Source: Bacteroidota bacterium (GTDB lineage Bacteria; Bacteroidota; Bacteroidia; Bacteroidales; Prolixibacteraceae). Taken from it: a stretch of DNA of 64,000 nt. The notes under the pieces are model-generated. The model was not told the DNA's origin, ran no database searches, and saw only the letters and a program-made list of their open reading frames with translations. The translations under genes were made by a program, and so were the position numbers. The stretch covers positions 1 to 64,000 of the forward strand of contig JAUYMU010000112.1 of assembly GCA_030698405.1 (NCBI GenBank). The letters are read 5' to 3'. Shown one piece after another: positions 1 to 64,000 of this stretch (its first letter is position 1; the number at the start of each line of letters is the position of its first letter).

Positions 1-240
1 GCACCGGATTTAAACTGATAAAAAAAATCTGCGGCAATCTGCGTTTGAAAATCCGTGTTATCAGCGTTCCATTCTTTTTTTTCTTGCGTTCATTTGGTTT
101 TTATATTGTAAAGATACAATTGGCACGCGGATAACGCTGATGCTGCGCAACGCGGATTTAAACTGATAAAAAAAATCCGTTTTATCTGCGTTTGAAAATC
201 CGTGTCATCCGCGTTCCATTATGCCTGGAAACAACCCCTG
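1..240. repeat. Interspersed repeat, two direct copies downstream of hsdS
   Basis: Two near-identical blocks of about 69 bp lie at 5-73 and 153-220. Each runs from CGGATTTAAACTGATAAA to GCGTTCCATT, at a period of 148 bp. Between them, 122-160 holds a stretch reading GATGCTGCGCAACGCGGATT, which returns in inverted orientation in the repeats at 1422-1683. This word family (cgcggat, gcgttatccgcg) resembles intergenic repeats seen in many Bacteroidota genomes (general knowledge, not searched). The end of hsdS lies inside copy 2, so the last residues of HsdS (MERG, then stop) are encoded by repeat sequence. No gene is visible in 1-204. Confidence 0.8.
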
Positions 241-1434
241 CATCAACCCTTTTTTATGCGTTTTCAGCGCATCGAGTTTTTGGCTTTGTGCTGCAATCAA
301 CTCGTCGAGGGAAGAAAGACAATCGGCAATTTTTTGTTGTTCAGGAAGGTGCGGGATAAACAGATTCAACTTTGAAATATCATCTTTTGTAAAACCTTTA
401 ATAGCCATTCCTTGACTATATTTAAGAAGAGTTTTACTATGTGATTTCAGAATATAAGCTAAAAACATCAGATTGTCTATATCTGGAGTGAAGTTTGTAA
501 AATCTTGGCTTGTACACACAGGTTGCTTTGTAATTGCCAACTTACCAACGCCCACGCGGGAGACTATTAAGATACTGTTTTCAGGAACCAATTTTGTCGC
601 TGAATCTTTTAACGCTTCTTCAGTAATAAATCTGCTGATTTTTATTTGATGAATTGAATCTTCGAAAATGTCGGAACTAGAAACCCAAGGGATACTTCCT
701 TTCCAAAAAGAATCATTGGCTTTGCTTGGTGTTCCTCCTCCGGTAAATTCACCTAAATTTCCAAGTTGTTTCTCCTCCCACTCCCCATCATCCCGAAACT
801 CCGCAAACCTTAACTTCGGCACGCGTGCTGAGCCTGTAAAAGCATCATCTTCGGCGGGGAACAACTGCTGCATCAGGCCTTTTTTATGGACTTTAAGTGT
901 GTCAAGTTTTTGGCTTTGGGCAATAATTAACTCGTCAATGGAAGAAAGGCAGGTGGCGATTTTCTGCTGTTCTTTCTCTTTACCAGGAATTGAAATATCG
1001 ACCTTTTCTAGGTTTTCAACTGAAAGACCAGGTTGCGCTTGCCCTGTAGCGTACTGATTCAGATTTAAATTAATTAGCATATAAAAAAGCCAGTCAGTAT
1101 CCACATCTACTTTGGGCGTAACTACTACTGCATGTTCAGTTGCATGGAATTTGTCAGTTGCAAATGTTATATTCCCGCATAAAGCACCTTGGCGTCCAAT
1201 AAGAGAATATTTTCCTGTGTGAGTGTTTGACTTTGTATATCCTCGTAATCCATTGCCGCCATAACAAGGAAATAAATCGTCCTTTTTATTCTCACTTATT
1301 TCGGAAGCACTGACAAATTTGCCAGCATGCATTTGACAAACATTTTTTAGTTGCTTTTTCTTCCATGCCTCCGTATCCCGAAACTCAGGAAACCTCAACT
1401 TAGGCACTATCTTATTGATTGTTTGTTTATTCAT
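205..1434 (-). CDS. hsdS: Type I restriction-modification specificity subunit HsdS
   Basis: HsdS is the DNA-recognition subunit of a type I restriction-modification enzyme. The 409-residue protein has the classic two half-repeats. Each starts with a similar segment (KLRFPEFRD near residue 13, KLRFAEFRD near residue 208) followed by a target-recognition domain. Each ends in a conserved helical spacer (EQQKIATCLSSIDELI and EQQKIADCLSSLDELI, then THKKGLMQ). The two recognition domains differ, as expected for a bipartite target. The ATG at 1434 sits inside the 131-bp tandem repeat, and the stop sits inside the left-hand repeat. hsdR lies upstream on the same strand with a rhuM remnant between. 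No hsdM is visible, so it should lie left of position 1 or elsewhere. Family assignment is secure; the target sequence cannot be read. Confidence 0.95.
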   Translation of the reverse strand: MNKQTINKIVPKLRFPEFRDTEAWKKKQLKNVCQMHAGKFVSASEISENKKDDLFPCYGGNGLRGYTKSNTHTGKYSLIGRQGALCGNITFATDKFHATEHAVVVTPKVDVDTDWLFYMLINLNLNQYATGQAQPGLSVENLEKVDISIPGKEKEQQKIATCLSSIDELIIAQSQKLDTLKVHKKGLMQQLFPAEDDAFTGSARVPKLRFAEFRDDGEWEEKQLGNLGEFTGGGTPSKANDSFWKGSIPWVSSSDIFEDSIHQIKISRFITEEALKDSATKLVPENSILIVSRVGVGKLAITKQPVCTSQDFTNFTPDIDNLMFLAYILKSHSKTLLKYSQGMAIKGFTKDDISKLNLFIPHLPEQQKIADCLSSLDELIAAQSQKLDALKTHKKGLMQGLFPGIMERG

Positions 1435-1683
1435 CGTTTATTGTTGTAAAAATTGGTACGCTGATAACGCTGATTTTCAAGCGCTGATAATACGGATTTT
1501 TTAATCCGCGTAAATCCGCGTTGCGCAGCATCCGTGTTATCCGTGTCCCATCTTTGTTTATTCATCGTTTATTCTTGTAAAAATTGGTACGCGGATAACG
1601 CTGATTTTCAAGCGCTGATAATACGGATTTTTTAATCCGCGTAAATCCGCGTTGCGCAGCATCCGTGTTATCCGTGTTCTATC
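1422..1683. repeat. 131-bp tandem duplication covering the hsdS start region
   Basis: Two head-to-tail units, 1422-1552 and 1553-1683, are almost identical. Each begins TTTGTTTATTCATCGTTTAT and contains AATCCGCGTTGCGCAGCATC. A third, partial unit start (tttgtttgttcat) follows at 1684. The first unit contains the ATG and first codons of hsdS, so the duplication created extra decoy starts on the minus strand that read MNKQ and soon stop. The core is an inverted version of the repeat at 122-160, so hsdS lies between inverted repeats. Confidence 0.85.
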
Positions 1684-1891
1684 TTTGTTTGTTCATAGAA
1701 TTCGTAAGCATCAAATACTTGTCCGTCAAAAAACACACCTTGATTAGGGCATGCTTTCCAATGGTTTTAATATCTCTGCCAAACAAAACAGCCAACTGCT
1801 GACGATTCAACCAAACAGTTTCTTCCTCTATCCTTACCTCAATTCGTTCAGGTAGTTCGTTTGATTGATATAGCACTATTTCGTTCTTCAT
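1679..1891 (-). pseudogene. RhuM-family remnant with internal deletion and frameshift
   Basis: The frame opens like a RhuM-family protein: it starts MKNEIVLYQS and reaches LNRQQLAVLFGRDIKTIGKH by residue 47. RhuM genes commonly sit between type I restriction genes. A complete RhuM protein is roughly 300 residues or more, but this one stops after 70. After the GKH the original frame is lost. Reading one base over in 1690-1745 gives QGVFFDGQVFDAYEF, which is the later FFDGQVFDAY motif of the same family. So about 200 codons appear to be missing and the join is out of frame. The stop falls in the third partial copy of the tandem repeat, which suggests the repeat took part in the deletion (inference). 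Confidence 0.8.
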
Positions 1892-1915
1892 ATTGTGTTT
1901 TTTAATTCAACCACT

Positions 1916-4882
1916 TTATTCATACGCTGTTAATCCTGAAATTTCACGTCCCTGGGCTAATTTTTTTAATAGTGGAACCAGATCTTCCATCAAGGCCAGT
2001 TCCTTTTGTGTCCGGGCTTTCCAGCCCAACTCTAAGGGCGCCAGTAAATCGCTCAATTGTTCACCGTCGAAAATCATCCGGTTCATAATACCATCTACAA
2101 AGCGTTGCAGTGCAGCCGTTTCAATCCCGTATTTTTCGGCTGTTGCAGCCAGTTCTTTGGCCGATTTTTCAGCTTTAAATGTTTGGTAGCCTTCATGAAT
2201 TTCTGTTTCAGTTAAGCTTTTGCCAGTCTGTAAATTATTGATGTAGGCCACAATGTCGTCGCGTTCTTCCATCAGGTTTGCGCTTGAACTAAGCAGGTTA
2301 ATGAGCTGCTCGCGCGACATTTTTTGCTTCGATGGTTTGTTCTGGGTGTATTTGGCAATCAACCCCATAATATAGTCGTAATCGATCACCGACGAGGCAA
2401 AAAGTACAAATTCAAAATCCAGTTGTTGCACATCGGGCGGGGCATCGTTCCCCTCTTTGTCCTGCCTTGCTTTCAGGCGTTTGGCAGTTTCAAGGTACGA
2501 ACTTCGAAATGAACGCAATTGGTCTTCAGGCAATAGCAGTTCAATTTTGTCTTTGTGTCCTTCACTCAAATCGGTGTATTGGTCGAGCTGTGTTTTCAGC
2601 CTTTGCACTTCTTTAAACCGGTTGATAAATTCGATTCGGGCTGTATCGCCTTTCAGATTGTAAACTGCCTGAGGCTCACAAACCAAATCACTTTCGTGCA
2701 TGAAAATATTGAGGGCAGCCACCGCTTTTTCATAATTGGCAATCACCACAGGCGCCGGGTCAACCAACCATATTTCTTTGGCCCTGCTGGTATCTTCACC
2801 CGAAAACAAGGCGATTGCTTCGTCAACCGCGTCTTGTTGCTGCCTGAAATCGAGGATGTTGCCATAAGGTTTGGTGTCGTTCAAAATGCGGTTGGTGCGC
2901 GAAAAAGCCTGAATTAACCCGTGGTATTTGAGGTTCTTGTCCACATACATGGTATTCAGGTATTTGGAGTCGAAACCCGTGAGCAGCATATCCACTACAA
3001 TCATCAAATCAATTTTGTTGGCGTGCGCGTAGTCGGTATTGGTGTATTTCTGGTCTTTTATGCGTTGCTGCACATCCTGGTAATACAGGTCGAATTCGTT
3101 AATGCTGTGGTTGGTTTTGTACTGTTTGTTGTAACCGGCAATGATGGCTTTCAGCGCCTTTTTCTTTTCCTCGGGCGCCTGTTCGTTGTCGGCTTTTTCC
3201 TGTGGCAGGTCCTCCTGAATTTGCTGTACATCTTTGTTGCCTTCCGCAGGTGGAGAAAATACGCAGGCAATGTTTAACGGCTGGAAGCTCTCATTTTCTG
3301 ATTGTCGCCGGGCCTGAATGTCATTGAATAAATTGTAATATTCGATGGCGCTGTTAATGGAGGAGGTCGCCAGAACAGCATTAAAGCGGCGCGAATGAGT
3401 GGCCGCATCGTGTTTGGTCAGTATCGCTTCAGCCACTGCTTGCTGTGCGATGGCTTCACCGGGTTTGGGTATCGCTTTACCTTCGCCCTTGAAATAGTCG
3501 ATGTGAAAACGCAGCACATTTCGGTCTTCAATGGCGTGGGTAATGGTGTAAGCGTGTAATTGTTTCTGAAAGATGTCTTCGGTGGTTTTATACGATGCCT
3601 GCTGTCCCTCAATCATTTGGTAAGTGGCATTGTCGTCAAAAATAGGCGTGCCGGTAAATCCAAAGAGCTGCGCGTTGGGGAAGAACTCTTTAATCGCCTT
3701 GTGGTTTTCGCCAAACTGAGAGCGGTGGCATTCGTCGAAGATAAACACAACGCGCTTGTTGCTAAGCGGCTGCAACCGTTCCTTGTAGTTTTTCTTATAG
3801 GTAGGATCGAGCGCAATGCCCAGCTTTTGAATGGTAGTGACAATTACTTTGTCGGCATAATCATCGGACAACATTCGCCTGACCAGGGTTTCGGTATTGG
3901 TATTTTCCTCCACGCAACCTTCCTGAAATTTATTAAACTCTTCGCGGGTTTGACGGTCCAGGTCTTTACGGTCAACCACAAACAGGCATTTTTCAATGTC
4001 AGGATTGTCTTTTAGCAAGGTGGAAGCTTTGAACGAAGTCAGGGTTTTGCCGCTTCCTGTGGTATGCCAGATGTAACCATTGCCCCGGTTCTGGTGAATG
4101 CAGTCAACAATCGCTTTTACAGCATAAATCTGGTACGGGCGCATCACCAGCAATTTTTGTTCGCTGGCCACAAGTACCATGTAACGGCTGATCATTTCGC
4201 CCAGGGTGCATTTGGCCAGAAACTTTTCAGCAAAGTTGTCCAGATGGGTGATTTTCCGGTTGTCTTCGCTGGCTAACTGATAAATGGGTAAAAACTGTTC
4301 GTCGGCATTAAAGCTGAAATGCTGATTTTGGTTGTTTGCAAAGTAGTACGTATTGGCGCGGTTGCTGACGATGAAAAGTTGCATGAAACACAACAGCGTA
4401 TTGGCGTAACCGTTGCCGGGAACGTTTTTGTAATCGACGATTTGTTGCATGGCACGCCGCGGACTAACATCCAGCGCCTTAAGCTCAATTTGTACAACTG
4501 GCACGCCGTTAATCAGCAGAATTACATCGTAACGGTGGTGACTGTTATTCGTATTTATCCGCAACTGGTTGATGACTTCAAATTCGTTTTTGCACCAGTC
4601 TTTTATATTTACCAGTGTGTATTGTAGTGATGAGCCATCCTCGCGTTGAAAAGTATTTCGTTCGCGTAAGTTTTTGGAAGCGGTAAATACATCGGCGTTT
4701 ACAATCTCATCGCGCAAACGACTGAATTCCGAATCGGTTAAATTGACGCGGTTAAGCGCTTCGAATTTCTTTCGAAAGTTAAGTTCAAGTGTATCTCTGT
4801 CACGGATATCGGGTCGCCACGTGTATTTCAGATCGCTTAGCTTTCCGATCAGGCTTTCTTCTATTTGGTTTTCTTTGGTCAT
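1916..4882 (-). CDS. hsdR: Type I restriction enzyme R subunit (HsdR)
   Basis: This 988-residue protein is the DNA translocase and nuclease subunit of a type I restriction enzyme. The N-terminal nuclease core shows D119 and an ELK (E133, K135), the PD-(D/E)xK pattern. The SF2 helicase part follows with Walker A TTGSGKT at 274-280, DECH at 383-386, the motif GFTGTPIF, and later MLLTGFDSKYLNTMYVDK. Length is normal and no disruption is visible. It is the first gene of a minus-strand run hsdR - rhuM remnant - hsdS. Restriction would need a partner HsdM, which is not in the window. Confidence 0.96.
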   Translation of the reverse strand: MTKENQIEESLIGKLSDLKYTWRPDIRDRDTLELNFRKKFEALNRVNLTDSEFSRLRDEIVNADVFTASKNLRERNTFQREDGSSLQYTLVNIKDWCKNEFEVINQLRINTNNSHHRYDVILLINGVPVVQIELKALDVSPRRAMQQIVDYKNVPGNGYANTLLCFMQLFIVSNRANTYYFANNQNQHFSFNADEQFLPIYQLASEDNRKITHLDNFAEKFLAKCTLGEMISRYMVLVASEQKLLVMRPYQIYAVKAIVDCIHQNRGNGYIWHTTGSGKTLTSFKASTLLKDNPDIEKCLFVVDRKDLDRQTREEFNKFQEGCVEENTNTETLVRRMLSDDYADKVIVTTIQKLGIALDPTYKKNYKERLQPLSNKRVVFIFDECHRSQFGENHKAIKEFFPNAQLFGFTGTPIFDDNATYQMIEGQQASYKTTEDIFQKQLHAYTITHAIEDRNVLRFHIDYFKGEGKAIPKPGEAIAQQAVAEAILTKHDAATHSRRFNAVLATSSINSAIEYYNLFNDIQARRQSENESFQPLNIACVFSPPAEGNKDVQQIQEDLPQEKADNEQAPEEKKKALKAIIAGYNKQYKTNHSINEFDLYYQDVQQRIKDQKYTNTDYAHANKIDLMIVVDMLLTGFDSKYLNTMYVDKNLKYHGLIQAFSRTNRILNDTKPYGNILDFRQQQDAVDEAIALFSGEDTSRAKEIWLVDPAPVVIANYEKAVAALNIFMHESDLVCEPQAVYNLKGDTARIEFINRFKEVQRLKTQLDQYTDLSEGHKDKIELLLPEDQLRSFRSSYLETAKRLKARQDKEGNDAPPDVQQLDFEFVLFASSVIDYDYIMGLIAKYTQNKPSKQKMSREQLINLLSSSANLMEERDDIVAYINNLQTGKSLTETEIHEGYQTFKAEKSAKELAATAEKYGIETAALQRFVDGIMNRMIFDGEQLSDLLAPLELGWKARTQKELALMEDLVPLLKKLAQGREISGLTAYE

Positions 4883-4961
4883 TGGAAATTTCTGAGCCGA
4901 AATTTAGGCATATTTTATTGTTTGCCAAAGTTAATTATAGACGACCTGTTTATTATACCAA

Positions 4962-6359
4962 CTACTCCCCTTTAGAATATTTTCTTTTCAGGAAGAAATA
5001 AACCGGTATTCCTGAAAGAATAAGAATCAGTCCTAAGGCAGCTTCGCGTGGCCGTGCAACAACCGTATTAAAAATCAATCCGATACAAAAGAGTATAAAA
5101 ATAGCCGGAACAAACGGGTATCCCCATACTTTGTATGGCCGGTGCGCATCGGGCATTTTGCGTCGCAGGATAAATACGCCCAGAGTGGTAGCGCCGTAGA
5201 AGATAAAAACGGCAAAAATTACCATGTCGGTCAGCTGATCGAATGTCCCCGACAGCACCAGTACCGAAGCCCATAATCCCTGCCACAAAAGCGAATTGGA
5301 GGGCACATTAAATTTGTTCAGTTTTTTGATTCCCGAAAAGAAAAGTCCATTGCGGGCCATCGCATAATATGGACGCGAACCCGTAAGGATGCTGGCATTG
5401 GTGCATCCCAGTGTGGTCAGCAAAATCAGCAGTGAAATGAACAAAACCCCTCCGGTTCCCCAGAAACTTCTGACAGCCTCTACCGCAGCAATCTGATTGC
5501 CCGCTTCGTGAACCTGAACCAATTGAGGAATGGATAAAAGAGAAAGATACGTCACATTCACCAACAGATAAACGGCGATTACCACAAAAACACCCATCAC
5601 AATTCCCTTCGGGATATTTCGGGTAGCATCTTTGATCTCTCCACCGATAAAACCAACAGAAACCCATCCCTGATAAGCCCAGAAAGCAGCAAGCATTGCA
5701 GTAAAAAAGGAAGAAAATGTAACGGTTCCGCTGATAAGATCGCGGCTATCCATGAAATTGGCAGGCGTGGCAACCGTACTGCTTAGTCCAAATACAATAA
5801 TCAAAAGAAGTCCTGCACATACCATTAAGAGTATGGCTTTGCTCACCCCTGCCCCACTCTTTAATCCTGAAATATTGAGAATTGTTAATATCAGAATCAG
5901 CAGTATGGCTACGAGCTTAACGCCAAAATCCTGAAAAGGAAAGAAAACGCCTCCTATGGAAAGATGTTGCAGCGATGAAAATACTTCAGGAATTGAAATG
6001 ATACTATTCAGCGACTGTGCAAACACATAGGCCAGTGAAGAAATGGTCGCGGTTTGAATAATGGTGAACAGCGACCAGCCATATAAAAAGGCAAAGAAAC
6101 GGTTGTAAATTTTTTTCAGATAAACATATTCGCCTCCCGTATCGGCCAGTAATCCGGCAACTTCGGCATTGCTCAGGGCGCCGAAGAGGGTGATAATTCC
6201 TCCGACAATCCATGCCGCCAGTATCCACGACGATGACTGAAGTTCAGCAGCCATCGGAGCAATTTTCTTATACACTCCTGAACCAATGATATTTGCGACT
6301 ACAAATATGATCACATATCCCAATCCGAGCGTCTTTACCAAATTTCGTTGATTACCCAT
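4962..6359 (-). CDS. APC-family amino acid permease
   Basis: A polytopic inner-membrane protein of 465 residues with about twelve hydrophobic segments. The first helix carries the GSGVYK signature typical of APC-superfamily amino acid/polyamine transporters (IIGSGVYKKIAPM). It also has GGEYVYL after helix 2 and SRPYYAMARNGLFF in the middle cytoplasmic loop. The substrate cannot be read. A paralog of similar length and the same loop motifs is encoded at 30439-31794. It stands alone, 79 bp downstream of the divergent or unlinked hsdR start, and is divergently oriented from the ECF sigma gene across a 245-bp gap. Confidence 0.9.
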   Translation of the reverse strand: MGNQRNLVKTLGLGYVIIFVVANIIGSGVYKKIAPMAAELQSSSWILAAWIVGGIITLFGALSNAEVAGLLADTGGEYVYLKKIYNRFFAFLYGWSLFTIIQTATISSLAYVFAQSLNSIISIPEVFSSLQHLSIGGVFFPFQDFGVKLVAILLILILTILNISGLKSGAGVSKAILLMVCAGLLLIIVFGLSSTVATPANFMDSRDLISGTVTFSSFFTAMLAAFWAYQGWVSVGFIGGEIKDATRNIPKGIVMGVFVVIAVYLLVNVTYLSLLSIPQLVQVHEAGNQIAAVEAVRSFWGTGGVLFISLLILLTTLGCTNASILTGSRPYYAMARNGLFFSGIKKLNKFNVPSNSLLWQGLWASVLVLSGTFDQLTDMVIFAVFIFYGATTLGVFILRRKMPDAHRPYKVWGYPFVPAIFILFCIGLIFNTVVARPREAALGLILILSGIPVYFFLKRKYSKGE

Positions 6360-6591
6360 ATAGCGTTTGAAAATGAATAAGGATTCGAAATTAAGAAATT
6401 AGTTAGATTTTGGATGATTATTTACTTTACTGCCAACGCTAATTTCCCGGCAGCAACAAACTGTTTCAGGAAATTGGAATAAGTCGATTCAAAAAAAAAG
6501 TTTGTTGCTAAAGACTTATTTCAAAACCAATAAATTGCCTGAACTCATTTTCACTTTTGGCAAAGTAGATACCGAATAGAAAACATTTTTC

Positions 6592-6599
6592 TAACTTTG
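6592..6599 (+). promoter_or_regulatory. Possible -7 promoter element of the ECF sigma gene
   Basis: TAACTTTG matches the Bacteroidota -7 consensus TAnnTTTG. No good -33 TTTG lies 19-21 bp upstream; the nearest is at 6556, 32 bp away. If used, transcription would begin at or next to the ATG at 6605, giving a nearly leaderless mRNA. Weak evidence. Confidence 0.3.
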
Positions 6600-6604
6600 C
6601 TGTC

Positions 6605-7189
6605 ATGCAAAGCATTCAGGGAATAGATGAGAAAGATCTGATTGTCCGGCTTAAAAACGGCGATCAAACAGCATTTGAGTTGTTGTTCCATTTTTATTAC
6701 CCCGGATTGGTGATGTATGCCATACAATTTACCACCGACCGGATGGAAGCCGAAGAAATTGTACAGGATTTTTTCGTGCGTTTCTGGCAAAGACATCAGC
6801 AAATTGTTCCATCTGACTCGCTAAAAAGTTACCTGTTTTTATCTGTAAAAAATGGCAGCCTGAACTTTTTGAAACACAAAAAGATCGAAGAAAAGTACAT
6901 CAGGTCGATGACCGAGCTTTCCAACAATCATTTGGTTTACGATCCTGATTTGTATATTGCCTCTGAACTTCAGGAAAAAATTAAAAAATCAATTGACCTT
7001 CTCCCTGAAAAATGCCGGGAAATTTTTATCATGAGCCGTATGCGCGGCCTGAAAAACGAAGAGATCGCTGCCGAATTAAATCTTTCCAAACGAACTGTCG
7101 AAACCCAGATCAGCAAAGCGCTGAAAGTACTGAGGGTTGAATTGAAAGACTATGTTGGTTTACTGGTTCTACTCGGAATCTATCAATAG
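6605..7189 (+). CDS. ECF-type RNA polymerase sigma-70 factor
   Basis: This 194-residue protein is an extracytoplasmic-function sigma factor. Region 2 lies at about residues 25-90 (AEEIVQDFFVRFWQRH) and region 4 at about 130-185 (LPEKCREIFIMSRMRGLKNEEIAAEL followed by a helix-turn-helix). It is of the Bacteroidota type that pairs with a FecR anti-sigma factor, and the fecR gene follows 93 bp downstream. In such systems the outer-membrane SusC-like receptor signals through FecR to release the sigma factor, which then activates its own susCD-like operon. The same gene order (sigma, fecR, susC, susD) is present here, so this is the likely regulator of the polysaccharide region. Confidence 0.94.
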   Translation: MQSIQGIDEKDLIVRLKNGDQTAFELLFHFYYPGLVMYAIQFTTDRMEAEEIVQDFFVRFWQRHQQIVPSDSLKSYLFLSVKNGSLNFLKHKKIEEKYIRSMTELSNNHLVYDPDLYIASELQEKIKKSIDLLPEKCREIFIMSRMRGLKNEEIAAELNLSKRTVETQISKALKVLRVELKDYVGLLVLLGIYQ

Positions 7190-7282
7190 TTTATTTTCAG
7201 TAAAAATCAGTTTTCGGATACGTGTGAAATCTGTTTCAGTTGTTTTAGTTGAAAACAGTTTAATACCATTCGTGAAATTGAA

Positions 7283-8260
7283 ATGACAAATAACTTCAAC
7301 ATACAACAAAAATTAAATGATCTGATTAAAGATCGGGTCGCTCAGGAGCCTGAGGAACAGATTCTCGAAGCGGTTCGTATTATTTCAGAAATTGAAAATA
7401 TTGACAGTAAAATTGCATTTACAAAGGTGCAAGGCCAAATACAAAATGGAAAAAAAACAATTTCTTTACTGAATACACTCAGCCGGATTGCTGCAATACT
7501 TTTCATTCCGTTGCTGCTTGCCTCTGCCTGGCTCTTTTTCAATCCACAAAAAACATCGCCTTCTCAGTTTGCCATTCAGGAAATAACCAGTCCTCCCGGA
7601 ATTCGTTCACAGGTGGTTTTGCCCGACGGATCAAAAGTATGGCTGAACGCGGAGAGTACCATTAAGTTTTCAATCCCCTTTCAGGAAGAAAGCAGGGATA
7701 TTGATTTGCAGGGCGAGGCTTTTTTTGATGTAGCCAAAAATCCCGAACAACCTTTTATCGTTCAATCTGGCAACGTGAAAGTGAAAGTTTTGGGCACACG
7801 ATTCAATTACAAGGCTTTTGCTGAAGATAAAAATATTGAAGTGGTGCTGGAAGAAGGTCAGGTTGCATTGAGCTTGAAGCGAAATTCCGGGACACAGGAA
7901 GCGATAATGCATCCGGGCGACCGTGCAGTAATTGAGAAAGAAAGCGGTAAAGCGACCATTGGAAACGAAAATATCAACAAATACATTGCCTGGCATTCAG
8001 GAAAACTGGTTTTCGACAATACCCCGATGAATCAGGTTGCTCAGTTACTTGAAAGATGGTATGGGATTGAAGTGACAGTTCAGGATCCGGAAATCATGAA
8101 TTACCGGTTTACCACCACTTTCGACAATGAATCACTTTTCCAGGTCATCGAATTACTTGGATTATCATCACCAATCCGGATCGAATACATTCCGGCATCA
8201 ATTGGAAAAAGTAATCAGGCGCAAACGAAATCAAAAGTTCTAATCAGTAAAAAAAAATAA
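7283..8260 (+). CDS. FecR-family anti-sigma factor
   Basis: This 325-residue inner-membrane protein has a short cytoplasmic N-terminal part that should bind the sigma factor, and one membrane segment at about 65-85 (LSRIAAILFIPLLLASAWLFF). The periplasmic FecR domain lies at about 105-205 (ITSPPGIRSQVVLPDGSKVWLNAES, GEAFFDV). A C-terminal DUF4974-like domain ends near residue 305 (LVFDNTPMNQVAQLLERWYG). It would hold the upstream sigma factor inactive until the N-terminal STN domain of the SusC homolog next door contacts it. An 11-bp hairpin separates it from susC. Confidence 0.94.
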   Translation: MTNNFNIQQKLNDLIKDRVAQEPEEQILEAVRIISEIENIDSKIAFTKVQGQIQNGKKTISLLNTLSRIAAILFIPLLLASAWLFFNPQKTSPSQFAIQEITSPPGIRSQVVLPDGSKVWLNAESTIKFSIPFQEESRDIDLQGEAFFDVAKNPEQPFIVQSGNVKVKVLGTRFNYKAFAEDKNIEVVLEEGQVALSLKRNSGTQEAIMHPGDRAVIEKESGKATIGNENINKYIAWHSGKLVFDNTPMNQVAQLLERWYGIEVTVQDPEIMNYRFTTTFDNESLFQVIELLGLSSPIRIEYIPASIGKSNQAQTKSKVLISKKK

Positions 8261-8297
8261 ATCAAATGGCAATCCAAAAGTAATTCTCTAATACGAA

Positions 8298-8325
8298 GAG
8301 AGGAAGTGCGCCAACACTTCCTCTC
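8298..8325 (+). terminator. Hairpin between fecR and susC (partial terminator or processing site)
   Basis: A perfect 11-bp stem, GAGAGGAAGTG paired with CACTTCCTCTC, has a 6-base loop. There is no T-run after it, so it is not a standard intrinsic terminator. It could reduce read-through from the regulatory pair or stabilise the 5' end of susC mRNA (inference). Confidence 0.5.
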
Positions 8326-8381
8326 GGGTTACCCTTAATGGGCAGATAAATAAATGTTACTAAATTTAATCATTCAAATCT

Positions 8382-11300
8382 ATGAAAAAAAAGATGAAAA
8401 TCTGTTGTTCGGTTTTGTCCGGACACCGAAAAACTTTTAAGATTATGCGGGTTTCACTATTTCTTATCCTGATAAGCGCTTTTCAGGTCCTTGCAGGAGC
8501 CAGTTATTCACAAACAACACGCTTGTCGCTGAGCATGAAAAACTCAACGGTCAGAGAAGTGTTGGGACAGATTGAAGATCAGAGCAATTTTTATTTTCTG
8601 TACAACAATCAGTTAATCGATGTTGAACGGAAAGTGAATATTGAAGTTAAGAATGAAAAGATAGAAGTCATTCTATCAAAAATTTTCGAATCCGGAACTG
8701 TTTATACTTTAATCCGCGATCGTCACATCATTATTACACCTGCTGATGGCGTTTCTTCTATGCAGCAGCAAAAATCTGTTTCAGGCAGGGTAACCGAAAT
8801 TTCAGGAGCTGGATTGCCTGGGGTTACAGTGGTTGTGAAAGGAACCCAAACAGGAACGGTTACCAATGGCGAAGGCAATTTTTCACTTTCCGGTATTCCT
8901 GAAAATGCGACCTTGCAATTTTCTTTTATTGGAATGAAAAGTCAGGAAGTTTTTGTAGGAAACAAGACAAACCTGTCGGTAGTCTTGGAAGTTGAAACCT
9001 TTGGTGTTGACGAAGTGGTTGTTACCGCCCTGGGCATCAGACGTTCTGAACGAGCGCTTGGTTATTCGGTTCAAAAGGTCTCCGGAGAGAGCTTACAGAA
9101 GGTTTCGGGTATTGATCTGGCTACCTCTCTTACTGGTAAAGTAGCAGGTCTTTTAGTAAGGAACACTCCTGATTTTAATGGCGCTCCAGTGGTTACTATT
9201 CGTGGAGAGAATCCTTTATTGGTAATTGACGGAGTTGCGTATCAAAATAAGACGCTTTCCGATATATCTTCAGAAGACATAGAATCGTTGAGTGTACTGA
9301 AGGGAGCAACCGCTTCGGCTCTTTATGGTTTTCGTGGAGCAAGTGGAGCCATTTTGGTTACAACTAAAAATGGTACTTCTAATTTGGCTGGATTGACAGT
9401 AGATGTTGCAAGCAATACCATGTTTGGCGCTGGATTTTTAGCTTTACCTGAAAAACAAAGCATCTATGGCCGTGGCAGTAATAATGCCTATGATAAAAAC
9501 TCAGATGCATCATGGGGAACACTGATGGACGGAACAGTCCGGAACCAGTGGGATCCCAAGTTGAAGGCTTATGCTGATTACCCCTATGTCGCTTCAGGTA
9601 AAGACAACTTTGCTAATTTTCTGGAAAAAACTTATATAACCAACAATAATGTTAATATTGGTTATAAAGGTGATATACTCGCTCTTCGTAGTTCGGTTAA
9701 CTGGACTCAAAATACAGGAGTATATCCCAATCAAAAGTCGAATCGTTATACTTATAGCTTTGGTGGAGATATTAATTTAGACAAATTCAAGTTGAGTTCA
9801 AACATGTCTTATTCTAAAAAAGTAACCCCAAATCAGTCAACTAATGCCTATACTGGTTATGATCCAATGTATTCTTTACTAATCTGGGGACCTGCTGATT
9901 TCAATATTTTGGACTATAAGGATAATTATTGGATTACACCACACCAGACACAAAACTACACCTTACCCCAACAAAACAATCCGTATTTTGACATTTGGGA
10001 AAGAACGAATGAGGTGCATCGTGATATTTATAATGTGGATTTATCAATGAGTTATCAATTAAGCGATTGGTTGAAAGCGAGTGTTCGTGCAGGTTTTGAT
10101 TATTACACCGATAAAGGGCAATTAAGAATTGCATGGGGATCCAGAACTTCAAGTGGAAATACAGGTGTGCCTGGTAATTCAAATACCTGGATTGGTGGAA
10201 GTACCGGAGGTTATATGATAGGACAAACTCAAGGACAAAGTATCAATACTGATTTGTTACTAACAGGGGATCGATCGTTTGATAAATTTAAGGTAGAATA
10301 TCTTGCAGGAGGAACAATATACCGTAACCAGGATAATAATATTCTGGGTTGGACGAATGGGGGACTTTCTGTGCCTGATTTTTTCTCATTAAAAGCATCA
10401 GTAAACCCTGCCGGAACATCAACTTATTCTAGAGCTCAACAGGTAAATTCCATTTATGGTCGTTTTGCTGTGTCATACAATAAATGGGTTTATTTAGAAG
10501 CAACAGGTCGTAACGACTGGAATTCGACCATGATAAATACCCAGGCTGAATCCTACTTTTATCCATCGGTAGCAGCAAGTTTTGTGGTTTCAGAACTTTT
10601 GCCGGAATCAACAAAAAGTTGGCTTGATTTATTGAAAGTGAGAGGTTCCTGGACCATGTCAAAAACTCCGGCCGGAATTTATGAAACTACTGCGAATAGC
10701 GCTTTTACTATTAATCCTGCTACCTGGAATACTTTGAATGGTGCTGCTGCCCCAGGTAATTTATATGGGTTAGACCTTCTTCCTGCAAGCGCTAATACAT
10801 CTGAGGTAGGATTGCAAGCCATGCTTTTTAAAAATCGTTTGAATTTTGATGTAACCTACTATGCTAAACACTTGTACGACTTTGTGAAAACAGCGCCATT
10901 ATCAGGAGCTTCCGGTTATACTGGCCGATATATTAATATTGATGAAGAACAATCTCGTCGTGGTTGGGAGATCGCACTTGGTGGCGCCATTGTTAAATCA
11001 CAAGATTGGCAATGGGATATGGGCTTTAACTGGTCCACTTTTGCGCGCTACTATACCAAGTTAGATGCGACATACTCCCCAAAAAATAGTTATACAGCAG
11101 TTGGAGAACGGGTTGATGTTTTGTTTGGCAGAGATTACATGCGCGAGCCTGCTACCGGAAAAAAAGTATGGGCTAACGGGCAATTGCAATTTAATCCTTA
11201 TGACACAAAATTAGGCTACGTAGATCCTGATTTTATTTGGGGTGTAAATTCAACTTTAAGATACAAGGATTTTAGTTTATTTGCCTCTCTTGATGGTGTA

Positions 11301-11855
11301 ATTGGCGGTAATATGAACTCATCAACAGAAGGTTTTATGTGGAGATCGGGGGTACATCCTGAATCTGTTACGCCGGAGAGAGCATTAGATGTTGCTACTC
11401 CAGGTTCTAAAAACTTTCTTGGAGATGGTGTAAAAGTGGTATCAGGAACATTTGGCTATGATGTTTATGGGAATATTACCAGTGATACACGTGTTTTTGC
11501 AGCTAATGATATAAAAACTACCTATAAGGATTACGTGAATGCTGAACACAGCAATAGTGTCTGGGGAGCCAGAACTACACCTGCAGATACTCATGATAAG
11601 ACATTTGTTAAACTGCGTGAGATAGCTTTAACTTACACTGTTCCAAAAAAATATTTACATAGCTATGTTAAGGCTGCATCAGTTAGTTTTGTAGGACAAA
11701 ACGTACTATTATGGTCAAAAGATTTCAAATATTCTGACCCTGATAGTGGTGGATATGCTCCATGGGGAACTGGTGGAAATGCTACCGGATCTGCTGAAGA
11801 TCTCTCAGATCCAGCCTTAAGATACCTTGGGGTTAATGTTAAACTTACATTTTAA
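8382..11855 (+). CDS. SusC/RagA-type TonB-dependent outer-membrane transporter with STN domain
   Basis: This 1157-residue outer-membrane protein imports oligosaccharides together with its SusD partner. An export signal lies at about residues 20-45. The STN (secretin/TonB N-terminal) signalling domain follows at about 50-105 (STVREVLGQIEDQSNFYFLY). A carboxypeptidase-regulatory-like domain lies at about 130-215 (VSGRVTEISGAGLPGVTVVV). The plug starts with the SusC hallmark VDEVVVTALGIRRSERALGY near 210-228, and the rest is the barrel, ending in NVKLTF. The STN domain marks it as a transducer working through the FecR/sigma pair just upstream. susD follows after 12 bp, so the two are co-transcribed. 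The bound glycan cannot be read from the sequence. Confidence 0.96.
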   Translation: MKKKMKICCSVLSGHRKTFKIMRVSLFLILISAFQVLAGASYSQTTRLSLSMKNSTVREVLGQIEDQSNFYFLYNNQLIDVERKVNIEVKNEKIEVILSKIFESGTVYTLIRDRHIIITPADGVSSMQQQKSVSGRVTEISGAGLPGVTVVVKGTQTGTVTNGEGNFSLSGIPENATLQFSFIGMKSQEVFVGNKTNLSVVLEVETFGVDEVVVTALGIRRSERALGYSVQKVSGESLQKVSGIDLATSLTGKVAGLLVRNTPDFNGAPVVTIRGENPLLVIDGVAYQNKTLSDISSEDIESLSVLKGATASALYGFRGASGAILVTTKNGTSNLAGLTVDVASNTMFGAGFLALPEKQSIYGRGSNNAYDKNSDASWGTLMDGTVRNQWDPKLKAYADYPYVASGKDNFANFLEKTYITNNNVNIGYKGDILALRSSVNWTQNTGVYPNQKSNRYTYSFGGDINLDKFKLSSNMSYSKKVTPNQSTNAYTGYDPMYSLLIWGPADFNILDYKDNYWITPHQTQNYTLPQQNNPYFDIWERTNEVHRDIYNVDLSMSYQLSDWLKASVRAGFDYYTDKGQLRIAWGSRTSSGNTGVPGNSNTWIGGSTGGYMIGQTQGQSINTDLLLTGDRSFDKFKVEYLAGGTIYRNQDNNILGWTNGGLSVPDFFSLKASVNPAGTSTYSRAQQVNSIYGRFAVSYNKWVYLEATGRNDWNSTMINTQAESYFYPSVAASFVVSELLPESTKSWLDLLKVRGSWTMSKTPAGIYETTANSAFTINPATWNTLNGAAAPGNLYGLDLLPASANTSEVGLQAMLFKNRLNFDVTYYAKHLYDFVKTAPLSGASGYTGRYINIDEEQSRRGWEIALGGAIVKSQDWQWDMGFNWSTFARYYTKLDATYSPKNSYTAVGERVDVLFGRDYMREPATGKKVWANGQLQFNPYDTKLGYVDPDFIWGVNSTLRYKDFSLFASLDGVIGGNMNSSTEGFMWRSGVHPESVTPERALDVATPGSKNFLGDGVKVVSGTFGYDVYGNITSDTRVFAANDIKTTYKDYVNAEHSNSVWGARTTPADTHDKTFVKLREIALTYTVPKKYLHSYVKAASVSFVGQNVLLWSKDFKYSDPDSGGYAPWGTGGNATGSAEDLSDPALRYLGVNVKLTF

Positions 11856-11867
11856 ACAATTAGAACA

Positions 11868-13445
11868 ATGAAAAATTTAAAATATATATTTTTAGCACTG
11901 ATTTCTCTTGCAGTTGCAGTTTCATGCAGCAAGTTTGAGGAATTAAATACAAACCCTGATGCAGCAGCAACTGTTCCGTCAGATATGATTGCAACTCAGG
12001 TATTGAAAGATAACTATAGATTTTTTAATCCAAATGCAACGGATTGGTCCAACAGCAATTTATGGTTGAAGCTTACTACACGACTTGATGGAAGTACTAA
12101 TATTGGCGGTCAGTATTATAATCCTTATCCTTATTATGGTTTTGGCGGTTTCAAAAGGTTAACTGATCTTAAAAAGATGGTTGAATATGCCAAAGGACTC
12201 CCAACAGAGCCTTCCTATCAGGGATTAGCTTTATATTTAAAAGCTGAAATGGGCTTTAATATGACAATAGCTTTAGGTGATATCCCGTATTCTGAGACTG
12301 GAATGGCCGCCGATGGAATCACTCAGCCTAAGTATGACAAGCAAGCCGATGTAATTGCGGCAGTTCTAAAAGATTTTGAAGCTGCGGAGGTCTTATTTGC
12401 CAAAGGAGCAAAATTTGGTGGCGATATCATGTATGGTGGCGATGTCACTAAGTGGCGCAAACTATGCAATACCATGCAGTTAAAAGTGATACAAACAATC
12501 AGTAAAAAAGCTACTGTCGCGCAAAAAGCCCGTTTTGCAGCCATCGTAGCGGCCGGCAATTTAATGACTGGTTATGCTGATGATTTTACATTAAAATATT
12601 TTGATAATCCAAACGCTTCTAATCCTATGTATCAAGGAGAAACCAATAGGATTTATTCGTGCGGTTCAAAATTATTGGTTGATAATTTAAAGTTATTGAA
12701 AGATCGCAGATTGTTTTATTTCGTAGAGCCGGCATTAGCTTTAATTGCTCCTTTAGGTACTAAATTACCTTCTGATTTTGACGCTTATGTAGGAGCTCCT
12801 ACAGAATTAGCCACCGAAAAGTTAGCTATTGGCAGAGCTGCTAATGAGTATTCTTTGGTAAACATTCGATATACTGTCAGTCGAATTGGAGATCCCTGGC
12901 TTAAAATTACCTATTCAGAACAGTGTTTCATCATTGCCGAAGCCATAGAAGAAGGTTGGCTAACCGGAGACGCAAAGGCTTATTACGAAAATGGTGTAAA
13001 AGCACAGCTTGCTTATTATATGAGTTTACCTTATCATCTTAGCACAGGTAAGCAAGGAGAGGTTCAGCCTCCATTCACAGGACAGGCAGGCGTTGCTCAT
13101 GGAATGCCTATTGATCAAGCGTATATTGATGGTTATTTTACCGGTGCTGCTGCTTATGCTGCAACAAAAGCAGACCGTTTGAAACAAATATGGTTGCAAA
13201 GATGGTTGATCGAATACTTTCAGGCTGGTCAAAACTATTATCCTACATTTCTACGTACAGGTTATCCTGTGTTCCCTTTAGATCCGGCAACCAGCATGAA
13301 TCCTGAAGATCCAACTAAATATCCTCAACGCTCAAAATATGATACCAATGAAAGTGTAACTAACCCTGTAAATTACAAAAAGGCGATTGATGAGCAATAT
13401 GGTGGATTTGATGGAATTAACAAAATTCCATGGTACTTACAATAA
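11868..13445 (+). CDS. SusD/RagB-like surface glycan-binding lipoprotein
   Basis: This 525-residue lipoprotein has a signal peptide ending in the lipobox AVSCSK (Cys near residue 21), followed by FEELNTNPDAA, a typical start of the SusD-like family 2. The remaining sequence has the alpha-helical, TPR-rich character of SusD proteins, with the conserved end segment in which a repeated helix is followed by an RLKQIWLQRW stretch. It caps the SusC barrel encoded upstream and binds glycan at the cell surface. A strong terminator follows at 13506-13544, closing the susCD transcript. The hydrolase genes therefore need their own promoter or read-through. Confidence 0.94.
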   Translation: MKNLKYIFLALISLAVAVSCSKFEELNTNPDAAATVPSDMIATQVLKDNYRFFNPNATDWSNSNLWLKLTTRLDGSTNIGGQYYNPYPYYGFGGFKRLTDLKKMVEYAKGLPTEPSYQGLALYLKAEMGFNMTIALGDIPYSETGMAADGITQPKYDKQADVIAAVLKDFEAAEVLFAKGAKFGGDIMYGGDVTKWRKLCNTMQLKVIQTISKKATVAQKARFAAIVAAGNLMTGYADDFTLKYFDNPNASNPMYQGETNRIYSCGSKLLVDNLKLLKDRRLFYFVEPALALIAPLGTKLPSDFDAYVGAPTELATEKLAIGRAANEYSLVNIRYTVSRIGDPWLKITYSEQCFIIAEAIEEGWLTGDAKAYYENGVKAQLAYYMSLPYHLSTGKQGEVQPPFTGQAGVAHGMPIDQAYIDGYFTGAAAYAATKADRLKQIWLQRWLIEYFQAGQNYYPTFLRTGYPVFPLDPATSMNPEDPTKYPQRSKYDTNESVTNPVNYKKAIDEQYGGFDGINKIPWYLQ

Positions 13446-13505
13446 CTGATTAATCACACTGCATTATTAGCGATTTTCTGAAATGCAGTTTTGAAAAGCA
13501 AAATT

Positions 13506-13544
13506 AAAATGGAGGAGACATGCAATGCCTCCTCCATTTTTTTT
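13506..13544 (+). terminator. Rho-independent terminator after susD
   Basis: The stem AAAATGGAGGA pairs with TCCTCCATTTT, followed by a run of T to 13544. It lies 60 bp after the susD stop and should end the susCD transcript. Confidence 0.85.
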
Positions 13545-13568
13545 AAAAAAGGGGTTTGATTAAAGAAA

Positions 13569-13700
13569 ACTGCTTATCCCTTTCGGTCAAGTTGATTTTG
13601 ATTAAACCATTATAACAAGTTAATTGCAAATAAATACATTCTGTATATTGTTGGAAATCAGAAACGAACAAGTGAAACTTGTTCTAAGGGGATAAGCAGC
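13569..13700. mobile_element. MITE-like element, 132 bp
   Basis: The ends are inverted: ACTGCTTATCCC at 13569 and GGGATAAGCAGC ending at 13700. The left end extends as TTTCGGTCAAG, matching the ends of the 307-bp element at 38106-38412. It is flanked by TAAAGAAA (13561-13568) and TAAAAAAA (13701-13708), 7 of 8 bases identical, which fits a decayed 8-bp target duplication. No coding capacity. It would need a transposase supplied in trans; no matching transposase is recognised in the window. Confidence 0.75.
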
Positions 13701-13742
13701 TAAAAAAATGCAAATACCAATTATCATAAATAAAAAACCATT

Positions 13743-14501
13743 ATGAGACATCTAAGCTTTGTACTCTTATTCATAATTCTTGGCAATTCCTCTTTCGGAC
13801 AAAAAAAGCATGGGATAATCGAACTAAATCCATATATGAGATATGATACCTATCCAGAATTTTTAGCATCGGAAACTTCACTTAGCAGCAACTATATAAC
13901 ATTAAAAGGAACGAGTCTTGGAGTAATTGTTTCCTATAAACACCCGCTTTCCAAATCTCAATCATTATTTATTAAATCTGGCATTGGCTACTATCAGTAT
14001 TCATTTAATAAGATGAAAAATAGAAATACCCGTTTTGGGAATAGTGAACGAAGGCTGATTAACTTTCCAAGTCCGCTTTTTATCCCATTCTTTACTGATA
14101 AGTATTGGTATAACACCATTTCTGCCAATATTGGAATTGAGAAATTATTTTATTGGAAGAAAGACTTACAAATTTCTATTGGTGCTAATATAAACAACTA
14201 TTATACCTATTCTCAATATTATCATATCACATATGAGAACCCCAATACCCAGATAAATAATGACTACAAAAATAAAATTCGTAGAAACTTTGGGCTTTCT
14301 GCAAATTTATCTGCAAGCTTGTTAAAGAAATTAGGAAAAATAAGTTTGGGGCCGGCTATTATTATTCCTGTATATGACAGGTGGAAAACAGATGAAACCT
14401 TTACAGATGAAGCAGAATCCGACTCACGAAATAAATTTCTCAGAGGAATAGGGTTAGGTATTTCATGCAACTATTCATTAACCACAAAAAATAAACTATG
14501 A
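13743..14501 (+). CDS. Exported outer-membrane-barrel-like protein of unknown function
   Basis: I do not recognise this 252-residue protein. It has a short signal peptide (MRHLSFVLLFIILGNSSFG) followed by alternating aromatic/polar strands and frequent Tyr, Asn and Ser, as in small beta-barrel outer-membrane proteins. Stretches such as SLGVIVSYKHPLSKSQSLFI and GIGYYQYSFNK look like membrane strands with turns. Its stop overlaps the ATG of the following protease gene by 4 bp (ATGA), so the two are translationally coupled. Composition differs from the flanking PUL enzymes, and the pair sits between a MITE and a REP-like repeat, so it may be a late arrival (inference). Confidence 0.6.
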   Translation: MRHLSFVLLFIILGNSSFGQKKHGIIELNPYMRYDTYPEFLASETSLSSNYITLKGTSLGVIVSYKHPLSKSQSLFIKSGIGYYQYSFNKMKNRNTRFGNSERRLINFPSPLFIPFFTDKYWYNTISANIGIEKLFYWKKDLQISIGANINNYYTYSQYYHITYENPNTQINNDYKNKIRRNFGLSANLSASLLKKLGKISLGPAIIIPVYDRWKTDETFTDEAESDSRNKFLRGIGLGISCNYSLTTKNKL

Positions 14502-16744
14502 AAAAAGTTATATTCTACAGTATTCTAAGTACTGTTTGCTGTATTTTGCTTCACCTGAACATAAGTGCTCAGGTGAAAACGAAAATATATTTTGAAAGCA
14601 TCCCCCAAGAAAAAACTAGCGCCGCAATTGCCAAAGGAACAGAAATGAAAATTATTGCACCGGCTATATTTGGGAAGTTGCTGAGAAACGAAGTTATAGA
14701 AGATGTTGATTTAACGGAATATAAAAACAAGTTTGCAGTCGCCGTGAAATTAGATATTGATTTCATTAAAGCTGCAAACAGATGGGAAGAAAACGGATTT
14801 GTCATGCATTCTTTATCTCTGAATGCAGAAAATGCGTTAAATGTTTCTGTACAATTTAGTGAGTTTTCGCTTTCTGAAAATTCAACGCTGAGTATCTTTA
14901 CCTCACATGAAATGACTGATAGCATAACAGCAAAAGAGAATAACTTGAAAAATATTTGGGCGACAAGAATTTACCAAGGCGGTTTATTGCACATATTATT
15001 AAAAACTCCAGGAAATGAGGAAGGGTTTACAAAACTTAAGTTGAATCAAATAGGCTTTGGATATAAAAAAATAGGTGGAGGCTTCTTTGGTAACCCCGGC
15101 GCATCATCAACATGTAATATCAATGTTACTTGTCCCCAAGGTAACGGATGGGAAAATGAAAGAAATTCTGTTGCGCTAATTGTTTCTGGTGGGCAGACAT
15201 CTTGTACAGGTACTTTAATAATGAATACATGTAATACAAATATCCCCTATCTTCTAACAGCCAATCACTGTATTGATGGGAATCTTCAAAATTGGGTATT
15301 CCAATTCCAAACGTGGAGTAATACTTGCACACCAAATGGTACGTTTAGAGAAGACTTACAATTCAATGGTTGTCAACTCCGGTCAAATTTACCCGAAACT
15401 CAGACCGACTTTGCTCTTGTTGAATTGAATCAAATACCACCTGCAAATTCTGGAATAACATATTCCGGTTGGACAAGAGAACCTAACCCAGCCCTTAGCA
15501 CTACCGCAATTCATCATCCAAGAGGCGATTTGATGAAGATAAGTCATGATTTTCAAGTACCAGTTTCCGTATCCTATCAAGGAGGAGCAAATGACCATTG
15601 GAGAGCAAGTTTTGACCAAGGAATAGTCCAACACGGTTCTTCTGGTTCTGCTTTGTTTGATGAAAATCATCGCATAATTGGACAATTGCATGGAAATCAA
15701 AATAACATTTGCGGTCAAAATAATAACTTTACCTGTTGGTGTATTACACAAATACCTTCTATTGGAGAATACGGAAGGTTTGATATATCATGGACAGGTG
15801 GAGGAACAAATGCTACAAGATTAAATAACTGGCTTGACCCTAATGGCACGAATGCAATAAGCACAACCACAACTAATATTGCGGCATTAATATCTCTCAA
15901 CAATTCAATCATCAGCGGCGACAACACTGTTTGCGGCACTTCCAATCCTTATACAATAACTAGCTTGCCTACTGGTGCTACCGTAATATGGACAATACCT
16001 GGTAATAACGGGATAGCTCAGATTAATTCTCCCAACTCACTACAAACTACGCTAACTAAAATTAGTTCTGGTGTTATCACTTTGAGTGCAACTATTACTT
16101 TTTGCGGGCAAACAAGAATTATTACAAAAGACGGCATCACTATAGGCAGCGGTATAAGCACAATCACTGGTTATTATCGTAACAATTACGGTCAGAATAC
16201 ACCCTTAATAAAAAAGTATGAGGGTGTAAATTATGTAGAACCAAATGTTAATTCTACTGCGATAGTTATTACTCCTGAATGGGCAACGGCAACCTGGTCG
16301 TTGATAAACGGCAGTTGTAATTATTGGTCACAATCCCCTGGCCCCGACGGAAATTTACTTGTAATGAATTTACCACAAGGCGCTGATGTGGATTTTCGCT
16401 TAACTAACAACGGTACTTGTGAAACTGAAGAATTCGATTTTTTATTTTTTGCCCAATCGCCTTATGGTGGGTATTACAGCATATCGCCCAACCCCACAAT
16501 TGACAATCTAACCGTTTCTGTTGATGAAGCAAAACTTGAAAAACAAAAAATTGTAAAATCAGCAGACCAGGACATTAGGAAAATAGTTATTCTTGATAAG
16601 ACAGGAATAGTTCAGTCTAAGCAATTGTATGGCGTAGGAACAAGACAAATTAACATGAATGTTTCAGGTTTAACGCCAGGCGTTTATATTGTCAGGATAT
16701 TTAACGGAAAACAATGGACAGCCATTAAATTAATTAAGGAATAA
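14498..16744 (+). CDS. Secreted trypsin-like serine protease with T9SS sorting domain
   Basis: This 748-residue protein is secreted, with a signal peptide at about 1-24. The protease domain at about 200-450 resembles lysyl endopeptidase and other chymotrypsin-fold enzymes. Its likely triad is His257 (in LTANHC), Asp304 (in TDFALVEL) and Ser382 (in HGSSGS). Several cysteine pairs surround it (TSCTGTLIMNTC). A beta-rich region follows at about 470-640 with a PKD/Ig-like look. The end is a T9SS type A sorting domain (SISPNPTIDNL near 665, then VYIVRIFNGKQW and KLIKE). It should therefore be exported through the type IX system and shed or surface-anchored. Specificity is not certain. The gene overlaps the barrel-like gene upstream by 4 bp. 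Confidence 0.88.
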   Translation: MKKVIFYSILSTVCCILLHLNISAQVKTKIYFESIPQEKTSAAIAKGTEMKIIAPAIFGKLLRNEVIEDVDLTEYKNKFAVAVKLDIDFIKAANRWEENGFVMHSLSLNAENALNVSVQFSEFSLSENSTLSIFTSHEMTDSITAKENNLKNIWATRIYQGGLLHILLKTPGNEEGFTKLKLNQIGFGYKKIGGGFFGNPGASSTCNINVTCPQGNGWENERNSVALIVSGGQTSCTGTLIMNTCNTNIPYLLTANHCIDGNLQNWVFQFQTWSNTCTPNGTFREDLQFNGCQLRSNLPETQTDFALVELNQIPPANSGITYSGWTREPNPALSTTAIHHPRGDLMKISHDFQVPVSVSYQGGANDHWRASFDQGIVQHGSSGSALFDENHRIIGQLHGNQNNICGQNNNFTCWCITQIPSIGEYGRFDISWTGGGTNATRLNNWLDPNGTNAISTTTTNIAALISLNNSIISGDNTVCGTSNPYTITSLPTGATVIWTIPGNNGIAQINSPNSLQTTLTKISSGVITLSATITFCGQTRIITKDGITIGSGISTITGYYRNNYGQNTPLIKKYEGVNYVEPNVNSTAIVITPEWATATWSLINGSCNYWSQSPGPDGNLLVMNLPQGADVDFRLTNNGTCETEEFDFLFFAQSPYGGYYSISPNPTIDNLTVSVDEAKLEKQKIVKSADQDIRKIVILDKTGIVQSKQLYGVGTRQINMNVSGLTPGVYIVRIFNGKQWTAIKLIKE

Positions 16745-16871
16745 GTCCACTCCGAAAAGTGGTTTTTCGTCATTACGAACGAAGTGAAGCAATCTTAACA
16801 TGCATAATACCAGTATAATGAGATTGCTTCGTGCCTCGCAATGACATGCTTTTAGACTTTTCGGAGCAGAC
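16745..16871. repeat. REP-like palindromic element
   Basis: The outer 16-bp inverted repeat is GTCCACTCCGAAAAGT (16745-16760) against ACTTTTCGGAGCAGAC (16856-16871), with 14 of 16 bases matching. Inside lies a second imperfect palindrome with CGTCATTACGAACGAAG on one arm and CTTCGTGCCTCGCAATGACA on the other. This word (cgtcattgcgag...gaagcaatct) is a widespread bacterial intergenic palindrome (general knowledge). It fills the gap between the protease gene and the next lipoprotein gene and may also act as a terminator by hairpin. Confidence 0.75.
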
Positions 16872-16907
16872 TCGAGCTTTAAATAACAATCAATAAAATA
16901 AATATCT

Positions 16908-18491
16908 ATGAAACACAAATTATTCATCGTCGGGATATTGGCTTTAACGCTGATGTCCTGCCAGAAAAACACAACAACTGACAGTAAAACCATTTCTCCG
17001 GAAGAACTTAAAGACAAAATTGCCGGAGGATGGGCAGGTAAAATGATTGGCGTTACTTATGGCGCTCCAACCGAGTTCAAGGCTTTAAGTAAAACTTTTG
17101 AGGATTCTATCAAATGGATTCCTGCTGACATTAAAGGTTCGATGTGGCAGGACGATATTTATGTCCAGCTTACCTTTATGGAAACGATGGATCAATATGG
17201 AATTGATGCCCCGGCCAAGAAGTTTCAGGAACTTTTAGCCAAAGCTGGTTATCAGCTTTGGCATGCCAATATGCAGGCACGGAAAAACTATTTCGATAGC
17301 ATTTTTCCACCACAATCAGGAAGTCCGGAATATAGTATGCATGCCGATGACATTGATTTTCAGATTGAATCTGATTATCTCGGTTTCATGTGCCCCGGGA
17401 TGCCTCAGACAGCTACCAAAATGGCAGATAAAATAGGTCACATCATGAATTATGGGGATGGTGTATATGGAGGTATTTTTGTTGCTGCTCTATACTGTGA
17501 AGCTTTTTTCGAATCTGACATTCCGACCTTGGTCAATAAGGCGATTCAATCATTACCTGAAAAAAGTGCCTACTATAACATTATTCAGGATGTAATTGAT
17601 TATCACAAATTATATCCAAACGATTGGAGAGCTGCATGGAATGAACTGGAAGTCAAATGGGGCAAAAAAGACATTTGTGGCGCCGGTTTGGATTTCAATA
17701 TCGATGCGACCCTGAATGGTGCCTACATCGCAATGGGTTTGCTTTATGGAAACGGAGACCCGATGAAAACACTTGAAGTTTCCACACGTTGTGGCCAGGA
17801 TTCGGACTGTAATCCGTCGAATGCCATGGCCGTGCTTGGTGTAATAAAAGGATTTAGCGGGTTACCTCAAGAGATGCAAGAAGGTGTTAATGCAGTCGGC
17901 GACTCGTTGTTTATCCATACAACTTACTCTTTTAATAGCGCTGTAAACAGAACCTACGAATATGCTCTTGAACTGATACAAAAAGAAGGAGGTAAAGTGA
18001 CTGATAAAGAGATCTCCATCAAAGTGCAACAGCCTCAACCTTTGCCATTGGAAATTTCGTTTCCAAATACTAAATTCGAGAGAATAATCTCTGTTTTTGA
18101 TGACAAAGAATGGAAGTTTACAGGTGACTGGAAAGCCCACGAAATAACCACATGGCAGAAGAAAATCGAAAAACAGGCGATGGTATCTGGAAAAGCAGGC
18201 GATACGGCAGAGTTAAAATTCACCGGCACGGGCATTTCTATCGAAGGTAACTGGTACAAAGATGGCGGTAAAGCCGACGTTTTTGTTGATGGTAAATTGC
18301 ATCGAACAATCGATACCTATTATTTTTATGCCAATCAGGAACACACTACAAGCATCTGGCATGTGATGAACCTTCAGCCTGGTGAACATACCGTCAAGTT
18401 GGTGGTCAAAGGCGAAAAACGACCTGAGGCCACAGGAATGAATGTTTATATCACGAAAGCATTTGTTTTCACTACTGCATCGGCACAATAA
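16908..18491 (+). CDS. ADP-ribosylglycohydrolase-fold lipoprotein
   Basis: This 527-residue protein starts with a lipoprotein signal (LTLMSCQKN, Cys near residue 19). The ADP-ribosylglycohydrolase fold fills about residues 35-375, with GGWAGKMIG, the metal-binding pair D82/D83 in WQDDIYVQ, and the distal CGQDSDC (D298, D300). These are the positions that bind the dinuclear metal in the family. A C-terminal beta-sandwich-like domain follows (about 395-527, with GTGISIEGNWYKDGGKADVF). Bacterial relatives occur in polysaccharide loci and are believed to act on sugar-containing substrates rather than on protein ADP-ribose (family knowledge; not proven here). It heads the hydrolase run 16908-26821. 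Confidence 0.85.
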   Translation: MKHKLFIVGILALTLMSCQKNTTTDSKTISPEELKDKIAGGWAGKMIGVTYGAPTEFKALSKTFEDSIKWIPADIKGSMWQDDIYVQLTFMETMDQYGIDAPAKKFQELLAKAGYQLWHANMQARKNYFDSIFPPQSGSPEYSMHADDIDFQIESDYLGFMCPGMPQTATKMADKIGHIMNYGDGVYGGIFVAALYCEAFFESDIPTLVNKAIQSLPEKSAYYNIIQDVIDYHKLYPNDWRAAWNELEVKWGKKDICGAGLDFNIDATLNGAYIAMGLLYGNGDPMKTLEVSTRCGQDSDCNPSNAMAVLGVIKGFSGLPQEMQEGVNAVGDSLFIHTTYSFNSAVNRTYEYALELIQKEGGKVTDKEISIKVQQPQPLPLEISFPNTKFERIISVFDDKEWKFTGDWKAHEITTWQKKIEKQAMVSGKAGDTAELKFTGTGISIEGNWYKDGGKADVFVDGKLHRTIDTYYFYANQEHTTSIWHVMNLQPGEHTVKLVVKGEKRPEATGMNVYITKAFVFTTASAQ

Positions 18492-18524
18492 ATACATTTG
18501 GAATGTTTTGTACCTTAGAGCTCA

Positions 18525-20114
18525 ATGGACATGAAATCTGTTTTCCCTGAAAAAATAATCCGATATTGTTCTTTACTTTTTATTTCGCTATTTCTGGTTC
18601 CTTTTGCAGATGCAAGCCAAACTGGTGGAGAAATAAAAGTATGGATGCCAATAAGTCTAAATGATCGGGAAGTTTATACGCCCGCCCCAAAACCGCAACC
18701 CCGCATCAATGGCCCATTGGTTTATGGGTGTCGCCAGAGAAATCCATTTCTGTACCGTATTCCTTGTCAGGGCGAGCGGCCAATTCAGTTTTCAGTAAAA
18801 AATTTACCCGCTGGTCTGAACCTTGATTCTTCAACAGGTATTATCACCGGAAATACTCCACCCAAAGGCGAATACAATCTGACGATTAAAGCTGTCAATT
18901 CAAAAGGGAAAGATCAGCGGAAACTGAAAATAGTTTCAGGAGAGAAACTGGCACTTACACCTCCGATGGGTTGGAACCACTGGTATGCCCATTACGACCG
19001 GATTACCGATAAAATGGTGCGTGAAGCTGCCGATTTCATGATCAGCAGTGGAATGGCCGATGCGGGATATCAGTATATAAACATCGACGATTGTTGGGCA
19101 AATGCCCCCAAAGCCAGTGATTCGCTGCGTGTTGGCCCGCTGAGGGATGACAAGGGGAATATTAATACCAATATTTATTTCCCGGATATGCTAGGTCTTA
19201 CCAATTATATTCATTCAAAAGGCCTGAAAGCGGGTATTTATAGCTCTCCGGGACCATTGACCTGTGCTGGTTTTACAGGTGCCTATCAACACGAAGAACA
19301 AGATGCTCGCCAGTTCGCATCCTGGGGATTTGATTTTCTGAAATACGACTGGTGTTCGTATTTCGGAATTCATAAAGATGATAATAGCCTTGAAGCGTAT
19401 CAGAAACCAATGCGTCAAATGGGTAGTATCCTGAAATCATTGGATCGCGACATCGTTTTTAACCTGTGTCAATACGGAAGAGCAGATGTATGGAAATGGG
19501 GTGGCGAAGTTGGTGGCAATAGTTGGCGTACCGGCGACGACCTGGGATTTGAACTCGACCGGGTTTTCGATGTTGCCATCAGGAATACTAAATACAGACA
19601 GTACTCAAAACCAGGCGAATGGAACGATCCGGATTACATTCAGATTGGCTGGATTGGTAACGCCCATGGAATGGGGGCTCCGGAACTTACGAAGATGTTG
19701 CCATCCATGCAATATGCTTATATGTCGCTGTGGAGCCTGATTGCATCCCCGCTGATTTACAGTGGCGACATGTCGAAGCTGGATGCGTTTACGATCAATG
19801 TACTCTGTAATTCTGAAGTGATTGAGGTGAATCAGGATATTTTAGGCGAATGTGGATTGGTTATTCAGAAAGCTGACAGTAGTTTTATAATGATCAAAAA
19901 TCTGGCTGACGGCTCGAAAGCGGTTGGACTTTTTAACCGTGGGAAGAACATTGCGGAAGTGGAAGTTGATTGGACTGAACTTAAAATATCAGGAAAACAT
20001 GCTGTCCGCGATTTGTGGCATCAGAAAAACCTGGGTGCTTATAAACAGAAATTTAGAGCGCAAGTTCCTGCCCAGGGTGTGGTAATGGTGAAAATCAGCA
20101 GAAAACAGAACTAA
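18525..20114 (+). CDS. GH27-family alpha-galactosidase
   Basis: This 529-residue secreted enzyme has a signal peptide in residues 1-30. A putative-Ig-type beta domain lies at about 65-145 (LPAGLNLDSSTGIITGNTPP). The GH27 barrel starts at LTPPMGWNHWYAHYD (about 145) with NIDDCWA, and a C-terminal beta domain follows from about 430. The nucleophile is D275 in KYDWC. The acid/base is probably D338 in RTGDD. WNDPD is also conserved. GH27 enzymes mostly release terminal alpha-galactose, though some relatives take other sugars (family knowledge). Start: ATG 18525 or ATG 18531 in the same frame; the first is listed. It lies 33 bp after the previous gene and 15 bp before the next, in an evident operon. 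Confidence 0.92.
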   Translation: MDMKSVFPEKIIRYCSLLFISLFLVPFADASQTGGEIKVWMPISLNDREVYTPAPKPQPRINGPLVYGCRQRNPFLYRIPCQGERPIQFSVKNLPAGLNLDSSTGIITGNTPPKGEYNLTIKAVNSKGKDQRKLKIVSGEKLALTPPMGWNHWYAHYDRITDKMVREAADFMISSGMADAGYQYINIDDCWANAPKASDSLRVGPLRDDKGNINTNIYFPDMLGLTNYIHSKGLKAGIYSSPGPLTCAGFTGAYQHEEQDARQFASWGFDFLKYDWCSYFGIHKDDNSLEAYQKPMRQMGSILKSLDRDIVFNLCQYGRADVWKWGGEVGGNSWRTGDDLGFELDRVFDVAIRNTKYRQYSKPGEWNDPDYIQIGWIGNAHGMGAPELTKMLPSMQYAYMSLWSLIASPLIYSGDMSKLDAFTINVLCNSEVIEVNQDILGECGLVIQKADSSFIMIKNLADGSKAVGLFNRGKNIAEVEVDWTELKISGKHAVRDLWHQKNLGAYKQKFRAQVPAQGVVMVKISRKQN

Positions 20115-20129
20115 AAAAATAAAAAACAC

Positions 20130-21896
20130 ATGAACGCTAAACATATATTAATCACCTTTCTGTCTCTTATTTGGGGAGTACAGATTGGATTTTCTCAATC
20201 GTCAACTGTTCGAAATCATACTGTTCTGTTGCCCGAAAGCGTAAAGGCAATTGCAGCTAAATGCAATCAGCCTTTGCTCGGCAAGAACACGTTTGTGTTC
20301 GATCCGGCAATGGATATGAAGGAAGTTCAAACATTGATCGATTCGATACATGCCGGTCAGGTCTATCCCCAGAATGAATTTTCCAAAAACCGTTATGCGC
20401 TACTGTTTAAGCCCGGAACCTATCATTTGGATGTCAGGGTTGGCTACTACATGCACATTATGGGTTTGGGAAATTCTCCCGAAGATGTGGTGATTGTCGG
20501 GGCAGTCAGGTCAAACTCAGATCAGGGTGGACATGTGCTGTGCAATTTCTGGCGTACAGCCGAGAATTTAACGATTGTTCCTGCGAAGGATTCAACCAAT
20601 ACCTGGGCAGTTTCGCAGGCGGCGCCCTTGCGCCGTGTTTATGTGAAGGGAAATCTGAAGTTATTCGAGGGCGCTTCCAGCGGAGGTTTTATGGCCGATT
20701 GTAAAATTGAAGGAACAGTATTTTCCGGCTCGCAACAACAATGGTTAACGCGAAATTCAGTTTTCGAAAAATGGGACGGCGGCGTTTGGAATATGATGTA
20801 TGTTGGAGTAGTCAATGCCCCGCAGGAGAATTGGCCGGAAAAGCCGGTTACCACCATCAAAGAAACACCTGAAGTGCGCGAAAAACCATATTGGACTTAT
20901 TCAGGAGGAAAATTTATTTTGAGAATTCCAGCGTTGAAGAAAAATTCAACCGGTGTTGACTGGAACGATCAGAGTAACGAAAAGACAATTTCGATGGATG
21001 ACTTTTATATCGCCAAACCTGAAGTTGACAATGCAAAATCGATTAATAAAGCCTTAAATAAAGGGAAACACATACTTTTTACTCCCGGGATATATTCGTT
21101 AAGCGAAAGCCTGAAGGTTAAACATTCAGGAACAGTTGTAATGGGAATTGGAATGACTACGCTGGTTCCGGAAAATGGGAATAAAGCGATTGAAGTTTCC
21201 GATATTGATGGGGTGACGATTTCCAGTTTGCTGATTGATGCAGCAAAAATTCATTCTGAAACACTCATGCAAGTTGGAAAACCCGGATCGAAAAAAAATC
21301 ATCAGTCAAATCCTACCTTTCTATTTGATGTGTTTTTCAGGGTTGGCGGCCCTCACGAAGGATCTGCGACACGTTGTTTGGTGATCAACAGTAACAATGT
21401 TTACGCAGATCATGCCTGGATTTGGCGGGCCGACCATGGTACCGGTGTTGGCTGGGACAAGAATAAATGTGCCAATGGATTGATTGTGAACGGAGATAAT
21501 GTTACAATTTATGGACTTTTCAATGAGCATTTTCAGGAATACCAGACCATTTGGAATGGAGACAGTGGTCGGGTATATTTTTACCAAAGTGAAATGCCTT
21601 ATGATCCACCAACTGTTGATTCATGGAAACATGGAGATACGTTTGGATTTGCGTCATACAAAGTGGCCGATCATGTAAAAAGTCACAAGGCTTGGGGAAT
21701 AGGTATTTACAATGTTTTTTACGATGCCCCGGTCATAGTCGATCAGGCGATTGAAACACCGCAAGCAGTTGAAAATGGATTTTACCATAAAGTCATTTTT
21801 TGGCTGAACGGAAATAAGGAAAGTGTCGTGAAGAGCATCATCAACGGTAAAGGTGGAAGCGTTAACAGTTCGAATAGAAAAGCAACTATGAAGTAA
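20130..21896 (+). CDS. Exported right-handed beta-helix protein (pectate-lyase-like fold), function unknown
   Basis: The 588-residue protein has a signal peptide (ending IGFSQ) and two stretches typical of paired beta-helices. The first begins YALLFKPGTYHLDVRVGYY near residue 90. The second begins HILFTPGIYSLSESLKVKHS near residue 315. This bi-helix plan is like GH55 exo-beta-1,3-glucanases and other pectate-lyase-superfamily proteins. Relatives in databases are often given the misleading name adenylyl cyclase (recollection). No cyclase motif is visible. Two GH16 enzymes follow, so a role on beta-glucan is plausible but inferred. It lies 15 bp after the GH27 gene. Confidence 0.7.
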   Translation: MNAKHILITFLSLIWGVQIGFSQSSTVRNHTVLLPESVKAIAAKCNQPLLGKNTFVFDPAMDMKEVQTLIDSIHAGQVYPQNEFSKNRYALLFKPGTYHLDVRVGYYMHIMGLGNSPEDVVIVGAVRSNSDQGGHVLCNFWRTAENLTIVPAKDSTNTWAVSQAAPLRRVYVKGNLKLFEGASSGGFMADCKIEGTVFSGSQQQWLTRNSVFEKWDGGVWNMMYVGVVNAPQENWPEKPVTTIKETPEVREKPYWTYSGGKFILRIPALKKNSTGVDWNDQSNEKTISMDDFYIAKPEVDNAKSINKALNKGKHILFTPGIYSLSESLKVKHSGTVVMGIGMTTLVPENGNKAIEVSDIDGVTISSLLIDAAKIHSETLMQVGKPGSKKNHQSNPTFLFDVFFRVGGPHEGSATRCLVINSNNVYADHAWIWRADHGTGVGWDKNKCANGLIVNGDNVTIYGLFNEHFQEYQTIWNGDSGRVYFYQSEMPYDPPTVDSWKHGDTFGFASYKVADHVKSHKAWGIGIYNVFYDAPVIVDQAIETPQAVENGFYHKVIFWLNGNKESVVKSIINGKGGSVNSSNRKATMK

Positions 21897-22028
21897 TATA
21901 ATGATTAACAACGAAATAACAAACCTCCTTTTCAAATAAATACTGCTACAAATGGTTCCTTTTTGGTTAAAAGAAAGAGGATCTGAAGTATATCAACTAT
22001 ATTTATAAAAACAATAAAAACAAATAAA

Positions 22029-23573
22029 ATGCAAAAAACAATATTTTTAACTTTCTCCGTTTTCCTCTTTCTAACTTTCATCCAGCCATCAGCGGCTCAA
22101 ACTAATAGTGCAATAAATCAGGGTAATTTCCTGAAAAATGGTGTTGTGGCACACCGTGGGGCCTGGAAAAAAGACGGATTACCTCAGAACTCGATCGCTT
22201 CGTTAAAAAAGGCAATTAGTCTGGAAGTTGCCGGTTCTGAATTCGATGTACAACTAACCGCCGACGGAGTTTTGGTACTAAACCACGACCCGGTTTATGA
22301 AGGGCTGCACATCGAAAAAACAAAATATTCGGGTCTGAAAAAATATCCGTTGAAAAATGGGGAAGTTCTTCCAACCCTCGATAATTATCTGAAAATTGGA
22401 ATGAAACAGCAGAAAACCCGGTTAATTCTTGAATTAAAACCGTCGCAGATCAGCAAGGAACGATCATTGCTTCTGGCTCAGAAAGCTGTTGCGAAAGTAA
22501 ATAAAATACGTGCACAACCCTGGATAACCTACATCAGTTTCGATTATGACATTCTGAAAGAAATAGTTCGTTTAGATCCGTCGGCAAAAACGATGTACCT
22601 CAACGGTAATGTTTCTCCGGAACAGCTAAAAGCGGATGGAATATCCGGTGCAGATTATCATTTCAACGTTTTCAAAAAAGACGAACAATGGATTGGCAAT
22701 GCCCGGAAAGCAGGAATTGAAACAAATGTATGGACGGTAAATGATCCTTTACTGATGGATTATTTTCTTGCCCGCGACATTGATTATATCACTACCGACG
22801 AACCTGAAATCCTGCTAAAAAAAGTAGCTGAAAAGGAACAAAATCCAAATTGGAAACTGGTTTGGTTTGATGAATTTAATACCACCGGCCTGCCTGATTC
22901 GACCAAATGGAACTACGACACCCGTGGAAATACGTATGGTTGGGGAAACAACGAAGCGCAATGGTACAACGTTGCCAATCTGAAAAATACACAGCTGACC
23001 GATGGCACTCTAAAAATCATCGCCCGTCAGGAACCGACTTCAGGCAAAAAATATTCCTCCGGAAGGTTGACCACCAAAAGCAAAGGTGACTGGAAATACG
23101 GCAAGTTTGAAGTCAGGGCAAAACTACCTTCAGGAAAAGGTACATGGCCTGCCATCTGGATGCTGTCGTCGGACAATACCTATGGAGGATGGCCTAAAAG
23201 CGGCGAAATTGACATTATGGAACACGTTGGGTACGATCCCGATTCGGTGCATTCGACGGTTCACACCCAAAAATACAATCATACAAAAGGCACCCAGGTA
23301 GGAAAGGCAATTGCGGTGAAAACTGCTATCTCCCAATTTCATGTTTATACCACCGAATGGGACGAAAATGAAATCAGAAGTTATGTGGATGGAATTCTCT
23401 ATTTTTCCTTTCAGAAAGAGGACAGCGGATTCGATGCATGGCCTTTTGACCAACCGTTTCATTTAATCCTGAACCTTGCAATTGGCGGCGGTTGGGGTGG
23501 AAAGCACGGGATTGATGACAGCAAATTTCCACATACGCTTGAAGTTGATTACGTAAGAGTTTATCAGAAATAG
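22029..23573 (+). CDS. Fusion of glycerophosphodiesterase (GDPD) and GH16 glucanase domains
   Basis: This 514-residue exported protein joins two enzymes. After a signal peptide (about 1-24), residues 36-275 form a GDPD barrel with an intact active site: H42 and R43 in AHRG, E71 and D73 in EFDV, H86 in NHDP, and the later LILELKP and ITTDEPE. Residues 280-514 form a GH16 beta-jelly roll with the signature E393-I-D395-I-M-E398, which is used by laminarinase-type endo-beta-glucanases. GDPD enzymes cleave glycerophosphodiester bonds. Joined to a glucanase this suggests a glucan carrying phosphodiester substituents (inference). The stop is followed by a weak hairpin and then the promoter-like site for the next gene. 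Confidence 0.93.
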   Translation: MQKTIFLTFSVFLFLTFIQPSAAQTNSAINQGNFLKNGVVAHRGAWKKDGLPQNSIASLKKAISLEVAGSEFDVQLTADGVLVLNHDPVYEGLHIEKTKYSGLKKYPLKNGEVLPTLDNYLKIGMKQQKTRLILELKPSQISKERSLLLAQKAVAKVNKIRAQPWITYISFDYDILKEIVRLDPSAKTMYLNGNVSPEQLKADGISGADYHFNVFKKDEQWIGNARKAGIETNVWTVNDPLLMDYFLARDIDYITTDEPEILLKKVAEKEQNPNWKLVWFDEFNTTGLPDSTKWNYDTRGNTYGWGNNEAQWYNVANLKNTQLTDGTLKIIARQEPTSGKKYSSGRLTTKSKGDWKYGKFEVRAKLPSGKGTWPAIWMLSSDNTYGGWPKSGEIDIMEHVGYDPDSVHSTVHTQKYNHTKGTQVGKAIAVKTAISQFHVYTTEWDENEIRSYVDGILYFSFQKEDSGFDAWPFDQPFHLILNLAIGGGWGGKHGIDDSKFPHTLEVDYVRVYQK

Positions 23574-23576
23574 TAA

Positions 23577-23616
23577 AATCTTGAATTGATCTTTACAAAA
23601 GATTTATTTTTTCGGT
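23577..23616 (+). terminator. Weak hairpin/terminator after the GDPD-GH16 gene
   Basis: A 7-bp stem, AAATCTT with AAGATTT, is followed by the T-rich TATTTTTTC. The loop is long (about 17 bases). It may end part of the transcription before the promoter-like site at 23619. Confidence 0.4.
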
Positions 23617-23618
23617 AT

Positions 23619-23649
23619 GTTGTCAACGTGGGTTTTCTTCCTAAATTTG
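23619..23649 (+). promoter_or_regulatory. Bacteroidota-type promoter for the second GH16 gene
   Basis: GTTG at 23619-23622 is followed after 19 bp by TAAATTTG at 23642-23649. This fits the Bacteroidota sigma-ABfr consensus TTTG-N19-21-TAnnTTTG. Transcription should start near 23655, giving a leader of about 17 bases to the ATG at 23672. Confidence 0.6.
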
Positions 23650-23671
23650 GAAGACTAAACCGAACAGCAAG

Positions 23672-25396
23672 ATGAAGAAATTAATCCTTTCCATTTTTAT
23701 TCTTTGCTTTGCAATTCAAGCCTTTCCGCAGAAATACGTTAAAGTTTGGAGCGATGAATTTAATAAACCCGGCTTGCCCGACAGCACAAAATGGGATTAC
23801 GAAGTCGGCAAAATCCGCAATGCCGAATTACAGTATTACACCTATAAACGTAAGGAGAATGCACGTATTCAGGATACCGTTCTGATACTTGAAGCACGCA
23901 AAGAAGCATTTCAGGGGGCAAGCTATACCTCGGCAAGTTTAATATCGAGGTACAAAGGCGACTGGCTTTATGGCAAGTTTGAAATCAGTGCCAAAGTACC
24001 AACAGGCAATGGCACCTGGCCAGCCATCTGGATGATGCCGACCGACGATGAATATGGAGGATGGCCCAAAAGCGGCGAAATCGATATTATGGAATACGTG
24101 GGGATGAATCCGAACAATTTGTACTATACTGCCCATTTTGAAGGAACAAATGGTTCAGGGCATCAGAGTTCGGGTACGCAAACTACTTATAACCAACCTT
24201 ACACCAGGTTTATCACTTTTACATTTATATGGTCGCCAACCAAACTGGAATGGTATGCTGACGGAGTAAAAAAATACACCTACAACAAACCCTCAAACGA
24301 CCAGCGAGTATGGCCTTTCAATAAAATGTTTTACATGATCCTGAACCTGGCTTATGGTGGAAGTTGGGGCGATCAAAAAGGACATGACGACACAAAATTA
24401 CCGCACAAGTTTTTAATCGATTATGTAAGAGTATATCAACTTCAGGAAACAGAAGGACCATTTTCACTTACCATTGAGCCATCAACCGGCGGAACTGTTG
24501 AAGTATCGCCCCAACTGGATTCTTATCCTGAAGGAACAATGGTTACCCTGACTGCCAAACCTGAAAACGGTTACGAATTTGATAAATGGCTGCATATGGG
24601 TTCCGCCAATCCGATGACAATCGAAGTTTCAAAAAACATCACTTTGATACCGGTTTTCAAAAAAAAAAATGAACTGATCCAAAACGGTGATTTCAGTTCA
24701 GGATTAAAATACTGGGGCAATCTTTATTTTTACAGCGCAGGCAACAAAGCCACAGCATCAGTTGTTGACGGGGTTTATGTTCTTAATGTAAGCAGTCCGG
24801 GCACGGCCAACTGGCATATCGTTGACCAACAGCTGAATATTCCTTTTATCAATGCTGCAAATTACAAAATGACGTTCGATGCCTGGTCTGACAATCCTGG
24901 CATTGCAGATGTTTTTATTTCGAAAAACTACGATGACTATGGAAATTACTACTCAACAACCAGAAGTATTACGGGAGTAAAACAGACATTCATCTGGACA
25001 GTAAAAATGAATAAGCCAACCGATTACAATTGCCGGTTTGGTTTTGGATTTGGTAAGTTTACAGGCAATGTTTACCTCGATAATGTGAGCGTCGAAAAAC
25101 AGGTTCCAACCGGAAAAAAAGTTTTGACAGGTATTAAAAATGAAGAATTTAGCCTTTTCCCGAACCCAACTTCCGGCGAAATTACAATTTCAGGTAATTC
25201 AGTCAGTTCGCCGGTTACCCTGATTTTATACAATCTTCAGGGACAATTGATATCAACGATTCTGAACAATCAGTATCTCACAAAGGGAAATACAGTTACA
25301 TTTAACCTAAGAAATGAAGTTGCAAGCCCCGGGATTTATCTGCTCCGGTTGACAAACAAGGATAATTCATTTACCCGAAAAGTAATACTTAACTAA
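23672..25396 (+). CDS. Secreted GH16 endo-beta-glucanase with carbohydrate-binding and T9SS domains
   Basis: The 574-residue protein has a signal peptide (ending QAFPQ). A GH16 domain lies at about 20-260 with the signature E136-I-D138-I-M-E141. An InlB/FIVAR-like beta domain follows at about 265-325 (EGTMVTLTAKPENGYEFDKW). A CBM4/9-like jelly roll lies at about 330-490 (ELIQNGDFSSGLKYWG). The T9SS sorting domain comes last (about 500-574, FSLFPNPTSGEITI). GH16 enzymes of this type cut beta-1,3 or mixed-linkage glucans such as laminarin (family knowledge). T9SS delivery means it acts at or outside the cell surface, while the GDPD-GH16 fusion next door lacks such a domain and may act in the periplasm. 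Confidence 0.94.
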   Translation: MKKLILSIFILCFAIQAFPQKYVKVWSDEFNKPGLPDSTKWDYEVGKIRNAELQYYTYKRKENARIQDTVLILEARKEAFQGASYTSASLISRYKGDWLYGKFEISAKVPTGNGTWPAIWMMPTDDEYGGWPKSGEIDIMEYVGMNPNNLYYTAHFEGTNGSGHQSSGTQTTYNQPYTRFITFTFIWSPTKLEWYADGVKKYTYNKPSNDQRVWPFNKMFYMILNLAYGGSWGDQKGHDDTKLPHKFLIDYVRVYQLQETEGPFSLTIEPSTGGTVEVSPQLDSYPEGTMVTLTAKPENGYEFDKWLHMGSANPMTIEVSKNITLIPVFKKKNELIQNGDFSSGLKYWGNLYFYSAGNKATASVVDGVYVLNVSSPGTANWHIVDQQLNIPFINAANYKMTFDAWSDNPGIADVFISKNYDDYGNYYSTTRSITGVKQTFIWTVKMNKPTDYNCRFGFGFGKFTGNVYLDNVSVEKQVPTGKKVLTGIKNEEFSLFPNPTSGEITISGNSVSSPVTLILYNLQGQLISTILNNQYLTKGNTVTFNLRNEVASPGIYLLRLTNKDNSFTRKVILN

Positions 25397-25438
25397 ATAT
25401 CTAAAAGTTTAAAAACTAAAATTTAACGAAACCCAACC

Positions 25439-26821
25439 ATGAAACTAAAATTAGCTTGCCTTATGGCGGCATTTACCGTTCTGTTTACTGCTCAAAATCT
25501 TACGGCGCAACCATATCTTCCCACCTGGGAATCGCTCGACTCGCACAAAATGCCCGAATGGTACGACGACGCCAAAATCGGATTGAGCATGCACTGGGGC
25601 GTTTATGCAGTTCCGGCATGGGCTCCGCGCGACAAAGGAATCTCATATGCTGAGTGGTATGGCCACAAAATGCACGATAAAAAGAACCCAACTTACCAAT
25701 ATCACCGCGAAAAATATGGCGATACAACTTATGACGATTTTATTCCTCAGTGGAAAGCCGAGTCGTATAACCCAACTGAATGGGCGAAGTTTGCAAAAAA
25801 TATGGGAGCCAAATACATGTTTATCACCTCAAAGCACCACGACGGATTTTGCTTGTGGCCAACGAAATATACCGATAGAAACTCCATGAAAATGGGTCCT
25901 AAAAAAGATATTTTAGGTGAGTATTTTGCCGCCGCGCGTAAGGAAGGGCTTAAAGTCGGACTTTATTATTCGTTGTACGAATGGCACAATCCGCTTTATA
26001 CAGGCAAAGACATTCCTTATGCCGGACTGAAAAAAGTTGACAATTATGTCGATGATTTTATGATACCGCAAATCAAGGAACTGATTGAATTGTACCATCC
26101 TGATTTTTTCTATTTCGATGGAGAATGGGATCATCCGGAACCGTTCTGGAAAATGAAGGAAGTGGTTGCTTATTACTACAACGAGGCTGCCAAAAGAAAT
26201 CAGGAAGTATTTGTGAACGATCGTTTCGGTAGTGAAGATCGCGGGAAACACGGCGATTTATACAATGTTGAATACAGCTACAATGATGCCAGTTTGGGTA
26301 TTCTTACACACAAATGGTCGTTCTGGCAAGGCATCGCAAAAACTTTTGGTTACAACCAGGATACCGACATGGAAGATTGCCTGAGCCCGAAAGAATTCAT
26401 CGATAAAACAATCGACGGAGTGGCCCGCAATGGAAATTTCGACATCAATGTTGGCCCGACGGCTGCCGGTTTAATTCCCGAATACGAACAATATCCGCTC
26501 CTGAAACTGGGCGAATGGCTGAAAGTGAACGGGGAAGCTATTTACGGAACCCGTCCATGGAAAATTCAGGTTGAAGGTGATGCGCGATTTACTTCAAAAG
26601 ACGATTTTGTTTATGCCACTTTCCTGAAATGGGCTGGCGATGAATTTAAACTGAAGTCGGTAAAACCTGTTGAAGGTTCGAAAATCACAATGCTCGGTGT
26701 TCCCGGAAACCTGGACTGGACCTGGAATGAGGAAAATGGCCTGACCATAAATTATCCGCGGCAAAAAGCCCGTCCAACTTCGTGCAGTTATGCATGGGCA
26801 TTCAAAATCAAGGTGAAATAG
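25439..26821 (+). CDS. GH29 alpha-L-fucosidase
   Basis: This 460-residue exported enzyme has a signal peptide in residues 1-24 (ending NLTAQ). The barrel starts at DAKIGLSMHWGVYAVPAWAP, with HHDGFCLWPTKYTDRNS near 140 and the nucleophile D227 in YFDGEWDH. Length is normal for GH29. It releases terminal alpha-L-fucose from glycans. It is the last plus-strand gene of the hydrolase run and ends 5 bp before the stop of the convergent gene at 26827, so the two 3' ends nearly touch and no terminator separates them. Confidence 0.94.
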   Translation: MKLKLACLMAAFTVLFTAQNLTAQPYLPTWESLDSHKMPEWYDDAKIGLSMHWGVYAVPAWAPRDKGISYAEWYGHKMHDKKNPTYQYHREKYGDTTYDDFIPQWKAESYNPTEWAKFAKNMGAKYMFITSKHHDGFCLWPTKYTDRNSMKMGPKKDILGEYFAAARKEGLKVGLYYSLYEWHNPLYTGKDIPYAGLKKVDNYVDDFMIPQIKELIELYHPDFFYFDGEWDHPEPFWKMKEVVAYYYNEAAKRNQEVFVNDRFGSEDRGKHGDLYNVEYSYNDASLGILTHKWSFWQGIAKTFGYNQDTDMEDCLSPKEFIDKTIDGVARNGNFDINVGPTAAGLIPEYEQYPLLKLGEWLKVNGEAIYGTRPWKIQVEGDARFTSKDDFVYATFLKWAGDEFKLKSVKPVEGSKITMLGVPGNLDWTWNEENGLTINYPRQKARPTSCSYAWAFKIKVK

Positions 26822-26826
26822 AAAAT

Positions 26827-28335
26827 TTAATTGATTAGAATTACTTTTTGTACCATGTTTTCAGAAGCATTGTTCGCTCTTACCAGGTAAGTGCCCGACA
26901 ATAAACCATCGCCCAGTGAATAGGTATGTAATCCTGGTTCAATCAGGCCATTCACAAGTGTTTGTACAAGTTTCCCGCTGACCGAATAAGCAGAAATATT
27001 TACTTCCTGTTTTTCAGAAATTGAAAGGGCAATATGTATCCGGGAGTTTGTTGGGTTCGGGAATACGTTCAGTTCAAATTTTCCTGAAGGCTGCACATTT
27101 GAAGAGGTACTTCGCTCTGACACAAAAAGAAACTGGGGAGTTTCGGTTAGTTTCAGCTCAATTTTATCGTCAGTAATCGGTGGAATGATGGTGTCGCCAT
27201 CCATGTCGAGGTCGGCTGGCAAGATGGAATATGCCGATTTAATCAGGAAACCAGGAACAAACTGGTAATTCGTTTGCGTTCCATTGTCTGTATTCGAACC
27301 GGTTCTGCGGGTCCAAAGTGCGAACACTTTTTCGGACTTCGCAGGATTGGTAAATTCCAGACAGTAAATTTCGTTGTTTCCTGAAAGTTGTTTGTACGAA
27401 ACCGCGCTGGAATATTCATATTTCCCCAATGTATTTTGCATGGTCGCCAAATAATAGTACGATTTCTTTTTGGCATACTTCGAAGCTTTGTCTGTCAACA
27501 AACCGCTCGACGAATACTGAAGGATATCTTTACTGTTTCCATCGGTATCCATAAACAGAAAGGCTTTTTCGAAACCTAATTTAAGCAACACCAAATAAGA
27601 CCGAAGAATATAATTGGCCTGCTGTTGGGCGGGCGCGTAAGTGTATGAATGTTTGTTGTCGGGCGCAAGATAGGTGTCCCAGCCAAATTCAGTCATCCAA
27701 ACCGGAATGTCAGGCAAAACACGGTTTTTCCACCTGAAATAATTGCGGTACTTAACTTCGTAACCATATTTCTCATTTTCAGGCGAATATCCATTGGTCA
27801 TATCGGTGCAATAGTGGTGTACGTTCAATACATCAAACGGAACGCGGCCACCCGAAGCTTTCAGCACATTGTTCACATATACAGTATCCGACGAAGCCAT
27901 TCCGGCCATCACATGTTTGGCATCTGGGTCAACCGATTTGATTCCCAGCAGCGGATATTCGGCGGTGGTTTGCACCCCAAAACCATCGTGCACCGCGTTG
28001 CAGTATTTGGCGTAACTGGCAGCCGTCCAAAGGGGCGATTTCCAGGTATAGTCCGGTTCATTGTCGTCCTCGTAATATTTAATCATGTTCAGCCCGGTAG
28101 CTTTGTCAGCAGTTTCGAGCAACGAAGTGTTTATCTTTTTCGAACCATAACGGGCAACCAACTGCCCAATAAATTCTAGGCGTTCCAAATAATCAGAAGC
28201 ATTGGCGCCTGTTCCCGAATTATTTGGAATTGGCGAAATCCCTACCCACGAAGGTTTTCCCAACACATCAATCAACACGTTGATTCCATAATTGGTGACA
28301 ATCAGGAATGTAAACAGGAATAAGATTGATTTCAT
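26827..28335 (-). CDS. GH39-like glycoside hydrolase with T9SS domain, N-terminal part missing
   Basis: The 502-residue protein has a signal-like N-terminus (residues 1-17) and then enters directly into the middle of a TIM barrel. The presumed acid/base is E93 in DDNEPD and the nucleophile E216 in WMTEFGWD, the two strand-4 and strand-7 glutamates of clan GH-A. Relatives I recall carry about 150-200 residues before this point (first barrel strands, a DW-rich segment); here they are absent. So the gene may have suffered an internal in-frame deletion, or the family has a compact form (unsure). The end is a T9SS domain (VFPNPTNSRIHI near 430). Family placement is by motif only. Confidence 0.7.
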   Translation of the reverse strand: MKSILFLFTFLIVTNYGINVLIDVLGKPSWVGISPIPNNSGTGANASDYLERLEFIGQLVARYGSKKINTSLLETADKATGLNMIKYYEDDNEPDYTWKSPLWTAASYAKYCNAVHDGFGVQTTAEYPLLGIKSVDPDAKHVMAGMASSDTVYVNNVLKASGGRVPFDVLNVHHYCTDMTNGYSPENEKYGYEVKYRNYFRWKNRVLPDIPVWMTEFGWDTYLAPDNKHSYTYAPAQQQANYILRSYLVLLKLGFEKAFLFMDTDGNSKDILQYSSSGLLTDKASKYAKKKSYYYLATMQNTLGKYEYSSAVSYKQLSGNNEIYCLEFTNPAKSEKVFALWTRRTGSNTDNGTQTNYQFVPGFLIKSAYSILPADLDMDGDTIIPPITDDKIELKLTETPQFLFVSERSTSSNVQPSGKFELNVFPNPTNSRIHIALSISEKQEVNISAYSVSGKLVQTLVNGLIEPGLHTYSLGDGLLSGTYLVRANNASENMVQKVILIN

Positions 28336-28443
28336 GGTCGGATATGGTTAAGCGAACCAAAGGTAAAATTTTTGAAGTGTCAGTAAAATAATTGCTTAAA
28401 CAAATCGAAGGGAAAATATCCATTTTCATTTTGACAGCCCATT

Positions 28444-28666
28444 TAAATTTATATGAGTATCCGCTTGTTTACCCAAGCTATCCTTTGCCGTCAGCTTCAG
28501 CTGACGGACAGATTGGAGACCACGGTGAAAGGCTTTAGCCACAGTGTATTGGCCTAAAGTCCATGTGTCACATTTCCCCTTCAACCGTTGACTAAAGTCA
28601 ACGGCAAAGGATAATCGCTCAATATTTAACTATTTAGGTACACAACCGGATACTCATATAAATTTA
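28444..28666. repeat. Palindromic repeat element A (inverted-repeat family A/B/C)
   Basis: The ends are a perfect 20-bp inverted repeat, TAAATTTATATGAGTATCCG (28444-28463) and its complement (28647-28666). Inside, a second pair runs TATCCTTTGCCGT to ACGGCAAAGGATA, and small hairpins (CGTCAGCTTCAGCTGACG; GGCTTTAGCCACAG) lie within. It is a relative of elements at 31795-32003 and 46959-47040. No coding capacity. It folds into a branched cruciform and looks like a MITE/REP-type element. It occupies most of the 442-bp gap 28336-28777. Confidence 0.8.
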
Positions 28667-28682
28667 TTTAGGAATTGCTAAA

Positions 28683-28745
28683 ATCGTCAACGTAATGACT
28701 AAATTAACAGTAAATTCGTCAACGTAATGACTGAATTAATAGTTT
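28683..28745. repeat. Tandem direct repeat upstream of the isomerase gene
   Basis: Two units of about 31 bp at a 32-bp period both contain CGTCAACGTAATGACT (core starts 28685 and 28717), followed by AAATTAA or GAATTAA. They lie 33-95 bp before the ATG at 28778. Spaced direct repeats at this position could be an operator for a dimeric regulator, but they could equally be a remnant of the adjacent element (inference). Confidence 0.55.
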
Positions 28746-28777
28746 CAATTATGTAATTATTTGTAATCTTATTGAAT

Positions 28778-29674
28778 ATGAACCGAAATCATAAGCATCA
28801 ACTTAGGATAATTGTCATCCTTCTTTTCCTGATCACAAGCCTTCCTTTGGCAGGAATCGCGCAGCAAAAACTTCCACCGAAATTAAAAACCAGCCTGAAT
28901 GCCTATTCGTTCAATGGTTCGCTGATGAAAGGCGAAATGAATCTGGACGATCTATTGGAGTATTGCGCTGCCAATCAGTTCGATGCTGTAGATATTACCG
29001 CATATTATTTCCCGGGTTATCCTGAAGTTCCTTCGGATGAATATTTGTACCATATCAAACAAAAAGCTTTTTTGCTTGGGCTGGAAATTAGCGGAACCGG
29101 TGTGCGCAACGATTTTACCGATCCTGATCCGGCCAGGCGAAAAGCAAGTGTTGAGTTGGTGAAAAAATGGATCATCGCTTCCGAAAAAATGGGAATTCCG
29201 GTCATTCGGGTTTTCTCCGGAGTGGCAGACACTAAAGATATTCCGCGTGAAAAGGTTGTAGATTATTTGGTGAAAGACCTGAAAGAATGTGCTGAATTTG
29301 GCAAAGCGCATGGGGTTATAGTGGGAATACAAAACCACCACGATTTTATCAAAACTGCCGACGAGACGATCGAAATCATCCAACGTGTTAATTCCGATTG
29401 GTTCGGATTAATTCTGGATATTGGCAGCTTTCGCACCGATCCGTACAGTGAAATAGAAAAGACAATTCCATACGCGGTAAGCTGGCAGTTGAAAGAAAAC
29501 TTATACTTCGCTGGTGTGGAGCAAAAAACAGACCTGAACAAACTGATGAAGATTATTCAGCAATCGGGTTATCGTGGATATATTCCATTGGAGACGCTGG
29601 GTGCAGGCGACCCGAAAGTGAAAGTTGCAGGTTTCCTGAAAGAAATCAGAGAGGCAATGAAATCGGTTTATTAA
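28778..29674 (+). CDS. Exported sugar-phosphate isomerase/epimerase-family TIM barrel
   Basis: This 298-residue protein belongs to the xylose-isomerase-like/AP-endonuclease-2 family. It starts with a signal peptide (RIIVILLFLITSLPLAGIAQQ). The barrel shows DAVDITAYYFPGYP, GTGVRNDFTDP, QNHHDFIK, LILDIGSFRTDP and the C-terminal GYIPLETLGAGDP. It typically handles keto-sugars or inositols with a metal ion. Export to the periplasm is unusual for the wider family but common for PUL-linked Bacteroidota homologs (recollection). An upstream TTG at 28772 is in frame, but the ATG at 28778 gives the better start. Confidence 0.85.
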   Translation: MNRNHKHQLRIIVILLFLITSLPLAGIAQQKLPPKLKTSLNAYSFNGSLMKGEMNLDDLLEYCAANQFDAVDITAYYFPGYPEVPSDEYLYHIKQKAFLLGLEISGTGVRNDFTDPDPARRKASVELVKKWIIASEKMGIPVIRVFSGVADTKDIPREKVVDYLVKDLKECAEFGKAHGVIVGIQNHHDFIKTADETIEIIQRVNSDWFGLILDIGSFRTDPYSEIEKTIPYAVSWQLKENLYFAGVEQKTDLNKLMKIIQQSGYRGYIPLETLGAGDPKVKVAGFLKEIREAMKSVY

Positions 29675-29770
29675 ACCTTTTCAGGAAAAAACAATCTAAG
29701 CAATCAGGAAAAATGATTGACAGAATATTTGTCAAAAAAGATCTTAATATTTATTTAAAATCAGAAGAGT

Positions 29771-30427
29771 ATGAAAACGAAAATGATTGGTCTTATTCTT
29801 TGCCTGCTTTTAACCGCTACGATTGTTCCGATCCAATTAAAAGCGCAGGCTTTAAAGGAAAATCCTGTACTCGATGCACAAGTGAAAAAATTTCTTTCCG
29901 AGAATTCCGGGCGATGGCATGATATGAATGTTCCGACGAATGACGCGCAGTTACTTTACGACCTCGTTATAAAAGGTAAATACACAAGTGCGCTTGAGAT
30001 TGGCACTTCAACCGGTCTTTCAGGAATTTATATTGCCTGGGCGCTCAGCAAAACCGGAGGGAAGCTGATTACCATTGACATTGATGAAGACAGGCACAAG
30101 ATTGCACTCCGTAATTTTAAGGAAGCCGGTCTTTCGGAATACATTGACGCCCGGCTTGCCGATGCCCATACACTTGTGAAAGAACTTAAAGGACCGTTTG
30201 ATTTTGTATTCAGCGATGCAGATAAAAACTGGTATAAAAACTATTTTATTGACGTTGACCCCAAACTTAAAGTCGGCGGTTGTTACACCACCCACAATAT
30301 TTCGGAAAGAAGACGAATGGGTGAGGGTGATTACCTGGAGTACATCAGAAGCCTTAAAAACTATGAGACCACTTTGAATTCAGCAGGTGGCGGTTTACTG
30401 ATAAGCTACAAAAGAGCAGAAAAATAA
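29771..30427 (+). CDS. Class I SAM-dependent O-methyltransferase with signal peptide
   Basis: This 218-residue protein has a signal-like N-terminus (MKTKMIGLILCLLLTATIVP then QLKAQ). The O-methyltransferase family 3 core follows: motif I ALEIGTSTGLSGIYIAWAL (about 76-94), motif II KLITIDIDEDR, and VFSDADKNWYKNYF. The fold is complete. SAM is cytoplasmic, so an exported methyltransferase is odd. Either the leader is an uncleaved anchor facing the cytoplasm, or the fold now binds something else. It follows the isomerase by 96 bp and precedes an APC permease by 11 bp, and may be co-transcribed with the latter. Confidence 0.75.
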   Translation: MKTKMIGLILCLLLTATIVPIQLKAQALKENPVLDAQVKKFLSENSGRWHDMNVPTNDAQLLYDLVIKGKYTSALEIGTSTGLSGIYIAWALSKTGGKLITIDIDEDRHKIALRNFKEAGLSEYIDARLADAHTLVKELKGPFDFVFSDADKNWYKNYFIDVDPKLKVGGCYTTHNISERRRMGEGDYLEYIRSLKNYETTLNSAGGGLLISYKRAEK

Positions 30428-30438
30428 CAGGTTCCGTC

Positions 30439-31794
30439 ATGGCTGAAGACAATCTGCAACGAAAACTCGGGCTCTTTCCTGCAACGAATATAGTTGTTGC
30501 CAATATGATTGGCGCCGGGATTTTTACCACCTCGGGTCTTTTGATGGCTGGGCTGAACAATCCGCTGTTAATGTTGGCATTGTGGGTCGTTGGAGGAGTG
30601 ATTGCACTTTGCGGTGCACTTTCATACGGAGAACTTGGCGCCGCAATGCCGGGCGCCGGAGGCGAGTATCTTTTCCTGTCGAAACTCTATCATCCGCTGT
30701 TTGGTTTTCTGAGCGGATGGGTTTCGTTCGTGGTTGGTTTTTCGGCTCCGATTGCAGCTTCGGCCATGGGTTTCAGCGAATATTTCTGCCGGGCATTGCC
30801 TTCAATTCCTGGCTGGTTCGAGAGTACCGGAATCATGAATCAGGATGTCACCCGAACATTTCTTTCAGTAAGCGTAATCCTGATATTTACCTTTATTCAT
30901 TACCGTGGAATAAAAACAGGCGCACTCATTCAGAATATCCTCACACTGCTTAAAGTAGCACTCATTGTTTTCCTTTTGCTGGCAGGATTTCTTTCAGGGA
31001 ATGGCGACATCAGCAATTTCAGCACAGGCGGCGGGATCACTTCAGGATTTGGCGGTTGGAAAACCATCGGACTTTCGCTGATGTGGATCATGTTTGCATA
31101 CAGCGGGTGGAACGCTTCAACTTATCTCGGCGCCGAAATAAAAAACCCGTCAAAAATACTGCCCCGGTCGCTCATAGCCGGAGCCGGAATTGTGATGCTT
31201 TTGTATCTTGGCCTGAATGTATTGTACATATACAGTATAAATCCGGATGAAATGAAAGGGGTCATTTCGATCGGTGGCCTTGCAATGGGAAATCTGTTCG
31301 GAAAATCAGCTGATACGCTCTTTTCGTTACTGATCGCTTTTGCACTTTTCTCTTCACTAAGTGCGTTTATAATTATCGGGCCAAGAGTGTATTACTCCAT
31401 GGCAAAAGACGGACTGTTTTTCAAATCGGTTGCCAACATCCATCCAAAATTTCAGGTTCCTTCCAATTCAATTGTACTACAAGCTGTCATCGCGATCATC
31501 CTTACCCTATCCGGAACTTTCGAGCAAATCCTGACCTATATGGGATTCGCATTGGGTATATTTCCGATACTGACGGTGATAGGTATTCTCAAATTAAGAA
31601 AAGAACAGCCAGCGGCGATTAAAATGGCCGGATTTCCTTTTACTCAGATCATTTATGTTACAACCGGAGTCGGCATTCTTGTTCTGGCTTATCTTGAAAG
31701 GCCTGTTGAATCATCAATAGCCTTGCTGACAGTCATTACCGGGATTCCGGCTTATTATATATTTAAAAGAACAACAAAACGGCACAAAACTTAA
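30439..31794 (+). CDS. APC-family amino acid permease
   Basis: A 451-residue polytopic membrane protein with the same plan as the permease at 4962-6359. It has NMIGAGIFTTSG in helix 1, GGEYLFLSKLYHP, AYSGWNASTYLGAEIKNP and GPRVYYSMAKDGLFF in the loops, and about twelve helices. The GAGIF motif is the APC substrate-backbone binding signature. The substrate is unknown; residues around GLFF are shared with the paralog. Its start is 11 bp after the exported methyltransferase. The stop at 31792-31794 touches the palindromic element B. Confidence 0.9.
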   Translation: MAEDNLQRKLGLFPATNIVVANMIGAGIFTTSGLLMAGLNNPLLMLALWVVGGVIALCGALSYGELGAAMPGAGGEYLFLSKLYHPLFGFLSGWVSFVVGFSAPIAASAMGFSEYFCRALPSIPGWFESTGIMNQDVTRTFLSVSVILIFTFIHYRGIKTGALIQNILTLLKVALIVFLLLAGFLSGNGDISNFSTGGGITSGFGGWKTIGLSLMWIMFAYSGWNASTYLGAEIKNPSKILPRSLIAGAGIVMLLYLGLNVLYIYSINPDEMKGVISIGGLAMGNLFGKSADTLFSLLIAFALFSSLSAFIIIGPRVYYSMAKDGLFFKSVANIHPKFQVPSNSIVLQAVIAIILTLSGTFEQILTYMGFALGIFPILTVIGILKLRKEQPAAIKMAGFPFTQIIYVTTGVGILVLAYLERPVESSIALLTVITGIPAYYIFKRTTKRHKT

Positions 31795-32003
31795 TATGAT
31801 TATCCGGCTGTGTACCCAAGATATCATTTGCCGTCCCGATTCATCGGGGCGGATAAATTGATGATCGCGGCCAATGGCTTTAGCCACAGCATTTTGGGCT
31901 AAAGCCAATAATTTTTGCTCAATTCAACCCGTTGCCTAAAGGCGAACGGCAAATGATATTTTTGCATTATTCAACTGTATAGGTACTCAGCCGGATACTC
32001 ATA
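31795..32003. repeat. Palindromic repeat element B
   Basis: The ends match as an inverted repeat: TATGATTATCCGGCTGTGTACC (31795-31816, two mismatches) with the right end at 31982-32003. The inner arms (CATTTGCCGTC and AACGGCAAATGATA), the GGCTTTAGCCACAG hairpin and the CCGTTGCC...GGCGAACGG arm match elements A and C. It begins immediately at the permease stop codon and probably serves as its terminator by structure. No coding capacity. Confidence 0.8.
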
Positions 32004-32167
32004 AAACCTTATATTCGGAAGTGTTCTTCTTTGCGCTCAGAATGACACCTCGGGAACTGTTAAAGAAACCTTAAAGTTTAGTTAAGCATTAAACCTTTTA
32101 TTTTCAGATCTATCCAAGGTGTAATTTTAGCAAAGTTTCAGAAAACATATTTTAAAAATTAGAAATT

Positions 32168-32653
32168 ATGAAAACAAAAATTTTAATGCTTGTAGTATTG
32201 ATGAGTATGTCGGTTGTAATTTTTGCACAACCCATTGATCGGGGCGGTAAAAAATCCTTTATCGAACGAGATAAGGTATTGCTCATGAACGAAGGACAAA
32301 GAGGTCCCGGAAACGGAATGAACCTGACCGATGCCCAGAAAGAAGCGTTTAAACAAAGTATGCTGGCTACACAAAAACAGATTCAGCCAATCCGCAACGA
32401 ACTTGGAGAAGCCAACGCCCGTCAGAAAACGCTGACAACTGCTGAAAAGCCAGATTTGAATGCCATCAACAAAAACATTGAAAAGATTGGCGCTTTGAAA
32501 GTTGAAATGGCTAAAATTCAGGCAAAACATCGCCTTGAAATGCGTGCCCAACTAACAGACGAACAACGTTTGAAATTTGACGCCCACAAAGGAATGATGA
32601 GACAAGGAAAAGGGCAAAGGGGAATGAAACATGGCATGAGAATGCAAGGATAA
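32168..32653 (+). CDS. Spy/CpxP-like periplasmic protein
   Basis: This 161-residue exported protein has a signal peptide (residues 1-21, ending VIFAQ). It is highly charged and helical, with two LT-x-x-Q motifs (LTDAQKEAF near 56 and LTDEQRLKFDAH near 135), as in the Spy/CpxP family of periplasmic chaperone or metal-stress proteins. The C-terminus is rich in Met, Gly, His and Arg (GMMRQGKGQRGMKHGMRMQ), consistent with metal binding (inference). It is monocistronic; the opposite-strand proline dehydrogenase ends 62 bp after it. Confidence 0.8.
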   Translation: MKTKILMLVVLMSMSVVIFAQPIDRGGKKSFIERDKVLLMNEGQRGPGNGMNLTDAQKEAFKQSMLATQKQIQPIRNELGEANARQKTLTTAEKPDLNAINKNIEKIGALKVEMAKIQAKHRLEMRAQLTDEQRLKFDAHKGMMRQGKGQRGMKHGMRMQG

Positions 32654-32714
32654 AATTTCAGTAAAAATAAAGGAGATCCTTTTACAGAACCTCCCTTTCA
32701 AATAACCCCTAAAA

Positions 32715-33626
32715 TTAACCCCTAAAAAAAAGTGCTTTTACAATGAGTGAAGCCATCTTCGGATTTTCCTTCAATCGGCGGGTCGAATACCCAAACCAGT
32801 CTTTTCCGAAAGGAACGTAAACACGCATTTTATGCCCTTTTTGTACAATACTGCTCCTGAGTTCGGGGGTGACACCGTAAAGCATCTGGAACTCATATTT
32901 AGTTTTGTCAATTTTTTTCTCCCTGATAATCTCAAATGCTTTTTCAACCAGTTGTTTGTCGTGTGTTGCAATTCCAACATACATGTTATGATCAAGCATA
33001 TAATTCAGGTCATCAATGTAGTGTTCCTGAATTTTTTCAAACGACTTGAATGCAATTTGTTTCGGTTCCACATAAATTCCTTTGCAAAGCCTGAAATTGA
33101 GTGGAGTACCGTTTAAATGAATTGAACTCATATTCTGCAAATCATTTTTAGTCCGTCGCAAGTAAGCCTGCAAAACCAAACCAACATTGGCCGGATATTT
33201 TTGCTGAAGATTGCGGTAAAGTTCAATTTCAATATCCACGCATTGCGAGTCTTCCATGTCGATGCGAATAAAGCTTTTCTTTTCCGCAGCTATTTTAACC
33301 ACCTCTTCAATGTTGGCCAGGCAAACTTCCTTGTCAATCAGCAAACCAAACATGGTAGGTTTAAGCGAAAAATTTCCAACAATTCCTTCCGAAGTAAACC
33401 GTTCGATAATTTCGATGTATTGTTTTTTGTTTTCTTCTGCCTGTTCGATGGTTTTGATGAATTCGCCAAGTAAATCAACGGTAACTTCAATTCCCTGTTG
33501 GTTCAACTGGCGGCAAGCCTTTAGCCCGTCTTCAATTGTTTCCCCGGCAATATAGCGTTTGGAAAAAATCCAGATCAGCTTTTGGGGCATATAAGGCAAT
33601 GCGTTTGCGAGTAATTGATTGAACAT
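32715..33626 (-). CDS. Proline dehydrogenase family protein
   Basis: The 303-residue protein matches stand-alone proline dehydrogenases, the FAD-dependent (beta/alpha)8 enzymes that oxidise proline to pyrroline-5-carboxylate at the inner membrane. Segments that fit are GNFSLKPTMFGLLID, FIRIDMEDSQ, LVLQAYLRRT, RLCKGIY, GIATHD, EFQMLYGV and the YVPFGKDWFGYSTRRLKENP ending. The last is the proline-binding Arg-Arg region. An in-frame TTG at 33647 exists, but the ATG at 33626 gives a normal start (MFNQLLANALPYMP). It stands alone between plus-strand genes, and no proline transporter is adjacent. Confidence 0.88.
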   Translation of the reverse strand: MFNQLLANALPYMPQKLIWIFSKRYIAGETIEDGLKACRQLNQQGIEVTVDLLGEFIKTIEQAEENKKQYIEIIERFTSEGIVGNFSLKPTMFGLLIDKEVCLANIEEVVKIAAEKKSFIRIDMEDSQCVDIEIELYRNLQQKYPANVGLVLQAYLRRTKNDLQNMSSIHLNGTPLNFRLCKGIYVEPKQIAFKSFEKIQEHYIDDLNYMLDHNMYVGIATHDKQLVEKAFEIIREKKIDKTKYEFQMLYGVTPELRSSIVQKGHKMRVYVPFGKDWFGYSTRRLKENPKMASLIVKALFFRG

Positions 33627-33848
33627 GTTATGTTGATTTCTTTTCAAAATTTATAAGGTAAAAATACTTCACCTGAAAGCTTGAATTCAATGATGTTTAT
33701 CAAGGTCAACTTATGATTTTACACAGCTTTTTATTAGTTATTTCTCCTGAATAGGGTTTCGTACATTGAAGGGAAAAATAATCGGGATAAAAGGTGTTTA
33801 CTGATATTAAATTTTTATTTTTGGGCAAAATTTATTGATTCGACGTAT

Positions 33849-34454
33849 ATGAAAAATACATCATTGGTACTTATTGTTATTTTGTTTATTGCAGTTGCAG
33901 GTATCTACATTCTGCATTTTAGTGGAAATAAATCAAATGGAGCCGGGAAAGATGGGGCTGGTGAAGGCAGTACTTCTTCCGAATTAAAGATTGCATACAT
34001 CAAAGTTGACTCTCTGATTGTTAATTACGATTTTGCACAGGAAATGCATGACGGTTTCACCAAACAACAGGAAGCTTTTTCGAAAGAATACAGTGATAAA
34101 CGCAGTCGTTTCGAGTCTCAGGCGGCCTCTTTTCAGGAAAAGGTACAGCGCGGTGGGTTCCTTACCCAGGAAAGAGCAATGCAGGAACGTGACCGTTTGA
34201 TGGGCGAAGAACAACAAATAACCAAACTCGATCAGGAATTGTCAACAAAACTTTCCCAGATACAAGCTGAGAACAACAAACAATTGCTGGACAGCCTGAT
34301 GAACTATTTGAAGATTTACAACAAGGATAAAAAATACAGTTATATTTTTAATGCCGGCGAGGTGCTGATTGGCGACGATTCGCACAATATCACCAAAGAA
34401 ATTTTGGTAAATCTGAATGCCCGGTATTCAAAAGCAAAAGGGAAAGTAAAATAG
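33849..34454 (+). CDS. OmpH/Skp-family periplasmic chaperone
   Basis: This 201-residue protein has an N-terminal signal or anchor (residues 5-24, SLVLIVILFIAVAGIYILHF), then a Gly-rich linker. The Skp-type region is KIAYIKVDSLIVNYDFAQ followed by a long coiled coil (about 65-165) with many Gln, Glu and Lys. The end returns to YIFNAGEVLIGDD. Skp/OmpH proteins hold unfolded outer-membrane proteins in the periplasm. The hydrophobic start lacks a clear cleavage site and may stay as an anchor. A strong terminator follows. Confidence 0.85.
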   Translation: MKNTSLVLIVILFIAVAGIYILHFSGNKSNGAGKDGAGEGSTSSELKIAYIKVDSLIVNYDFAQEMHDGFTKQQEAFSKEYSDKRSRFESQAASFQEKVQRGGFLTQERAMQERDRLMGEEQQITKLDQELSTKLSQIQAENNKQLLDSLMNYLKIYNKDKKYSYIFNAGEVLIGDDSHNITKEILVNLNARYSKAKGKVK

Positions 34455-34474
34455 CTGATTGAAAAAATATTAAA

Positions 34475-34505
34475 AAAAAATCCGAATGACCTTCGGATTT
34501 TTTTG
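34475..34505 (+). terminator. Rho-independent terminator after skp-like gene
   Basis: The stem AATCCGAA pairs with TTCGGATT, flanked by A and T runs to 34505. It lies 20 bp after the chaperone stop. Confidence 0.85.
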
Positions 34506-34540
34506 TTTACAGAAATATATAAATTCTGAATAATCCGACC

Positions 34541-35725
34541 ATGTTTGCTGACAGGTACATTCAAAATAACATTGTTTATCCGTCCTTCATCAAAGAAGAA
34601 GCCTCTCCAGCCCTCTCGATGATTGTAATGATTCCGTGCCTGAACGAACCTGAAATAATCAGAACACTAGAATCGGTATGGGCATGCGAGCCGGTGGATT
34701 CGTTTTGTGAAGTGCTAATCGTAGTCAACGATTCGGAAAACAGCACTGAACCGGTGAAAGCAATCAATCAGCAAACTTTCGAAAAATTGCTTGCATGGAA
34801 GCAAACGAACGACCGCCAAAATCTGGTACTTCATCCGTTTTATGCTCCTTCAATACAGGCAAAGTTTGCAGGCGCCGGCATGGCACGAAAAATTGGCATG
34901 GACGAGGCGATCCGCCGTTTCAACGCGGTTAACCGCCCTGAAGGTGTGATTGTTTCTCTTGATGCCGACTGTCTGGTTTCGCGCAACTACCTGCAAAGGA
35001 TCGTACAGGTTTTTTCGCAAAGCAAATCGTGTTTTGCAGCTACCATTAACTTCAGGCATCGTTTTGAAGAGATGGAAGATGCGAGACAGGAAGCGGGAAT
35101 CAGAATGTATGAGGATTACCTCCATTACTACAAACAAGCGCTGGATTTCGCCGGATTTCCGAATTCAATTTATACCATCGGATCGGCGTTTGCAGTGAGG
35201 GCAGACACATACGTAAAACAAGGCGGCATGAACCGCAGGCAAGCAGGCGAAGACTTTTACTTCTTGCACAAACTCACCAAATTGGGTCGTTTGGCTGAAA
35301 TTACGGATGCATTTGTTTATCCTTCAGGACGTGTTTCCGACAGGGTTCCATTTGGAACCGGAGCAGCGATGACCAAATGGAAGAACTTTACCGAGGATTT
35401 GGCACTGACTTATCGTTTTGATGCTTTTCTGGATCTGAAGCGATTGTTTGACCATGTTGATAGTTTTTACAATGTCAGTTCAAATCGTTACGCTGAAATC
35501 CTAACCTCTTTGCCGCAAAGCATTCAGGAATATTTAAATGCCGTTTCATTTGAAGAAAAACTTGCAGAAATTAATCGGAATAGCGCAACTCCTGAATCTT
35601 TCAGGAAACGATTCTTTCAGGTTTTTGATGCTTTTTATGTCCTGAAATTTCTGAACATGGCCCATGAAAGTCACTATCAACAGCAGAATTTAGCGGAAGC
35701 GATCCTGCAACTTCAGACTTCCTGA
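34541..35725 (+). CDS. Family 2 glycosyltransferase, 3' end fused to an insertion sequence
   Basis: The 394-residue protein is a GT2-type transferase with PCLNEPEIIRTLESVWACEP near 30 and VVNDSENST. It has an acceptor-side SLDADCLVSRNYL (the DxD motif, D150/D152 region) and GEDFYFLHKL, the conserved ED. There is no signal peptide or membrane segment. It transfers a sugar from a nucleotide donor; the acceptor is unknown. The last four codons (LQTS) and the stop are encoded within the left inverted repeat of the insertion sequence that begins at 35712. The original C-terminus has therefore been replaced; how many residues were lost cannot be seen. Confidence 0.85.
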   Translation: MFADRYIQNNIVYPSFIKEEASPALSMIVMIPCLNEPEIIRTLESVWACEPVDSFCEVLIVVNDSENSTEPVKAINQQTFEKLLAWKQTNDRQNLVLHPFYAPSIQAKFAGAGMARKIGMDEAIRRFNAVNRPEGVIVSLDADCLVSRNYLQRIVQVFSQSKSCFAATINFRHRFEEMEDARQEAGIRMYEDYLHYYKQALDFAGFPNSIYTIGSAFAVRADTYVKQGGMNRRQAGEDFYFLHKLTKLGRLAEITDAFVYPSGRVSDRVPFGTGAAMTKWKNFTEDLALTYRFDAFLDLKRLFDHVDSFYNVSSNRYAEILTSLPQSIQEYLNAVSFEEKLAEINRNSATPESFRKRFFQVFDAFYVLKFLNMAHESHYQQQNLAEAILQLQTS

Positions 35726-35815
35726 CCCCATCCTGATAACTACATGAAAATAAATTAGATCGTAAATGGGTTGTCGTAAATCAAACTGTCGTAAATTTGG
35801 TAAAAAGATATCCAT

Positions 35816-36268
35816 ATGCAAATGCAACTGCCCATATTCCCAGAAAGTACAAAGCTTATAAACAGCAGTGTTGGTTTTTTCAAGAAGGATGAATTCATCT
35901 ATTATCTTCATAATGGGTCCCCGATTTTTTGCCACCATGTCGATAGTACTAACAATTACCGTTACATACTTGCCAATCTGGTGGAAAGCAAATTATGCCA
36001 TGCTTCAGAGATAAGCAGAGCTTTGGGTATCAGCCAAAGGAATGTTGAGCGTTATGCTCAAAAGCTCAGGAAACAGGGGATAGAAAGTTTTTTTAACCAA
36101 GTTGACCACCGGGGGGAATGTTATAAAATGACTGAACCGTTAATGCTGCAAGCGCAGCAACTATTGGATGATGGAAAGTCACAGTTGACCACGGCCAAGA
36201 CCTTAGGGGTGAGCGAAAGTTGCATACGGTATCATCTCAAAAGTGGCACCTTAAAAAAAAAACACTAA
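35816..36268 (+). CDS. Transposase upstream frame (orfA, DNA-binding)
   Basis: This 150-residue frame shows two helix-turn-helix segments, EISRALGISQRNVERYAQKL near 65-85 and AKTLGVSESCIRYHLKSG near 125-145, which are expected to bind the inverted ends. It ends in a run of lysines encoded by the A10 tract, then CAC TAA. A -1 shift on the A10 run (36253-36262) continues into the second frame as KKK-TLTQN. This would give a full-length transposase of about 750 residues. Confidence 0.85.
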   Translation: MQMQLPIFPESTKLINSSVGFFKKDEFIYYLHNGSPIFCHHVDSTNNYRYILANLVESKLCHASEISRALGISQRNVERYAQKLRKQGIESFFNQVDHRGECYKMTEPLMLQAQQLLDDGKSQLTTAKTLGVSESCIRYHLKSGTLKKKH

Positions 36269-38031
36269 CTCAAAACCCTGAAGCCCGCCAAGGCAGTACC
36301 CCCGGAGAAAGGAATGTTATTGATTTTGAGGCATCAATGGCAATAGGGACAGGAGCCACACGTGTTGAAGAACGGATTGCCGCCAGCCGGGGAGAATTGA
36401 AACAGACACCAATCAGGTTTGAGAATTGCCAAAGCCTTGAACATGCCGGGGTTTTGCTAATGTTGCCAGCCCTTTTGGCACAAGGGCTGATGGATTACAA
36501 GCCCCACTATCAAGAGATAGAAGATGTATATTACGACCTTGACACTACCATTCTTTTTTTGTCCTTCATGTACCTTTGCCGTATCCATAATCCGGAACAA
36601 CTACGACACATCAGCCCGGGCGAGTTTGGGAAGTTAATGGGTCTGGATCGCATCCCCGAAGCCAGATGTTTAAGGGCCCGGCTAAAACAAATCATCCAGC
36701 AAAACAAGTCAGAACAATGGGGCATGACCCAGGCCAGCAAGTGGGTAAAGGCAGAAGGGACAACAATTTATTATATCGACGGACATCCCAAAGTATATTG
36801 TGGAGATCAGGCAAACCTTGGCAAAAAGCACATATCCAGGTTGAAATTATGCATGCCGGCCATCATGGAGTTTTGGGTAAACAACCATCAGGGGATGCCT
36901 TATTTTGTGGTCACTGGCGAAGTAAACGAAAAGCTTGGGGAAATGCTTTCAACCCAAATCATACCACGGCTAAAGCAGCAGGTAGCCCTTCCGGTAAGCG
37001 AACAGGATCTGTTGGATGATCCTGAACTGCCCCGTTTCACATTAACATTTGACCGCGAAGGATATAGCCCCAAAGCATTTAAAAGCTATTGGGAAAACGA
37101 CCGGATTGCCGTGCTGACCTATAATAAGAACGTAAAAGACAAGTGGCCTGAAAGTGAATTCCATCAATACTCCATCCCCGTTGATGGCAATGAAATAAAA
37201 ATGGAATTGGCCGAACGTGAAATAGAACTGGAAGGCATGAAAATACGCGAAGTGCGAAAAAAAACAGAAGACTCCCACCAAACCAGCATATTGACCACCA
37301 ACCAAAAGTTGGACCTAACCTGGATAGCCATTTATATGTTCGCCCGCTGGTGCCAGGAAAATTTTTTCAAATACCTCCGGCAAGAATACGATATCGACCG
37401 TATGATGTATTATCTTGTAAAACAAATAAATGAAGGGGTGATGGTAGTCAACCCAATATACAGCAAACTAACCCAAGCCATCAAAAAAATACGCGAAAAG
37501 ATAAACCGCAGACATGCCCAACTATTTTTGTTAAATGAAGAAAATGTAAATAGCGACTTGGAAACTGCCCCGCAGTACCTAAAAATGCAAACAAAACAAA
37601 TCAGCCAGATCAACCAATTGAAAGACGAAGAACAAAAATTACTGGAGGCACGCAAACAGCAGCCTTATAAAATAGAAGTGAAAAACATGCCTGAAAATAC
37701 AAGGTATACAAAATTGGACATGGAGGGCAAACTGTTTCAAAACATCATAAAAATGATATGCTACCGGGCAGAAACAACAGTCGCAGCGTTGCTTAATAGC
37801 GAGATTTACAAAAAACAAGAAGAAATCCGTTCACTGGTAAAAAGCATCATAAAGTCCAGAGGTGACATAGTTCCAGATTACCAGCAACGAACATTAACAA
37901 TAAAAATCTACACACTATCAAACCCAAGGGATAATCGTGCTTTAGAAAAATTATGTGAACTGCTAACCGATTCTGAAACAATTTATCCGGGTACAGAACT
38001 TAGGTTGATTTATAAATTAGCGACAAATTAA
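36220..38031 (+). CDS. Transposase downstream frame (orfB, DDE-type catalytic part)
   Basis: The 603-residue frame has no ATG at its open end (it opens with TTG), so it is probably translated only as the C-terminal part of a frameshifted orfA-orfB product. It carries the pattern of a DDE transposase: an Asp in IYYIDGHPKVYCGD near 190, an Asp in LTFDREGYSPKAF, and a Glu in ARWCQENFFKYL near 380. Spacing fits IS4/IS1634-like DDE proteins, but I cannot place it in a named family. The C-terminal third is long and helical, with many Gln and Lys. Confidence 0.75.
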   Translation: MHTVSSQKWHLKKKTLTQNPEARQGSTPGERNVIDFEASMAIGTGATRVEERIAASRGELKQTPIRFENCQSLEHAGVLLMLPALLAQGLMDYKPHYQEIEDVYYDLDTTILFLSFMYLCRIHNPEQLRHISPGEFGKLMGLDRIPEARCLRARLKQIIQQNKSEQWGMTQASKWVKAEGTTIYYIDGHPKVYCGDQANLGKKHISRLKLCMPAIMEFWVNNHQGMPYFVVTGEVNEKLGEMLSTQIIPRLKQQVALPVSEQDLLDDPELPRFTLTFDREGYSPKAFKSYWENDRIAVLTYNKNVKDKWPESEFHQYSIPVDGNEIKMELAEREIELEGMKIREVRKKTEDSHQTSILTTNQKLDLTWIAIYMFARWCQENFFKYLRQEYDIDRMMYYLVKQINEGVMVVNPIYSKLTQAIKKIREKINRRHAQLFLLNEENVNSDLETAPQYLKMQTKQISQINQLKDEEQKLLEARKQQPYKIEVKNMPENTRYTKLDMEGKLFQNIIKMICYRAETTVAALLNSEIYKKQEEIRSLVKSIIKSRGDIVPDYQQRTLTIKIYTLSNPRDNRALEKLCELLTDSETIYPGTELRLIYKLATN

Positions 38032-38105
38032 TGTGCGAGAGGTCAGGAAGTCTGAATTTAATGTGAACAAGGGTTACCTTTTGCCGTATTTGGGAATATA
38101 TTAAA

Positions 38106-38412
38106 ACTGCTTATCCCTTTTAGTCAAGTGCCAGTTAGAAAACCAATGTCAAAGCAATTCCTCTGATCAAAAACATGTTGAAATCGACAAACTATTTGCA
38201 CTGGTAGCAGTTTTTAGATAGAAAACCCAACAAAATTCAGTAAAGCCATGAATCAGTGTTTCTTTTGACCAATAAATCATTGCTCTTTCTTCAATGCATG
38301 TCTATACATACAAATAAATCAACAATTGAATTAACTTTTCATAGATTCCAAAACTTGATCAAGCGTACCAAATTAAGTTGTTAGTTCAGCTTGACCGAAA
38401 GGGATAAGCAGT
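38106..38412. mobile_element. MITE-like element, 307 bp, with 8-bp target duplication
   Basis: The 12-bp ends are exact inverted repeats, ACTGCTTATCCC and GGGATAAGCAGT. They extend imperfectly to 22 bp (TTTTAGTCAAG against CTTGACCGAAA). A perfect 8-bp direct repeat ATATTAAA flanks it (38098-38105 and 38413-38420). The duplicate region near 40000 lacks the element, giving an apparent empty site. It has no coding capacity. The end sequence matches the 132-bp element at 13569. Confidence 0.88.
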
Positions 38413-38508
38413 ATATTAAATTAGGTGTTGTTGCATTTTTCTAAAATATAAAAGGATTCCACCTCCCAGAGATGAAATCCTTTTACTAACTATTTTAAGA
38501 TAAATTTT

Positions 38509-38700
38509 CTACCGGTTAAACTTCAACCTTTTGCCCTGAATTCCTGAAACAACATTTCCATCAGCATAAACCAAGTTGCCATTTACAAAAGTATGGGTTA
38601 CCTGGTGCGAGAATTCTGTTCCATAGAAAGGCGACCAGCCGCACTTGTAAAGTATATTTTCAGGAGAAACCACCCACGATTGTGCCGGATCAACCAACAC
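38509..38700 (-). pseudogene. 3' fragment of dihydroorotase gene
   Basis: This encodes the last 63 residues of the dihydroorotase found at 40091-41434 ([20 protein letters not shown] ... [11 protein letters not shown]), identical except one residue (Y for D in SPFYGTEF). It lacks the catalytic part. An ATG from the repeat boundary exists, but there is no sign that this fragment is a functional gene. Confidence 0.85.
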
Positions 38701-38767
38701 CCATTTGCGCTAAACGTACTATTCTGCGTTATCGCCCAACAAACTCTGTTAACTTGATTTGTTGAAC

Positions 38768-38803
38768 AAGGATTCCATCTCTTTTTGAAAGATGGAATTC
38801 CTT
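38768..38803 (-). terminator. Hairpin after the T9SS protein gene
   Basis: The stem AAGGATTCCATC pairs with GATGGAATTCCTT (one bulged base), 11 bp downstream of the minus-strand stop at 38814. It has no long T-run, so it may be a structured 3' end rather than a strict terminator. Confidence 0.55.
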
Positions 38804-38813
38804 TACTATTGAG

Positions 38814-39692
38814 TCATTCTTTGATGATTACCTCTTCGGAATACTTCCCTGAGTCTGAAATCAAACGCAAAATATAAATTCCATTTCGGAGTGAGCTCGT
38901 GTCAACCCGATGCAGATTGTTTCCAGCATCCAGACACTCTTTTTTTACCAGTTCACCTTTTAAGGAGTACAATTCGAGGGTATAATTTTCATCAATGTTC
39001 GTGGTGAGTTGAACAAATAATTCGCCCGAAACCGGGTTGGGGTATACTTTAAATCCTTTTGTTGGGTTTTGAATATTTATTGATGACGTGTAAAAACAGG
39101 TATTGTATTCAGGGTTTTGATAAACGAGTTGTCCGTTTTCTGTATAGCAGAGAAGAAAAGGAAGTGCACCAATGCTCCCATTAATATTCGATAAAAAGTA
39201 GTTTCTCTGACCCACTCCTTCAATCCACACTGTACGATGAAATTCATCACCCGAAACAGGGTTGAGATACCAATGTTTTCGCAGTTTACCTCCCCAGTTG
39301 AAGATTAGAACAGAGTCAACTTTGAAGGTGATGCCTTGAGTAATAAAAATGTCGTTTTTCACTAATGAAAAATCGTACATTAATTGTTCCTTATGGTAAT
39401 ATAAATCTCGCTTGAATATTTTTAAACCGTCCGTTTCTCTCCATAAACCATATATTTTCCAGTTTGTTAAAGATTCATCGGTGGTAGTATAGAGCTTCGC
39501 ATAGGTAGTGTCGTTAATGATTGAATCTCCCTGAAACTTATATGCATCATTTCTATGTCCACAACAAGGTTCGGAATAAATTTTCGCTCCAATTCTCCAG
39601 ATTTTGTTTTCTGAAATAAGATTTTGAGAAACCAGGTTACTGGAAAATGAAATACAGATAGCGATGAAAAAATACTTCATAATTGGTTTCAT
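38814..39692 (-). CDS. T9SS-secreted protein of unknown function
   Basis: I do not recognise the main domain of this 292-residue protein. It has a signal peptide (MKYFFIAICISFSSNLVSQ) and a Cys/Gly-containing segment (EPCCGHRND). A beta-rich region with TTDES, GLWRETDGLKIF and WYLNPVSGDEFHRTVW follows. The C-terminal T9SS sorting domain (KVYPNPVSGELFVQL near 218 and NGIYILRLISDSGK) shows it is secreted. It lies between two copies of the pyrC 3' region and shares the pyrC strand, so it may be transcribed from the pyrC promoter. An alternative ATG at 39680 is in frame. Confidence 0.75.
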   Translation of the reverse strand: MKPIMKYFFIAICISFSSNLVSQNLISENKIWRIGAKIYSEPCCGHRNDAYKFQGDSIINDTTYAKLYTTTDESLTNWKIYGLWRETDGLKIFKRDLYYHKEQLMYDFSLVKNDIFITQGITFKVDSVLIFNWGGKLRKHWYLNPVSGDEFHRTVWIEGVGQRNYFLSNINGSIGALPFLLCYTENGQLVYQNPEYNTCFYTSSINIQNPTKGFKVYPNPVSGELFVQLTTNIDENYTLELYSLKGELVKKECLDAGNNLHRVDTSSLRNGIYILRLISDSGKYSEEVIIKE

Positions 39693-39889
39693 ATTTTAAA
39701 AATTAAATTGCTGAATAAACCATAACTCCATTATGAGTTGTAAGTGTGTTTTGTTTATAACTGCTGTAAGCCCACTTTACCAAAGTTGCCAAATCTTCCC
39801 CTGAACAAGCGTTCTTCCTGATAATCTTGAAACTGGCAACCAAATTATGTGTAAATGTATAAAGTCGAATTATGAATAGCAAATTAAAT

Positions 39890-39902
39890 CCCCCCCCCCC
39901 CC
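39890..39902. repeat. Poly-C homopolymer, 13 bases
   Basis: Thirteen consecutive C residues lie in an AT-rich gap, about 200 bp upstream of the minus-strand T9SS gene. Runs of this length are prone to slippage in replication and in sequencing, so its exact length is uncertain. It could modulate expression by changing promoter spacing (speculation). Confidence 0.7.
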
Positions 39903-39965
39903 TGTATAACTACCAGTATGTGCTTGGTATATAGCGATATGGTAGAATTTATTTTAGAACATACA

Positions 39966-40284
39966 TGCAAGAGGGTAACCTTTTCCCTTTTCCCGGAATT
40001 AATTACTCAGGGCTTGTTGCATGAAAAACAAAAAGGATTCCACCTCCCCAGAGATGAAATCCTTTTACGTTCTATTTTAAGATAAATTTTCTACCGGTTA
40101 AACTTCAACCTTTTGCCCTGAATTCCTGAAACAACATTTCCATCAGCATAAACCAAGTTGCCATTTACAAAAGTATGGGTTACCTGGTGCGAGAATTCTG
40201 TTCCATCGAAGGGCGACCAGCCGCACTTGTAAAGTATATTTTCAGGAGAAACCACCCACGATTGCGCCGGATCAACCAATACCA
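39966..40284. repeat. Original copy of the duplicated pyrC 3' region
   Basis: This is the counterpart of 38066-38700. It includes the last 64 codons of dihydroorotase, its stop, the terminator hairpin and about 65 bp beyond. The MITE present in the other copy is absent here, so this copy shows the uninterrupted sequence. Confidence 0.85.
40026..40066 (-). terminator. Rho-independent terminator of pyrC
   Basis: The minus-strand stem AAAAGGATT pairs with AATCCTTTT, followed by T-rich sequence, 25-65 bp after the pyrC stop. A second copy of the same hairpin lies in the duplicated region near 38450-38486. Confidence 0.75.
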
Positions 40285-41434
40285 AATCAGCATAATATCC
40301 TTCGCGGATGTATCCACGACGATCGATTCGGAACAGGTCTGCCGGGGCGTGGCACATTTTTTCAATCACTTTTTCGACCGGAATCATTCCTTTCCGGCTC
40401 ATTTCGAGCATGGCTACCAGCGAATGCTGCACCAGCGGCCCACCGGCTGGCGCTTTGAAATACGAATGTTCTTTTTCCTGAAGGGTGTGCGGGGCATGAT
40501 CGGTAGCCACCACATCAATTTTATCGTCAAGTAAAGCTTTCCAAAGTGCAGCTTTATCTGCAGGCGATTTAATAGCAGGGTTCCATTTTATAAAGTTACC
40601 ATGTGCAATGTAGTCGCTTTCGTCGAACCACAGATGGTGCACGCAAACTTCAGCAGTAATGAGCTTTTCAGCAACTGGTCCCGAAGCAAAAAGTTTCATT
40701 TCATCGGCAGTTGAAATGTGCAAAACATGCAGCCTTGTTCCATATTTAGAAGCCAGCGCAACAGCTTTTGACGACGATTTGAAACAGGCTTCGGCGCTTC
40801 TGATTTTAGGATGCGCAGAAATTGGCACATAATCGCCGTATTTTTCGCGGTAAATGGTAGTATTCAGGATAATTGTCGGTTCGTCTTCGCAATGCGTAGC
40901 GACCAGCAATTTGGTATTTTTAAATATTTCTGAAAGCACTTCTTCATTGTCAACCAGCATATTTCCGGTTGACGAACCCATGAATATTTTTATTCCGCAA
41001 ACATCTGAACCATTTGTTTTCAGCACTTCGTCCAGATTGTCGTTGGTGGCGCCCATGTAAAACGAATAGTTGGCAGCCGAAACTTCAGCAGCGCGCTGGT
41101 ATTTCAGTTCGAGTATTTCTTGGGTTACTGCCTGCGGATTGGTGTTGGGCATTTCCATGTACGAAGTCACTCCACCGGCAACGGCAGCCCTCGATTCGGT
41201 AGCAATTTCGCCTTTGTGGGTCAGCCCCGGTTCGCGAAAATGAACCTGATCGTCGATGGCTCCCGGAACCAGGTATTTGCCATTTGCATCGATCACTTTT
41301 GCTCCCAGAGCGAATTCAGCAGGAATATCTTCACCGGAGAAAACTTTGGCAATCAATTCTCCATCAATCAGCACAGCTCCGCTAAAAATCTGTCCTTCAT
41401 TGATGATCCGGGCATTTTTAATGAGTGTCTTCAT
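40091..41434 (-). CDS. pyrC: Dihydroorotase
   Basis: This 447-residue zinc-dependent amidohydrolase catalyses the third step of pyrimidine synthesis, cyclising carbamoyl aspartate to dihydroorotate. It shows the DHOase motif region DDQVHFREPG near 60, where the first ligand position that is His in many family members (DxHVHxR) is Gln. I recall the same DDQ form in other Bacteroidota enzymes. Further motifs are VGGVTSYMEMPNTNPQ (approximate), EVCVHHLWFDESDY and the metal-binding VATDHAPHT. The start ATG is at 41434. It follows a glycosyltransferase gene by 12 bp on the same strand, so both form an operon. Its 3' end is duplicated at 38427-38700. Confidence 0.94.
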   Translation of the reverse strand: MKTLIKNARIINEGQIFSGAVLIDGELIAKVFSGEDIPAEFALGAKVIDANGKYLVPGAIDDQVHFREPGLTHKGEIATESRAAVAGGVTSYMEMPNTNPQAVTQEILELKYQRAAEVSAANYSFYMGATNDNLDEVLKTNGSDVCGIKIFMGSSTGNMLVDNEEVLSEIFKNTKLLVATHCEDEPTIILNTTIYREKYGDYVPISAHPKIRSAEACFKSSSKAVALASKYGTRLHVLHISTADEMKLFASGPVAEKLITAEVCVHHLWFDESDYIAHGNFIKWNPAIKSPADKAALWKALLDDKIDVVATDHAPHTLQEKEHSYFKAPAGGPLVQHSLVAMLEMSRKGMIPVEKVIEKMCHAPADLFRIDRRGYIREGYYADLVLVDPAQSWVVSPENILYKCGWSPFDGTEFSHQVTHTFVNGNLVYADGNVVSGIQGKRLKFNR

Positions 41435-41446
41435 AATCTTGTGTTT

Positions 41447-42184
41447 TTAAATTGCTTTTTCGTAACGAATAAACCAACTTCTGATCTTCATTTTCAGGAC
41501 GCCCCAAAGCGCTTCGTTAAAAATGCCACCGCTCATTTTCGATGCTCCCCGTGTTCGGTCTTTGAAAATGATGGGCACTTCAACTATTTTAAATCCGTGT
41601 TTCCAGGTCTTAAATTTCATTTCAATCTGAAACCCGTACCCTTTCAGCCGGATGTTATCAAAATCAATGGTTTCCAGAACTTTCCGGTGGTAACATTTAA
41701 ACCCGGCAGTGGTGTCCATGATTTTCATTCCGGTAATTGTTCGCACATACATCGAAGCAATGTATGACATCAATACCCGGCCAAGCGGCCAGTTTATCAC
41801 GTTAATTCCTGAAATATAGCGCGATCCGATTGCCAGATCGGCATTTTGTTGGGTACAGGCAGCGTACAGTTTTTCCAGATATCTAGGATTGTGTGAAAAA
41901 TCGCAGTCCATCTCAAAAATATATTCATACGGACGTGCCAATGCCCAGTGAAATCCGGCCAGATATGCTTTTCCGAGTCCCTCTTTCCCTGCCCGTTTCA
42001 GTATATGAAGCCTGTCCGGAAATTCAGGAATAAGCCGATCAACAATTTCAGCAGTTCCATCCGGCGAATTATCGTCGATAATTAATACCTGAAAAGGCGT
42101 TTTCAACGAAAATACTTTGCGAATCATTCGTTCGACGTTTTCTTTTTCGTTGTAGGTAGGGATCAGTACCAGATTTTGATGCAC
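41447..42184 (-). CDS. Polyprenol-phosphate hexosyltransferase (DPM1-like, GT2)
   Basis: The 245-residue protein is a GT2 enzyme of the dolichol-phosphate mannose synthase type: LIPTYNEKENVERMI, IDDNSPDGT, AGKEGLGKAYLAGFHWA, MDCDFSHNP (the DxD motif) and SRYISG. The C-terminus lacks the extra membrane domain of some relatives, so it should act at the membrane surface. It attaches hexose, often mannose, to a polyprenyl phosphate carrier used for cell-surface glycosylation. The start is a GTG at 42184; the frame upstream closes with a stop 24 bp earlier and no ATG precedes residue 20. Confidence 0.88.
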   Translation of the reverse strand: MHQNLVLIPTYNEKENVERMIRKVFSLKTPFQVLIIDDNSPDGTAEIVDRLIPEFPDRLHILKRAGKEGLGKAYLAGFHWALARPYEYIFEMDCDFSHNPRYLEKLYAACTQQNADLAIGSRYISGINVINWPLGRVLMSYIASMYVRTITGMKIMDTTAGFKCYHRKVLETIDFDNIRLKGYGFQIEMKFKTWKHGFKIVEVPIIFKDRTRGASKMSGGIFNEALWGVLKMKIRSWFIRYEKAI

Positions 42185-42345
42185 GCTTATTGGTTTTAGA
42201 TTTTGTTACGAAAATACGTCTTTTTATGGATAGCATCCCTCATTCCACGAATGTTTAACAAATATTGAGACTTCTATACTACATGTCACTACACTTTATT
42301 ATTATTAATGATGGATTTAATAAGTTTTTATTAATGTTTATGGAT

Positions 42346-42353
42346 TACTTTTG
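42346..42353 (+). promoter_or_regulatory. Possible -7 promoter element of the three-gene cassette
   Basis: TACTTTTG matches TAnnTTTG, 73 bp before the cassette's first ATG. No clear TTTG lies at the right distance upstream, so this is tentative. Confidence 0.35.
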
Positions 42354-42425
42354 CAAAGGATTAGGACATTTTATTATTTTCGTATATAAAAATACCTTTA
42401 ACAAATTTAATAACCGACAAAAGTG

Positions 42426-43175
42426 ATGCAATCAAACTGGCCTGTTTTAAATTCACCTCCAGTAATATTGGCAATATTTCAGCTTAAATTCGCTTCTTCA
42501 GATGATCGTGAGTTAAGCAAAATGATTGCTAATGACAAGGTTATTAAATTAATGTTTCCTATCCGGTCTGACAATTATCATTCTGATATTGATGTTCATG
42601 GTACACCAGCTCCGGGTATATCTACTCTAAGTGCTAAGGCTAATACGAAAATTAGCTCTTACATTTACTTTTCTCAAGACAAAGAGAGAAAGTTAATAAT
42701 TGAAAAGGACAGTGTGATCTTCATCAGCGAAAGTGCATATTCAGGTTGGGATTCTTTTAAGAAGGAAGTTCAAGAAAGTATTACTATGCTCGTGGGGCAA
42801 TTGGAGGATCGTTATATTGAAAGAACATCAATTCGATTTGTAAATAAATTTTCTCTTGATTCATTTGAGGATCCTTTAGATTATTTTACGAAGATGATTT
42901 CTACAGAATCTGAGGCGATATACCCTTTAGTGAAATATGCATTTCGAATAAATATTCACGTTCCAGACTCAAATATTAGGGCAATCATCAATAATGCACT
43001 AGAACCAAACGGAACAGATAGTTACGATTATTATCTGGACATTGATGTTCTAGATGATAGTCAGCTTAAATTTGACTTGCTTCTAATATCTAAACATATG
43101 GAACAAATTAGGGAAGTGAAAAACAAAATATTTTTTGACACGGTAAAACCTAAAACGTTAGCATTATGCAACTAA
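42426..43175 (+). CDS. TIGR04255-family protein (cassette gene 1)
   Basis: The 249-residue protein matches the sporadic TIGR04255 family by its opening (LNSPPVILAIFQLKF), IYFSQDKERKLIIEKDSVIF, the YIERTSIRFVNKF segment near 140 and the closing region. The function of that family is unknown. It has no signal peptide or membrane segment, so it is cytoplasmic. It starts at ATG 42426 (a GTG one codon earlier is also open) and overlaps the next gene by 10 bp. Coding overlap with two further small genes suggests a tightly coupled three-gene unit. Such sporadic families often travel in defence or toxin-antitoxin islands (general knowledge; untested here). Confidence 0.7.
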   Translation: MQSNWPVLNSPPVILAIFQLKFASSDDRELSKMIANDKVIKLMFPIRSDNYHSDIDVHGTPAPGISTLSAKANTKISSYIYFSQDKERKLIIEKDSVIFISESAYSGWDSFKKEVQESITMLVGQLEDRYIERTSIRFVNKFSLDSFEDPLDYFTKMISTESEAIYPLVKYAFRINIHVPDSNIRAIINNALEPNGTDSYDYYLDIDVLDDSQLKFDLLLISKHMEQIREVKNKIFFDTVKPKTLALCN

Positions 43176-43618
43176 ATAACATTAAAACCAGGAAATTAAT
43201 TCCTTTGACCATCTCTGGCGGAATAATAGTTTCAGCATTTGCATTCTCGTATGGTTCTCTAGACGGAAGCGTAATAGATAATGTTATTTCGAGTTCGTCC
43301 ATTAGTAATATTATTCAACACACCGATGATAAAATTTATTCTCATTTTTCAGTTAAATCTCGCTTTGACCAAAGATTCACAGCATGGAAGAAGAATACAA
43401 TGTTTATGTCATTTGCTGAACAAATAGTTAATGATAAAAATTTTCAAGATATAGTTTCGATGGGTGAAGATGTGGTTCCATTTATTTTGGAAGAGATAAC
43501 AAGAGAACCGTCTCCATTGGTTTGGTCATTGAATTTAATATTCAATAAAACTATATCAAATAATCCTGCCACAACTATCGAACAAGCTTGCAAGTTATGG
43601 GTGAAAATGTTGAGTTAA
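43166..43618 (+). CDS. Membrane-anchored protein of unknown function (cassette gene 2)
   Basis: I do not recognise this 150-residue protein. Residues 10-30 (RKLIPLTISGGIIVSAFAFSY) form one hydrophobic segment near the N-terminus, which could be an uncleaved anchor with the rest outside, or a signal. A helical domain follows (about 60-150) with DQRFTAWKKNTMFMSFAEQI and the closing stretch MGEDVVPFILEEI, ending WVKMLS. Its ATG lies inside gene 1 (10-bp overlap) and gene 3 starts 22 bp before its stop, so the order is fixed and translation is probably coupled. Confidence 0.6.
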   Translation: MQLNNIKTRKLIPLTISGGIIVSAFAFSYGSLDGSVIDNVISSSSISNIIQHTDDKIYSHFSVKSRFDQRFTAWKKNTMFMSFAEQIVNDKNFQDIVSMGEDVVPFILEEITREPSPLVWSLNLIFNKTISNNPATTIEQACKLWVKMLS

Positions 43619-44076
43619 TCAAAGCACAGGCTTTCGAAACATTTCCTGGGCTCTCAAATGATGATAACTTCAACATTACAAGCAGTAAGGACATTAAGTA
43701 CAATTGTATTGCATGGGCTTTTGGTCTGTATAAAGATAGGTGGATGCAATTTGATACCAAACCACGTTTTGATGGTGTTTGGTATTGGTGGACGAAAGGT
43801 GTTGAAGTAAGCCCAAGTGTTTTTGCATATATCGAAGCTTTTAAATCAAGAGGATTTGAACTCTGTGAATCTTGTGATTTTGAAGCTGGGTTTATTAAAA
43901 TTGCACTTTACGTTGAAAGGGGAACTGAAAAATGTACTCATGCATCTCGCCAGAAATTGAACGGAATCTGGATGAGTAAACTTGGCAGCTGGCATGATAT
44001 TGAACATGGAACGCCATTTTCTATTCAAGGTGATGCTTACGGAGATGTTTACTGTTTTATGAAATTGGCCCGATAG
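43597..44076 (+). CDS. DUF7689-like protein (cassette gene 3)
   Basis: The 159-residue protein matches what I recall of the DUF7689 family: the KYNCIAWAFG motif (Cys37), a Trp-rich VWYWWTKGVE, and C-terminal KCTHASRQ (His115) and SWHDIEHG (His133, His137). A conserved Cys near the start and His further on suggest a papain/NlpC-type thiol enzyme or a transglutaminase-like fold, but this is inference from spacing only. It starts at ATG 43597, inside gene 2. An earlier in-frame TTG at 43588 is possible. No signal peptide. Confidence 0.65.
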   Translation: MGENVELIKAQAFETFPGLSNDDNFNITSSKDIKYNCIAWAFGLYKDRWMQFDTKPRFDGVWYWWTKGVEVSPSVFAYIEAFKSRGFELCESCDFEAGFIKIALYVERGTEKCTHASRQKLNGIWMSKLGSWHDIEHGTPFSIQGDAYGDVYCFMKLAR

Positions 44077-44134
44077 TTTATTTCATTTAGAAAATCGTAA
44101 TAATTCAGTTGTCAATAATTCTAATAATTCCTAT

Positions 44135-46936
44135 ATGAAATTAATTCACATCTTCAATATTTGCTTTTTTTTCCTGATTATCAATTCTTCCTTTTCACAA
44201 CAGAAATTGCCAAATCTAAAGGTCGTTTCTTCCCCCTCCGGAAGTTTATACACGCAGATAGACAAATCAGGAAAAACAGTGATTCCCAATGGCCGTTTTT
44301 TAACTCCCTACGGAAAATCGGTTGAAGTGGCGCCACATCCTTTCGGATTAACACTGAGCGCCGATGGAAGCGTTGCCGTTACTGCCAACTCCGGAACTTC
44401 ACCCATTTCTATTTCAATCATTAAAAATCTGAGATCCGGTAATCCAACGGTTTTGCAGGTTCCTCCCGGACCGGGCACCGATAAAGGAGTACTCGCTTCT
44501 GTTTTTATGGGCTTGGCAGTTTCTCCGGATAATAAAATCGTATATGTGGCAGGCGGTCAGGAGAATAAAATCTACCTCTTTTCGGTCGATTCAGGAGAAA
44601 AGCTGGATTCGGTTGATTGTTCTGTTTCCGTTAATGGAGAATTAACTCCGGATGGCTACATCGGCGACATGAAATTGAGCAAAGATGGCCGGTACCTTTA
44701 TGCGGTCGATCAGATGTTGTTTCGCCTGATTGTGATTGACACTCAGCAAAAGAAGATCATAGGCAGTGCCCGAACCGGAAGATACCCGTTTGGTGTAATC
44801 CTTTCGCGCGGCGGACAAAAAGTATATGTTGCCAATGTGGGCATGTTCGAATACAGCAAAATTGGAAACATTGAGGCTGAAAAAGATTATGAGAACGCAT
44901 TGGATTTTCCGGCGTTTGGCTTCGGTTCCGAAGAAATGAAAAAAGGAACAAAAATAGGCGCTCTTGATATTCCCGGGCTGGGCGATCCGAATGTTCCCGA
45001 ATCGTTTTCAGTGTGGTCGTTTTCGGTAAAAGATCCATCAAAACCCGAAATTCAGGCAAAAATAAAAACCGGTGTTTTGGTAGGCGAAACCATCGAAGGT
45101 ATTCCTGCCGTTGGCGGTTCGAGCCCTAATTCGCTGGCAGTAACCGATCGCTATGTTTTTGTGAGCAACGGAACCAACGACAATGTTTCTGTAATCGACA
45201 TCATTCACGACACCATTGCCGCCGAAATTCCGTTGAAATTGCATCCTGCGGTTAAACAATTTCGCGGTGTAATTCCTTTTGGGCTGGCCATTTCGCCCGA
45301 TCAGAAACGATTGTATGTGGCCGAAGCGGGAGTAAATGCAATTGGAGTAATCGATGTTCCAACGCTGAAAGTCATTGGACACATTCCGGTGGGCTGGTTT
45401 CCTTCAAAACTTGAAGTTACTCCTGATGGAAAAACGCTGGTGGTAAGCAATGCCAAAGGTTTTGGAAGCGGCCCCAATGGAGGAAAAGATTTTCATGAAG
45501 GAAATTCCGGCAGCTACATCGGTAATCTGATGAAAGGAACGGTTTCGGTAATGGATATTCCTTCAGACAAGGAATTGAAAATTCTGACGCAGCAGGTTAT
45601 TGAGAACAATTATAAAATTGAAGACTACCGCGAAGTTCGAAAACAAAGGGCAAACAATCCGATTCCGGTTTTTGGCGGCGAAAAGGAATCGCCAATTAAA
45701 TACCTGGTTTTTATCTCGAAGGAAAATCGTACGTACGATGAGGTTTTCGGCCAGGTGGAAAATGCAGTCGGCGATCCGACAATCGCACGTTATGGGCACA
45801 GCGCCACTTTTACCAACCGCAATAAATCGCTGAAAGTTGAAAACGCGACGGTAATGCCCAATCACCTGAAACTTGCCAAAGAATTCACAATTGCCGACAA
45901 TTTTTATGTCGATTCGGATGTTTCTGCCGACGGACACCGATGGCTGGTAAATACGTATCCAAACGAGTGGGTTGAATCAACCGTCCCTGCAAGTTACGGT
46001 GGAAACCGGGAATACAAAGCCAGTTCGAAAGCGCCGGGAAGCCTTGCAATGAATGGCTCAGCGGGTGCCATTTATCCTGAAGATTACAACGAAGCGGGAT
46101 CGATGTGGGACCACCTCGAACGCAACAATGTTGAATTTTACAACTTCGGATTTGGAACCATGTTCGAACCAGCTTTCTACGATGAATCATTCAAATATTC
46201 AGGAATAAAGCAATATGTGAATTATCCGGTTCCGTTGCCCATGTTTTCCCGCACCTCAAAAATGTACCCGACCTACAACATGGCCATTCCCGATCAGTTC
46301 CGGATTCACCAGTTTATCAAAGAATTTGACGAAAAATGGATAAAGCCCGGTACCGAAATGCCTTCGATCATAACGGTAATTCTCCCGAACGATCATGGCG
46401 CAGGCGAACGCCCCGAGGCTGGTTACCCTTTCAGGGAAAGTTACATGGCCGATAACGATCTGGCAGTTGGCCGGATTGTGGAATATTTATCGCACACGCC
46501 TTTCTGGCAAAATATGGCCATTGTAATTACTGAAGACGATGCCCAAAACGGTGTCGATCATGTTGATGCGCACCGCAGCATTTTGATGGTTATTTCGCCG
46601 TATGCAAAGAAAAACTATACATCGAAAGTGCATTACAGCTTCGGAAGTATTTTTAAAACTTTCTGGAATGTGTTGGGAATGCCGTATCTTAATCAGTACG
46701 ATGCGACTGCCAATGATTTTGCTGATTTTTTCAAGGCTACTCCTGATTTTACGCCATACAATGCGATTCCGGTTGATGCGCGCATTTTCGACCCTAAAAA
46801 AGCGCTGACTCCTTTGGATGAAAACTTCGATTGGGAAGCAGTGAAGGAAACACCGCTGATTGACGATATCAACGATATGCAGGACGACCAGAAAGAAAAA
46901 CCGGAATATAGGTTGGAAGATCAGAAGAGGAAATAG
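44135..46936 (+). CDS. YncE-like beta-propeller fused to alkaline-phosphatase-family phosphoesterase
   Basis: The 933-residue exported protein has a signal peptide (MKLIHIFNICFFFLIINSSFS). The N-terminal half (about 45-470) has YncE/NHL-like repeats (VYVAGGQENKIYLFSVDSG, YVANVGMFEYS, LYVAEAGVNAIGVIDV). The C-terminal half (about 530-880) is a phosphoesterase of the acid-phosphatase/phospholipase C type, with ENRTYDEVFGQV, DNFYVDSDVSADGHRW, LPNDHGAGERP and ITEDDAQNGVDHVDAHRS, which include candidate metal ligands (Asp, His). Length and order are typical of the bifunctional YncE/alkaline phosphatase family proteins of Bacteroidota. Substrate unknown, possibly phosphate esters in the periplasm. 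Confidence 0.88.
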   Translation: MKLIHIFNICFFFLIINSSFSQQKLPNLKVVSSPSGSLYTQIDKSGKTVIPNGRFLTPYGKSVEVAPHPFGLTLSADGSVAVTANSGTSPISISIIKNLRSGNPTVLQVPPGPGTDKGVLASVFMGLAVSPDNKIVYVAGGQENKIYLFSVDSGEKLDSVDCSVSVNGELTPDGYIGDMKLSKDGRYLYAVDQMLFRLIVIDTQQKKIIGSARTGRYPFGVILSRGGQKVYVANVGMFEYSKIGNIEAEKDYENALDFPAFGFGSEEMKKGTKIGALDIPGLGDPNVPESFSVWSFSVKDPSKPEIQAKIKTGVLVGETIEGIPAVGGSSPNSLAVTDRYVFVSNGTNDNVSVIDIIHDTIAAEIPLKLHPAVKQFRGVIPFGLAISPDQKRLYVAEAGVNAIGVIDVPTLKVIGHIPVGWFPSKLEVTPDGKTLVVSNAKGFGSGPNGGKDFHEGNSGSYIGNLMKGTVSVMDIPSDKELKILTQQVIENNYKIEDYREVRKQRANNPIPVFGGEKESPIKYLVFISKENRTYDEVFGQVENAVGDPTIARYGHSATFTNRNKSLKVENATVMPNHLKLAKEFTIADNFYVDSDVSADGHRWLVNTYPNEWVESTVPASYGGNREYKASSKAPGSLAMNGSAGAIYPEDYNEAGSMWDHLERNNVEFYNFGFGTMFEPAFYDESFKYSGIKQYVNYPVPLPMFSRTSKMYPTYNMAIPDQFRIHQFIKEFDEKWIKPGTEMPSIITVILPNDHGAGERPEAGYPFRESYMADNDLAVGRIVEYLSHTPFWQNMAIVITEDDAQNGVDHVDAHRSILMVISPYAKKNYTSKVHYSFGSIFKTFWNVLGMPYLNQYDATANDFADFFKATPDFTPYNAIPVDARIFDPKKALTPLDENFDWEAVKETPLIDDINDMQDDQKEKPEYRLEDQKRK

Positions 46937-46958
46937 ACAGGATTTATATTTACATAGC

Positions 46959-47040
46959 CCGTTGCCTGAAGGCAAACGGCAAAGGATATTGCAAAATAGT
47001 ATGATGCCTCTATCCTTTGCCGTTTCGCTTTAGCGAACGG
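46959..47040. repeat. Palindromic repeat element C
   Basis: CGTTGCCTGAAGGCAAACGG with AAAGGATA on one arm pairs with TATCCTTTGCCG and a TAGCGAACGG stretch on the other, with short inner hairpins. The arms match inner arms of elements A and B (for example ACGGCAAAGGATA). It sits 22 bp after the phosphoesterase stop and probably serves as its transcription end. Confidence 0.75.
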
Positions 47041-47263
47041 ACATGATTACCCCCTTTAAAACTAACAACCTAATCCAATCACCTTTGTTTTTGTTTGGTT
47101 AAACCTCTTGATTATCTTCCAATTTAAATCTTTCCGTTTTATTTGTTTAACAAATCGTTTACAAACATTAACAACAGTTTGGCGAAGCTCATTAAACTTT
47201 CCTTATTTGGGCTTGTCTGAAGGGTATTGAATTTTGAAAACAAACTATAAACAAATATTGAAG

Positions 47264-49741
47264 ATGAAGAATTTATTTATTTTGCTGTTTTTAATCCTTT
47301 CGACAGCAGGTGTGGTTTTCTCGCAGGTACCTCCTGCATCAAATACAGGTGGGATGAGCGCGGTTCAGAAGAACGGAAAAATAAAAGGAAAAATTATTGA
47401 TGCCGACAGCAAAACACCCATGGAATATGCCAATGTAGCAATTTATCGTAAGCTAGACTCAAAACTTATTACAGGTGGAATGGCCAACGGTGCCGGAGAA
47501 TTTGAAATTGGTGAATTACCAATGGGCGCCTATTATGTGGAAGCCAACTTTATTGGGTTCGAAAAAACAACCGTTGCCGATGTGAAAATTATCCCGAATG
47601 CAGCCACGGTTGACATGGGAACGATTGAACTGGAGGTATCGAGACAACAAATTGGAGCAGTTGAGGTGGTGGCAGAACGAAACCGGATTGAGTACAAAAT
47701 CGACAAAAAAGTAATCAATGTGAGCCAGGACATCAATGCTGCCGGTGGAACCGCTGTTACAGTACTCGAAAATACCCCTTCGGTTGAAGTGGATATCGAC
47801 GGAAATGTAAGCCTTCGCGGATCATCCAGCTTTACTGTACTGATTGATGGTCGCCCGAGTGTATTGAGCGGAAGCGATGCCCTGAGGCAAATTCCGTCAT
47901 CAGCCATCGAAAATATTGAAATTATCACCAATCCATCGGTAAAATACGATCCTGACGGCATGGCCGGAATCATTAACATTGTGATGAAGAAAAACATCCT
48001 TTCAGGATTTAATGGGATTTTAAACGTTAATGCCGGAACAGGTAAAAAATATGGTACCGATTTGACGCTGAACTACAAAACGAAAAAATACAATCTGTTT
48101 TTCGGTGCCAACTGGAACGACAATACTGACGAAGGAAGCATGAAATCGACCCGTGAAACGTATAAGAATGATACCACCACCTTTCTGAATATGGAAGGAA
48201 TTCGGAATCAGACAAGAGGAGGGCAACAGCTCAAGGGCGGATTCGATTACTTTTTGTCGGACAAAACCTCGGTAACAGTTTCAGGAGAAGTTGGGAAATA
48301 CAATTTTGACGGTGAAGGTGGCGGCAAACTTCGTGAATATCAGGATCCGGGCGACTTCGACCTATACACAATACAGGAAAATATCTCTTCAAGGGAAGGA
48401 ACCTACGGAAGCGCAACCACGAGTTTTCTCTCTAAATTCAACGAGGAAGGTACCCACAAACTGGAAGGTTCTTTTAATTACCGCAACCGAAATGGTGAAT
48501 CGTTTGAAAACATCGACGAATCTATTTCTGATGCAAACTTCAGTAAAACCAATAATTTTATGTCGCGCGTAAATACTACTGAAGATGATAATTCGAACGA
48601 TTACCGTCTGAAAGTAGATTATACCTTGCCTTTGGAAAAAGGTGCGAAATTGGAAGCTGGTATTCAAAGCCGGATAGAGCGTGAAACTGAAATCTTTAAA
48701 TTCAAAAATTTCGATCCGGTTTCAGGGGCATTTGTAAACAATCCGCTTTTTACAAGCGACATGGATTTCAAGGAAGATATTCATTCCATCTATTCAACTT
48801 ATTCAGGAAAATTCACGGGTATTCAATACATGCTTGGTTTGCGTGGCGAATATACCAAACGGTCTATCGATCATTCCACTGCTGAAAAACCTTACACACT
48901 CGATCGTTTTGATTATTTTCCTTCAGCTCATTTTTCATACGAAATGGCAGATAAAAGCCAGTTTATGACCAGCTATTCGCGCCGCATCAATCGCCCAGAA
49001 GGACGTGAACTCGATCCGTTCCCGAACTATATGAACCAATACACCATCCGTATCGGTAACCCTGATCTGAAGCCGGAATACACTGATTCGTATGAATTTA
49101 GTTATATGCGGAGGTTTGGGAGTTCGTTTGTTTCTCTCGAAACTTTTTACCGCACTACCAACGATTTGATCACACGTGTCCAGAAATTGAATGACGATGG
49201 CATTTTTTACATGAGCGCCCAAAACCTGAACCGCGACCATTCACTTGGTGGCGAATTGATGGGGAACATTAACATTACAAAATGGTTGCTGGTAAACACC
49301 AGTTTCAGCATTTACAATTACAAACTTCAGGGCGAAGTGCTGGGCAAATCGGTTGACAGGCAAAGTACCAACTACTCTGGCCGCCTGAATACAACCATCA
49401 AATTCTCAGGTGACAGTCGCATGCAGCTAACCGGATTTTACCGTGGTCCTTCTGTTTCGGCTCAGGGAGATCAGAAATCGATGTTATTTACAAACTTGTC
49501 GTACCGGCACGAATTCATGAAAAAGAAACTCTCGGCCACACTCAGTGTACGCGATGTTTTGGGAACTGCAAAATTCGAAGGAACATCTTTTGGCGACGAT
49601 TTCAAATCAACTTTCAGGATGCAAAGGGAACCTCGTGTAGTGATGCTGACATTGAGCTATAAGATTAACAATTACAAAATGGACAGACAAGCTCCTTCGG
49701 AACAACAAGGCGAAGGAGGAGGAGGAGATGACATGTTTTAA
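47264..49741 (+). CDS. TonB-dependent outer-membrane receptor (CarboxypepD_reg-like, OMP beta-brl 3 type)
   Basis: The 825-residue protein has a signal peptide (MKNLFILLFLILSTAGVVFSQ). A carboxypeptidase-regulatory-like domain lies at about 40-130 (IKGKIIDADSKTPMEYANVAI). A TonB plug region lies at about 135-250 (VEVDIDGNVSLRGSSSFTVLIDGRPSVL), and a barrel of OMP_b-brl_3 type ends with SEQQGEGGGGDDMF. The Gly/Asp-rich tail is unusual. There is no SusD partner next to it, so it may take up a siderophore, peptide or metal complex. The start chosen is ATG 47264; a TTG at 47234 is also open but gives a poor leader. It follows palindromic element C. Confidence 0.88.
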   Translation: MKNLFILLFLILSTAGVVFSQVPPASNTGGMSAVQKNGKIKGKIIDADSKTPMEYANVAIYRKLDSKLITGGMANGAGEFEIGELPMGAYYVEANFIGFEKTTVADVKIIPNAATVDMGTIELEVSRQQIGAVEVVAERNRIEYKIDKKVINVSQDINAAGGTAVTVLENTPSVEVDIDGNVSLRGSSSFTVLIDGRPSVLSGSDALRQIPSSAIENIEIITNPSVKYDPDGMAGIINIVMKKNILSGFNGILNVNAGTGKKYGTDLTLNYKTKKYNLFFGANWNDNTDEGSMKSTRETYKNDTTTFLNMEGIRNQTRGGQQLKGGFDYFLSDKTSVTVSGEVGKYNFDGEGGGKLREYQDPGDFDLYTIQENISSREGTYGSATTSFLSKFNEEGTHKLEGSFNYRNRNGESFENIDESISDANFSKTNNFMSRVNTTEDDNSNDYRLKVDYTLPLEKGAKLEAGIQSRIERETEIFKFKNFDPVSGAFVNNPLFTSDMDFKEDIHSIYSTYSGKFTGIQYMLGLRGEYTKRSIDHSTAEKPYTLDRFDYFPSAHFSYEMADKSQFMTSYSRRINRPEGRELDPFPNYMNQYTIRIGNPDLKPEYTDSYEFSYMRRFGSSFVSLETFYRTTNDLITRVQKLNDDGIFYMSAQNLNRDHSLGGELMGNINITKWLLVNTSFSIYNYKLQGEVLGKSVDRQSTNYSGRLNTTIKFSGDSRMQLTGFYRGPSVSAQGDQKSMLFTNLSYRHEFMKKKLSATLSVRDVLGTAKFEGTSFGDDFKSTFRMQREPRVVMLTLSYKINNYKMDRQAPSEQQGEGGGGDDMF

Positions 49742-49770
49742 ACGAAATACTCAATTTTAACGCAAATACA

Positions 49771-49805
49771 AAAGCGGAATCCGGTCGACCAGGTTCCGCT
49801 TTTTC
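49771..49805 (+). terminator. Rho-independent terminator after the TonB-dependent receptor
   Basis: The stem AAAGCGGAA pairs with TTCCGCTTT and continues into TTTT. It lies 30 bp after the stop. Confidence 0.8.
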
Positions 49806-49875
49806 TGTTCTACTTATTCTACTTTGACACATTCGAAAAATCTGACTGCTTTTACCCCGAACTTACGTATTTTTT

Positions 49876-51798
49876 CTATCTGTCAAAATCTTTTGTGGCA
49901 TTGTGTTTTTGCGTCAGCAACGATACGACTATCAGGGTAATTACCGATAATGGGATGGAAATAATTCCGGGATTATCCAATGGTATCGGGGCGTTTTTTG
50001 CAATCAGTCCATATTTTTCGTACATGGTTGGCGAAAACAAAATGATACCGATTGACGAAACAATACCCACAACAATGGAATAGGCGATACCTTTGGCTGT
50101 TGTTTTCTTCCAGAAAAGCAAGAATAAAATTGCAGGTAAATTTGCTGAAGCCGCAACCGCGAATGCAAGGCCAACCAGAAAGGAAACATTCATTCCTTTA
50201 AACAGTATCCCGAGGCATATGGCAAATATTCCTACTCCAATGGCTGAAAATTTACCGGCATTTACTTTTGCTTTATCTGTCATTGGAATCTGGAGGTACT
50301 TGTCAATAAAATCATGGGCAATTGCACCTGAAGAAGCGACAATCAGTCCACTGACCGTGCCAAGTACAGTCGCAAAAGCGATGGCTGAAATAATTGAGAA
50401 TAATCCAATTCCTATAGATTTCGCCAGCAAAGGACCTGACATGTTGCTGCTTTCAACATCGAGTACGCCGCTAATCATAGCGCCAAGTCCCATGTAAAGG
50501 GTTAAAATGTAAAAGAACCCGATAACGGCAATGGCAACTATGGTTGATTTTCGGGCAGCGCGCTGACTGGAAACCGTATAATACCTGATCAGGATATGCG
50601 GCAAAGCCGATGTTCCTAGAAATAAGGCCAACATTAAGGATAAGAAGTTTAGCTTATCCCAGATTGTAGCGCCGGCTGCTTTTGAAAGCTTGTATAAAAG
50701 GCCTGGTTTCATTACATCTACGCCCTTGGTGACATTCTGGTACCAGACTGTTACTTTCTCTTCACCATCTTTAAATACTTTTTTGGAGAAACGGACGATT
50801 TCGCTATTTTCTATAGTTGTTAGGAATTCGAAGGGGCCAACAGGACCGGTTTGTTCAACTTCCTTACCGTCAACAATTATTTTATTTAAATGCCCAACCT
50901 GATAAAATTTACCATCCGATTTAGGGGCGCCGTTATAAAGCTTCGTTCCATCCTCGGTTTCAGAAGTATAAAGCATTTCTTCAAGGGTAGCTTTACTTTC
51001 AGTTTTGTTTAGTTTATACCAGCAGCTTGCACCTTCTTTTTCAAGCTTTACAAAAACCATATTATCAACAACCTTAGTCGTTATAACTAAAAACGAAGGA
51101 TCAGATACGCCAACTATTGTGTCATTGGTTACTACAGCCTCGGTGCTGATGAATTTGTGGTAATTTTCGTTCGGCGTGAGGGTTAATCCGTTGTTTAAAA
51201 TATAGATGGTGAGGATTGTTGAGAAAACAACCAATAATGCGCCTTTAATAAACTGAACATAGGTCGTAGAGGTCATCCCGGCAGTAGCAACAATAAGAAT
51301 AACGATTGAACCAACGATCACAACACCCATCCAGTGAGGTAATCCGAGAAGTGGTACAACAAGGTCGCCAGCTCCAACCATCTGAGGAATAAGGTAGAAT
51401 ATCGAAACAATAAGCGTACTTATTGCTGCAGTAAGTTTTATTGATTTTGAATCGAATTTTGCATCAAGAGCGTCGGTAAATGTATATTTACCAAGTCTTT
51501 TCATAGGTTCTGCAACAAGGAACAATGCCACCACCCATCCTGCAAGGTAACCAATGGAATATAAAAATCCGTCGTACCCTGAGTATGCGATCATTCCACA
51601 AATACCCAGAAACGATGCAGCCGATAAATAGTCGCCGGCAAACGCAACGCCATTAACACCCCAATGGATGTTCCCTCCGGCGGCATAATAACCTGCGGCT
51701 GATTTCGTCTTTCGGGCAAAGTAAAAAGACAGGCCCAACACCAGCCCAACAATAGAAAGGAATATTATTATTGCTAAATTAGAGACTTCATAAATCAT
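49876..51798 (-). CDS. Sodium:solute symporter (acetate/monocarboxylate type)
   Basis: The 640-residue protein has about 13 membrane helices of the sodium:solute symporter family, with the ActP-type GVAFAGDYLSAASFLGICG and GYLAGWVVALFLVAEPMKR. A large insertion of about 150 residues lies between two helices (about 207-360, TLTPNENYHK to GLLYKLSKA). It is charged and probably extracytoplasmic; most ActP proteins of about 550 residues lack it, while some larger relatives (VC_2705 type) have one (recollection). It starts at ATG 51798 (TTG 51807 also open). It is 18 bp downstream of the DUF485 gene, its usual small partner, so it is likely an acetate/propionate uptake system. Confidence 0.88.
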   Translation of the reverse strand: MIYEVSNLAIIIFLSIVGLVLGLSFYFARKTKSAAGYYAAGGNIHWGVNGVAFAGDYLSAASFLGICGMIAYSGYDGFLYSIGYLAGWVVALFLVAEPMKRLGKYTFTDALDAKFDSKSIKLTAAISTLIVSIFYLIPQMVGAGDLVVPLLGLPHWMGVVIVGSIVILIVATAGMTSTTYVQFIKGALLVVFSTILTIYILNNGLTLTPNENYHKFISTEAVVTNDTIVGVSDPSFLVITTKVVDNMVFVKLEKEGASCWYKLNKTESKATLEEMLYTSETEDGTKLYNGAPKSDGKFYQVGHLNKIIVDGKEVEQTGPVGPFEFLTTIENSEIVRFSKKVFKDGEEKVTVWYQNVTKGVDVMKPGLLYKLSKAAGATIWDKLNFLSLMLALFLGTSALPHILIRYYTVSSQRAARKSTIVAIAVIGFFYILTLYMGLGAMISGVLDVESSNMSGPLLAKSIGIGLFSIISAIAFATVLGTVSGLIVASSGAIAHDFIDKYLQIPMTDKAKVNAGKFSAIGVGIFAICLGILFKGMNVSFLVGLAFAVAASANLPAILFLLFWKKTTAKGIAYSIVVGIVSSIGIILFSPTMYEKYGLIAKNAPIPLDNPGIISIPLSVITLIVVSLLTQKHNATKDFDR

Positions 51799-51816
51799 AT
51801 ATTTCAATTATCAGGG

Positions 51817-52089
51817 TTAATTTTTATCCATTTCGTTTTCCATCTTTGTACAAAAATAATTATAGATGAAACCCATAATTATTGCCAATACAATTAATCC
51901 AAATCCATAGATTATTGCGATGTTTTGTCCTCCAATTAGTTGAATACCCATTATTTCGGGCTTTGTTAAACCGATAAGCACAAAGCCTGAATAGATGATT
52001 GTATAAGCAATGAATAATATTACCCCTAATTTTGACTTTCTTGCAGCTGCATTGTCTTTCCCAACGGTTACTGCCGGTTCATGAAGCAT
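51817..52089 (-). CDS. DUF485-family small partner of the symporter
   Basis: This 90-residue membrane protein has two hydrophobic helices (GVILFIAYTIIYSGFVLIGL and IAIIYGFGLIVLAIIMGFIYN), as in DUF485/YjcH proteins that pair with ActP-type symporters. It lies just before the symporter gene on the same strand. The ATG at 52089 is preceded by a strong AGGAGG site about 5 bp upstream on the minus strand, rare for Bacteroidota. The pair is divergently arranged to the crp-like gene at 52218, sharing a 128-bp promoter region. Confidence 0.88.
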   Translation of the reverse strand: MLHEPAVTVGKDNAAARKSKLGVILFIAYTIIYSGFVLIGLTKPEIMGIQLIGGQNIAIIYGFGLIVLAIIMGFIYNYFCTKMENEMDKN

Positions 52090-52217
52090 ATATCCTCCTT
52101 TTTTTTAGTTTCGATAAAGGTATTCATTAAAACAATTGGTCAATCTTCAGTTAAGTTGAGATTAAACATTGTTGTAAATCAACTTTTTTTATAATCTTTG
52201 AACGAGAATATAAATTT

Positions 52218-52907
52218 ATGAAGCTTACAAAAAAAATCACCTGCAATAATTGTACAGATCCTTGTGATTTTCAATCAGCACTTGCTAAAACAGGTAGAAG
52301 TATTGATGACGCAAATATATTTCATGCGCATTTCAAGAAGCATGATGTCATCTGTAAGCAGGGGAAAGAAGTTACTCACGCCTTATTTTTAACAAAAGGC
52401 TGGGCTAAGCTTTATCTTGAAGGATTGAACAACAGGAATATCATCCTGTATATTTTAAAACCACCTGCCTATATTGGCTTATTGTCTTTTTTCGAAACCC
52501 CCATATATGCCTATTCTGTCACCGCTCTTGAAGATTCAGAAGTATGTTTCGTTGAACTTGGGTTGGTTAAAAAACTTTATATCGAAAGCCATGACCTTCT
52601 ATTGTGCCTGAATAAAGTATTTGGGAAGTCGGTCGCTGATATTATGAATAAAATTATTTCAATTAATCAAAAGCAAATCAGGGGAAGGATAGCTGAAAAC
52701 CTGATTTATTTATCAAATTTGCACCAAAGCCACAAATTTCATCTGTGTCTTACGCGGAAAGAGATTGGCGAGATGGCAGCCATTTCTGAAGAAAACACGG
52801 TGAGGCTACTTTCTGAATTTGCAAAAGAAAGTATTATCAGTGTTAAAGGACGCGATATAGAAATTCTTGATATGCCACTTTTGAAAAAAATTTGTGATGT
52901 AGGCTGA
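52218..52907 (+). CDS. Crp/Fnr-family transcription regulator
   Basis: The 229-residue protein has a cyclic-nucleotide-type sensor domain (about 25-140, VICKQGKEVTHALFLTKGWAK). A Crp helix-turn-helix lies at about 170-215 (LTRKEIGEMAAISEENTVRLLSEF). The first 20 residues carry three cysteines (C9, C12, C16 in TCNNCTDPC), reminiscent of the Fe-S-ligating N-terminus of FNR. Spacing differs, and a fourth cysteine in a suitable place is not obvious. It is transcribed divergently from the symporter pair and is a likely local regulator of it. The ATG has only a weak ribosome-binding site. Confidence 0.85.
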   Translation: MKLTKKITCNNCTDPCDFQSALAKTGRSIDDANIFHAHFKKHDVICKQGKEVTHALFLTKGWAKLYLEGLNNRNIILYILKPPAYIGLLSFFETPIYAYSVTALEDSEVCFVELGLVKKLYIESHDLLLCLNKVFGKSVADIMNKIISINQKQIRGRIAENLIYLSNLHQSHKFHLCLTRKEIGEMAAISEENTVRLLSEFAKESIISVKGRDIEILDMPLLKKICDVG

Positions 52908-52931
52908 AAAATAAATAAAAACACACTTTCA

Positions 52932-53687
52932 ATGAGGATTCAATATTGCTCCGACCTGCACCTTGAGTTTGCTCAGAATGACAAATATCTTAAGCAAAAT
53001 CCATTGGTAAAAAATGGCGATATCCTGATTCTTGCCGGGGATATTGTGCCGCTGCATGAGGTTAACTTCAGCCATCCATTCTTCAGCCTCGTTGCTGATA
53101 ATTACGATAAAGTTTTTTGGGTTCCCGGCAATCATGAGTACTATCACCGCGACATTTGTGAATTCGGTGCTTCTTTTGATATTCAGATACGGAGCAATAT
53201 CCATTTGGTGAACAATGTGGCCCTGCAATATGATGAAGTCAGGTTTGTTTTCAGTACTTTATGGTCGAAGTTGAGCGCTGAAAATGAAAAAATTATAGAA
53301 CAAGGCGTTTCAGATTTTTCGTGTATCCAGAAAAAAGATAAAAAACTCAAAGCTTCAGATTACAATAAATTGCATGTCGAATGCTTAAACTTTTTAAAGC
53401 TTACCTTAACTGATGAAGTTGAAAAAACCATCGTGGTCACCCACCATCTTCCATCGGGTTTGTGCAATTATCCCCCGCATGCGAAAAGTCCGATTAACGA
53501 GGCCTTTTGTGTAGAGTTGACCGATTATATTGAACGTTGCAACGCTAATTTCTGGATATACGGACACAGCCATTTCAATCAAAAACCTTTATACATCGGC
53601 GACACTGTATTGCTAACAAATCAGTTAGGATACGTGCATTGCAATGAGCATTCCGGATTTAAGCGCCAGGCTTATTTTTTAATCTGA
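52932..53687 (+). CDS. Calcineurin-like metallophosphoesterase
   Basis: The 251-residue protein shows all five motifs of the metallophosphoesterase fold: D8/H10 (CSDLHLE), GD in LAGDIVPLHE near 37, GNHEY near 73, THH near 173 and GHSHFN near 208. It probably uses two metal ions to cleave phosphoesters; the substrate is unknown. It starts 25 bp after the regulator stop and so may be in its operon. It ends directly at the stop of the convergent DUF294-type gene (53688), with no spacer. Confidence 0.88.
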   Translation: MRIQYCSDLHLEFAQNDKYLKQNPLVKNGDILILAGDIVPLHEVNFSHPFFSLVADNYDKVFWVPGNHEYYHRDICEFGASFDIQIRSNIHLVNNVALQYDEVRFVFSTLWSKLSAENEKIIEQGVSDFSCIQKKDKKLKASDYNKLHVECLNFLKLTLTDEVEKTIVVTHHLPSGLCNYPPHAKSPINEAFCVELTDYIERCNANFWIYGHSHFNQKPLYIGDTVLLTNQLGYVHCNEHSGFKRQAYFLI

Positions 53688-56549
53688 TCAGCCTGTAATC
53701 CTGAAATCATTGCCAATCTTATTCTGATAGCCGGACAGTAGGGCAAGTGTCTTTTTTACGACCGACAATTCTATTTCGATAAGCCCTTTGGTATTTAGTG
53801 AATTGGACAGGGGCAAATTACTCTTCAGTAATTTAACTTGATTTTTAAAACGTAGCCCCATCAGGAAGTTGTAGGCATAAATTATTTCTTCAACCGTATT
53901 TTCATTCAATACCTGCTTTGTTTTCAGCGCATTTAACCTGTCAATCGTGTTTGTACCCCAAATATTATTCTGAAGCGAATAGGTCCGCGCAAACATGACC
54001 AAGACACTTACCGCGTTTTTTAAATCAATGGTTTCTGTGTTTTTGTCCGAAATAATAGTTCCTGATGAGATTTGCTGCGTTTTGAGATTAAACGTATTGC
54101 GTGCCAGATGGTACAAAAAAACCGACTGTTGCTTGATTAATACGCCAATCGTTTCACGTAAGCGATCAGTAATTTCCTCCTTCCCGTATATATTCCTGAA
54201 ATCAAAGAAAATCATGGCTTCCAATAAATTTTGTGGTTCAGGGGTCACAATCCATTTGGCGAAATATTTTTCCCATACATTGATTGGTTTGCACCAGACA
54301 GGGTTTTTTGCCATAATATTTCCTTTGCAGTATGCGTAGCCGATGTGATTCAGGGTATCGCATACTTTCTCCCCAAGCCTGATAAAATAATCATTTACCG
54401 CTACTTCGTTGTCTTTATCAACTTCATCATAAATGATCGCGTTGTCCTGATCGGTAAATAAAGTTTCCTCCTGCCGCCCTTCGCTTCCGAGGCAGATAAA
54501 CGAAAAACCAACCGGCGGAGGACCCAATTCTTTTGTTGTCAGTTCAATTATCCTGCAAATAACAGCATCCGAAAACGTAGAAGTCATATTCGTGATGTAC
54601 CTGATCGTTATGCCACTGTTGATAAGTGGAACAATCAGGTCGTGAAGCGAACTGTAACAGGTTTTCAATTCGTTGGTGGTTAAAGCCTTTTTTACATCGG
54701 AAATTAAAAAAGTAAGCGAATTCTTCAGAGATTTATAGATATCCCGGATCTTAATAACGCCTTTTACCGCATGGGCATCGTCTCTGACCACGAGGTGGTT
54801 TATCTTTTTTTCGTCGCAGAGGGCTATTGCAGCGTAAACAGAAGTGTCTTCACCGATATAAATAATGGGGGAGCTCATGATTAAATAGGCCGGATTATCC
54901 AAATGAAGCTTATGCGAAAGTACCCTGTTTTGCAGGTCGTCGCTGGTTATAATCCCAATAGGGTCTTTGCCGTTTTTAGTAATTAACAGGTTGTCAGTTT
55001 TAAAAACGGTTAAAGATTTTACAACTTCATCAATGGTCGAATCAGCATCGAGCGGGCAGGCAGGAGTCATAAAGTCCCTGACCGGCTGTTCCATCAGGAA
55101 CAAGTTCGATTTTAATTCGGAAATGATAGTGCCGGTTATGGTTTTTTCATTTTCGATTGAAGTGACATCTTCAATTACCCCATCACAAATCATTTCTTTC
55201 GACTCTTTGTTGTCGTACAAAACAAGAGTCACTGAAACATACGCGGTTTCGTGGTTTTTCCTGTGAATCTTTAATACCTTGTTCCTGATGTAACCGTCTT
55301 TTAGAAGGATATTTATGAGTTCATTCCGGTCGTCTGAATTGACAGGTATTTTAATGAAATTTGTTTCCGACAATTCCCTGAAATTATCGTAACCCAATAT
55401 TTTGACTGCTGTTTCGTTGGCAAAAATAAACTTGCCCTTGCTGTCGATACTTGTCCTGAAAAAGCCAATATTGAGGGTGTTGAGTAATTTTTGATAATCT
55501 AAAACCGACAGGTTTGAGTTGCGGTCGGTGGTGATGTTTTTAATGATGATAATATTTACTTCCCTGCCGCTGAATACAGCACTTGACGAGGTGATCAACA
55601 CTTCGATGAACCCGCCGTTTTTCTTTTTCAGGTGAATATCGTATTGTCCTTCCCTGATCATGTTTTGTGAGAAAGTTTCAATCAAATCTTTATTGTTGTT
55701 TTCGCTCACCATTGCACTGATTGGCAGGTTGAGGAGTTCCGTATTTGCAAACCCTGTCATTTTACAAACCACGCCATTCAGGAAAGTTATACGGCCATCT
55801 GCCAGCATGATCAATCCTTCGGTTGCCGCTTCAACCAGTGTCCGATATTTCTCTTTCGATTCGTTTAAGTCGTTTTCGGCTTTGGCCCTTTTCTTCTCTA
55901 TGGTTAAACTTTGTTGAGAGATAAAAAAAAGCAAGCTTGCTATCAGGATAGAAATTCCGGTGGATATCCAAATCAGTTTTTTTGTAAGCGCTTTGATCTC
56001 TTTCTTTACGTCTTCAATATAAATACCAGTTCCTATAATCCAACCCCATGCATTAAAAGCTTTTACATACGAAAGCTTAGGGACAATATGCAGCGAATCT
56101 TCTTTCCATTGCCACATGTAATTTACATACCCGTGACCCGATTTTTCAACAGTATTCACACATTCAACAAAAAGCAGGGTTCCATGTGGATCGCGAAAAT
56201 TGCTCAGATCTTTTCCGTTCAGGTCGGTGCGGTAGGGGTGCATCACCATGTTGGGGTGCATATCGGTTATCCAGAAATAATCCTTGTTTTCATCTCCATA
56301 CCTGAGGTATTGAATCCTTGAGATAGCCGTCTCCTGAGCCATTTCGTGGGTCAAAATTCCGTTACGCTCATCGTTTTCGTATTTCGAGACGATGCTTAAT
56401 GCCGAGTTAGTCAACTCCTTGATCATTTCACGCTTGCCATTCATTATATTTTCCTGAAACCGGGGTATGATAATCAGGAAAATGGCAAGAATAAAAAGCA
56501 GGATTGAAACTGCTGAAGGAATAATTATTTTCAGATAAACTTTTTTCAT
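53688..56549 (-). CDS. Cache-PAS-CBS-nucleotidyltransferase (DUF294) sensor protein
   Basis: This 953-residue membrane protein has an unusual architecture. A first membrane helix is at about 7-29. A periplasmic sCache-type domain lies at about 35-185 (YFWITDMHPNMVMHP, GKDLSNFRDPHG). A second helix is at about 193-212, with two PAS domains at about 230-345 and 350-470. A CBS pair (about 495-615, IIKIRDIYKS) and a DUF294 nucleotidyltransferase core (GSEGRQEETLFTDQDNAII) at about 640-775 follow, then a DUF294 C-terminal domain. DUF294 proteins with CBS commonly sit near acetate symporters and are thought to be regulators (family knowledge). Here the usual N-terminal cyclic-nucleotide domain is replaced by a sensor part, so a small ligand outside the cell may control a nucleotidylation activity (inference). 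Confidence 0.88.
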   Translation of the reverse strand: MKKVYLKIIIPSAVSILLFILAIFLIIIPRFQENIMNGKREMIKELTNSALSIVSKYENDERNGILTHEMAQETAISRIQYLRYGDENKDYFWITDMHPNMVMHPYRTDLNGKDLSNFRDPHGTLLFVECVNTVEKSGHGYVNYMWQWKEDSLHIVPKLSYVKAFNAWGWIIGTGIYIEDVKKEIKALTKKLIWISTGISILIASLLFFISQQSLTIEKKRAKAENDLNESKEKYRTLVEAATEGLIMLADGRITFLNGVVCKMTGFANTELLNLPISAMVSENNNKDLIETFSQNMIREGQYDIHLKKKNGGFIEVLITSSSAVFSGREVNIIIIKNITTDRNSNLSVLDYQKLLNTLNIGFFRTSIDSKGKFIFANETAVKILGYDNFRELSETNFIKIPVNSDDRNELINILLKDGYIRNKVLKIHRKNHETAYVSVTLVLYDNKESKEMICDGVIEDVTSIENEKTITGTIISELKSNLFLMEQPVRDFMTPACPLDADSTIDEVVKSLTVFKTDNLLITKNGKDPIGIITSDDLQNRVLSHKLHLDNPAYLIMSSPIIYIGEDTSVYAAIALCDEKKINHLVVRDDAHAVKGVIKIRDIYKSLKNSLTFLISDVKKALTTNELKTCYSSLHDLIVPLINSGITIRYITNMTSTFSDAVICRIIELTTKELGPPPVGFSFICLGSEGRQEETLFTDQDNAIIYDEVDKDNEVAVNDYFIRLGEKVCDTLNHIGYAYCKGNIMAKNPVWCKPINVWEKYFAKWIVTPEPQNLLEAMIFFDFRNIYGKEEITDRLRETIGVLIKQQSVFLYHLARNTFNLKTQQISSGTIISDKNTETIDLKNAVSVLVMFARTYSLQNNIWGTNTIDRLNALKTKQVLNENTVEEIIYAYNFLMGLRFKNQVKLLKSNLPLSNSLNTKGLIEIELSVVKKTLALLSGYQNKIGNDFRITG

Positions 56550-56724
56550 TAACTGTAGCTAAGAAACTATCCTGACCTGTTGAAATAGCGCTTTTTAATA
56601 GCCGCCCGTGTCATGGGCTTATGCAAAGCTAATCATTAGTTGGCTTATTTCCTGAATTATTTCCCGGAAGGATGCGTACACATTCAATTCCTGTTTGTGC
56701 ATTGAAATGTTTTTCTTTGGGCAT

Positions 56725-56750
56725 AAAAAAGGCCTGCCTTCCGGCAGACC
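56725..56750 (-). terminator. Rho-independent terminator of the SatP-type gene
   Basis: GGCCTGCC pairs with GGCAGACC around a short loop, with a T-run on the minus strand (six A at 56725-56730). It lies 29 bp downstream of the minus-strand stop at 56779. Confidence 0.8.
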
Positions 56751-56778
56751 TTACTGTATATTGTTTCAATGTTAATTA

Positions 56779-57339
56779 TTAGCGGATAAAAGCTACACCG
56801 TTTGGAAGAATCGTTTTACCTGCCAAATCGTTAATGATGATTGCAGCCATCATATACCAGGCCATCAAAGCGCAGAAAATAAGTTCATAACCTGCCACTT
56901 TAATAAACACCGGATTACCCAGCAAACCCATTACCAGTAAGATAAACCCAATCAAAAGCAGACCAAAAGTAATTGCCATTGCCTTGTGTACACGCAACGA
57001 GGCAATAAACATGATTACGGTGTAAAGTGTCCATACCAACATGTATAAACCGAGTTCGGTGTGGCTGGTTTCATATACTTTCATGAAGTTTAGTATCCAG
57101 ATAATCGAAAGCCCGATCCAGAAACTTCCGTAGGATACAAAGGCACTGTACCCAAAGTTATTACCTAACTTTTGCTCCTGAAATCCAGCCAGCATCTGCG
57201 CCAGACCGCCAAAAACAATACCCATGGCCAGTACTGGTCCGAGTCCACAGATTCCGATGTTGTGTAACTGTAGCAGTAAAGTTGTTAAACCAAAACCTGC
57301 AAGCCCAACCACCGCAGGATTTCCCATCTTCTTTTCCAT
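56779..57339 (-). CDS. SatP-type acetate/succinate transporter (GPR1/FUN34/YaaH family)
   Basis: The 186-residue protein has six membrane helices and the hallmark NPAVVGLAGFGLTTLLLQLHNIG near the start, with GGLAQMLAGFQE, typical of the GPR1/FUN34/YaaH family. It moves acetate and related short acids across the inner membrane. The symporter/DUF485 pair and the CBS-nucleotidyltransferase protein are nearby, so the 49.9-57.3 kb stretch is devoted to short-chain carboxylate uptake and sensing. Length is complete, ending before a terminator. Confidence 0.92.
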   Translation of the reverse strand: MEKKMGNPAVVGLAGFGLTTLLLQLHNIGICGLGPVLAMGIVFGGLAQMLAGFQEQKLGNNFGYSAFVSYGSFWIGLSIIWILNFMKVYETSHTELGLYMLVWTLYTVIMFIASLRVHKAMAITFGLLLIGFILLVMGLLGNPVFIKVAGYELIFCALMAWYMMAAIIINDLAGKTILPNGVAFIR

Positions 57340-57443
57340 TCTGCTCTAATTTTATTAAGGGCGCAAATATAAAAGCAGATTTCAGAATGCTGAATTATTA
57401 GAATTGCTCCAACCAAACTTTAGGATTCATTTCACATTGGGGC

Positions 57444-57471
57444 AAAAAAAAGGCTGTCCTTCCAGATAGCC
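57444..57471 (-). terminator. Terminator of the peroxiredoxin gene
   Basis: GGCTGTC pairs with GATAGCC (one G-T) around TTCCA, with eight A on the plus strand at 57444-57451, which is a U-run on the minus-strand RNA. It lies 32 bp after the stop. Confidence 0.7.
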
Positions 57472-57502
57472 CATTGTATTCAATGTTTTCCGAACCATTA
57501 TT

Positions 57503-58054
57503 TTAGTTCTGCATCACCGTGTTTGATAATGTCAGTTCTCCCGGAATCCAATCGCAGGGAGTTAATTCGCCGGTTTGGAGAGCGTCCAAAACACGGATAA
57601 TTTCTTTTACATTACGGCCAACATTCAGTCCGTTAACCGAAACATGCTGAATGATTCCTTCCGGATCGATGATGTACGTAGCACGGTAAGCGATTTTGTT
57701 GTCAGCTTCCAATATGCCCAATTCTTCTGAAAGCGATTTGCTGGTATCAGCCAACATCGGGAATTTTAGTCCTTTCAACCCTGAGTGGTTATTTCGCCAT
57801 GCGAGGTGTACGAATTGTGAATCGATTGAAGCGCCAACCACATTGGCATTACGCTTGGCAAATTCTTCGAAATGATCGTTGAATGATACAATTTCGGTTG
57901 GGCAAACAAAAGTGAAGTCGAGTGGCCACCAGAAAAACACTGTCCATTTACCAGCAATGTCGGCATTGGTCAGGGTTGCGAACTCTTTGCCAAATTCGAG
58001 TGAAACAACAGCTTCTTTTTTAAACTCAGGAAATTTTTCGTTGATTGTCTTCAT
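57503..58054 (-). CDS. AhpC/TSA-type peroxiredoxin
   Basis: The 183-residue protein is a typical 2-Cys peroxiredoxin, with the peroxidatic Cys51 in DFTFVCPTE and a likely resolving Cys167 in LTPCDW. It reduces peroxides using thioredoxin-type donors in the cytoplasm. It is monocistronic, with its own terminator. The divergent region to 58364 (309 bp) may hold both promoters. Confidence 0.92.
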   Translation of the reverse strand: MKTINEKFPEFKKEAVVSLEFGKEFATLTNADIAGKWTVFFWWPLDFTFVCPTEIVSFNDHFEEFAKRNANVVGASIDSQFVHLAWRNNHSGLKGLKFPMLADTSKSLSEELGILEADNKIAYRATYIIDPEGIIQHVSVNGLNVGRNVKEIIRVLDALQTGELTPCDWIPGELTLSNTVMQN

Positions 58055-58363
58055 ACTATTTGTATTAATAATTTAAAATTCTTCAAAATCGTGTGGCAAA
58101 TATACTCCCCTGTTGTTCGCCAGTCAAATCGAATTTTTCAATCCTGAATAGACAAAAACTATCCGAAAAAATTCATTTACTTGAATTTACAGTAAAGTGT
58201 TTGATTTACGCTTATTTGAGCGATTCCGGGTTTTTAATAAAAATCAAAAGTTGCAACTTTCAGGCTTGGTGATTCTGGAAGATAATTTTACCTTTAGGGG
58301 ATTTTTTTAATCAAAAGCACACACATAAATTTATTACCTAAATCGATTTTAAATTTTTAACCA
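58055..58363. other. 309-bp divergent promoter region, no gene
   Basis: I see no coding frame. A Bacteroidota-like promoter reading CTTG (58265-58268) followed after 20 bp by TACCTTTA (58289-58296) points to the plus-strand oxidoreductase gene. The peroxiredoxin promoter on the minus strand should lie in the left half but is not obvious. Confidence 0.45.
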
Positions 58364-59860
58364 ATGAAAGACAAATTTAGCAGAAGATCATTTTTGGCAA
58401 CGACTGCAACTGTTGCGGCCGGAGTGACTATTCTTCCAAGCAATGTTATTGCTGGTATGGGTCACAAAGCACCCAGTGACAAATTGAATATTGCCGGTGT
58501 TGGAGTTGGTGGTATGGGTTTCGCTAACCTGAAAAACCTTGCCTCTGAAAATATCATCGGACTTTGCGATGTTGACTGGAAATATACCGGCGGAAACGGT
58601 GTGTTTGATAAATTTCCAGGTGCCAAAAAGTACAAAGACTGGAGAGTTATGTACGACGAACTGGGCAAATCAATTGATGGTGTAGTGATTGCAACTGCCG
58701 ACCACACGCACGCCATTACAGCAGCTCATGCCATCACCATGGGAAAACATGTTTATCTGCAAAAACCTTTGACCCACTCGGTTTACGAATCACGCCTGCT
58801 CACCAAACTGGCCGACAAATACAAAGTAGCCACTCAAATGGGTAATCAGGGATCTTCTCAGGAAGGTGTTAACCTAACCTGCGAATGGCTTGCCAACGGC
58901 GAAATTGGTGAAGTAACAAAAGTTGAGGCATTTACCGACCGTCCGATCTGGCCACAAGGCTTAAACACTCCAAAACAAGGTCAATGGGTTCCTGAAACTT
59001 TGGATTGGGATTTATTTACCGGTCCGGCAAAAATGCGTCCGTATAACGAAATTTTTCACCCATGGAACTGGCGCGGCTGGTGGGATTACGGTACTGGTGC
59101 ATTGGGCGACATGGCCTGCCATATCTTGCATCCCGTATTTGTTGGTCTCGAACTGGGTTATCCAACCAAAGCACAGGGTAATTCAACCTTATTACTTCAG
59201 GATTGCGCACCAACAGCACAGTCGGTTAAATTAACCTTCCCGGCCCGTGCGCCAAAACGCGCATGGAAAGGATCGAAAAAAGGAGCTCAGTTACCACAGG
59301 TTGAAGTATTCTGGTACGATGGTGGTATCAAGCAAATGCTTCCTGAAGGATGGCCGGCTGGCAAAAACCCGAACGATGCGGGTGGTGGCGTAATTTTCCA
59401 CGGAACAAAGGACAAACTTATTTGCGGATGTTACGGTGTTAATCCTTGGTTGTTATCAGGCCGCAAACCTGAATCTCCAAAATTCCGTCGCCGTGTTGAA
59501 GCTTCACACGAAATGGATTGGGCTCGTGCAGCCAAAGAAACTCCTGAAAGTCGCGTGCAAACTGCCTCTAATTTCAGCGAAGCCGGACCATTCAACGAAA
59601 TGGTTGTAATGGGCGTTTTGGCCGTTCGTTTACAAAACCTGAACAAAGAATTGTTGTGGGACGGACCAAACATGAAATTTACCAACATCACTGCTGACGA
59701 AAAAATCAGAATCGTTATCGAAGATGGGTTCAAAATTCATGACGGTCACCCAACTTTCAACAAAACTTACACTGATCCGGTTCCTGCAACTGAATTTGCT
59801 GCCGAACTGATCAAGCATACTTACCGCAAACCATGGAGTCTTCCTGATATGCCGGCATAG
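58364..59860 (+). CDS. Tat-exported Gfo/Idh/MocA-family oxidoreductase
   Basis: The 498-residue protein begins with a twin-arginine signal (FSRRSFLATTATVAAGVTILPS). It then shows a Rossmann NAD(P)-binding start (LNIAGVGVGGMGFANL) and the family motif GKHVYLQKPLTHSVYE around 128-145. A C-terminal sheet domain ends in YRKPWSLPDMPA. Such exported enzymes in Bacteroidota act on sugars or inositols, usually with a tightly bound cofactor (family knowledge). The last 79 codons and the stop are repeated downstream in 60715-60956. The gene itself is intact. Confidence 0.92.
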   Translation: MKDKFSRRSFLATTATVAAGVTILPSNVIAGMGHKAPSDKLNIAGVGVGGMGFANLKNLASENIIGLCDVDWKYTGGNGVFDKFPGAKKYKDWRVMYDELGKSIDGVVIATADHTHAITAAHAITMGKHVYLQKPLTHSVYESRLLTKLADKYKVATQMGNQGSSQEGVNLTCEWLANGEIGEVTKVEAFTDRPIWPQGLNTPKQGQWVPETLDWDLFTGPAKMRPYNEIFHPWNWRGWWDYGTGALGDMACHILHPVFVGLELGYPTKAQGNSTLLLQDCAPTAQSVKLTFPARAPKRAWKGSKKGAQLPQVEVFWYDGGIKQMLPEGWPAGKNPNDAGGGVIFHGTKDKLICGCYGVNPWLLSGRKPESPKFRRRVEASHEMDWARAAKETPESRVQTASNFSEAGPFNEMVVMGVLAVRLQNLNKELLWDGPNMKFTNITADEKIRIVIEDGFKIHDGHPTFNKTYTDPVPATEFAAELIKHTYRKPWSLPDMPA

Positions 59861-59866
59861 ATGTTT
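59625..59866. repeat. 242-bp direct repeat, copy 1 (3' end of the oxidoreductase gene)
   Basis: This copy is the last 79 codons of the oxidoreductase, its stop and six bases beyond. It differs from the copy at 60715-60956 at three bases (TTGTTG versus TTGATG, GGGTTC versus GGTTTC, CTGCAACTG versus CTGCGACTG). The interval 59867-60714 (848 bp) between the copies carries a small gene pair. Confidence 0.9.
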
Positions 59867-59882
59867 AATTAATGGATATTTT

Positions 59883-59913
59883 AAAAGGTGGATTCGTGAG
59901 GGTTCACCTTTTT
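59883..59913 (+). terminator. Terminator after the oxidoreductase gene
   Basis: AAAAGGTG pairs with CACCTTTTT around a 14-base loop, 23 bp after the stop. Its stem is shorter than that of the terminator after copy 2. Confidence 0.65.
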
Positions 59914-60005
59914 CAATAGATGGAAGTTAACTAATTCGAAAAGTCAAAAAAAAGCCACGAATACAATAAGAGACTGTTTAAATTTGATTTATTCAAACAT
60001 ATTAA

Positions 60006-60509
60006 GTTTCAACCCTCAGGGTTATTGTCTTATTTTGCTCATCAATTGAAAATTCAATTTCAGGAGATAGTTTTAAAACGGAGGTTTCCTTTATTGACAA
60101 GGAAGATATTAAAAAGGTTACGAAAGCTAAAGGTTGGCTGTTCAATTGGAAAGAAGAATTTGAAAAGCCGGATAGAGATGTTTACAAATTGACAATAAGC
60201 AACAATCCTACTATTATCCAGGGATTGGTAAGTTTAACAGAAAGGAAAGACCATGTATACATGCACCTGATTGAGAGTGCCCCGTTTAATTTGGGAAAAG
60301 AAAAGGTGTACATTGGAGTACCCGGAAATTTGGTTGCATTTGCATGTAGATTATCTTTCCACAGGGGGTTTGAGGGATACGTTTCGTTTACAGCAAAAAC
60401 CCAATTGATAGAACATTACAAAACAACATTAGGTGCTGAAGAAGTAGGTGGACACTTGATGATAATTAATACAATTTCAGCACTGAAATTGATTGATAAA
60501 TATTTTTAA
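60006..60509 (+). CDS. GNAT-like protein of unknown function, start codon not visible
   Basis: The frame is open from 60006 and encodes a sequence like small Bacteroidota proteins of GNAT-like character. It reads GDSFKTEVSFIDKEDIKK, then KGWLFNWKEEF, NNPTIIQGLVSLT, DHVYMHLIESAPFNLGK, YIGVPGNLVAFACRLSF, VSFTAKTQLIEHYK and LIDKYF. I recall similar proteins beside a tiny partner, which is also present here. No ATG, GTG or TTG opens the conserved N-terminal part; the only TTG (60189) lies inside the domain. So the 5' end is damaged, or an unusual start is used. It lies between the two 242-bp repeat copies. Confidence 0.6.
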   Translation, partial: VSTLRVIVLFCSSIENSISGDSFKTEVSFIDKEDIKKVTKAKGWLFNWKEEFEKPDRDVYKLTISNNPTIIQGLVSLTERKDHVYMHLIESAPFNLGKEKVYIGVPGNLVAFACRLSFHRGFEGYVSFTAKTQLIEHYKTTLGAEEVGGHLMIINTISALKLIDKYF

Positions 60510-60519
60510 AATTAATGCG

Positions 60520-60684
60520 ATGGCACATATAAAAGAGCAAACTGAGCCTGATTTCTTTGTTGATCCAAAACCTTTGACAGAGTCCGGGCAAAAACGAATA
60601 AGTGATTATATCAAGGCTGATAAAGCAAAAAGGGCGAAACTCAAACCATCAAAGAAGAAAGGCACTTATGTCCAATCGAATTAG
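60520..60684 (+). CDS. Small 54-residue partner protein of the GNAT-like gene
   Basis: This charged protein reads MAHIKEQTEPDFFVDPKP followed by a Lys-rich helical end (KADKAKRAKLKPSKKKGTY). It begins 10 bp after the GNAT-like stop. It resembles tiny partners of such genes in other Bacteroidota (recollection), which supports a two-gene module, perhaps toxin-antitoxin-like; its role is not established. Its end lies 30 bp before repeat copy 2. Confidence 0.65.
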   Translation: MAHIKEQTEPDFFVDPKPLTESGQKRISDYIKADKAKRAKLKPSKKKGTYVQSN

Positions 60685-60714
60685 ACTGGCCCATCTGCAA
60701 AACTACTTCAATAT

Positions 60715-60956
60715 TTCGTTTACAAAACCTGAACAAAGAATTGATGTGGGACGGACCAAACATGAAATTTACCAACATCACTGCTGACGAAAAAATCAGA
60801 ATCGTTATCGAAGATGGTTTCAAAATTCATGACGGTCACCCAACTTTCAACAAAACTTACACTGATCCGGTTCCTGCGACTGAATTTGCTGCCGAACTGA
60901 TCAAGCATACTTACCGCAAACCATGGAGTCTTCCTGATATGCCGGCATAGATGTTT
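60715..60956. repeat. 242-bp direct repeat, copy 2
   Basis: A second, nearly identical copy of the 3' end of the oxidoreductase gene (three base changes in 242 bp; reading frame intact) follows the gene pair directly. It encodes a fragment without its own promoter or start. A strong terminator follows at 60974. The repeat begins abruptly at TTCGTTTACAAAACCTGAAC and ends at GCATAGATGTTT. Confidence 0.9.
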
Positions 60957-60973
60957 TTGAATGAATGATCCAG

Positions 60974-61008
60974 AAAATGGTGAATGTGTAAACATTCACC
61001 ATTTTTTT
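60974..61008 (+). terminator. Strong Rho-independent terminator after repeat copy 2
   Basis: A 13-bp perfect stem, AAAATGGTGAATG with CATTCACCATTTT, has a 6-base loop (TGTAAA) and continues into a T-run to 61008. It ends the whole oxidoreductase - gene pair - repeat unit. Confidence 0.9.
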
Positions 61009-61086
61009 AATATTATATTAGATATTTTCATGAATTTCAATAATTTCTTTTTACATTAGCTGTCCATTAACTCAAATAAAAAAAAC

Positions 61087-61587
61087 ATGAAAAAATTTCT
61101 ATTTAAAAGTTTAAGCGTCTCTTTAGCGCTTTTATTGCTTAACATGCAATCGTTTGCTTTTAATTTGAAAAGCACAGTTGATTTTACTTCAACTGAAATC
61201 GAGGCGACAACTGATTTTAATGATTCTGAGATTTATGAAGCTTTTGCTGACATCTCAACATTGGATCATTACCTGCAAACGAATGAGGATAAGACTTATT
61301 CTGATCTGGAACTGGAAGACAGCTCAATGTTGGCTGGTGTTTCTTCTACAACAACTCTTCCTCTTTCGAGTTCTGCATCTGATGAATTAGCCTTAGGAAT
61401 TCCTTCGTTTCTTTGGGGTTGCGTTTTTGGCATTGTTGGGGTATTGGTAGTTTACCTTATGACAGACGAAAATAAGGATCAGACCAAAAAAGCATTTTTT
61501 GGCTGTATCGCTGGTAGTCTTATTGGAACAGTGTTATATGTGGTTGTTTTTGCAGCTGCAGCAACTACTGCTACCACAACTTATTAA
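61087..61587 (+). CDS. Small exported protein with two C-terminal membrane helices
   Basis: I do not recognise this 166-residue protein. It has a signal peptide (residues 1-25, ending SFAFN). An acidic, Thr/Ser-rich middle section (about 26-100) follows, then two membrane helices near 108-126 (WGCVFGIVGVLVVYLM) and 138-160 (FGCIAGSLIGTVLYVVV), with a charged loop DENKDQTKK. A strong terminator follows 30 bp after its stop, yet the next gene starts just after that terminator. It may form a small membrane partner of the cluster downstream. Confidence 0.6.
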   Translation: MKKFLFKSLSVSLALLLLNMQSFAFNLKSTVDFTSTEIEATTDFNDSEIYEAFADISTLDHYLQTNEDKTYSDLELEDSSMLAGVSSTTTLPLSSSASDELALGIPSFLWGCVFGIVGVLVVYLMTDENKDQTKKAFFGCIAGSLIGTVLYVVVFAAAATTATTTY

Positions 61588-61616
61588 GTTTGCGAAATAA
61601 TTATTTTCATTTTTTT

Positions 61617-61658
61617 AGTCTGGAGTATTGTAAAATACTCCAGACTAAATTTTTTTTT
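61617..61658 (+). terminator. Terminator ending against the next start codon
   Basis: A perfect 13-bp stem, AGTCTGGAGTATT with AATACTCCAGACT, has a GTAA loop and is followed by AAA and nine T. The T-run ends at 61658, immediately before the ATG at 61659. So there is no room for a ribosome-binding site, and the terminator may act as an attenuator for the downstream cluster. Confidence 0.85.
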
Positions 61659-62345
61659 ATGCCGATGTATAGATTATTTTTTGTTACCTACTTTGCTATT
61701 CTCTGTATTTGGAATGTACAAGCACAGAATTCTTTCAGGTTTAAAGCTGATATTACAACAAAAATAAAAAATACCGATGGAACTTTTCAATATACAAAGG
61801 GATCAGCTTATTACGACAGAAATGCCAAAAAAATCATTTACAATATCACTTTCCCGCAGAAAGAAATTTATGTAAGTATTGACACTTTGGTTTACAAATA
61901 CGTGAACAACAAACAGGAGTCAGTGATGGGCAATGCGCTCAAGCCGGAATTTTCTATCTACCATTTCATTCTCAACAATGACATTTCTGATTTTGGCCTG
62001 AAAAAATCCAGCTTTTCGGTGGGCAATATCGAAAAAGCAGACGATCTGATTATTACGAAATGGATTCCTCCGGCCGGAAATAATTCATTTTTTGGAAATA
62101 TCATCGTTTCAACAAAAAGCAAACGATTAAATTCAGTATTGATATATAATCCAGAGGGAGTATTGGTAAATCGCCAAATCTATAAAAAGTATAAATCTGT
62201 CAATGGCGTTGAAATACCAACAGAAATCCTGACCATAACTTATTTTGGCGGTGTCAAAAAATATCAGATCGTTGAATTCCGCAACGTTGTGATAAACGAA
62301 GCTGGAAATGATTTAATGTATAATTTCAATGTCTCTAAAATTTGA
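61659..62345 (+). CDS. Exported LolA-like protein of unknown function
   Basis: The 228-residue protein has a signal peptide (MYRLFFVTYFAILCIWNVQAQ). It then has a beta-rich region typical of LolA/LolB-type proteins (FRFKADITTKIKNTDGTF, GSAYYDRNAKKIIYNITFPQ, YVSIDTLVYKYVNNKQES). It likely sits in the periplasm or outer membrane; the role is unknown. A TTG start at 61590 is possible, but the ATG at 61659 gives the better leader. It comes 2 bp before the YidD gene, so they are co-transcribed. Confidence 0.6.
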   Translation: MPMYRLFFVTYFAILCIWNVQAQNSFRFKADITTKIKNTDGTFQYTKGSAYYDRNAKKIIYNITFPQKEIYVSIDTLVYKYVNNKQESVMGNALKPEFSIYHFILNNDISDFGLKKSSFSVGNIEKADDLIITKWIPPAGNNSFFGNIIVSTKSKRLNSVLIYNPEGVLVNRQIYKKYKSVNGVEIPTEILTITYFGGVKKYQIVEFRNVVINEAGNDLMYNFNVSKI

Positions 62346-62347
62346 TT

Positions 62348-62758
62348 ATGAAACTCTTACCGGCAACCATTTTTTTAATACTGCTTTTCTGCTTTCCCGC
62401 TGCTAAAACCTTTGCACAATCACAAAATGACATTGTTTTGGCTAAAACGCTTTTTATTCCAAAAGCAAAAGACGACTTTAAACAATTGGTCAAAGTGAAC
62501 AAGAATGAAATTGAGAGTACTTTTTCAGTTATGTTCATGTTCTATAAAAATTTCATTTCATCTCAGGACATTGATGCATGTGTATTTCAACCATCCTGCT
62601 CTGTTTATGCCATTGAATGTATTCACCACGAAAAGAGTAAAATAACTGCATCGCTTAAAATCGCAGATCGTCTAATGCGTTGCCACCCATTGGTCTCAAG
62701 TGGTAGTTATTTGATTGATAGAAAAACCGGAAAATATTTTGATCCTATTGAAAACTAA
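62348..62758 (+). CDS. yidD: YidD-family protein with N-terminal signal peptide
   Basis: The 136-residue protein ends in a YidD domain (CVFQPSCSVYAIECIHHEKS, then ADRLMRCHPL), with the family's cysteine pattern. YidD normally is a short cytoplasmic protein linked to YidC-mediated membrane insertion. Here a cleavable-looking signal (MKLLPATIFLILLFCFPAAKTFAQ) precedes about 40 extra residues, so the domain should be outside the cytoplasm. It starts at ATG 62348 and overlaps the next gene by 11 bp (TTG 62748). The export is an unusual variation on the family. Confidence 0.75.
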   Translation: MKLLPATIFLILLFCFPAAKTFAQSQNDIVLAKTLFIPKAKDDFKQLVKVNKNEIESTFSVMFMFYKNFISSQDIDACVFQPSCSVYAIECIHHEKSKITASLKIADRLMRCHPLVSSGSYLIDRKTGKYFDPIEN

Positions 62759-63545
62759 ACTACTAATACTATTTCTTCTGGTTACGGGAGACTTATTTTC
62801 GCAGGACTTATATAACTATGAAAATTCGGTGAAATTTGGTGAACATTTGTACCATACAAATCAGTTTGAATTTGCTGCCAGAGAATTTGAACGCTGTGTA
62901 TTTCTAAAACCGGACGATCAATTTTCAATTCTTTACCTTTTTAAAACATATCGTAAGATTGGTGATTTTAATAAAGCCTTTAATATTCCCAATTTTAATA
63001 AATTTCTTGAAACAGAGGAATCCTTTGGTTCAGAATATTATAAGCTATTGGTTCAAACCGAAAGATATCAGGATGCAGCAATTTTTATTTTGGGAAAAGA
63101 TTATTTTAAGGAAGAAGCAGACCTTAAATTAGCAACCTTTTTACTACAAAAGGATTGGAAAGCAGCAGTGATTTTTCGTGATGAAAATAGAATGAAAATA
63201 GATAAAACGCTTTCCGAAATTGTTGATAAAAGTCTTTTAATCAAAAAGAAAAGTCCGGTACTGGCAGGTGTGTTTTCAGCGATTGTTCCCGGCTCAGGAA
63301 AAGTTTACGCAGGCAGATGGACCGATGGATTGGTTTCGTTCCTGATGACATCAAGCGCCGGATTTGTTGCAATTAGGGGAATATCCAAAAACAAAAATAA
63401 TTTCTATCCATGGGCGATGGGAACAATGTCGGTGGTTTATTATTCCGGAAATATATTCGGAAGCGCCAAACTTGCAAAAAATATTAATAAAAACAAGGAA
63501 GATGAATTGGTCAATCAGGTGCGTGATTTTGTTTTACGCGATTAG
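62748..63545 (+). CDS. TPR-containing membrane protein with C-terminal helices
   Basis: The 265-residue protein has a signal peptide if read from the TTG at 62748 (MKTKLLILFLLVTGDLFSQ); no ATG is available upstream of the mature region. Two or three TPR repeats follow (HTNQFEFAAREFERCVFLKPDD near 40, then IGDFNKAFN). The C-terminal part (about 175-250) has a short membrane segment (AGVFSAIVPGSGKVYAG near 180, then LVSFLMTSSAGFVAI). It probably anchors a TPR scaffold in the inner membrane. It overlaps the YidD gene by 11 bp and the following gene by 44 bp. Confidence 0.65.
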   Translation: MKTKLLILFLLVTGDLFSQDLYNYENSVKFGEHLYHTNQFEFAAREFERCVFLKPDDQFSILYLFKTYRKIGDFNKAFNIPNFNKFLETEESFGSEYYKLLVQTERYQDAAIFILGKDYFKEEADLKLATFLLQKDWKAAVIFRDENRMKIDKTLSEIVDKSLLIKKKSPVLAGVFSAIVPGSGKVYAGRWTDGLVSFLMTSSAGFVAIRGISKNKNNFYPWAMGTMSVVYYSGNIFGSAKLAKNINKNKEDELVNQVRDFVLRD

Positions 63546-64000
63546 TACTATTTTATTTCCAGCTGTTTCCGTTGGTCAAAGTTTGTCAGAAGTTGCTGAT
63601 TTTGCTGAAGTGCAATACAAGTCTGAAAATTTCGAAGTTGCAGCCAGTGAATTTAGCAGGGCTTTGTATTTCGGACATTCCGGGCAAGATATATTATTCC
63701 TGAAGGTTGCAAATTGTTATTTTAACCTGAAAAATTTTGAGCAAAGTATAGTTTTTTATGACAAGGCATATTTTGCATCACAATCGGATAGTATTAAAAA
63801 CGAAGCGATACTGGGAAAGTCATTTTCGTTGATTGTTGAAAATCAATGGATGCTGGCGCTTTCGGAGTTGATGAATATTGAGAATACCGCTAGCGATGAT
63901 CAAAAATCAAAAATGAACTTTCTTCAGGGAATTGCCTATTTTGGACTTCATGAAGATGAACTGGCTGAATCATCTTTCAAAAAATGCCTGAATGATCTTC
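63502..64000 (+). CDS. TPR-repeat exported protein, truncated by the window edge
   Basis: A frame starting at ATG 63502 remains open to the end (at least 166 residues). It begins with a signal peptide (MNWSIRCVILFYAISTILFP then VSVGQ), followed by TPR-type helices (EVADFAEVQYKSENFEVAAS, ILFLKVANCYFNLKNFEQSI). It overlaps the previous gene by 44 bp. Its first repeats resemble the TPR part of that gene (FEFAAREF versus FEVAASEF), so the two are tandem paralogs. The C-terminus lies beyond the window. Confidence 0.7.
   Translation, partial: MNWSIRCVILFYAISTILFPAVSVGQSLSEVADFAEVQYKSENFEVAASEFSRALYFGHSGQDILFLKVANCYFNLKNFEQSIVFYDKAYFASQSDSIKNEAILGKSFSLIVENQWMLALSELMNIENTASDDQKSKMNFLQGIAYFGLHEDELAESSFKKCLNDL

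Follow-up and report, generated by a model that had tools for sequence, protein, structure and literature searches.

Homology-facilitated illegitimate recombination is known from Acinetobacter, Pseudomonas stutzeri and Streptococcus pneumoniae. It has also been described in E. coli conjugation (PMC3240628). The loci analysed here resemble it in having one homologous anchor, one non-homologous joint and foreign DNA beside a conserved gene, although it is known mainly as low-frequency laboratory events, whereas here it would be recurrent and genome-wide, with copies of gene tails placed around toxin-antitoxin, defence and secreted-protein cargo. In T6SS effector displacement arrays, anchored insertions push old 3' ends downstream, and homology-facilitated illegitimate recombination has been proposed for them (Kirchberger 2017, PMC5361080), and the displacement of rhs C-terminal ends (Jackson 2009, PMC2935791) likewise offers a close precedent at toxin loci. 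Both systems resemble the present one in building arrays through repeated insertion at a conserved anchor gene. Both differ from it in that the toxin gene or its end is exchanged; in the present loci core or unrelated genes serve as anchors, these keep their product and the cargo is unrelated to them. None of the host genes found here encodes a toxin or delivery protein whose 3' end is exchanged, the arrangement by which polymorphic-toxin displacement is recognised.

The minimal mobile elements of Neisseria are varied small cargoes located between conserved genes, which move by homologous recombination and have no recombinase. The likeness lies in small cargoes that differ by strain and are moved without a recombinase, but the flanking genes of these elements are not known to keep an additional copy of their 3' end, and the tail copy is the distinctive feature of the loci described here. 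Long variable direct repeats of 8-514 bp are typical of IS1634/IS1549 (PMC2266710), and here, too, an insert of 1-3 kb lies between direct repeats that are long (up to about 500 bp) and variable; in contrast to these elements, however, the cargo has no transposase or inverted ends, the repeats are gene tails only and the copies appear to be diverged alleles. Being host-gene tails, the repeats are also unlike the attC sites of an integron cassette array. In a literature search of limited extent, no account of this arrangement around toxin-antitoxin, defence and secreted cargo at core genes came up; the type of recombination and the arrays at toxin loci are already known.

Two loci with duplicated gene ends

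The window (the whole stretch of DNA analysed, 64,000 nucleotides) contains two loci of this kind, at pyrC and at an oxidoreductase gene, with the following features:

35714-38054, plus strand: insertion sequence with a Transposase_29 ORF at 36220-38031 (PF21804, E 9.3e-132)
38107-38411, no strand assigned: inverted-repeat (MITE-like) element, 305 bp, inside the distal flank
38412-38434, minus strand: pyrC 3' flank joined to the distal copy, resuming at 38055-38106 beyond the inverted-repeat element
38443-38701, minus strand: distal pyrC 3'-end copy with terminator, a dead gene fragment
38766-38811, minus strand: terminator of the pyrC cargo, a AAGGATTCCATCTC hairpin that recurs in many genomes of the genus
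38814-39692, minus strand: cargo, intact ORF of a 292-aa secreted protein with a C-terminal T9SS sorting domain (Por_Secre_tail, E 9.5e-16)
39890-39902, minus strand: 13-nt poly-G tract in the minus-strand reading, about 200 bp upstream of the cargo ORF
40025-40283, minus strand: proximal pyrC 3'-end copy with terminator, 96.2% identical to the distal copy
40091-41434, minus strand: pyrC (dihydroorotase), intact host gene, 447 aa (ORF; Amidohydro_1)
58364-59860, plus strand: GFO/IDH/MocA oxidoreductase gene, the second host
59625-59866, plus strand: proximal oxidoreductase 3'-end copy
60189-60684, plus strand: cargo, two small ORFs of 106+ aa and 54-63 aa
60715-60956, plus strand: distal oxidoreductase 3'-end copy, then a divergent terminator

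The first-pass annotation had read both loci as host gene, cargo and duplicated 3' end in the same order, a reading borne out by the present comparison. At pyrC, the two copies, each made up of the last ~193 coding bases plus the terminator, lie in direct orientation and are 96.2% identical over 260 bp, with the intact T9SS-secreted gene between them on the pyrC strand, and at the oxidoreductase locus the copies are 98.8% identical over 242 bp. The two small ORFs of the latter cargo have no confident Pfam match, and a homologue of this cargo sits in a toxin-antitoxin array of the sister genome G006. On the other hand, the sequence between 38066 and the distal copy, which lay within the range first given for the locus, is not duplicated pyrC coding sequence; native flank split by the inverted-repeat element is found there, followed by the Transposase_29 insertion sequence. 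The pyrC homology extends beyond the terminator into the 3' flank (GCAACAA...AAAAGGTNACCC), and this native flank is split by the 305-bp element, which has CTGCTTATCCCTTT ends and a target duplication of about 9 bp (TATATTAAA); the insertion sequence, with ends CAGACTTCCTGACC and GGTCAGGAAGTCTG, truncates the region past the distal flank.

Several further observations concern the same stretch. The terminator-like hairpin AAGGATTCCATCTC...GATGGAATTCCTTT (38766-38811) is found in G001 as a 175-bp-spaced series (C154:11243-11801). G runs of at least nine bases occur just twice in 1.92 Mb of the genome, at 39890-39902 of the window and at position 30010 of G000:C109, both about 200 bp upstream of an ORF for a surface or secreted protein and with surrounding sequence common to both, and phase variation is possible for this pair. 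A 131-bp tandem repeat (97%) lies at 1422-1683 of the window, with part of it inverted 1.3 kb away (121-174).

Orthologues of pyrC are present throughout the genus, and in ten genus genomes the neighbouring gene is a conserved lipoprotein gene, representing the ancestral state, so the cargo slot is derived. Beside pyrC, G014 and G002 have other sequence with the same flank, together with a poly-G run in G014 and an interrupted one in G002.

Recurrence in the genome and in sister species

The first-pass annotation had predicted further cases in the genome, and had taken two chance duplications as the reading to adopt if there were neither other cases nor empty sites. Six further host genes were found in the part searched, more tail copies exist in sister species, and empty sites occur in G010 and G002 at the oxidoreductase gene and in ten genomes at pyrC; the recurrence is not chance. 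The scan covered 1.92 Mb of 5.49 Mb (35%), on contigs partly picked since earlier searches had matched them, and its counts are therefore not for close extrapolation; the scan also took in 0.8 Mb of G011, a sister genome in a single contig. In 1.57 Mb of the genome, repeat pairs no more than 6 kb apart (at least 80 bp long and at least 80% identical) were direct in 30 cases vs 2 inverted, a ratio of 39:2 being obtained with G011 added and looser cut-offs. Within the 1.92 Mb, the tail-cargo-tail order was found at eight host genes, namely pyrC, the oxidoreductase gene, valS, pgi, a transglutaminase gene, a glycosidase-like (GH) gene, a lipoprotein gene and a helicase gene. Extra copies span the last 90-330 bases of the host gene and no 5' end with a copy upstream was found in the same 1.92 Mb, which places the duplications at gene tails only (8:0; two-sided P = 0.008 under equal odds).

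The host-gene proteins are intact and the cargo is unrelated to its hosts (pyrC, pgi, valS, tdh, the oxidoreductase gene and others). Toxin-antitoxin or defence-like cargo is present in six of the eight cases and secreted or surface genes in two. The window loci have the T9SS protein (pyrC) and an uncharacterised two-gene pair (oxidoreductase), while the other six have an AAA ATPase with weak DUF4276, MNT-HEPN (twice), DarT-macro domain, AbiEii with an upstream partner, and secreted/lipoprotein genes with a LytTR-like ORF. That the cargo shares the strand of its host had been put forward as part of the pattern; this is true for both window loci and valS (3/8), but it fails as a rule because the cargo opposes the host strand in the remaining 5/8. 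Outside the genus, about 0.9 Mb of sequence surrounding pyrC in other Bacteroidota yielded no clear tail-cargo-tail case. Small toxin-antitoxin genes at G000:C4 2467-5021 and G000:C6 17519-18970 are bordered by intergenic repeats of 110-180 bp, which are not obviously tails of a nearby gene. The valS gene itself (G000:C10, ORF 21872-24958, minus strand) has an in-frame DUF559 (nuclease-like) domain (PF04480, E 1.7e-31) inside its synthetase domain (PF00133).

Sister species display the same order with other contents. At the oxidoreductase locus of G007, the host gene is followed by a DUF1016/YhcG nuclease as cargo and then by a tail copy of 174 bp, beyond which lies the neighbouring paralogue, and G014 and G012 possess the cargo and cargo-tail junction of G007 with 21-25 bp of tail left and a different downstream neighbour; one junction is common to three species, with two different neighbours downstream. 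Recombination via the tail copy is the simplest way to account for this, descent followed by deletion being a possible alternative. In the window genome both cargo and junction differ from those of G007. Extra pgi tail copies were located, from coordinates, in G002, G021, G001, G011 and G004, with start points in at least three classes (query 1112, 1239 and 1264). At tdh, three tail copies in G010 part different cargoes, and G014 has one such cargo.

Among the arrays, that downstream of the tdh-like zinc-dehydrogenase gene (L279/L280, G010:C7; L276, G014:C385) contains a Gp49-HTH toxin-antitoxin pair, a RhuM gene and one further gene, with tail/terminator copies between them. The G006 array (L048, G006:C55) has repeats of ~170-330 bp at 1-174, 1053-1378 and 2283-2609, which part toxin-antitoxin modules (MNT-HEPN, the pair of the window oxidoreductase locus and a ParE-like pair). 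A group II intron origin for the G006 repeats was considered and dismissed, with no Rfam match to any family.

Divergence of the copies

The distal copies have lost the 5' part of the gene and are dead fragments. When the eight host genes are pooled, 81 of 113 coding differences between copies fall at codon position 3, and 77 of the 99 changed codons are synonymous (22 non-synonymous). The synonymous/non-synonymous counts are 12/0 for the lipoprotein gene, 12/1 for pgi, 15/2 for transglutaminase and 15/3 for valS, the GH case being an exception (7/10), and the window loci, with 2/1 and 3/1, have too few changes to show import there. The synonymous excess is significant (P = ~2e-14) against 40% synonymous changes expected under duplication then decay, a value that we assumed for one constrained and one neutral copy. 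That differences are mostly synonymous although the distal copy is dead argues that, in the diverged cases, the copies diverged as working gene ends in separate genomes; simple duplication followed by drift is rejected for these cases on the codon-position pattern. Pooled over the eight hosts, with the limits given for the window loci and the GH case, the copies look like alleles from relatives, and in the older cases allelic divergence appears to precede insertion.

Identity between copies is furthermore mosaic, with 76 identical bases running in a pair that has 32 differences and 41 in a pair that has 22 (permutation P for identical tracts <0.0001 for the lipoprotein gene, 0.006 for pyrC, 0.007 for pgi and 0.03 for transglutaminase). 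Such long identical tracts would be expected where recombination took place. In pgi and the lipoprotein gene, similarity between the copies is greatest at the end with the terminator, a pattern that fits recombination via a pre-existing tail better than a one-sided single event.

Donor-type and recipient-type tracts were sought at pyrC and the oxidoreductase gene. At pyrC, the distal flank is 87.5% identical to G014 vs 72.6% to the proximal flank, and the proximal flank is nearest to G002 (82.0%), each over ~62 bp; flanks that seem to resemble different relatives over this length are modest evidence. Both coding tails have in common bases absent from all relatives compared. Most likely, a second pyrC-cargo allele was imported from a close relative, although copies that are 96% alike with own-lineage bases in common may reflect a recent local duplication.

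Competing explanations and a proposed route

Regarding the joints, one lies within homology, as the host gene reads through its own tail, usually with the terminator, into the cargo, and the other is without homology, as distal copies begin at varied points of the same gene across species. Comparison of the boundaries for a shared end motif, as had been suggested, yielded none: no common motif or attachment core was seen at the junctions inspected, no inverted repeat was found there, the boundaries vary and the cargo strand is not fixed. The position of the junction in one host gene also changes between species (the oxidoreductase gene in this genome vs G007; the pgi classes). The absence of inverted repeats, together with junctions that move between species, argues against transposition and site-specific integration, both already disfavoured. 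Transposition with unusually long target duplications of the IS1634/IS1549 type, the cargoes being non-autonomous elements, has in its favour that long variable duplications are documented (PMC2266710) and that an IS1634-like element in G011 (499-aa DDE transposase) has a 194-bp target duplication, 99.5% identical. That element scored 17 against a null maximum of 12 in the inverted-repeat test, whereas no terminal inverted repeats above the shuffled null were detected on the cargo of eight inserts; duplications confined to gene tails and copies that differ synonymously also make this explanation very improbable. The transposase gene of the G011 element lies within a RhuM/Fic-like gene (G011:C1 ~2281170-2283182; G011a 321170-323182). 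Insertion at gene 3' ends with a restored gene end is typical of tyrosine-recombinase islands. Site-specific integration, in which the tail is the attachment site of an integrase that acts in trans or has since disappeared, would resemble such islands, but it is improbable given that the cargo, 0.8-3 kb in size, showed no recombinase among its ORFs, most of which were scanned against Pfam, that junctions differ by species and that no core motif was seen.

Local duplication, in which the tail was copied within one genome during capture of foreign DNA (by replication slippage, template switching or the repair of a break) and the copies then drifted, accords with the 96-99% likeness of the pyrC and oxidoreductase copies and with the own-lineage bases common to the pyrC copies; it is nevertheless unlikely, because the diverged cases differ mainly synonymously despite the dead copy and because the pyrC flanks match different relatives. 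An assembly artefact or chance repeats might be suspected in a 138-contig assembly, yet the copies are diverged and parted by unique cargo, single-contig G011 also has a pgi tail copy and direct pairs exceed inverted ones 30:2, which leaves this explanation hardly any credence. The first-pass annotation had proposed a specific process, such as template switching or a cassette carrying a target-gene tail; the cassette gains support from the allele-like behaviour of the two copies, which point to different lineages, and template switching within one genome is not supported for the diverged cases. Non-homologous end joining was ruled out, as no Ku is encoded in the genome and the illegitimate step is thus not the classical form of this pathway. 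ComEC is encoded, which is not proof of competence. A DNA-uptake-like terminator repeat, AAGGATTYCAYCTC, was also considered; it occurs just 17 times in this genome with one mismatch allowed and is therefore not a genome-wide uptake signal here.

These cassettes probably originated by recombination between relatives, through homology-facilitated illegitimate recombination and then homologous spread through the tails. DNA from a relative, with the same core gene (or its end) adjoining the cargo, would pair and recombine homologously with the core gene of the recipient, while its other end would join inside the recipient gene tail without homology, giving an intact core gene, the cargo and a leftover tail copy. 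Because the two tail copies would flank the cargo as homology arms, ordinary RecA recombination could transfer it to relatives or stack it into arrays, and the tail copies would later decay through deletion. We infer that DNA was taken up, that one end joined illegitimately, that tails are used again as homology arms and that the pyrC locus arose by the same route. The ends of core genes thus appear to offer landing sites to cargo with neither a transposase nor an integrase of its own.

More tentatively, core-gene 3' ends might constitute a recombinase-free cassette system in which tails serve as portable homology arms, permitting movement of toxin-antitoxin, defence and surface genes between species and the building of arrays, and in which addictive cargo would guard the direct repeats against loss by RecA. 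Bacterial chromosomes contain many small toxin-antitoxin and defence modules that have no visible mobility gene, and a scar in the form of an extra, allele-diverged end of the neighbouring gene would reveal how and from whom such modules came, and could be searched for automatically. It would also provide a testable reason for the persistence of the cargo, since cargo between direct repeats should often be lost through them if it does not punish its own loss.

Follow-up and report, generated by a model that had tools for sequence, protein, structure and literature searches.

Three co-directional and overlapping genes in a 64,000-nucleotide stretch of DNA from a Bacteroidota bacterium of the Prolixibacteraceae (GenBank assembly GCA_030698405.1, contig JAUYMU010000112.1, positions 1 to 64,000; hereafter the window) look like a tripartite toxin-antitoxin (TA)-like module, probably with an anti-phage role. 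The module would consist of a likely cysteine-hydrolase effector (gene 3, DUF7689), its dedicated partner protein (gene 2) and a widespread protein of the TIGR04255 family (gene 1), which we found in front of many different TA-like pairs, sometimes inside prophages and restriction-modification (RM) loci. We give this reading a probability of roughly 0.55; toxicity, neutralization and the role of the third component are inferred from sequence and predicted structure alone.

The original prediction described three small genes overlapping by 10 and 22 bp, and this observation is confirmed. Gene 1 and gene 3 score well above the cut-offs of their respective families, whereas gene 2 has no credible family match in the libraries searched (Table 1). 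The trio is real coding sequence: gene 2 is conserved at 97–99% in two other species of the genus and the operon is conserved across phyla. Its GC content (34.4%, against 40.3% for the window) is low, and its GC3 (0.28–0.30) is below that of six of seven neighbouring genes tested (0.41–0.46; the seventh has 0.28), which suggests horizontal acquisition. The distribution is very sporadic: within 101 relatives, gene 2 occurs in only four genomes and PF24738 in seven, and PF24738 was found in 12 of 396 genomes of the phylum.

Table 1. Features of the three-gene locus and other window features mentioned in the text (positions refer to the window).
Position	Strand	Feature	Basis
42426–43175	+	Gene 1, TIGR04255 family protein (249 aa); predicted beta-rich, barrel-like fold with C-terminal helix; shared third component of TA-like operons	NCBIfam TIGR04255, 79.9 bits (curated cut-off 30), E 2.5e-22; AF2 model pLDDT 92.4, pTM 0.88
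43166–43618	+	Gene 2, proposed antitoxin/partner protein (150 aa)	ORF; position directly upstream of gene 3
43166–43321	+	Gene 2 N-terminal tag region (about aa 1–52), hydrophobic in this lineage; proposed TIGR04255-recognition module (inferred)	Extension lengths and tag profile
43322–43615	+	Gene 2 C-terminal helical domain (~95 aa), divergent member of the 'W..T...S...Y..II.mG..viP.IL..L....WFwAL..ItgedPv' family; proposed partner-binding domain	Two alignments; AF2 helical domain in a relative (L037)
43597–44076	+	Gene 3, DUF7689 protein (159 aa); predicted NlpC/P60 papain-like hydrolase; proposed effector/toxin	PF24738, 101.4 bits (gathering cut-off 22.6), E 6.9e-29; AF2 model of a relative (L037), pLDDT 91.9
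43705–43707	+	Codon of invariant Cys37 (proposed nucleophile)	Invariant in two alignments
43939–43941	+	Codon of invariant His115 (proposed catalytic base)	Invariant in two alignments
43996–44007	+	Codons Asp134-Ile135-Glu136-His137; Asp134 and His137 invariant (third catalytic residue candidates)	Invariant in two alignments
205–4882		Type I RM specificity and R subunits, at the window edge
38509–38700		63-aa ORF near-identical to the C-terminal end of the dihydroorotase-like gene
40091–41434		Dihydroorotase-like gene

We first examined how strictly the three genes occur together. A scan of genome contigs with gene 3 (the best 80 of 229 loci were kept) and a scan of viral contigs (13 loci) showed that a gene-2-family ORF lies directly upstream of gene 3 in 80/80 and 13/13 cases, usually overlapping it. 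The scan pattern was anchored on the Cys motif and so favours intact gene 3. A second survey of 199 Planctomycetota genomes found gene 2 in seven and gene 3 in eight, with seven shared (hypergeometric p 4e-12, including two genomes that had served as seeds), and all ten gene-2 places adjoin gene 3. Such a conserved two-gene pairing with the partner upstream is that of type II TA systems. One 282-aa ORF (locus L217) carries DUF7689 followed by a gene-2-like domain. The window gene 2 is a divergent member of its family: its C-terminal half keeps the conserved W, T, S, G and P positions but not the WFWALK core. However, at least one intact gene 3 is solitary (locus L016). TIGR04255 completes the trio in 43 distinct loci across many phyla, but is absent from about half of the gene-2/gene-3 pairs. 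NCBIfam confirmed 39 of 47 scanned upstream proteins, the window protein included, as TIGR04255, and a 4-bp overlap with gene 2 is the commonest spacing. Pairwise distances of the three genes correlate over the 43 trio loci (Mantel r 0.70–0.81, p 0.0002; r 0.55–0.72 among distant pairs), as expected of a unit that travels together.

We then focused on the wider company of TIGR04255, which the original prediction had missed. The family was found in 7/148, 14/100 and 23/149 genomes of three phyla (44 of 397 in total; each set includes at least one seed genome). The two genes downstream fall into many classes: (i) gene 2 with DUF7689; (ii) a 'NWDGYGA' gene 2 with several gene-3 families; (iii) known or likely toxins, i.e. 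PIN in four operons, zeta toxin, HEPN and HicA-like (one weak hit); and (iv) a 'TQDCDL/SNTCDI' class. A Vibrio plasmid record annotates a zeta toxin in the same position. Among plasmid copies of TIGR04255 (L195, L196 and L197), L196 (Thermus) has a HEPN-like gene two downstream and a VapBC pair just upstream, near cas6. The genome studied here has a second TIGR04255 operon of the fourth class (L122/L234, contig C138, 78178–78870), with a 103-aa hydrophobic-N-terminus gene and a 207-aa 'SNTCDI' protein of unknown family. Models of the PADLOC phage defence candidate PDC-M32 (PDC-M32A/B) match gene 2 and gene 3 of a sister class of TIGR04255 operons. By contrast, no PDC-M32 model matches any of the three window proteins, and the TIGR04255 proteins tried matched no PADLOC model.

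The N-terminus of gene 2 appears to be modular. When TIGR04255 is present the N-terminal extension is never shorter than 28 aa (0/45), while 13/51 are shorter without it (Fisher p 1.4e-4); the length of the N-terminus as a whole does not differ by TIGR04255 status (Mann–Whitney p 0.15), only the absence of short forms does. Without TIGR04255 the N-terminus can instead be an antitoxin domain: Pfam hits in the scanned set of gene-2 and upstream-gene proteins include Phd/YefM (2), RHH and a bacterial DNA-binding domain, and DUF104-like forms are seen by eye. The window gene 2 contains no such domain and has the TIGR04255-type extension. A tag profile built from TIGR04255-linked gene 2s scores above 2 on all seven members of an unrelated gene-2 class (the NWDGYGA class paired with a 'P.HA.I.GWP' gene 3), on 0/28 gene 2s without TIGR04255 and on 2.4% of shuffles. 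The tag similarity is convincing for only these two gene-2 families; other TIGR04255 operons have unrelated or hydrophobic N-termini. Similar N-terminal swapping is seen by eye in a PIN-associated antitoxin family, while a comparison of HicB-like partners with and without TIGR04255 gave no result for lack of relatives. In some loci without TIGR04255 (L102, L107, L095, L111 and L114, L116), two other small families (about 90 aa and 125 aa) precede gene 2 and may be functional replacements.

Structure prediction yielded a confident model of TIGR04255 but no confident fold match. In a Foldseek search of the PDB the best match is weak (E 1.8e-3, probability 0.44; none with E ≤ 0.001), the hits being low-TM matches to Mediator, triphosphate-tunnel and helix-grip folds. 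SecB is not among the top 50 listed and there is no sequence match, so that a SecB-like fold is not supported. Gene 2 and gene 3 were modelled as one read-through product of L037, a relative in which they lie in the same frame (pTM 0.71 for the whole product). Gene 3 of this model resembles mostly NlpC/P60 and other papain-like proteins (e.g. 2hbw, 2k1g Spr and 7v6s), with a Cys at a helix N-terminus and a His in the following sheet, although the fold scores are only weak (E 0.038 or worse, probability up to 0.82), the model is of the relative rather than of the window protein, and no sequence match to solved structures was found. Cys, His, Asp and His are invariant in 57 sequences, equivalent to window Cys37, His115, Asp134 and His137. 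No signal peptide was seen in the operon versions. Weak similarities of gene 2 to BrxA (PADLOC, E 0.006) and of gene 1 to DUF4292, LolB and XrtF (E 0.02–0.05, below cut-offs) were judged to be due to chance.

Gene decay and genomic context were also analysed. Gene 3 is broken while gene 2 is intact in genome G007 (a deletion at about 43750–44122) and in loci L021, L216 and L219, whereas the reverse was not found; this asymmetry rests on a small sample (4 v 0, p 0.06) and is only indirect evidence that gene 3 is toxic alone and neutralized by gene 2. Remnant gene 3s in three same-phylum genomes (L018–L020) lack gene 2 and have lost the Cys region and the His. The nearest relatives of the window gene 1 (38–43% identity) are in viral contigs: in L109 the trio lies between a terminase large subunit and a portal gene. 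In L115 (23% gene-1 identity) the trio lies upstream of a head-maturation protease, and in L114 gene 2 and gene 3 lie beside a terminase. By contrast, searches of sequenced plasmids and phages did not find gene 3, and the window gene 1 was not found in phages. Type I RM specificity subunits are immediate neighbours in four loci (L039, L055, L059 and L065), with an hsdR-like gene upstream of the trio in L039 and L055, giving an hsdR-trio-hsdS order. In the window itself, type I RM subunits lie about 38 kb from the trio.

Taken together, what the analysis establishes is the operon structure, the nearly invariant pairing of gene 2 with gene 3, the sharing of TIGR04255 as first gene of many such pairs, the modular N-termini and the predicted folds of the parts; toxicity, catalysis, neutralization, tag binding, any chaperone activity and a phage trigger are inferences. 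In this view, gene 3 would be a cytosolic NlpC/P60-like cysteine hydrolase (Cys37-His115 plus Asp134/His137), harmful when free and acting on an as yet unidentified target. Gene 2, translated first and coupled by overlap, would neutralize it through its conserved C-terminal helical domain. TIGR04255 would bind the N-terminal tag of gene 2 and stabilize, position or sense for it. When gene 1 is titrated or lost (e.g. in phage infection), gene 2 would fail and gene 3 would act on the host cell.

The closest described counterparts are the toxin-antitoxin-chaperone (TAC) systems, i.e. HigBA, HicAB and MqsRA with a SecB-like chaperone (PMC5105189, PMC6377645) and CmdTAC (PMC11618068). These also have three genes, one third-component family shared by several unrelated TA families, and an antitoxin with an extra tag region that TA pairs without the third component lack or replace. 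Here, however, the tag is N-terminal rather than C-terminal, TIGR04255 is the first gene, and it would be analogous to, but not homologous with, SecB. Type II TA pairs (VapBC/PIN, HicAB, zeta and Phd-type) share the small overlapping pair with the partner upstream, swappable N-terminal antitoxin DNA-binding domains and sporadic distribution; they differ in that the effector here is DUF7689/NlpC-P60-like, for which we know of no described TA toxin family, and in the third gene present in about half of the pairs.

A broader possibility, which we regard as tentative, is that TIGR04255 is a previously unrecognized, non-SecB third component of TA systems, plugged onto several effector types (PIN, HEPN, zeta, HicA-like, DUF7689/NlpC-P60 and several unknown ones) through an N-terminal addiction tag on the antitoxin. 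It would then be a general switch of prophage- and island-borne defence, and DUF7689 would be a new cysteine-hydrolase toxin family. No paper in the literature library searched mentions TIGR04255 or DUF7689. If TIGR04255 is the common handle of many TA-like pairs, one family explains a large set of unknown operons and gives a rule for finding new toxins, namely to read the two genes downstream; it would also show that chaperone- or adaptor-addiction of antitoxins evolved more than once.

The interpretation in the original prediction, a defence or TA-like operon with an anchored partner and a candidate enzyme, is partly supported. Its two preset conditions for rejection, i.e. no conserved co-occurrence of the three families or a gene-3 fold without a plausible active site, were both examined and neither applies: co-occurrence is conserved and the predicted papain-like fold has a plausible Cys-His active site. 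The TA/defence-like layout is likewise supported by phage and RM neighbours. Of the residues it named, Cys37, His115 and His137 are invariant in relatives, while His133 is not (Asp134 is invariant instead) and is not supported as a catalytic residue.

Alternatively, though unlikely on present evidence, the locus could be a sensor–effector anti-phage system, in which TIGR04255 or gene 2 senses a phage product and activates the gene 3 hydrolase, gene 2 being an activator or adaptor rather than an antitoxin. This is consistent with the phage and type I RM neighbourhoods, and also with the fusion of gene 2 and gene 3 in one ORF and with DUF7689 proteins of Bacteroidota that look secreted and have a weak gene-2-like match, both of which are odd for a neutralizer. 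However, TIGR04255 also precedes classic TA toxins, and gene 2 carries typical antitoxin N-terminal domains in some loci without TIGR04255. Less likely still is a protein-modification or processing operon without a toxic role, in which gene 3 would be a deamidase/peptidase acting on a specific host protein, gene 2 a substrate-recognition subunit and TIGR04255 a regulator. The predicted fold with its intact active site, and the persistence of the gene 2–gene 3 pair without TIGR04255, would fit this view, but the very sporadic distribution, low GC, mobile and prophage contexts and the association of TIGR04255 with toxins speak against it. The membrane-anchored version of the original prediction, with gene 2 as an inner-membrane partner, is the least likely, because, although the window gene 2 has one moderately hydrophobic N-terminal stretch (best 19-residue Kyte–Doolittle mean 1.69) and some other TIGR04255 operons also have hydrophobic gene-2 N-termini (e.g. 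L151, L156 and L171), the stretch falls in the tag region, only 3 of 43 trio loci have a TM-like segment in gene 2, and L151, L156 and L171 continue, by eye, into HTH/XRE-like regions.

The DUF7689 fold is not always that of a TA toxin, as indicated by the solitary L016 and by proteins that look secreted. The genome studied here encodes an ~810-aa protein (L008, contig C39, 105212–105589) with a signal peptide-like start (by eye), a DUF7689 domain and a weak gene-2-like domain, and the next ORF also scores weakly for gene 2. Similar proteins occur in L004 and L009, and the protein is possibly a T9SS-exported relative. Upstream of the trio in the window, the C-terminal end of the dihydroorotase-like gene appears to be repeated as a separate short ORF (Table 1).
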